Assembly (NCBI GenBank): GCA_016215705.1 | Contig: JACRIR010000010.1 | Location: 1-18,048 of the forward strand | Origin: Candidatus Poribacteria bacterium | GTDB taxonomy: Bacteria; Abyssobacteria; SURF-5 | Direction: 5' to 3' | Length of the DNA: 18,048 bases | Shown here: positions 1-18,048 of the stretch, in pieces | Position numbering within the stretch: the first letter of the stretch is position 1 | Layout: every line of letters begins with the position of its first letter | The notes under the pieces: model-generated | Told to the model about the DNA's origin: nothing | Database searches by the model: none | The model's input: the letters and a program-made list of their open reading frames with translations, nothing else | Position numbers and translations under genes: made by a program

Positions 1-123
1 CGCCTCGACTACAACCAGTACCGGCCACACAGTTCCCTCGGCGACCTGACCCCCGAGGAGTTCGCCAACCAAGACCGGGTCAGACAACCTGAACCGCGGA
101 ATCCGAACCTACAGGTGGCATGA
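1..123 (+). CDS. IS3-family transposase OrfB, C-terminal 40 residues (partial at window edge)
   Basis: Frame 1 is open from the window edge to a TGA at 121-123. It reads RLDYNQYRPHSSLGDLTPEEF and continues to ...NPNLQVA. The YN-x-RPHSSLG-x-LTPxEF signature is the end of the DDE (rve) integrase domain in IS3-family transposases, around and just after the catalytic glutamate region. This is the strand-transfer protein of the insertion sequence; in IS3 elements it is normally made by -1 frameshifting from OrfA. Upstream parts are outside the window. The stop codon overlaps an ATG at 120 (ATGA), which opens the next reading frame. Confidence 0.88.
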   Translation, partial: RLDYNQYRPHSSLGDLTPEEFANQDRVRQPEPRNPNLQVA

Positions 124-140
124 GGAATGGGGGAAGGTCA
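1..140 (+). mobile_element. Right end of an IS3-family insertion sequence (partial, left flank)
   Basis: The first 140 bases recur exactly, in reverse complement, at 17908-18047. They contain the end of an IS3-type transposase reading frame and finish in ...GGTCA at base 140. The outward-facing terminal repeat therefore begins TGACCTTCCCCC, and a TG...CA terminus is usual for IS3 elements. Identity between the two copies stops at base 141, which defines the element boundary. Only the 3' end of the element lies in the window. The target duplication cannot be tested because the other ends are outside. Confidence 0.85.
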
Positions 141-944
141 CTGGAACAGATTGAGAAACGTAAGAATCGCGGGCGTGCTCTCGTACTGTTGCAACAGTGC
201 CTTGAACGAGGAGAGATTTCCCCTGACGAGGTCGCTCAAATTCTTGAAGGACATAACGGGCAGCCACAAGAGATATTTCGCCTTATTGAGGGAATGAAGT
301 TCGCTGACTCGACCGAAGTTCAGGCCGTCGCGAGAGCTGATATCGATGAGCTACGCGGTCGCCCCATAAGGATTGGTGAGAACGGTCATATTGATGGGGT
401 ATTTCTTGAAAACGAATCACATGAGGAAATTCTCATCAGAACCTGCAAGGAGTACGATGCTGCGATCAGCGCAGGTTTCTATGCCCGCACGAATATCGAT
501 ATCAAGTTATCCGTTTACTTCGAACACCAGTGCGGACTTCTAAAGGCACTTGAGATAGCCACAACACCTGGAACCAGTTTCATTGCAGACCCACGAGTGG
601 GTGTGGCCGATCTTCATTTAATCCCATTTTCTATGTTTCCCCAGTTTGGCGTAGAACGTGAGCATGAGAATTCCGCGGCCACGTACCAGGAGAAAATTGA
701 CGATGGATCTTTAGTCGTCAAGCGATTGAGGCAGAATACATTATGCATCGAAGAGCCAGAGGGCATGGGACAACAGCTTATTGAAGTCGCACGCGCGGAT
801 TTTAGCGGCGACGGAATTGAGGACATCCTGCTCTTTGAGTATTGCTATGCAACTCACGGCACGCTTGGCTTTGGCGGGATAAAAATCCTTACCCGGAAAG
901 GACCTGAAAACAGGTTTGAGCTTATAACTCCATGCAACCTCTAA
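120..944 (+). CDS. Uncharacterised protein with a DxSGDGxxD motif, 5' end at the IS junction
   Basis: I do not recognise this protein. The frame opens at an ATG inside the IS end, so the first seven residues (MRNGGRS) are IS-derived; the native gene probably began near or upstream of residue 8. The native part starts EQIEKRKNRGRALVLLQQCL, predicted helical. Near the C-terminus, DFSGDGIEDILLFEY (about residues 229-243) resembles a calcium-binding DxSGDGxxD loop of the FG-GAP/VCBS or EF-hand type, followed by a glycine-rich stretch (THGTLGFGGIKIL). There is no signal peptide or membrane segment, so a cytoplasmic location is likely. Codon use and lower GC resemble the right-flank genes more than the GC-rich middle. 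Whether the IS truncated the gene or merely landed upstream of it cannot be decided here. Internal alternative starts exist (Met59). Confidence 0.6.
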   Translation: MRNGGRSLEQIEKRKNRGRALVLLQQCLERGEISPDEVAQILEGHNGQPQEIFRLIEGMKFADSTEVQAVARADIDELRGRPIRIGENGHIDGVFLENESHEEILIRTCKEYDAAISAGFYARTNIDIKLSVYFEHQCGLLKALEIATTPGTSFIADPRVGVADLHLIPFSMFPQFGVEREHENSAATYQEKIDDGSLVVKRLRQNTLCIEEPEGMGQQLIEVARADFSGDGIEDILLFEYCYATHGTLGFGGIKILTRKGPENRFELITPCNL

Positions 945-1251
945 TCTGTCATCAACTGGGAGCGATCAATAAGCCGCGCTTGTTGTGCGCCCGTTATGCC
1001 AAACATCGAACATCAGCTTTTAGCCGAAAACGACTGGTCTGAATCCGACCCGAAGCAGACCGTTGGGCGTTTGCAGAACCTAAAACCATAGCGCGTACCC
1101 TCACGCACTATAGCGGTCGAGAATCCTCCTGTTGACGTGCACATCGGCAATAAACGAACATACCCCCATGACCCCGCTGCCTTCTTCCTTCCGAATACCC
1201 ACCGGCGCTGTTCTTTAGCGTCGGCATCGTTCTATTGCGGTGCTGTTTCGC
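945..1251. other. Gene-free spacer between the orphan gene and the tRNA-like gene
   Basis: No convincing gene. A 31-codon ATG frame at 998-1093 has no ribosome-binding site and no recognisable content. A GTTGGGC heptamer at about 1062-1068 resembles half of an integron attC core but lacks a proper partner. I see no terminator or strong promoter. Confidence 0.5.
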
Positions 1252-1355
1252 GGCGCCGTAGCTCAATCGGCAGAGCAGCGGCCTTATAAGCCGTCCCGCA
1301 AGGGTTCCGACAGATAATCGGCTGGTTCTGGGTTCGAATCCCAGCGGTGCCACCA
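1252..1355 (+). tRNA. Atypical tRNA gene, UAU (Ile) anticodon, with a 28-base extra arm
   Basis: Cloverleaf parts are clear. The acceptor stem is 1252-1258 with 1345-1351 (seven pairs, one G-U). The D stem is GCTC/GAGC (1261-1264, 1273-1276) and A26 is at 1277. The anticodon stem is 1278-1282 with 1290-1294 around loop CTTATAA, giving anticodon TAT at 1285-1287. The T arm is CTGGG-TTCGAAT-CCCAG (1328-1344). CCA is encoded at 1353-1355. Between anticodon arm and T arm lie 33 bases rather than the class I five. They hold a CCC-GCAA-GGG hairpin and a second stem-loop, CCGA-CAGATAA-TCGG (1307-1321), followed by a normal-looking variable loop TGGTT. Removing 28 bases leaves exactly 76 nt. It could be a functional long-variable-arm tRNA, an insertion-damaged copy, or an element-borne oddity. 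A tRNA here also offers an integration site. Confidence 0.7.
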
Positions 1356-1372
1356 TTTAAAACAACTTGTTA

Positions 1373-1393
1373 TTGCCTTTGCACTGAAGGCAA
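1373..1393. terminator. Hairpin between the convergent tRNA and nuclease genes, possible terminator
   Basis: TTGCCTT (1373-1379) and AAGGCAA (1387-1393) form a perfect 7-bp stem with a 7-base loop, between the tRNA-like gene and the stop of the leftward nuclease gene. In the leftward direction it is followed, 8 bases on, by TTGTTTT, a weak U-tract. It may end transcription from both sides, but neither side has a classical run of T. Confidence 0.4.
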
Positions 1394-1419
1394 CCTTAAG
1401 CCGATTAAGTCGGGCTGAC

Positions 1420-3720
1420 TCAGTGTTGTGTTGGCTTAGTGAAACACGCAAGTGATCTGTATGGATATTTCAGGTCATCAACATTGAGCGCTACCACTAC
1501 GCACTGATTTACGTCGGTATGTTCGGCGAAGGCATGTGTGGCGAGATTTTCCATCAGTCGATGCCGTTCCGGTATTTGCGTGTCCATTAACGCCAATGCT
1601 GCAATCGCTTCGCTGCGACCTTTAGCCGGAATGTATATCAAACCATTGCGCGAAGCCGCACGTTCACGGTTTTTCTTAACGTCAGCGATGACGCTCTTTG
1701 TTCGCTGCTCAAATTCGGTCTGCTCTTTGAGCCCTGCACATAGCAACACCACCACAGCCTCGATCCAGCGAGGTGGCTTTTGCGTTTCTAAACGATGAAG
1801 CATCTGCTGCCACCACGGCGTCGACCGGTAGCGCGGTCGTTCTTTCGAGATTCCCTCGCGACGAGCCTCATAGTAATCGTCTATCGGCGTCGACTCCCCG
1901 ACAAGTACTAGATGTGCTTTTCGAAACTCGAGATCGCCAAGGTTAAGTCCTGTTTTGAGATATACGCCGAGCAGGTCTATCTCATCGCCCATGTAATCCG
2001 CTCTGCCCTCCCACTCACTACGTCTAACCCAGTAGTGGATCCGTTCGGGCTGAGAAACGAGTATGTCGAAGACAGTTTCAAGGTCGGCGAGCGTCACAGC
2101 GGGCGCCACGTGCAGGTCGGTCGGCACATAGCCGGCCTCCTTCAGGCCATTGACGTTGGTCTGGAGAAAGCCAATGTCGTCAAGGGTCACTGAGAGGCGC
2201 AGAACTCGATGGATCGTCGAAAGGTCAGCAGGAAAGGTTCTGATGAACTCCTCGGTTCCAGCATCGCCACGTTTAGCTGCGATGATGGCTTCTTCAAGAC
2301 GCTGGGATTGGCGAGATGGTTCTATCAGCAGTCTATCGATATCCTCACCCAGACTGCCCGAAGCACCACGGCGAGCCTCGGGTGAGACGCGTCCGGATTT
2401 AGCTTCGACGAGAATCAGGAAGGAGTCGACTTGCACGATGAGATCGCTCTCAAACTGCTGGGTTCTATCGGGGGTCTGCCACTTAAAGTTTGATGTCAGC
2501 GTTGCGCCGGGGAATGCAGCCTCGAATAGTTTTGCGGTTGCGTGTTCCAGATAGTCCGAGCGCCGGTCATCGTACGCGCTACGTAATGTTTCGGTTTCCT
2601 GGGCCAGCGCGAGGAACGATTCGAACAAAAATGCGAAGAACAACTGTGGCATTGCACAAAAGTACGAACCATCATCAAGTTTGATTATCGGTTTAGTCCA
2701 TACCGGATTACTCATGAACAGGTGCTCGACATTGGCGCCGCGCAGGTCGCCAAAACGGTGGCCGAGCTTTTCGAGTACCTTACCGACAATATCCGGTGGT
2801 CGTCCGACGTCTGTTGCGACCTGAGAGAGAGCGAATGTGCATATCTCGGGCAGCCGGAGATCGGAATGTGACAGAAGCATCAACTTTGCCGTCTTGAGAT
2901 CTGCGCGCCGCCTACGCATTTCCATCTGAAATGCATCTGTGGTGTCCACTAGATCGGGAAATGCGCTGTGGTACGCAGCGAGCGCTTCGGGCAGTGTCTC
3001 TGCTGTCATCATCCCGCGAAGGCAATTCCAGTGCACATTGATGCGATTTTGCCATTCATGAAAGAGATGGTCGAAGATTACGATTACATCGGTAGCTCGG
3101 AATCCGTGATGGGCTTCGAAGCGCGCATCGAGCGGCGCCATAACCTCCAGCGCGATGCGTTTGACCTGATCGTAGTAGCCCCAATTACGAACCACCTGCG
3201 TGTTTAGGCGCATGTGTTCCAGGATTGCCAGACGCTTGCGATCAGCTTCGCCGGCGGTAGCCTCAAGTTGGACGAGGCGTTTCCAGTGGAATTGTTCCGA
3301 CCAATCTACAAGCGTGTCGCACACTGATTGCACGACTTCCGGTAATGCGGGCATATGTGAATGTTCATCGGCCAATAATCGAAGGCACAGTGCCTGCACC
3401 AGCTCAACATGGGCTGGGAGAATTTCCTGTTTGTTACGGCGAGCAATCGATCCATCTTCGCCAATCCCGATGGTTAGTCCGTAGGCGGCCATTGACGCCA
3501 TAAGGCAAAGCGGATCGATATTGACGACAAGTTCTTGAGCTTTTGATGTCGTGGCAACGAACTTTTCTGCCTGTTTTCGTCCAAGCTCAGATAGTCCCTG
3601 GGTGAGGACGTCAGCCGGAATTCCTGCGAGCGGATGTTGAAACTCTGACAACTGAAGTTCTGACGCGCGCTTATTTCTGGCCTCTCGGCGCAGTCTTTTT
3701 TCACGACTCTTCCTGCCCAT
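1420..3720 (-). CDS. Large protein with a PD-(D/E)XK nuclease-like core (766 aa)
   Basis: The N-terminus is strongly basic (MGRKSREKRLRREARNK), suggesting nucleic-acid contact. A long helical region of about 350 residues follows. Residues about 390-475 look like a restriction-endonuclease-fold core: helix with E400 (LEHATAKLFEAAFPG), strand with D426 (FESDLIVQVD), then the E439-x-K441 signature in FLILVEAKSG, and a downstream QSQR helix. This E...D...ExK order is typical of the PD-(D/E)XK/NERD-like superfamily, so metal-dependent DNA or RNA cleavage is the likely activity. The remaining 290 residues are unassigned. No helicase or methylase gene accompanies it, so it is not a classical restriction system. 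It stands alone, pointing at the tRNA gene, with about 180 bases of leader to its right. The ATG start is chosen because the basic N-terminus follows immediately; the ribosome site (GGGGCT) is weak. Confidence 0.72.
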   Translation of the reverse strand: MGRKSREKRLRREARNKRASELQLSEFQHPLAGIPADVLTQGLSELGRKQAEKFVATTSKAQELVVNIDPLCLMASMAAYGLTIGIGEDGSIARRNKQEILPAHVELVQALCLRLLADEHSHMPALPEVVQSVCDTLVDWSEQFHWKRLVQLEATAGEADRKRLAILEHMRLNTQVVRNWGYYDQVKRIALEVMAPLDARFEAHHGFRATDVIVIFDHLFHEWQNRINVHWNCLRGMMTAETLPEALAAYHSAFPDLVDTTDAFQMEMRRRRADLKTAKLMLLSHSDLRLPEICTFALSQVATDVGRPPDIVGKVLEKLGHRFGDLRGANVEHLFMSNPVWTKPIIKLDDGSYFCAMPQLFFAFLFESFLALAQETETLRSAYDDRRSDYLEHATAKLFEAAFPGATLTSNFKWQTPDRTQQFESDLIVQVDSFLILVEAKSGRVSPEARRGASGSLGEDIDRLLIEPSRQSQRLEEAIIAAKRGDAGTEEFIRTFPADLSTIHRVLRLSVTLDDIGFLQTNVNGLKEAGYVPTDLHVAPAVTLADLETVFDILVSQPERIHYWVRRSEWEGRADYMGDEIDLLGVYLKTGLNLGDLEFRKAHLVLVGESTPIDDYYEARREGISKERPRYRSTPWWQQMLHRLETQKPPRWIEAVVVLLCAGLKEQTEFEQRTKSVIADVKKNRERAASRNGLIYIPAKGRSEAIAALALMDTQIPERHRLMENLATHAFAEHTDVNQCVVVALNVDDLKYPYRSLACFTKPTQH

Positions 3721-3900
3721 TCAGAGCCCCGCAGCATAGGCGACCTCACCAACGATAACAGTTCATGTCTCTTACATGGCTATGGGAGTCATGGCTGCTC
3801 AGCAGTTAGAAAGTCGGATGCGGCCGGAGGCGGAAAACAATCCCATCCGCGAACGGAAATCGTTGCTTCCACCCGCAACGGTAGCCAAACGCTGGTTAAC

Positions 3901-4245
3901 TCAACGCACGCCACTATTCCTGCCACAGGCTAGGCAACGCCGGCAAGGACCGTACCGCCCGCTCCTGTGTTCCACCATGCCCCCACATCGCGGACAAACC
4001 TCGCCATTGCCGCGGTACCACTGCCATAAACTCCAACCCTGAACAGCGGCAAAGATGGCAGATGCAACCAAAAGAATTCCGATCACATAAGGCATCCAAT
4101 CTCTCACCGTGAACGAAACTTGGGATAGAACCGATGAGGCTTGAAGTTGGTCGGCAAACCAAGGAAGGAATAGGGTCGCGACGGCCGCTCCTATGAGCAA
4201 CAGTAGTGGTGTGGCAAACAATCTAATTAGCATGCGATTGGGCAC
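3901..4245 (-). CDS. Two-helix membrane protein with a C-terminal zinc ribbon
   Basis: The 114-aa protein has two hydrophobic segments, about residues 8-29 (LFATPLLLLIGAAVATLFLPW) and 51-70 (MPYVIGILLVASAIFAAVQG). A cysteine-rich tail follows: CPRCGG at 84-89, then GRYGPCRRCLACGR with C101, C104 and C107. C84, C87, C104 and C107 form a CxxC...CxxC zinc ribbon like those in topoisomerase-type and membrane zinc-ribbon proteins. The tail is probably cytoplasmic. Its biological role is unknown. The start is uncertain: GTG at 4245 lies very close behind GGGTGGGG, while ATG at 4233 lies about 13 bases further from it. It is transcribed in the same direction as its neighbours, but the gaps (about 180 bases to the nuclease start, about 90 to the KTSC gene) do not make an obvious operon. 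Confidence 0.72.
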   Translation of the reverse strand: MPNRMLIRLFATPLLLLIGAAVATLFLPWFADQLQASSVLSQVSFTVRDWMPYVIGILLVASAIFAAVQGWSLWQWYRGNGEVCPRCGGMVEHRSGRYGPCRRCLACGRNSGVR

Positions 4246-4333
4246 GGCCCCACCCTAGGTTTGGCAACTCGGCTGAATGGCTAAGGCGCGCGGGCGACAA
4301 CGAGTGTGTAATGGCATCCGTTTGCGTGCCGCT

Positions 4334-4537
4334 TCAGAAACACTGGTATCTATCCCGTATGTAGTCGTTGTAATAAGTGCCCTTCGAGCCGGCATGAAGC
4401 AGCCCATCAAAGACATGTTGGGGCACGTTACAGTAGTCGTATGTCTGTCCCTGCTGGAACCGAATCTTCATTCGGCGGGTTGTCGGGTCGTAGCCAATCG
4501 CGGTTATGGCCCTTGAGGATACGGGGATCATGTCCAC
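4334..4537 (-). CDS. KTSC-domain small protein
   Basis: The 67-aa product matches the KTSC domain over its whole length: PVSSRAITAIGYDPTTRRMKIRF, then a G-x-x-Y-x-Y-x-x-VP core (GQTYDYCNVPQ), then A-x-S-x-G-x-YYNDYI near the end. KTSC domains are small beta-rich modules named after a lysyl-tRNA synthetase-associated C-terminal region. They also occur as stand-alone proteins of unknown function, and a nucleic-acid-linked role is often assumed but not shown. The GTG start at 4537 is preferred over the ATG two codons later because AGGAGA sits 8 bases upstream of the GTG. It follows the RecB-like nuclease gene by 30 bases on the same strand, so the two are probably co-transcribed and may act together. 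Confidence 0.85.
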   Translation of the reverse strand: MDMIPVSSRAITAIGYDPTTRRMKIRFQQGQTYDYCNVPQHVFDGLLHAGSKGTYYNDYIRDRYQCF

Positions 4538-4567
4538 AGTTATGGTCTCCTGATGTTTTGAATCAAC

Positions 4568-6046
4568 CTACCGCACCGGCAGGCCACGAAGCCCGTCAAG
4601 CAATACGCGCGTCGCGCGGCAGTCGTCCTCGTTGTAGTCGAGGATACGCTGTTTGACGGCAGGGTCGCTGCTTTTGACCCACCTGTCGAACCACTCGATC
4701 GAAGCCGCGCCGGAGGGATGCGCGTCGCGCCACGCGAACCCCAGGTACTTGGCGAGCGTCTTGATGGAATAATCCTTGGTGGGCCACTCACTTTGCTTGC
4801 GCACGACATCAAAGTAGAGATCGACCGCGTCGCCGAATAGCGTCTCGATCTCGTCCGCGGTGCAGACCTCTGGGTGCTTCTGCTGGAGCTTGCGCCAGAT
4901 CGTGCGTTCGTACTTGGAGTAATAGTAAACCGCGGCATCGGGATTGCCCCGCAAGTACGCCCACGCCTGCGCGAATGCGGCTTTCTCGGACGCGGCCGTC
5001 GGCTCGTCGGCGAAGAAGGCGACGTAGCGCTCGGTCGCATTGTCTCCGCCGCGGCGCCCCACGAACCCGTGCAGGTAGCAGACATCGCGCATCGGGTCGA
5101 CCTCGATGTCGAAGAAGATCTCGACCTCGCGCGCAGGCAACGTCAGGGGAGCTTTGAGATAGGGTTTGGGATCGGACGAAACGACGAGTGCCGCACGCTC
5201 CTTGAGCTTCGCGAGCACGTCGGGGCCGATGCCCTCGAATACCGTTTTCTTTCCTCTCCGGCAGGCATCGATGTCGATGCGTGCGAGATCCGCGATGGTC
5301 CTCGCGTGCGATGCGAGAGCACTGCGTTTCGAGCGTCCCAGTTCCGGCAACAGGGTGAGGTCGTTCGCGGCCGTGAGGTCGTCCAGGCAGGCCGTGTACC
5401 AGTGGCACTGCTTGCACACCGCGCCATACGCGGGCGCCGTTTTGCTTGTATGGCCGGTGATCGCCTTGGCCTCGGCCAGACATCCGGCATAGACATCCCA
5501 CATCGACTCGGGTGTCCTGGGACCCAGCAGCGCGGCAAGGTCGTATGGCACTTCCTCCCCGTGTATGTCCCAGACGAATCCGCGCCGCCCGGCCGAAAGG
5601 CCGAGCCGTTCGAGAATATTGGTATAGAGCGCGAGCTGCACCCCGTAGTGTTTCTTGAGCTTGCCGTCCTCGTCGCCCCCTTCCTCGCCCGAACCCGACT
5701 TGATGTCGCCCGGGACGTAACCCTGGCCCTCCCGCCGAAGGAGGTCGGGGTCACCGAGTAGTCCGTCCGCGCTGATACGCCCGCCGTAAATAAGCGGTTC
5801 CCCGTGCGCCATGGCCTCCCGGGTTAGCTTCTCCTTCTCGTCACCGCGATAGATCGAAAGGTCCAGGAACGGAATGTCGAGCCCTGAGATTACTTCTTTC
5901 TCGTACAGGTTGCCCCGTTCCCACAGGAGCTGAATGAAAGGGTTAACCGGATCCCGTCGCGCCGGGTCGGTGAAGAGGTCCATGGAAACCCGATGCGGGC
6001 AGTGCACCAGGTCATAGAGGATGCTTGCAGTGACGAGAATGGGCAT
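4568..6046 (-). CDS. TM0106-family RecB-like nuclease with a C-terminal RNase H-like domain
   Basis: The 492-aa protein fits the TM0106 family in length and order. The N-terminal half is a Cas4/RecB-type nuclease: GDPDLL with D101, VPGDIKSG with D114 and K116, then a helix QLALYTNIL. Cysteines C16 (HCPHR) and C211, C214, C220 (CKQCHWYTAC) are placed as in the 4Fe-4S cluster of Cas4 and AddB. A helix-hairpin-helix-like stretch follows (about 262-282, GIGPDVLAKL). The C-terminal half is a YprB/DnaQ-like RNase H-fold exonuclease: FFDIE with D313 and E315, AVDLYFD with D408, and YNEDDCRAT with D474/D475. It probably processes DNA ends in repair or defence; the substrate is not known for the family. 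AAGGAAA precedes the ATG. The KTSC gene follows. GC appears higher than in flanking genes. Confidence 0.9.
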   Translation of the reverse strand: MPILVTASILYDLVHCPHRVSMDLFTDPARRDPVNPFIQLLWERGNLYEKEVISGLDIPFLDLSIYRGDEKEKLTREAMAHGEPLIYGGRISADGLLGDPDLLRREGQGYVPGDIKSGSGEEGGDEDGKLKKHYGVQLALYTNILERLGLSAGRRGFVWDIHGEEVPYDLAALLGPRTPESMWDVYAGCLAEAKAITGHTSKTAPAYGAVCKQCHWYTACLDDLTAANDLTLLPELGRSKRSALASHARTIADLARIDIDACRRGKKTVFEGIGPDVLAKLKERAALVVSSDPKPYLKAPLTLPAREVEIFFDIEVDPMRDVCYLHGFVGRRGGDNATERYVAFFADEPTAASEKAAFAQAWAYLRGNPDAAVYYYSKYERTIWRKLQQKHPEVCTADEIETLFGDAVDLYFDVVRKQSEWPTKDYSIKTLAKYLGFAWRDAHPSGAASIEWFDRWVKSSDPAVKQRILDYNEDDCRATRVLLDGLRGLPVR

Positions 6047-6101
6047 GTCGTTTCCTTGGCTTGAGCCGTTTCAGCGCTGCATGTTTGCCGTGTTTAATGT
6101 T

Positions 6102-6121
6102 TGGTAGGATTCGTCCTATCA
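6102..6121. promoter_or_regulatory. Inverted repeat in the divergent promoter region (probable operator)
   Basis: TAGGA-TTCG-TCCTA (6105-6118) is a perfect 5-bp dyad. It extends to 8 paired positions each side (6102-6121) with one G-T. It lies between the start of the leftward TM0106 nuclease gene (6046) and the rightward WYL-like gene (6147), where one regulator could control both. It could equally be an RNA hairpin in one of the leaders. Confidence 0.4.
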
Positions 6122-6146
6122 AAAATAACAACAAGGGAGCCAATAC

Positions 6147-6443
6147 GTGAATCCGGTCATCTGCGAGGCGATCCGCGAGCGCCGGCTGCTACGCCTCAAT
6201 TATCACTGGGGCCACCGGATAGTGGAACCCCATGCCTACGGCCTCAATGACAACGGCCATGAGTTGCTGCGGGTTTTCCAGGTCTCCGGCGCGAGCGAGT
6301 CCGGCGAGCATCATGGCTGGAAGCTGCTGCGTGTCGACGAAATACACGGGTTGGAGATTCTCAAGGAGCAATTTGAGGGCTCGAGGCCGGGCTACAAGCA
6401 CGGCGACAAAGCCATGGATCAGCGCATTTATTGTCAGCTTTGA
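6147..6443 (+). CDS. Small WYL-like domain protein
   Basis: The 98-aa protein begins with a WYL-type strand-helix signature, ICEAIRERRLLRLNYHWGHRIVEPHAYGLNDNGHELLRVFQVSG. It continues GWKLLRVDEIHGLEIL and ends with GYKHGDKAMDQRIYCQL. WYL domains are Sm-like ligand or nucleic-acid-sensing modules, usually C-terminal to a helix-turn-helix in regulators of defence and phage systems. Here there is no DNA-binding domain, so this belongs to the short stand-alone class and may bind a ligand or act as an adaptor. The start is GTG at 6147, with AGGGAG 8 bases upstream. It is divergent from the TM0106 nuclease gene and shares a palindromic intergenic region with it. Confidence 0.8.
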   Translation: MNPVICEAIRERRLLRLNYHWGHRIVEPHAYGLNDNGHELLRVFQVSGASESGEHHGWKLLRVDEIHGLEILKEQFEGSRPGYKHGDKAMDQRIYCQL

Positions 6444-6531
6444 GCGGAAGATAAGACGGTCGCGATATCTGATAGGGGAAATCATCGCTTACCGGCCGGC
6501 CATCGGCATCGGCAGCATCCTAATCGGGAAA

Positions 6532-6572
6532 TTCCAATATCGCCCTGTATCTTCCAATATCCACCGCTGTAT
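6532..6572. repeat. Two direct repeats upstream of the Panacea gene
   Basis: TTCCAATATC occurs at 6532-6541 and 6552-6561, a period of 20 bases. Each copy is followed by CTGTAT (6545-6550 and 6567-6572). Two-turn spacing on one DNA face suits a regulator binding site, about 90 bases before the putative toxin-antitoxin operon. No function is proven. Confidence 0.35.
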
Positions 6573-6622
6573 ATTTGATGCGGTCAAACCGGTAGCCAGG
6601 CAAATTCGGCCAAGAGTTTAGC

Positions 6623-6637
6623 GTATACTTAGCATAC
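6623..6637 (+). promoter_or_regulatory. Putative -10 box within a small inverted repeat before the Panacea gene
   Basis: TATACT at 6624-6629 is a good -10 hexamer. It sits inside GTAT-N7-ATAC (6623-6637), an arrangement expected if the antitoxin represses its own promoter. No convincing -35 hexamer is present at the usual distance. The start codon is at 6658. Confidence 0.35.
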
Positions 6638-6657
6638 GGCCATGTCGCCCAGCCCTT

Positions 6658-7389
6658 ATGCCGTCCCCCAACAAGCCTGAATACACCGGCCCCCTACTCA
6701 GCGTCTTGGCATACCTTGCGTCAAGCCGTGGCAGCCGCTTAACCAAGATACGGCTGGTCAAGTTCCTCTATCTCTTCGACCTGTTCTGGGCCCAGTCCCA
6801 AAAACGCACCTTCACAAACTGGCCGTGGGCGTTCGTGCACTACGGCCCCTACTGCCGCGAAAGCACGAACGCGATCGATCTCGCCGAAAAAACTGGATAC
6901 CTGGTCGCGGAGGCCTACGAGTCTCGCTATCGCGACGAGGATTTCCGCCTCTATGGTCCCGGCAGCAGGATTACCGAGGCGGATGTCGATCGGCTCCTGA
7001 ACGACATGCCGATATACGTGTCATCGCGTCTCCAAGGGGCTGTGAAGCGATGGTATGACGATACCTATGGGCTATTGGACTACGTGTATTTCCACACCGG
7101 CCCGATGGCGAACGCGCATCCAGAAGAAACGCTCTCCTTCGCTAACGAAGAGATGCTGAACATGGAAGAGCTTCGCCCCGTGAAGATGTTGGCCTTAACT
7201 AACAACAAGAAGCGCACGCTGCAGGAGGCGATCAAGAAGATCGCGATAGCGAACCAAGCGCCTGGTCAGCCCTCCGAAATCTTTGACCAAGAATACTTCG
7301 ACTTCATCTCGAACATCGCCGGCGCGGAAACGGAAACAGGAATATCCGGCGTCGCGAAGCTGAGCTTCGAACGATCGTCGGATGATTGA
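6658..7389 (+). CDS. Panacea (SocA-like) domain protein, putative antitoxin
   Basis: The 243-aa product has the Panacea/SocA-like signature near its N-terminus: LLSVLAYLASSRGSRLTKIR (about residues 13-32), then LVKFLYLFDLFW, then FVHYGPYCRE (about 64-73). Panacea proteins (formerly DUF4065) are found as promiscuous antitoxins next to diverse small toxins, and the related SocA is a ClpXP adaptor. The C-terminal 80 residues are acidic and polar and could carry the toxin-neutralising part; this is inference. The stop overlaps the next gene by 8 bases (ATGATTGA), a typical antitoxin-toxin linkage. The ribosome site before the ATG is poor. Repeats and a candidate -10 box precede the gene. Some members of this subgroup have no proven antitoxin role, so the function is tentative. 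Confidence 0.72.
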   Translation: MPSPNKPEYTGPLLSVLAYLASSRGSRLTKIRLVKFLYLFDLFWAQSQKRTFTNWPWAFVHYGPYCRESTNAIDLAEKTGYLVAEAYESRYRDEDFRLYGPGSRITEADVDRLLNDMPIYVSSRLQGAVKRWYDDTYGLLDYVYFHTGPMANAHPEETLSFANEEMLNMEELRPVKMLALTNNKKRTLQEAIKKIAIANQAPGQPSEIFDQEYFDFISNIAGAETETGISGVAKLSFERSSDD

Positions 7390-8098
7390 AGAAATTCTCG
7401 ACGGCGTTTTCGAAAAAGCATCAGGGGTTGGAGTTGGCCACCTTGTTCGGTGTCCCGTACCACACCTTGATGAGGTCCCGCGAATCCTTGAGGTCGAGCG
7501 AGCCTCCAGCGAAGCGCATTACGCCTCGAAGTTCAGGGTCGTGGAGATGGATGGCGGCCACTTCAGGTCCAAGCAGAAATTGCCAATTAAGGCGCTCTCT
7601 CTTCATGACACCGAGGAGCTACTTATCTCGAAGGCAAAGAAAAGACCCTGCGTAGTAGTGGCGTGCCATAACACATCATTCAAAGACACCGTGGCTACTG
7701 CCGAGATCAAAAAGCGGCGACACTTACAGGATAATTCGATGATGCTCGCGCCTCTCTACGGTACCGCATCACCAGAGGACGTCGGAGGATTTCCACCAAA
7801 GATGGTCGCCCGCATAAGAGCATTTCTCTACAACCAGTTTTTTTACCTCCCGAAGACCTGTCCGAAAACGAAGGTCAGCCTCGAGAAAGAGAGCATCGTA
7901 CGCCTCGACAGACTCTTCCCGGCATCGCCCAACAGGGGGGTTGAAACGATGGATATAAAGCTGTCGGCCGAGGCTTTGGCGCTTCTTACAGCCATGCTTC
8001 GTGAACGCTTCGGTGCACCTCCGGACGAGAACCTCACCACCGTTCGACAGATACTGTACGAAACTTTGCCTGAGGATTGCCGCCCCAAGCCGGGGTGA
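7382..8098 (+). CDS. PemK/MazF-like putative toxin partner of the Panacea protein
   Basis: The 238-aa protein overlaps the Panacea gene by 8 bases and is surely co-translated. The middle resembles the SH3-like barrel of PemK/MazF ribonucleases: KKRPCVVVACHNT (about 86-98), an inner strand MMLAPLYGT (about 120-128), and ESIVRLDRLFPA (about 169-180), which matches the usual final strand of the form G-x-V-x-x-D-Q-x-x. It is about twice the length of ordinary MazF, with an extra N-terminal region of about 80 residues and a C-terminal helix. If the assignment holds, it would cleave RNA and be held inactive by the upstream protein. The similarity is by eye and modest. The alternative is an uncharacterised partner of the same family pair. 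Confidence 0.55.
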   Translation: MIEEILDGVFEKASGVGVGHLVRCPVPHLDEVPRILEVERASSEAHYASKFRVVEMDGGHFRSKQKLPIKALSLHDTEELLISKAKKRPCVVVACHNTSFKDTVATAEIKKRRHLQDNSMMLAPLYGTASPEDVGGFPPKMVARIRAFLYNQFFYLPKTCPKTKVSLEKESIVRLDRLFPASPNRGVETMDIKLSAEALALLTAMLRERFGAPPDENLTTVRQILYETLPEDCRPKPG

Positions 8099-8160
8099 TG
8101 CGCGACTCTGGATAGCTGCGGGTCTGCACGCGCTAGGTTCGACAAACGGAACATCGAAAG

Positions 8161-8433
8161 ATGAATATCAATGACCTTGCCAAACTTGCAGAACGTTACC
8201 AGCATGAATCCGAGCAGTCGTTAATGGCGATGCTCGACAACCTGCGGGACATCGACCCCGAGATCGCGGATATAGCACTGCGTGTGTTCAACGACAGAGC
8301 CAAAGCTATCCACTGGCTCGCCAGCCCCGTCAGGTCCCTGGGCGACATCGCGCCTTTGCAAGCACTCGCCGAGGGGAAGCGCGAGGACGTGCTGCGCGTG
8401 CTTCATCAAATCATGCATGGCGTCTATGGATAA
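8161..8433 (+). CDS. Short MbcA/ParS-type antitoxin-like protein (toxin-binding domain only)
   Basis: The 90-aa product ends with the MbcA/ParS/Xre C-terminal (DUF2384) pattern: VFNDRAKAIHWLASP, LGDIAPLQALAEGKREDVL, then LHQIMHGVYG. In RES-Xre (MbcT-MbcA, ParT-ParS) toxin-antitoxin pairs this domain binds and blocks the NAD-degrading RES toxin. The protein has only about 45 helical residues before the domain and no helix-turn-helix, so it is a minimal form. No RES gene lies in the window. It follows the PemK-like gene by 62 bases and overlaps the next gene, which belongs to the same family. The ATG start has only a weak GAAAG ribosome site. Confidence 0.75.
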   Translation: MNINDLAKLAERYQHESEQSLMAMLDNLRDIDPEIADIALRVFNDRAKAIHWLASPVRSLGDIAPLQALAEGKREDVLRVLHQIMHGVYG

Positions 8434-8878
8434 GAGCACGGGCCAGATCACGCTCGGGACGGTGGACGAGTTCAGGATGTTCGGCCTGACGCTGCCCGGC
8501 ATCGAGGGTACCGAGAACCCGGAGGCCCTCGTGCGCCTGCCGGTCGACACCGCCCTGAGGCTTCTTCTCCCCATTTTCGAGACGCTGTGGAAGCTCGACC
8601 GCAACACCCAGGCCAAGCTCCTCAGGGTGGGCCCGTCCACCCTGAAGCGGTATCACGCCGGCAGCTCCGTCCCAAGACGCGGCGAGCAGCTTGAGCGCAT
8701 CGAGGACCTGCATCGTTGGTACATGGCCCTGCGCGTCCTCTTCCCGCGCAACCCGGAGTTGGCCGACGCCTGGCCGACGCGCCGCAACAGCCGCCTCAAG
8801 CCGAGCCCAGTCGCTTACGCGGTGCACCGTGGAACGAAAGGCGTGAGATGGTATCTTGAGAGTGAGCTGGCGGGGTAA
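8417..8878 (+). CDS. MbcA/ParS/Xre-family antitoxin-like protein with HTH region
   Basis: From ATG 8417 the product is 153 aa (MASMDKSTG...). ATG 8426 is an equally possible start. The frame is open further upstream, but that part only shadows the preceding gene. The core reads LLLPIFETLWKLDRNTQAKLLRVGPSTLKRYHAGSSVP, an Xre-like helix-turn-helix with the recognition helix around STLKRYHAG. It continues LHRWYMALRVLFPRNPELADAWPTR and ends GVRWYLESELAG, the layout of full-length Xre antitoxins of the RES-Xre family. It probably binds DNA and a toxin partner. It overlaps the preceding short MbcA-like gene by 17 bases, so the pair is translationally coupled. Two antitoxin-like genes without a recognisable toxin is unusual. 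Confidence 0.75.
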   Translation: MASMDKSTGQITLGTVDEFRMFGLTLPGIEGTENPEALVRLPVDTALRLLLPIFETLWKLDRNTQAKLLRVGPSTLKRYHAGSSVPRRGEQLERIEDLHRWYMALRVLFPRNPELADAWPTRRNSRLKPSPVAYAVHRGTKGVRWYLESELAG

Positions 8879-8884
8879 TTAGAC

Positions 8885-9127
8885 ATGACTGCCAATGAAA
8901 TCAGCCTGTTTATTCTTGCCGGCCTGATCGCGCTGCTCGGGTGGTATGTCGATACGCACGGTACCGACAAGCCCCGCCGCAAACGCAGACACCGGCGCGC
9001 CAGGCCGGCCATGAAAGCGCCGACCTACGAGCCGGACGACGGCCCGTTGACCGCGAAACAGATCAAGGCGATCAAGAGGCTCGTGCCGCAAGGGCGCATG
9101 AAGAAGGTTAGATCCTCTCTGTTCTAG
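8885..9127 (+). CDS. Small single-helix membrane protein with a basic tail
   Basis: Not a recognised family. The 80-aa product starts with one hydrophobic helix (ISLFILAGLIALLGWYV, about residues 6-22). A strongly basic stretch follows (KPRRKRRHRRARP, about 29-41), then a tail KQIKAIKRLVPQGRMKK. The charge pattern predicts a short outside N-terminus and a cytoplasmic basic tail. It starts 6 bases after the stop of the Xre-type gene and is probably the last gene of that run. A membrane-acting effector of the adjacent antitoxin-like pair is possible, but nothing in the sequence proves it. Confidence 0.6.
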   Translation: MTANEISLFILAGLIALLGWYVDTHGTDKPRRKRRHRRARPAMKAPTYEPDDGPLTAKQIKAIKRLVPQGRMKKVRSSLF

Positions 9128-9527
9128 GACAGGGCGCCACCCTCGTGACCGGCCCCGGAACGACGGCGCACGCAAACCAGACCGACATCACGCCAACCGA
9201 TGAGCCGCGTCGAACCCGTCAAGCGCTTGTACGGGTAGTGCTGCGTTCTAGTGAGCCACCACCGGGCAATAGCTTGGAATATTCGGACGTGAAAATAGCG
9301 CCGTCCGTTATTTTCGAAATGCCTGAAAATTGAAAATAGCGTGCCGGCGGCGCGATTGCCATTTTGGCCTCCTCGGCTTGTTTAAGGCGCCCGCGCGTTA
9401 AGTCGTCGGCCGATCCGCGCGGCGTGTGCGAATGCCGCGACTTTCCTCATGAATTCCGCCGCGATTGCCTCGGACAGCACACCGGGCGCATAGTATCCGG
9501 GCATAACACGAACCGACTGGAGGAGCC
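9128..9527. other. Non-coding region with an iterated GAAAATAGCG motif
   Basis: This 400-base stretch separates two rightward genes. A 62-codon frame at 9145-9333 lacks a ribosome site and crosses the repeat cluster, so I do not call it a gene. The region holds the repeat cluster at 9291-9341 and, before 9528, the leader of the secreted-protein gene. I cannot pick a confident promoter. Confidence 0.5.
9291..9341. repeat. Three copies of GAAAATAGCG, two direct and one inverted
   Basis: GAAAATAGCG occurs at 9291-9300 and 9332-9341. Its reverse complement, with one change (CGTTATTTTC), is at 9306-9315. The first and second copies form a 10-bp stem with a 5-base loop (CCGTC). Such a cluster suits an operator array or a structured leader. 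No T-tract follows, so a terminator is unlikely. Confidence 0.5.
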
Positions 9528-9806
9528 ATGAAGAAGCTAATCGCCGTTCTTGGACTGGCGTTGATTGTCTTCGCAGGCGCCGTGTCCGCGGATCAATCCG
9601 TTCGCGGTTACTACCGCAACGACGGCACGTACGTGCAGCCACACTATCGTTCATCCCCCGATCGCTCCTACAACAACAACTGGAGCGTATCGCCCAACGT
9701 CAACCCCTACACGGGCGAACAGGGGACGCGTCAGCCTACCTATAACGACCGTCCTCCGAGCAATGGTTTGGGTAATGACTACTACAACGGGAATCGACGG
9801 CGCTGA
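9528..9806 (+). CDS. Small secreted protein with a GYYRNDGTYV repeat-like motif
   Basis: The 92-aa protein has a clear Sec signal peptide (MKKLIAVLGLALIVFAGAVSA, cleavage likely after residue 21). The mature part is rich in Tyr, Asn, Pro and Gly. It contains VRGYYRNDGTYVQPHYRSSPD followed by a VNPYTGEQGTRQ stretch, the pattern of short exported proteins of unknown function in many proteobacteria. No enzyme motif or lipobox is present. The start is firm: GGAGGAG lies 2-8 bases before the ATG. It converges with the leftward envelope operon, 46 bases away. Confidence 0.8.
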   Translation: MKKLIAVLGLALIVFAGAVSADQSVRGYYRNDGTYVQPHYRSSPDRSYNNNWSVSPNVNPYTGEQGTRQPTYNDRPPSNGLGNDYYNGNRRR

Positions 9807-9810
9807 TTAA

Positions 9811-9858
9811 GGGTAAGGGCTGAGGCTTTCTTGCACGGGATCGGCGCTGCCCTCACCC
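9811..9858. terminator. Long-loop inverted repeat between convergent genes
   Basis: GGGTAAGGGC (9811-9820) and GCCCTCACCC (9849-9858) pair with a single mismatch, between the ends of the secreted-protein gene and the leftward operon. The loop is 28 bases and no T-tract follows. It may be a bidirectional transcription stop, but the evidence is thin. Confidence 0.25.
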
Positions 9859-10290
9859 ATCGGTGTGGATTCCGATTTTGACGGCCCACCATTTCCACTT
9901 CGGCACGTAGCGGACCGAGTCAAAAACATCCTGGTTCAGAGCGGCATTCCGAATCTCGTCGCGGAACTCGCTATCGGTCATCGACAGCCGGCCGCTCCTG
10001 TTCTTGTACCAGCACTCCCAGTTCCTGCGGTCGTGCACGGTGCAATCCGTAAGCGTGGTTGGCGCCCCGGTGTCCGGCCGATATTCGACTTCCTGCCGAT
10101 CCGTGGATGCCTGATAGGTGATCGGCGGCAGATTGATGCACGGGCCATGGTCGCCTAAGTCCTTCCCGCAGTAGACCGGATACACCGTGATCCCGGGGAA
10201 GATGGGAATCAGGTCGAAGAGCCACAATGAGGGGGCGGCCAACAAAAGAAGCGTCATGGCGAACCCGATCACCTTATTGTTTCTTCTCAT
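9853..10290 (-). CDS. Membrane-anchored or secreted extracytoplasmic protein (last gene of envelope operon)
   Basis: Not a recognised family. From ATG 10290 the product is 145 aa. It has a basic start (MRRNNK), one hydrophobic helix (VIGFAMTLLLLAAPSLWLF, about residues 7-25) and an extracytoplasmic domain with four cysteines (YCGKDLGDHGPC, TDCTVHDRRNWECWYKN). These probably form disulphides in the periplasm. The helix acts as a signal or an anchor. ATG starts at 10326 and 10311 are in frame but would put 7-12 polar residues before the basic stretch; the 10290 start gives a normal signal. It is downstream of the SLATT-like gene by 82 bases, with a small hairpin between. Confidence 0.65.
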   Translation of the reverse strand: MRRNNKVIGFAMTLLLLAAPSLWLFDLIPIFPGITVYPVYCGKDLGDHGPCINLPPITYQASTDRQEVEYRPDTGAPTTLTDCTVHDRRNWECWYKNRSGRLSMTDSEFRDEIRNAALNQDVFDSVRYVPKWKWWAVKIGIHTDG

Positions 10291-10354
10291 CGTGCCACCA
10301 ACCGAATCCATGGCGCAGGCACTCACGCAGAAAATCGCGGATTAGCCGAAACCC

Positions 10355-10371
10355 TCGTCGCGCAACGACGA
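10355..10371. other. Intergenic hairpin inside the envelope operon
   Basis: TCGTCG (10355-10360) and CGACGA (10366-10371) form a perfect 6-bp stem with loop CGCAA. It lies directly after the stop of the SLATT-like gene and before the last gene of the operon. It could be a partial terminator or an mRNA-processing/stability element that lowers expression of the last gene. Confidence 0.35.
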
Positions 10372-10372
10372 A

Positions 10373-10900
10373 CTACGCGGGGCGTGGGGTGAAGTTGAAA
10401 AAGTGGGCAAGCAACCGTTGGTACAGCGGGACACGCACGACTCGTCCCGCGTTACCAGTGGCGATGGCCAACTCGTTCTGGCATAGCGTCACGAGCGCGC
10501 CCAAAGCCGCTGGTTCGTCGGTCTCGAGCAGGCGGGTTTTTGCATCCCACATCTTGATATCGTCCTCGGTAAAATCCCGCTCGCCACGCCCGACAATTTC
10601 GGACTCAAGCTGCCGGAAATCGCGGGAAAGCCCGGCGTGACGCCTCGACCGGTCGGAAAGACTAAACACCAGGGCTATTGTCGAAGACACCGTGATGATG
10701 GCGGCGATGGTTTTGACACCATTCTCGCCGGCAAAACTCGCGAATGCGGCGGATCCGCCAATGACCGCAACCGCTTTGGCGAGCTTGTCGCACACCTCGA
10801 AGAAGCGCTCGCGTTTCTGATGGTAGAGCACGGACAACTCGATCCGATAAAGGATCGAGTGGCGCTTTTCCCAAAGATAGTTTTGTTCGGTATCGCTCAT
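10373..10900 (-). CDS. SLATT-like two-helix membrane protein
   Basis: The 175-aa protein has an N-terminal amphipathic helix (LWEKRHSILYRIELSVLYHQKRERFFEVCDKL, residues 9-40). Two hydrophobic helices follow (KAVAVIGGSAAFASFAG, about 42-58; TIAAIITVSSTIALVFSL, about 64-81), then a long helix (RRHAGLSRDFRQLESEIV). This order resembles SLATT-domain proteins, predicted pore-forming effectors that accompany nucleotide-sensing and other conflict systems (Burroughs and colleagues). Here the partners are not NTases but small membrane and secreted proteins. The role may be pore formation or signalling at the inner membrane. The ATG lies immediately after the stop of the proline-rich small gene (TGAAATG), so translation is coupled. 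The SLATT assignment is by eye and moderate. Confidence 0.62.
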   Translation of the reverse strand: MSDTEQNYLWEKRHSILYRIELSVLYHQKRERFFEVCDKLAKAVAVIGGSAAFASFAGENGVKTIAAIITVSSTIALVFSLSDRSRRHAGLSRDFRQLESEIVGRGERDFTEDDIKMWDAKTRLLETDEPAALGALVTLCQNELAIATGNAGRVVRVPLYQRLLAHFFNFTPRPA

Positions 10901-10901
10901 T

Positions 10902-11063
10902 TCACTTCTTCCCCGGCGGGCGTGTTGGAGTTGGGGTTATGGGCACACGCGGAGTCACGGTTTCCCTTGAGCCTGGCACGCCCTCCCTGAACGGGACGCC
11001 ATGGTCCTTTCGGACGGGGGTGGGCGGCGGTGTCGGTGGAGCTTTAGGGTTCTTGTCGGTCAT
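10902..11063 (-). CDS. 53-aa proline-rich small protein
   Basis: This gene is short but well supported. ATG 11063 opens MTDKNPKAPPTPPPTPVRKD and the frame ends in RPPGKK at a TGA (10902-10904) that abuts the next ATG. A ribosome-like GGGGGAC precedes the start. About a quarter of residues are proline, with basic residues between, so it is probably disordered and could bridge partners. No signal peptide or membrane helix is present. It sits between the secreted 317-aa protein gene (20 bases away) and the SLATT-like gene, both on the same strand with tight spacing. That is the main reason to believe it is real. Function unknown. Confidence 0.62.
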   Translation of the reverse strand: MTDKNPKAPPTPPPTPVRKDHGVPFREGVPGSRETVTPRVPITPTPTRPPGKK

Positions 11064-11083
11064 CTTGCTGTCCCCCTTGCGTC

Positions 11084-12037
11084 TTAGATTCGCTCGCAGG
11101 CATTGTCCTTGTAAAGCCCCACCACGATGATCTCGTAGGGCAGGCTCCAGCGCAGCGCATCGGGCCGGCTCTTGGCGTTGCGCGCGCGCCAGGACACCAG
11201 CGCCAAGTCGATGCGCGGGATGCCGAGCACGTGCAGGCAGCCGCCTTCCTTGAGGCCCTTCACCGCCTCGGCCGGGGCGCTGCCCTCGACGAACACCATG
11301 CGGCGGTTCCTGACCACGAGCTCGCCGTCGTCCACGTCGTGCACCGTGGCCTTCGCGAGGTAGCCGTCCTCGACCTTGTGCGGGGCCTCGCTCAACTCCA
11401 GCAGGAACTCGACGTAGTTGTACCCGGCCATGTTGGTAACGAGGGTGGTGATCGTCTTGCCCGGGATGATCTGGGACTTGGTGATCTCGTAGCGGTGGAA
11501 GGCGGGTCCGGCGTCCTTCGCCTTGTAGCCGGCGATGGGCTTGAGAGTCTCCGCGACCGACAGGTCGTCGAGCTTCGTCACCGGATGAATCTCGAAGACG
11601 TGGTCGGGGTTCGAGGTCGTGAACGGCGCGAGCTTCTTGCCCTGGACCTGCTCGGAGTCGCCGCCGTGCTCGGTCCAGATGCGCCAGGCGCCGGCTAGGG
11701 AAACCTTCTCACTCGTCCCTTCGAGGCCGTGAATCTTGGCGACCGCCTGCGGCACCGAGGCGGCGTTCATGATCTCGGCGACGATGGGCAGCCCCACTTC
11801 CGGCGCGCGCCCGGCGATGTGCAGGTCGCCGTCCTTGGATGCGGGGTTGGGCTTCTTGTGGGCCTTGTCGACGGTGAAGCTGGCGGTGATGGTGGCGCGG
11901 TTCTTGTACTTCTCGATGAAGGTGTTCTTGAGGGTGATGGTGGTTTCGGCCCATGCGCCCAGGGGCAGGAGGCCGATGAATACCAGGAAAAGGGAAATTA
12001 CGAAAAGCCGGACTACCGGTGCGTTACGTCCCTGCAT
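11084..12037 (-). CDS. Secreted protein of unknown function (317 aa)
   Basis: A Sec signal peptide is clear: MQGRNAPVVR, hydrophobic core LFVISLFLVFIGLLPLG, cleavage probably after AWA (residue 29 or 30). The mature part begins ETTITLKNTFIEKYKNRATITASFTVD and looks beta-rich with alternating strands, without cysteine pairs until C284 and C314 near the end. I do not recognise the family. Segments such as IHGLEGTSEKVSLAGAWRIW and YEITKSQIIPGKTITTLV suggest an immunoglobulin-like or sandwich fold. It probably acts in the periplasm or outside the cell. AGGAG, overlapping the stop of the preceding HEPN-like gene (10-base gap), serves the ATG, so the genes are coupled. Confidence 0.78.
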   Translation of the reverse strand: MQGRNAPVVRLFVISLFLVFIGLLPLGAWAETTITLKNTFIEKYKNRATITASFTVDKAHKKPNPASKDGDLHIAGRAPEVGLPIVAEIMNAASVPQAVAKIHGLEGTSEKVSLAGAWRIWTEHGGDSEQVQGKKLAPFTTSNPDHVFEIHPVTKLDDLSVAETLKPIAGYKAKDAGPAFHRYEITKSQIIPGKTITTLVTNMAGYNYVEFLLELSEAPHKVEDGYLAKATVHDVDDGELVVRNRRMVFVEGSAPAEAVKGLKEGGCLHVLGIPRIDLALVSWRARNAKSRPDALRWSLPYEIIVVGLYKDNACERI

Positions 12038-12047
12038 GTTCGTCTCC

Positions 12048-12596
12048 TCAGGAGGTTAGTTTTTTCACTGCATCGATTGCGCGATTGCCAGAGCCAAGCA
12101 GCCCTTCTTCGGCCGCCAAGATTTCACGAAAATCCATTTTCTCATCAGCTGCCTTATACAGATGGATTGTGTTCCGATGATCTTTTAACGTTTTGACATC
12201 ATCCCACACCGCAGCAAGATCCCTTGCACTAGATTTCTCCCACGCTTCGACTAGCGCCCCGAATGTTCTGTGTCTTTCGTTTTTCGGAAGATCGTATTTC
12301 CGCTGCTCTGCGTGGGCGCGCAACGCGGCCTCGACAATAGAAGCAGACACAAGCACAGCCGCTTTAATGGCGCCGGCCCTGACAGAGTGATTGAGTTTTC
12401 CCACGATCACCTTTCCGTTACTGTCCCTCCACTGAAAACAAAGGCTGTCCAACAAGTACTTGTGGAACGCCAAATACTGGGACTCCACCACAATCATGCT
12501 TTTAATTCGCGTATCGGGAATATTCGACCATTCCTCATCGATGTCTCGAAGCCCAGGTATCGAGAAGGATCGTGGGTCCAAATAGAAATCGGTCAT
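12048..12596 (-). CDS. HEPN-like helical protein (182 aa)
   Basis: The start is ATG 12596, not the longer open frame, because the upstream part only shadows the 43-aa gene whose stop overlaps this ATG (ATGA). The product MTDFYLDPRSF... is all-helical. A helix VRAGAIKAAVLVSASIVEAALRAHAEQR is followed by DLAAVWDDVKTLKDHRNTIHLYK. The RNTIH element placed after an acidic helix resembles the Rx3-6H active site of HEPN-superfamily proteins (many have RNLIHP at this spot), which are often RNases in defence and toxin systems. Spacing is at the short end (R-x3-H), so catalysis is uncertain. It may instead be a non-catalytic HEPN-like scaffold. It is cytoplasmic, unlike its operon partners. Confidence 0.62.
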   Translation of the reverse strand: MTDFYLDPRSFSIPGLRDIDEEWSNIPDTRIKSMIVVESQYLAFHKYLLDSLCFQWRDSNGKVIVGKLNHSVRAGAIKAAVLVSASIVEAALRAHAEQRKYDLPKNERHRTFGALVEAWEKSSARDLAAVWDDVKTLKDHRNTIHLYKAADEKMDFREILAAEEGLLGSGNRAIDAVKKLTS

Positions 12597-12724
12597 TTGA
12601 CGAAGAAACGGTGCTCGAAAAGAAGCGAGAGAGAGCGCTCGATGAAGAAGGACAGGACGACGATGGCGGCCAGGATCTCGGCCAGGACTTCCCAGTCCAT
12701 ACGGAACAGTGACGGATCTTCCAT
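12593..12724 (-). CDS. 43-aa single-helix membrane protein, first gene of envelope operon
   Basis: ATG 12724 follows a strong ribosome site (GGGAGG, 6 bases upstream). The frame reads MEDPSLFRMDWEVLAEILAA, continues with IVVLSFFIERSLSLLF and ends EHRFFVK at TGA 12593-12595. The hydrophobic stretch (residues about 13-36) with acidic residues before and basic residues after predicts one membrane helix. The stop overlaps the start of the HEPN-like gene by 4 bases. The strong ribosome site, the ATGA overlap and the membrane pattern make this a real gene despite its size. It may anchor the HEPN-like protein or be a small membrane effector. Confidence 0.68.
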   Translation of the reverse strand: MEDPSLFRMDWEVLAEILAAIVVLSFFIERSLSLLFEHRFFVK

Positions 12725-13099
12725 ACCCCACCTCCCTTGGGTTATTGGTTTAGCGGCTATCCTACCTACGGCAACATTTTCTGCCTAGCGCCCCGGGAAA
12801 ACCTCACCAAACCTCGCGACCCACGGGCGGGTCGAAGTCGATCTCTGGTGGCGGTTCTTTTGCTGATGCCCCTCAGAGGCTCCTTCGGGTGGTAGCGTGG
12901 TGAATGTTTTCCCCTGTGAGGTCTTGCCGACTCCTCGACACGGATATTTGGCGACGAGGCCGTTTTACGTTTGTGTGTCTGACGTTCTCTCTGGTCATTG
13001 GTTCAGCTCAATGAGACAGGGCATACCTAGTTTCGCGCATGGTGTTGATACCTCTCAACCGATGTCACTATTTTTACCCGTGCTGTCGTTTTTTCTCGT
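12725..13099. other. Gene-free region upstream of the envelope operon and downstream of capV
   Basis: No convincing gene; a 68-codon rightward frame at 12897-13103 has no ribosome site or recognisable content. CGACCC-ACGGGC-GGGTCG at 12817-12834 is a perfect 6-bp hairpin. Read leftward it has a few scattered T residues after it, so it might end the capV transcript. The envelope-operon promoter should lie between about 12740 and 12800, but no clear hexamer pair stands out. Confidence 0.45.
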
Positions 13100-14104
13100 C
13101 TAGTTGATGCTGTGATGAAAAGGACTGAACGACTCTTTCGGTTTATCGAGAAAGACCTTATTCAACAAGGGCAGCGCTTCTCGACCGGAACTGGAGCCGA
13201 GGCTGCGCAACTCTTCGATCATATCGACCGTATCGACATCAAACATACCGCGCGCAACCGTTGGCGAATAACGGAACAGCCTCGGGTCGCTTTCGGTGTG
13301 TCCGATAAGAAGCTTCGCTGCGCCGATTGCGCCTTTACACTGACCCTGAAGGAACAAGTCGCCTGCCGCCGCCAAAAGTAGGTTCTTGCCGCCGGCTCGC
13401 GGTGGGACTGACCACGTTTCTTCCGTGCAGCCAAGGCTGAGGATATTGATGCGCTCCCGATCCCGATTGAGCACACCGACCGTCTCCACGGCTGCGATAC
13501 CCACAGGATTGTTTGCCCATACCCCTCCGTCGATCAGCGCAGCACCATTTGGCATCCGGTGACTGGGGAAATAAGTCGGCGCAGCCGCGGTGGCCAATGC
13601 AATGTCGACAACCCGCTGTTTCCAATCCGTCTGAAAACGCGGGTTATGAGCTGTCTTGAACACGTATACTTCGCGGCGCAGAGCGTGGTAAGCCGGGATA
13701 ACGAGACGTGTTTGGCTCTCCCCAAGGATCCGTGCGCCGAATGCCTCGGTGAGTGCTTGCCGCAGTCGATCGGGGTCATACTTAGGCATGACTACATGAC
13801 GAGCGCTACGCAACCATTTTCTCGTTACCGCCCGCGCACGGCCCCAGACCGACGATGGAGACGGATGTTGGTAAAAAATCGCCGGCCCCTTGTTAAGGTA
13901 GAAGTCCAGAATTTCACGAGCAGAGAGGCCAAGGCCGAGCCCGATGGCAATGATTCCGCCTGTCGAGGTCCCTGCGATGACGTCAAAGTGATCGACGATG
14001 CGTTTGCCGGTGGCGGTTTCTGCTTCGGCCAAGAATGCAGCCGGCAGCACACCCTTGATCCCGCCGCCATCGATCGAAAGTACGCGTGTAATACCATCAC
14101 TCAT
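13100..14104 (-). CDS. capV: CapV patatin-like phospholipase, CBASS effector
   Basis: The 334-aa protein has all patatin landmarks. The oxyanion loop is DGGGIKG (residues 12-18). The nucleophile elbow is GTSTG with Ser47 (45-49). The catalytic Asp is in IDGG with Asp192 (191-194). CapV effectors are activated by a cyclic dinucleotide from the partner CD-NTase and then degrade membrane phospholipids, killing the infected cell. No signal peptide is present, as expected for a cytosolic enzyme that attacks the inner membrane. The gene follows the E2-like gene with an 8-base overlap, and GAGGTG precedes the ATG. It is the third and last gene of the CBASS operon. Family and role are secure; the activating nucleotide is not visible in the sequence. 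Confidence 0.93.
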   Translation of the reverse strand: MSDGITRVLSIDGGGIKGVLPAAFLAEAETATGKRIVDHFDVIAGTSTGGIIAIGLGLGLSAREILDFYLNKGPAIFYQHPSPSSVWGRARAVTRKWLRSARHVVMPKYDPDRLRQALTEAFGARILGESQTRLVIPAYHALRREVYVFKTAHNPRFQTDWKQRVVDIALATAAAPTYFPSHRMPNGAALIDGGVWANNPVGIAAVETVGVLNRDRERINILSLGCTEETWSVPPRAGGKNLLLAAAGDLFLQGQCKGAIGAAKLLIGHTESDPRLFRYSPTVARGMFDVDTVDMIEELRSLGSSSGREALPLLNKVFLDKPKESFSPFHHSIN

Positions 14105-14528
14105 CGTTCACCTCGGGATGTTCTCCGCCACCCTTCCACTCATTCGTCAGAAGCCATTCTTCAAAAAAGAACAGCCACAAATACGTCCACGGCACGATCG
14201 TCGCGGCGATCAACAAATCCGGGGACCACTCTCCGGTGCACGGCAGATATAGACAAAGGCGGGGCGGATCGCCTGGATAGGTGTGGGGTAGCTTCCGTTC
14301 GCCGGCAAGAGTTTGCAGGTCAGGGTCGATAACGCGTGCCTCGGGAACCGATTGTTCCTGGTACTGGATCCTCACGCGGTACGTGCGACTCAAAGGGCTG
14401 GGCGTTGCCGGAAATTGCCAGACCAGATTGCGACGGTGCAACGTTCCGTCCCCTCTGCTGATGGAATTGTGCCTCAGAAAGAAATACTGCTGTGCGGCAG
14501 ATAGATGACGTTTGTGATAACCAACCAA
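14097..14528 (-). CDS. Stand-alone E2-like conjugating protein of type II-short CBASS
   Basis: The 143-aa product matches the bacterial E2-like family of type II CBASS: NLVWQFPATPSPLSRTYRVR (about 34-53), then LPHTYPGDPPRLCLYLP with candidate catalytic Cys92 (80-96), then EWSPDLLIAATIVPWTYLWL and EEWLLTNEWKGGGEHP. In full type II systems an E1-E2 fusion (Cap2) attaches the CD-NTase C-terminus to targets. In short systems an E2 alone, without E1 or the JAB peptidase, primes the CD-NTase. No E1 or JAB gene is present here. The start is TTG 14528 with GGTAGGT 5 bases upstream; no ATG is in frame near the domain start. It lies 11 bases after the CD-NTase gene and overlaps capV by 8 bases. Confidence 0.88.
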   Translation of the reverse strand: MVGYHKRHLSAAQQYFFLRHNSISRGDGTLHRRNLVWQFPATPSPLSRTYRVRIQYQEQSVPEARVIDPDLQTLAGERKLPHTYPGDPPRLCLYLPCTGEWSPDLLIAATIVPWTYLWLFFFEEWLLTNEWKGGGEHPEVNDE

Positions 14529-14539
14529 TCAGCACCTAC

Positions 14540-15730
14540 CTATCCGCCGAAGAAGGTGTTGGACCGGACCGCCACACCGCGATCGCGCCCAACCGTAAGC
14601 CCCAACCCCGGCGCCACTGACAGCAACCCTCCCCGGCGCGCCGAGGTGACCATACCAGTCAGTCGCGCAACAGCTGGGGTCACGATGTTTTCACCGAACG
14701 ACTCGGAAAGCGATTTTCCAAGCTGGTCGATGCCCCGGAGCTCCTGAACGTCGGCGAGAGCCTTAAGCAGCGCAGAATGCCAGTCGAAGAATGCTACGAC
14801 CAGGCGAGGGTCGGTGTTCCATTTGTCGGCGAAGTTTTCGCCCGATGTCGTTTCATTCGGTATCAGGTAATAGGTACGTCCATCGTGTGCCTGGTGCTCG
14901 ATGAACAGCGGCATCGCCATCACGACATCGATAAGAAGGGCAAGCTCCGAGGAATAGGGTTTCGCTCGAGCACAATGGGCGTAGCTCCATGCCGCAAGCG
15001 TTGTGAGAATAATGGAAACCGGCGCCAGATCGCGATCACGCGTCAGAAAATGAATATCGCGATGGCGCTTACAGATTTGAACAATCAACTGAAGCGTATT
15101 TTTCCCGCCGCCCTGAGGGAGCGGCTCAACCGTTGCGCGTTTCCGGGCCTCGGCAAATTGAACTTCGAAACTTGGTTCGATTGCCGCGTACTGTTCAAAT
15201 CGGGCTCGATACCCCTTCGGGTTGGTCGGTTTCCACTCACGCAGCTTTTTGTCCGGTACGAGTTCGCCGCCGTTGCTGCATTCGGGGTTCGGGATCGACG
15301 GTGTAATGTCCAGATGAAACTCACCGGCATAGTTGAGCCGCCAGCAGCGCTGCTTCTCTTTGAGCATTTCTGCGTACCCGGCGTTTTGCCGGAGCCGCTC
15401 GCCAACCAGATGTTTGACCGCCCACGGTTGGGTGGTCCGCGTGACGTGAGCAAGATGGCAAATCAGGTCAACATCGAACTCGTTTGAGCCAATCGGCTTG
15501 GTCGCGGTTCCAAGCGCGATTGAGCCTTGAGGCGAAATCACTGCCAACTCGAGCTCCGGTGCGGCCCCACCGGCAATCCAATTGCCGACCGCTTCGTATC
15601 GCGACTGCGCCGTCTCGCGCTGCGTTTCGGTAAGATCAAGTTCATGCCCGATCAGCTGCAGCAGCGTCATGCGCTCAATATTGCTGCCCTGGGGCTGAGC
15701 AAAGGTCATTTGTACGGCATTTTGGCTCAT
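14540..15730 (-). CDS. CD-NTase (cGAS/DncV-like nucleotidyltransferase) of CBASS
   Basis: From ATG 15730 (GGAGA 7 bases upstream) the product is 396 aa; a longer open frame exists but adds an unlikely Cys-rich leader. The nucleotidyltransferase signature is intact: G69-S70 in SPQGSIALGT, the metal-binding pair D86-x-D88 in SNEFDVDLI, and D141 in FHLDITPSIP. It should make a cyclic di- or trinucleotide on phage infection to activate CapV. The protein ends SNTFFGG, a C-terminal Gly-Gly like a ubiquitin tail. This fits conjugation by the neighbouring E2-like protein through the C-terminal glycine, as described for type II CBASS. The exact CD-NTase clade and product cannot be read by eye. It is the first gene of the leftward operon, facing the capH/capP pair. 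Confidence 0.93.
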   Translation of the reverse strand: MSQNAVQMTFAQPQGSNIERMTLLQLIGHELDLTETQRETAQSRYEAVGNWIAGGAAPELELAVISPQGSIALGTATKPIGSNEFDVDLICHLAHVTRTTQPWAVKHLVGERLRQNAGYAEMLKEKQRCWRLNYAGEFHLDITPSIPNPECSNGGELVPDKKLREWKPTNPKGYRARFEQYAAIEPSFEVQFAEARKRATVEPLPQGGGKNTLQLIVQICKRHRDIHFLTRDRDLAPVSIILTTLAAWSYAHCARAKPYSSELALLIDVVMAMPLFIEHQAHDGRTYYLIPNETTSGENFADKWNTDPRLVVAFFDWHSALLKALADVQELRGIDQLGKSLSESFGENIVTPAVARLTGMVTSARRGGLLSVAPGLGLTVGRDRGVAVRSNTFFGG

Positions 15731-15801
15731 GATGGGTTCTCCGCTATTGGCACCACAGGCGCCTTTGTTCTTGCATTGGCTAGGGACTGGTGCCATACTC
15801 C

Positions 15802-15818
15802 TTGTCCGATATGGGCAA
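15802..15818. promoter_or_regulatory. Second putative CapH operator (imperfect 17-bp dyad)
   Basis: TTGTCCGATATGGGCAA has half-sites TTGTCC and GGGCAA, one mismatch from a perfect dyad. It matches the 15878-15894 site at 13 of 17 positions. Both dyads are 17 bp long and have the same outer bases. It lies about 70 bases upstream of the CD-NTase start, in its leader or promoter. Confidence 0.5.
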
Positions 15819-15877
15819 CGGCACAAATCACCACATATATCGTTTCATACTTGCTATATTGGTCTATTCGCTGTTAA

Positions 15878-15894
15878 TTGTCCAGTTTGGACAA
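15878..15894. promoter_or_regulatory. Putative CapH operator (perfect 17-bp dyad)
   Basis: TTGTCCA-GTT-TGGACAA is a perfect 7-bp inverted repeat with a 3-base centre, between the CD-NTase gene and the divergent Xre-family gene. Read leftward, TGGACA (15884-15879) could be a -35 box, followed 17 bases later by CAATAT. A bound repressor would then cover the CBASS promoter. The size and position are typical of Xre-family operators. Confidence 0.65.
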
Positions 15895-15936
15895 CACAAG
15901 ATTAAATGACTTGAATCCGCTTTGTCAAGGAGTCGT

Positions 15937-16314
15937 ATGGCTGCGTCCGCTTTAGGCGTTTTGTTGCGGTATTTGCGGGAGGAAAGACGATTTTCGCTTC
16001 GGGAACTGGCACAGTTCGCCGAGGTAGACCATGCGTACGTGTATCGCTTAGAAACTGGTGAGAAGGAATCGCCATCCGACGAGGTCCTCGCCCGGCTGGT
16101 TAAGGTCCTCAAACCGGATACGCGTCACGTCGAAATGCTGCGTTTTCTTGCAAAAAATCCAGGCCTAGACCCAGCGTTGACGGAGTACGCCATGAAAGAA
16201 CCAAGCGTGATTTTTGACGAGTTCATGCCAGCAGCAACAATGCGTCATCGCGGCAACATTAGGCCCGATCCGAAGACGCTTATTGAGCGAGTACGCAAGT
16301 TCCTAAAGGAGTAG
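15937..16314 (+). CDS. capH: Xre-family repressor of the CBASS locus (CapH-like)
   Basis: The 125-aa protein starts MAASALGVLLRYLREERRFSLRELAQFAEVDHAYVYRLETGEKE, a standard Xre helix-turn-helix (about residues 6-60; recognition helix near HAYVYRLETG). A helical C-terminal part follows, with a linker after about residue 75. ATG 15937 is chosen over TTG 15922 because AAGGAG lies 4 bases upstream. In CapH/CapP-controlled CBASS an Xre repressor holds the operon off until the partner protease cleaves it. Its divergent position next to the CBASS operon, the partner gene 5 bases downstream and two dyads in the shared promoter all fit. The name rests on context and architecture rather than on a computed alignment. 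Confidence 0.78.
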   Translation: MAASALGVLLRYLREERRFSLRELAQFAEVDHAYVYRLETGEKESPSDEVLARLVKVLKPDTRHVEMLRFLAKNPGLDPALTEYAMKEPSVIFDEFMPAATMRHRGNIRPDPKTLIERVRKFLKE

Positions 16315-16319
16315 TCCAC

Positions 16320-17183
16320 ATGGACGAACTTACAGCGGCGATCAGGGCCCGCGAGTTAGTCCAACGCGTGAACACAAATTCGATCCCTGTTCAAGTAGAG
16401 CCGTTCCTCGCTGTCCTTAGATGCGAATTGAAGGTCGATAACGAGATGGGCCCTCACGAGGCTGGATACTGCTTGAGCAAAAGCGGCAAGCACGTCATCG
16501 TTGTTAACGGCAAGGATTCACCCGAACGGCAACGATTCACCACATTCCACGAAATGGGCCACATCGATTTAAAGCTTCCTTCAGAGCACGCGGGCAGCCC
16601 CTCGTGGAGTTACAACAACCGTTCGGCGAACGAGATTTGCTGCGACACTTACGCGGCCGAGATCTTGTTACCGCATCGATTTTTTAAGCCATTAGTCGAC
16701 AGCGCCGATATAGGGATGGCCGCTTTGGATGACTTGGCTGAGAAGTTTGAGGCGTCGGTAACAGCGACAGGTTCGAGGTTTGCGTCAACCACTAACGCTC
16801 CCTGTGCTTTTGTAGTTTCCGAAAACGGAATGGTCAGATACACCGTAATATCGAAAGCGCTGAGGGAAGTCCGTGCCTGGATTACGCGCGGAATGGCCGT
16901 TCCGTCAGGGTCATCGACCGCATTGATTAGCAACGGCCAATCCGTGAAGGACCCGCAGGAAATTGCTGCAGATGTTTGGTTCAATGACTGGCGCCGAGGT
17001 GGTGTATTACTTGAGGAGGCGCGTTATTTACGCAACTACGATCAGACGCTCACGCTCCTTTGGTTTGAAGACGAAGAGGTGCCGCACAAGCCTAGCACTG
17101 ACAATAATGGTGAGGATGGCGAAATGGGACTCAAGGAATTGGACGGCATCCTCCCTTGGCCAGGAAAGCGACGTCGCCGGTAA
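16320..17183 (+). CDS. capP: ImmA/IrrE-family metalloprotease (CapP-like)
   Basis: The 287-aa product carries the gluzincin motif HEMGH (residues 77-81) in RFTTFHEMGHIDL, followed by SANEICCDTYAAEILLP, where E105 is the expected third zinc ligand. Paired with an Xre repressor this is the ImmA/IrrE (COG2856/M78) arrangement. In CBASS it is called CapP, which is switched on by ssDNA and cleaves CapH. Cysteines C107/C108 beside the active site could act as the cysteine switch described for CapP; this is inference. The C-terminal half (about 140-250) is a ligand-sensing-like domain, ending in a basic tail (KRRRR). AAGGAG precedes the ATG and only 5 bases separate it from the Xre gene, so the two form one operon. 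Confidence 0.85.
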   Translation: MDELTAAIRARELVQRVNTNSIPVQVEPFLAVLRCELKVDNEMGPHEAGYCLSKSGKHVIVVNGKDSPERQRFTTFHEMGHIDLKLPSEHAGSPSWSYNNRSANEICCDTYAAEILLPHRFFKPLVDSADIGMAALDDLAEKFEASVTATGSRFASTTNAPCAFVVSENGMVRYTVISKALREVRAWITRGMAVPSGSSTALISNGQSVKDPQEIAADVWFNDWRRGGVLLEEARYLRNYDQTLTLLWFEDEEVPHKPSTDNNGEDGEMGLKELDGILPWPGKRRRR

Positions 17184-17238
17184 GGATTAGCATCCATCGT
17201 GCCCGGTAGGCTCGATCACTCCGCGCTACGCGCGATTA

Positions 17239-17928
17239 TCACGGCCCAAGAATTGACGTCCCAATGTTCAGCAAATCTCGCTCGGCACGATCTTGCGCCT
17301 TGAATGCCGCCTTAACTTTTCTCTCCACCTTTTTCTGGTTATCCAACGAAGTCGGTTTTGGAATCGGAAGATCGAGAAGGACCTCCACGTTTTGAACACG
17401 GGTCCGGTTTGAAGTACCGGTAACTGTGCCCTCTATAATTTCGCGCATCTGCCTCGAACGCAACACCGCTGCTAGGTATTCCGGCAAAGCGCGGTAACGC
17501 ACTCCTTTCTTTGGCCTCAGGGTGAAGTATTCTTTGGATACAACTAGGTCATTACAATTCTTGTGTACCGTTCCGACAGACCCGTTTACAAAATCGATTC
17601 CGGATACGAGCAGGTCTCCAGACTTAACCACGCGCAGATCCTTTGACTCGTACGAGGTTGTCGTCTCTTCCTTGAAACGGACACGACCATCCACGCGCGA
17701 GACAGTGGCGAAACGGTAAATTTCCTGCTCGTCCGGTAGTCGAACTACATTCTCGACGACCTCGCCCAAGCGAACGGTTTCCTTCGCTTTGGAAATAAGA
17801 TCCTTCATGCGGTGGTAGGCAAAGTCTATTCGCATCTCGGGGTTTTTCGGATCGAGCTCGTAGGCCCAGAATTTCCTCTGATACCCCTCGAACTTCTTCA
17901 GGCGAGCTGACCTTCCCCCATTCCTCAT
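17239..17928 (-). pseudogene. Type I-like DNA specificity (HsdS/TRD) fragment, 5' truncated by the IS
   Basis: The frame opens at an ATG inside the right IS end, so its first seven residues (MRNGGRS) are identical to those of the left-flank gene. Native sequence starts about ARLKKFEGYQRKFWAYELDP at 17907. The rest reads like a type I target-recognition domain: VRLGEVVENVVRLPDEQEIYRFATVS, SGDLLVSGIDFVNGSVGTVH, then GTSNRTRVQNVEVLLDLPIPKP and a coiled-coil helix at the end (DNQKKVERKVKAAFKAQDRAE). This order (TRD, then the IPxP motif and a helical spacer) is typical of HsdS half-subunits and of methylase-specificity fusions. Only about 220 native residues remain, and the methylase part, if any, is missing. 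It is probably inactive in DNA modification. It converges on the capP-like gene. Confidence 0.68.
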
Positions 17929-18048
17929 GCCACCTGTAGGTTCGGATTCCGCGGTTCAGGTTGTCTGACCCGGTCTTGGTTGGCGAACTCCTCGGGGGTC
18001 AGGTCGCCGAGGGAACTGTGTGGCCGGTACTGGTTGTAGTCGAGGCGC
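17908..18048 (-). mobile_element. Right end of the same IS3-family element, inverted copy (partial)
   Basis: Bases 17908-18047 are identical to the reverse complement of 1-140. Both copies point their 3' ends inward, so the 17.8 kb between them is bracketed by inverted elements. Identity ends abruptly at 17907, the insertion junction in the HsdS-like fragment. Confidence 0.85.
17925..18047 (-). CDS. IS3-family transposase OrfB, C-terminal 40 residues (partial, right flank)
   Basis: This is an exact reverse-complement copy of bases 1-123, reading leftward into the window and ending at TGA 17925-17927. It is the second copy of the same transposase end. Confidence 0.88.
   Translation of the reverse strand, partial: RLDYNQYRPHSSLGDLTPEEFANQDRVRQPEPRNPNLQVA

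Follow-up and report, generated by a model that had tools for sequence, protein, structure and literature searches.

The window analysed here, a whole contig of 18,048 bases from a genome of 5.47 Mb, carries on its minus strand a cluster of six open reading frames and, upstream of it, a CBASS operon (Table 1). All six ORFs lie where an original prediction for this DNA had placed them, and the tight spacing that led it to describe a single compact operon is confirmed. The stop codon of the 43-aa ORF lies on the start of the HEPN-like gene in a 4-base overlap (ATGA), gaps of 10 and 20 bases separate the HEPN-like gene from the 317-aa gene and the latter from the 53-aa gene, and a single base lies between the 53-aa gene and that of a two-helix membrane protein. 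The last ORF (157 aa) begins 46 bases past the two-helix gene when read from a GTG, and 82 bases past it, the distance originally predicted, when read from an ATG. Third-position GC content (GC3) ranges from 0.55 to 0.91 across the cluster, the 317-aa gene standing at the upper end as against 0.55–0.70 for the HEPN-like, 53-aa and two-helix genes. Scans of the cluster for promoters and terminators gave signal at or below the level of shuffled sequence, and no RNA families were found in it.

Table 1. Genes of the six-ORF cluster and of the adjoining CBASS region, with positions in the 18,048-base window.
Feature	Position	Strand	Evidence
Membrane-anchored extracytoplasmic protein, 157 aa (145 aa from the ATG at 10290)	9853..10326	-	no relatives in the sets searched
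Two-TM protein, 175 aa, SLATT-like shape, prophage family phrog_11791	10373..10900	-	PHROG profile match, family alignment, AlphaFold
Proline-rich, apparently disordered partner, 53 aa; ends ...TVTPRVPITPTPTRPPGKK	10902..11063	-	pairing in 49/52 loci; purifying selection
Protein with Sec signal peptide, 317 aa, GC-rich (GC3 0.91)	11084..12037	-	no relatives in the sets searched
HEPN-like protein (RNTIH), 182 aa, separate mobile gene	12048..12596	-	45% identical relative in G588 integron cassette
One-helix protein, 43 aa	12593..12724	-	ORF with strong ribosome-binding site, one TM, overlaps HEPN-like start
CBASS patatin-like phospholipase effector	13100..14104	-	NF041079 CBASS_lipase 230 bits (cut-off 200); Pfam Patatin; PADLOC Effector
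CBASS E2-like protein (of the type II-short kind, E1 not seen)	14097..14528	-	PADLOC E2, E 2e-52
CBASS CD-NTase (nucleotidyltransferase)	14540..15826	-	Pfam SMODS 58.8 bits; PADLOC Cyclase, E 2e-110
HTH regulator (15922-16314) and capP-type protease (16320-17183), CapH/CapP-like, divergent	15922..17183	+	capP E 3e-52; Peptidase_M78; HTH families

The prediction had also placed these genes in a defence island, and this is borne out by a complete CBASS operon that it had not mentioned, 375 bases upstream of the cluster. The operon is a type II-short CBASS of the kind that carries CapH/CapP: it consists of a CD-NTase, an E2-like protein with no E1 seen, and an effector, and the six genes lie outside the CBASS proper.

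The only conserved unit within the cluster is formed by the genes for the 53-aa proline-rich protein and the two-transmembrane (two-TM, two-helix) protein, which together make up a mobile, translationally coupled cassette. The two-TM protein matches phrog_11791 (E 3e-32). Its alignment with a relative from a Klebsiella plasmid led to 39 relatives in viral contigs, and the enlarged alignment to 21 genome loci, mostly in named Beta- and Gammaproteobacteria, with one more in a distant genome (G234). Since both scans, of viral contigs and of genomes, worked with short peptide patterns and some of the fetched loci are close relatives, these figures count fetched loci rather than measure prevalence. 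The nearest relatives, 61–65% identical to the window copy, are found in three viral contigs and in elements of Gallionella, Methylobacillus and Nitrosomonadales, while E. coli genomes held no near-identical copies of the Klebsiella version. The window copy retains all 13 residues that never vary in the family alignment, and dN/dS for the membrane gene lies at 0.03–0.23 in those pairs of relatives where it could be computed, one near-identical pair being left out. That the two-helix gene is coding is thus well supported by a conserved family and by purifying selection.

Of 52 loci examined (window included), 49 have a small proline-rich ORF of 50–66 aa that runs up to or into the start of the two-helix gene, most often with an overlap of 4 or 20 bases, and hosts of the pair span Gallionella, Burkholderia, Pseudomonas and Klebsiella. 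With a median length of 61 residues, the small proteins are enriched in P, R, D, S, K and N, and aromatic and aliphatic residues are scarce in them. Within their last 15–30 residues they share a C-terminal motif, seen for example as VVDTLSPPPRP, VSNTLPPPPP and VAPRDPAPPAP, and as TVTPRVPITPTPTRPP in the window copy. Pairs of relatives give dN/dS values of 0.06–0.42 for the small gene, and both members of the pair are under purifying selection (mostly 0.04–0.4). In view of the pairing, the shared tail and the purifying selection, we take the 53-aa ORF to be a genuine gene that accompanies the membrane protein almost everywhere, in line with the coupling described in the original prediction. The Klebsiella homologue of the small protein matches phrog_27674. 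By profile match the two members of the pair thus belong to PHROGs 11791 and 27674, the latter via the Klebsiella homologue only; the library catalogues these families separately and without function, and does not state their pairing. In phage TC7 and in the Klebsiella plasmid the small ORF is unannotated.

The HEPN-like gene has a different history. Its single confident relative, with 45% identity, lies in genome G588 and makes its coding status well supported. It was the only one among some 500 genomes searched beside 19 that carry the pair, four short, weak matches being left aside, and none was found in those 19 or in plasmids, phages or viral contigs; coverage in the searches for relatives of this protein and of the 317-, 157- and 43-aa proteins was limited and uneven, which makes absence weak evidence. 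In G588 the gene sits in an integron cassette array with ten attC-like repeats, where none are expected, and with an integrase for which IntI4 is the best match among solved structures (E 2e-93). Its upstream neighbour there is a different exported protein of 148 aa, and none of the other cluster genes is present. The gene is therefore mobile, either alone or with varying neighbours. The motif that suggested a HEPN protein reads RNTIH in the window and RNFVH in G588, so that RNxxH is conserved in both; this is RX3H, off-register with the RX4-6H motif of the HEPN superfamily. No Pfam or PDB sequence match to the protein was found, and a single-sequence model (pLDDT 43) was too poor for a fold search. 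We regard the gene as a separate mobile gene of defence type that resembles HEPN proteins by its motif.

The three remaining ORFs are best described as local accessory genes with no role assigned. For the 317-aa gene, coding is plausible in view of its GC3 of 0.91, its signal peptide and a good ribosome-binding site; no relatives were found in plasmids, viral contigs, 369 genomes of one class, two genomes of the same family or PDB sequences. The coding assignment of the 43-aa and 157-aa ORFs comes from the window itself. Relatives of the former were absent from plasmids, PHROGs and the two-helix-gene loci, and relatives of the latter from plasmids and viral contigs. The source phylum has only three genomes in the set searched, and vertical conservation can hardly be assessed.

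The usual carriers of the pair are temperate phages (Mu-like, lambdoid and other prophages), in which it often sits immediately behind the lysogeny repressor; plasmids and a transposon carry it too. Phage repressors are the commonest family among the upstream proteins (phrog_4 in 16 of 67; for example at loci L005, L008, L010 and L049); the sets of flanking proteins behind this count, and behind the downstream genes and single-locus defence genes given below, were called simply as longest ORFs and include some members that are not genes. Many of the loci have Mu-type transposases and Mu-like head genes on their flanks. The lambdoid phage TC7 has the order 'repressor protein C', small ORF, two-helix gene, with no lysis gene nearby, which is the position of rexAB in lambda. 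At one locus (L013) the pair adjoins an integrase, and in G234 it follows genes that, from a reading of their sequence, appear to be TnsC/TniB- and TniQ-like. Individual loci carry, near the pair, AbiEi/AbiEii, a ThsA-like gene, a PifA-like NTPase or PDC-S candidates (PADLOC candidate families). The window copy lies behind CBASS with no adjoining repressor, and CBASS proteins were found at none of the other two-helix-gene loci.

An AlphaFold model of the two-TM protein built with 26 sequences (pLDDT 90) predicts a helix at residues 3–49, a hairpin with a short turn, a second helix at 59–104 and then short helices. Hydropathy in the family peaks at residues 40 and 63, the first TM being weakly hydrophobic (mean 1.32), and from these peaks both ends of the protein should be cytoplasmic. 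Model and hydropathy thus agree on a two-TM hairpin with long cytoplasmic flanking helices, the shape of SLATT proteins, which are described as predicted membrane pores found in defence contexts (Burroughs et al., as cited in PMC7159879). The original prediction had called the protein SLATT-like and the RNTIH protein HEPN-like; the resemblance stands in shape and in motif, respectively, but no Pfam HEPN or SLATT family is matched at cut-off. The window protein has no Pfam match at all, and of 26 family members only four show any hit to SLATT_1 (best E 0.014) and one to SLATT_6 (0.093), every one of them weak. A profile-profile comparison, which among SLATT families covered SLATT_1, gave a probability of 1.2% against ten hits of the SLATT_1 profile (eight of them above the Pfam cut-off), and membership of SLATT_1 is not confirmed. 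A fold search with the model returned only generic helical bundles and no close solved structure. One of these bundles is a NINJ1 chain, whose Z of 8.8 falls within the helical background.

Taken as a whole, we suggest that the stretch is a composite lying behind a type II-short CBASS, and that the pair within it is an exclusion or abortive-infection module expressed in lysogens, in which the small partner gates the two-TM effector; we put the probability of this reading at roughly 0.5. More tentatively, and with the balance tipping slightly against it, the pair may represent a widespread class of two-gene exclusion systems of temperate phages, in which a disordered protein of ~60 residues with a proline tail gates a SLATT-shaped membrane pore. 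Exclusion or abortive infection appears to be the likeliest mechanism because systems of the RexAB type sit behind a repressor and act with a membrane partner, and because SLATT proteins are required for defence by DRT10 (PMC12632851). We infer that the pair would be made in lysogens, and constitutively in this CBASS island, and that the two-TM protein would use its hairpin and long cytoplasmic helices to assemble in the inner membrane. The proline-rich protein may physically bind the cytoplasmic part via its conserved tail, either holding the membrane protein shut or licensing it. An infecting phage could then disturb this interaction, upon which the two-TM protein would open or disrupt the membrane and the infection would be aborted in the manner of RexAB.

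RexAB of lambda and RexABpp of Pseudomonas putida are encoded downstream of a CI repressor and depend on a membrane partner for their action (PMC12894663). Like them, the pair often consists in family loci of two genes that follow a lysogeny repressor, a soluble protein and then a membrane protein, although this does not hold for the window copy. They differ from the pair in that a RexB-type protein spans the membrane with four TMs and RexA folds and binds DNA, whereas here two TMs are combined with a proline-rich protein of 50–66 aa, which is much too short, and too disordered, for a DNA-sensing protein of the RexA type. Both differences speak against exclusion, as do the weak hydrophobicity of the first TM, the lack of a repressor beside the window copy and the unconfirmed SLATT_1 homology. 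Prophage exclusion by a soluble and a membrane component is also known for gp30/gp31 of Butters and of Sbash (PMC7542560); compared by architecture rather than by sequence, these differ in that their membrane protein has four passes, their soluble protein is larger and their host group is another one. SLATT effectors such as those of DRT10 share with the window protein the hairpin, the long cytoplasmic helices as modelled and the occurrence in defence contexts, but their partner is a nucleotide-signal enzyme or a reverse transcriptase, where here it is a proline-rich peptide, and the SLATT_1 profile gives no significant match. The pair is undescribed in the sense that it is not in PADLOC, is functionless in PHROGs, and was not found in the literature searched, where searches of partial coverage returned no prophage exclusion pair of a two-TM and a proline-rich protein. 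The view that no named system has the gene order of the whole cluster is likewise supported.

A small gene that comes first and is translationally coupled to a membrane protein gene, both under purifying selection and carried on prophages, plasmids and a transposon, would also be expected of a toxin-antitoxin-type pair, in which a two-TM membrane toxin and a proline-rich antitoxin are kept mainly for maintenance of the prophage or plasmid rather than for exclusion. We consider this unlikely, as searches with the small protein gave neither a DNA-binding nor an antitoxin family and exclusion better explains the linkage to repressors and defence genes.

Several Mu-like prophages have the pair between the repressor and the transglycosylase/endolysin module, on the same strand and just upstream of the lysis genes, and this also speaks against exclusion in that a lysis role is conceivable. 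The two genes would then be holin-like or envelope-modifying genes for lysis timing or lysogenic conversion in Mu-like phages, spread elsewhere by chance. This seems somewhat less likely again than a toxin-antitoxin function: in TC7 the pair is directly behind the repressor and away from the lysis genes, other copies lie beside an integrase, within a transposon of the TniQ type and in a CBASS island, and the Klebsiella element has another small membrane gene adjoining its transglycosylase.

The location of the cluster directly downstream of the CD-NTase, E2 and patatin genes, on the same strand, could mean that the six genes are accessory parts of CBASS, acting as extra effectors that answer its cyclic nucleotide. 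We find this improbable, given that this CBASS already has its own effector, that a gap of 375 bases and a fresh ribosome-binding site intervene, and that no CBASS protein was found at the other loci of the two-helix gene.

The original prediction of one envelope-spanning six-gene defence system, for which the shared strand and tight spacing in the window speak, is very improbable and is rejected by co-occurrence, named beforehand as its refutation test: in tblastn searches (E up to 0.01) the 43-aa, HEPN-like, 317-aa and 157-aa proteins had no match in any of the 62 fetched two-helix loci (flanks of 5–8 kb where the contig allowed), which, having been recovered via the two-helix gene, test its companions and not those of the other genes, while the HEPN-like gene travels apart from the rest and GC3 is uneven inside the cluster. 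The case also illustrates that tightly spaced genes in a defence island, though they look like an 'operon', may be pieced together from parts that move separately.

If the exclusion reading is true, many Mu-like and other prophages of Beta- and Gammaproteobacteria would carry an unrecognised minimal exclusion module of ~230 residues in two genes, and prophage exclusion from the Rex position would be linked to the two-TM effectors of cellular immunity. The pair is small enough for testing by cloning.

Both ends of the contig carry the same 140-base sequence in inverted orientation (positions 1-140 and 17908-18047, identical), and translation of the contig end gives RLDYNQYRPHSSLGDLTPEEFA, which we take to resemble the C-terminus of an IS3-type transposase. 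Because of these two features, either two inverted IS copies bound the island or they are where the assembly broke.

Matches at 80-95% identity occur in 38 further Klebsiella plasmid records (for example L092, 6001-6328), and among the matches listed the alignment spans only part of the query. The single match inspected is flanked by IS elements on either side and looks degraded. The HEPN-like relative lies in an integron cassette (locus L073), where a gene for a 148-aa exported protein comes first and the relative follows after 18 bases.

Features in the window and in locus L073
Feature	Location	Strand	Evidence
tRNA match	window 1252-1352	+	62.9 bits
492-aa protein, RNase_H_2 domain	window 4568-6046	-	Pfam, 90 bits
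243-aa protein and 238-aa ORF, 8-base overlap	window 6658-8098	+	SocA/Panacea match below cut-off
92-aa exported protein	window 9528-9806	+	phrog_29674, E 3e-20
Two-gene integron cassette	L073 8800-9831	-	attC-like repeats on flanks

The 243-aa protein and the 238-aa ORF are a possible toxin-antitoxin pair; the antitoxin match, which is weak, belongs to the former. ARAGORN reported no tRNA at the position of the tRNA match, whose anticodon loop is CUUAUAA (UAU, Ile for AUA) and whose variable region holds an insert of ~29 bases. The Burkholderia sp. Leaf177 locus (L058) has a relative of the 92-aa exported protein close to its two-helix gene.

Follow-up and report, generated by a model that had tools for sequence, protein, structure and literature searches.

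Paired TTGTC dyads between a CBASS operon and capH-capP are probable CapH operators shared across phyla and immune payloads

Two similar 17-bp dyads lie between a CBASS operon and a divergent pair of regulatory genes in a Candidatus Poribacteria bacterium, which raises the question of what protein reads them and to what effect. We addressed this question in an 18,048-nucleotide stretch of contig JACRIR010000010.1, hereafter the window. On the plus strand, capH (15937-16314) encodes a 125-aa repressor with an Xre-type HTH (PADLOC capH 1.3e-13; Pfam HTH_31; best PDB match 7t5u), and capP (16320-17183) encodes a 287-aa ImmA/IrrE-like metallopeptidase with an HEMGH motif (PADLOC capP 2.9e-52; Pfam Peptidase_M78 4.8e-11; PDB 7t5t CapP 1.9e-13). 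We take 7t5u and 7t5t to be the proteins from Thauera K11 described by Lau et al. 2022 (EMBO J). The minus strand carries the CD-NTase gene, the first of the CBASS payload (14540-15730, with its ATG at 15730; PADLOC Cyclase 1.2e-110; Pfam SMODS), and the genes for an E2-like CBASS protein (14097-14528; PADLOC E2 2.2e-52) and a patatin-like phospholipase effector (13100-14104; PADLOC Effector 2.8e-94; Pfam Patatin). The window has the make-up of a CapH-CapP regulator, in that a small HTH protein matching the capH profile and an ImmA/IrrE-like peptidase with an HExxH motif adjoin an immune operon.

Directly 3' of capP, positions 17239-18048 hold a type I restriction specificity-subunit-like fragment, beside which, at the window edge, there is an apparent IS3-type transposase end (judged by eye). 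Elsewhere in the window, 6658-7389 has a weak SocA/Panacea-like match (0.0025, under Pfam's cut-off) and may belong with the following gene (7382-8098) to a toxin-antitoxin pair. The same genome has a second Xre and ImmA/IrrE pair (L006, contig C189; CapP identity 29%), where no TTGTC dyad was found at 0 or 1 mismatch within the stretch examined.

Both dyads are inside the 206-bp gap that separates the CD-NTase gene from capH-capP. The proximal, capH-side candidate CapH operator, S2 (15878-15894, no strand assigned; TTGTCCAGTTTGGACAA), has the form TTGTC-N7-GACAA with perfect half-sites, and the distal, payload-side candidate, S1 (15802-15818, no strand assigned; TTGTCCGATATGGGCAA), is an imperfect TTGTC-N7-GGCAA. 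As the first-pass annotation had reported, the two 17-mers are present at these coordinates, have 13 of 17 bases in common and are centred 76 bp apart (15810 and 15886). It had also called S2 a perfect dyad, which is true of the 7-bp arms but not of the 3-bp centre, which is unpaired. Scanning the window for TTGTCC-N5-GGACAA gave a perfect match at 15878, another at 15802 that departs from the pattern at one base, and five with three mismatches. The seven matches at three mismatches or fewer equal the number found in shuffled sequence (mean 7.09) and five of them have the full three mismatches, so S1 and S2 are the unusual ones. The perfect form occurs once in the 5.47-Mb genome, at S2, and the looser TTGTC-N7-GACAA occurs seven times. 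With no mismatch in S2 and one in S1, the stronger site is on the capH side and the weaker on the payload side, as in relatives of this locus.

These relatives were collected by a CapP-alignment scan of GTDB genomes, which returned 80 homologous loci. By their record titles they belong to Pseudomonadota, Acidobacteriota, Myxococcota, Thermodesulfobacteriota, Planctomycetota and Cyanobacteriota, although several are metagenome bins, so that single phylum assignments may be wrong. A total of 81 capHP loci were scored and grouped into 31 clusters at 80% CapH identity; because the loci were found via CapP relatives, they are related and the clusters are not fully independent. The first-pass annotation had proposed that its reading would fall if the dyads were not conserved in homologous loci, and the motif search found them to be conserved. 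A perfect TTGTC-N6/7-GACAA site was present upstream of capH in 23 of the 31 clusters, compared to 0.03 expected from shuffled sequences. Within 250 bp upstream of capH, the form with a 6-bp spacer was perfect in 22/31 clusters and had at most one mismatch in 28/31, while the form with a 7-bp spacer was perfect in a single cluster, that of the window; no perfect site was found in the 31 clusters at any other spacer from 0 to 14. Shuffled upstream sequences would give a site with at most one mismatch (N6 or N7) in 0.55 clusters, and 324 kb of flanking sequence contained three perfect copies of the N6/N7 site. In 22/31 clusters (0.85 expected) there was a second copy (two mismatches or fewer) on the upstream side of the first, at a distance of 40-90 bp. 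The column consensus of the sites is YGTTGTCYRNNYRGACAACA, with higher information on the capH side than on the payload side.

The closest relative, L013, has a CapH 92% identical and a CapP 89% identical to those of the window. Between the two loci 19 of 20 half-site positions are identical, as against 36 of 59 in the intervening DNA (Fisher p 0.004). The nearest plasmid relatives of the window CapP belong to Bub operons on Bradyrhizobium, Rhizobium, Sinorhizobium and Pseudomonas plasmids, in which capHP is divergent from the payload and every gap has two TTGTC-N6-GACAA copies or near matches. One Bub locus, on a Pseudomonas aeruginosa plasmid (L010:3437-3568), has three operator copies, the third of which is within the annotated capH start region, so the true capH start may be later. 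In a large CBASS clade (39 loci, one cluster), the operators are more distant from the aligned start of capH, at about 125-145 bp. Three genomes were covered when relatives were sought within the family, order, class and phylum to which the window belongs. No relative was found among the viral contigs searched. Our search of the open literature found no paper giving this operator, and an earlier description of the sites may exist.

The window and L013 depart from this pattern in one respect. They share the TTGTC/GACAA half-sites of the relatives, but seven bases separate the half-sites in both of their operators, whereas nearly all relatives have six. That both operators have shifted together by one base would lead one to expect a corresponding change in CapH. 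Comparison of the CapH sequences found no indel coinciding with the N7 form and no obvious CapH change, and the N7 spacing counts against the reading of the dyads as CapH operators.

The distribution of the motif among CapH proteins bears on which protein binds it. The TTGTC motif is present with those CapH relatives whose predicted recognition helix (DHAY-I/V-Y/H-RLE) is the same. In contrast, the gap of Thauera K11, whose CapH is more distant and is without that helix, has AGTTCG-N6-CGAACT instead, and no TTGTC dyad was found at the Indioceanicola locus, which also has a distant CapH in which the helix is absent. In all probability the dyads serve as operators for CapH, within a regulator of a known kind. 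This agrees with the earlier proposal that they are paired sites of the neighbouring Xre protein, which PADLOC identifies as CapH and whose candidate sites are conserved. From these sequences we infer both that CapH is the binding protein and that its binding would act as a block to RNA polymerase; the conservation of the dyads as a pair favours binding of CapH in the region of the payload promoter.

The positions of the operators were compared with possible promoters. The stretch immediately downstream of S2 (15895-15936, plus strand) is predicted to contain the -10 region of capH, with ATTAAAT near 15901-15907, as well as its leader and its ribosome-binding site (TCAAGGAG); 39 of the 42 bases are identical to L013. 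In the homologues a TA step at +5/+6 past the capH-side operator is enriched (0.71 and 0.66; 31 clusters), as a -10 element would be if the left half of the operator held the -35 region. A matching AT-rich step at the payload-side operator is weak. Together these steps suggest that each operator plausibly covers the -35 and spacer part of the promoter it serves. A sigma-70 promoter scan and a terminator scan of the 206-bp gap detected nothing above threshold; with no consensus promoter from the scan, promoter overlap rests on weak column statistics. The first-pass suggestion that the first dyad overlaps a plausible -35 box of the CD-NTase promoter is weakly supported. The payload leader (15731-15801 in the window, minus strand) and those of relatives have a recurring TGCAAG or CGCAAG about 22-28 bp after S1. 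Often there is also a small G+C-rich hairpin ahead of the ribosome-binding site, which reads GGCGCC-TGT-GGTGCC in the window and is perfect in L013; the fold energy of the window payload leader is only slightly below that of shuffles.

The spacing between the two operators bears on whether they act together. It had been proposed that the centres are about seven helical turns apart, so that two dimers could face the same side and loop the DNA; with 10.5 bp per turn, however, 76 bp corresponds to 7.24 turns and not to 7.0. Within a search confined to 60-80 bp, the scored loci had spacings of 62-68 bp (60 loci) or 75-80 bp (16 loci), with none at 69-74 bp. These two classes are about one turn apart, and hand coding on the CapP tree gives seven or more changes of class. 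The spacings of 22 cluster representatives were phased (Rayleigh R 0.68), although this statistic ignores relatedness, and related sequences inflate it. One locus within a clade with 66-bp spacing (L085) has a weak site at 76 bp. An effective helical repeat of about 11.1 bp has been reported for some loops in vivo, and with this repeat the spacings would be near whole turns. Against contact between CapH dimers on S1 and S2 that loops the intervening 76 bp, with repression requiring both on a set helix face, a repeat of 10.5 bp puts the two sites out of phase by about 0.36 turn, the Bub clade drifts over 62-68 bp, which is more than half a turn, and two back-to-back promoters may themselves set the spacing. 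So short a loop would also probably need a bending protein. We therefore consider looping unlikely, and the spacing pattern gives a hint of helical phasing but no evidence for a loop.

Other readings of the dyads fare worse than binding by CapH. The E. coli LexA box has the geometry TGT-N8-ACA, which the N6 form of the sites fits, and the signal expected for this system is DNA damage, as it would be for LexA (SOS) boxes. However, the N7 form of the window departs from this geometry, the flanks are TTG/CAA instead of CTG/CAG, the motif follows capH-capP across phyla, and the exact dyad occurs once in this genome, where a LexA box would be expected at several SOS genes. It is thus very improbable that these are LexA boxes and not CapH sites. 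The dyads also differ from the E. coli-type LexA box CTG-N10-CAG in both sequence and spacing.

A role as hairpins at the RNA or DNA level, for instance in attenuation or termination, would draw on the 7-bp perfect inverted repeat, which is able to fold. The scan of the gap found no terminator-like site, and the variation among sites does not follow base pairing. The sixth position of the site is T or C and its mirror position A or G, in combinations that appear independent over 29 sites (T-A 15, C-A 7, T-G 5, C-G 2; Fisher p 1.0), so that C is opposite A in 7 of 29. This absence of covariation at the inner mirror positions indicates that the half-sites are read independently, as by a dimer, and a hairpin is scarcely credible. 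Variant sites stay symmetric, with TTGTA/TACAA in L052 and TTGCC/GGCAA in L080. Finally, short dyads are common, as the seven copies of the looser form in this genome illustrate, but the conservation of position, sequence and pairing across 31 clusters refutes a chance pair, which we regard as next to impossible.

The sequences establish the existence of the paired sites, their conservation and geometry, their link to CapH-CapP and their reuse with different payloads. With CapH as the reader of the dyads, the following model can be drawn. A CapH dimer on S2 would cover the capH-capP promoter and limit its own synthesis, and a second dimer on the weaker S1 would cover the divergent CBASS promoter and keep the operon low. 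Phage infection or DNA damage would generate single-stranded DNA, upon which CapP would cleave CapH, so that S1 and S2 would be vacated and both CBASS and capHP induced. The single-stranded DNA trigger of CapH cleavage by CapP is taken from the CapH-CapP literature (summarised in PMC13373217). Taken as a whole, the reading of S1 and S2 as two CapH operators, S2 covering the capH-capP promoter and S1 the CBASS promoter, both vacated upon CapP cleavage, is in our judgement highly likely.

Several known systems resemble this arrangement. The CapH-CapP pair of the Thauera sp. K11 CBASS also combines an Xre repressor with an ImmA/IrrE peptidase, divergent from the CBASS operon, and in its gap there is a dyad whose half-sites are 6 bp apart. 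It differs from the window in its half-site (GTTCG rather than TTGTC), its payload (a NucC-type operon rather than CD-NTase, E2 and patatin) and its CapP, which is 29% identical over 64% of the query. DdrO of Deinococcus controls a genome-wide regulon, whereas the exact dyad of the window is at one locus only. According to PMC10904395, DdrO-PprI/IrrE of Deinococcus has an IrrE-type peptidase responsive to single-stranded DNA that cleaves the repressor, as proposed for CapH-CapP. CapK-CapS (PMC13373217) is likewise an immune-operon repressor with two palindromic sites, the first at its own promoter and the other at that of the payload, but its proteins are unrelated, its TTAA half-sites have two spacings and it is controlled by phosphorylation. 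CapH-CapP pairs on Bub operons (PMC13373217) share the twin TTGTC dyads of the window and differ in having a multiubiquitin/ThiF/DUF6527 payload, the N6 form and a spacing of mostly 62-68 bp.

That CapHP serves both CBASS and Bub operons was already known (PMC13373217); the present comparison contributes the shared operator pair and the boundary at which payloads are exchanged. The same operator pair was found upstream of several kinds of CBASS operon and of Bub, Bil (L017, L019), TIR + E2 (L014) and E1-JAB (L032) operons. Payload labels require nine changes on the CapP tree, or seven when loci lacking a classed payload are left out. In one case a CBASS locus, L028, is placed within a Bub clade that has full support. 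It shares homologous DNA with L021, L024 and L030 over one block of ~1.4 kb (5454-6860; 1913-3320 in L021), which extends from ~12 bp before the payload start codon, at the ribosome-binding site, to the capP stop, and no homology was found between its payload genes and those of the three loci. The cassette, operators and leader included, was retained here through a change of payload. A broader reading, which is possible but which we hold as rather doubtful, is that CapH, CapP, the operators, promoters and payload leader form a portable induction cassette in which CBASS, Bub, Bil and further systems use one operator code, that CapH could co-regulate co-resident cassettes, and that the joint shift of both operators from N6 to N7 in the window lineage could insulate it from cross-talk.

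An operator shared across phyla by a large group of CapH proteins would make CapHP-controlled defence genes predictable from sequence. The regulatory unit, operators included, moves between unrelated immune payloads, and whether co-resident cassettes are under shared or separate control, and how the N7 spacing affects specificity, can now be tested directly.
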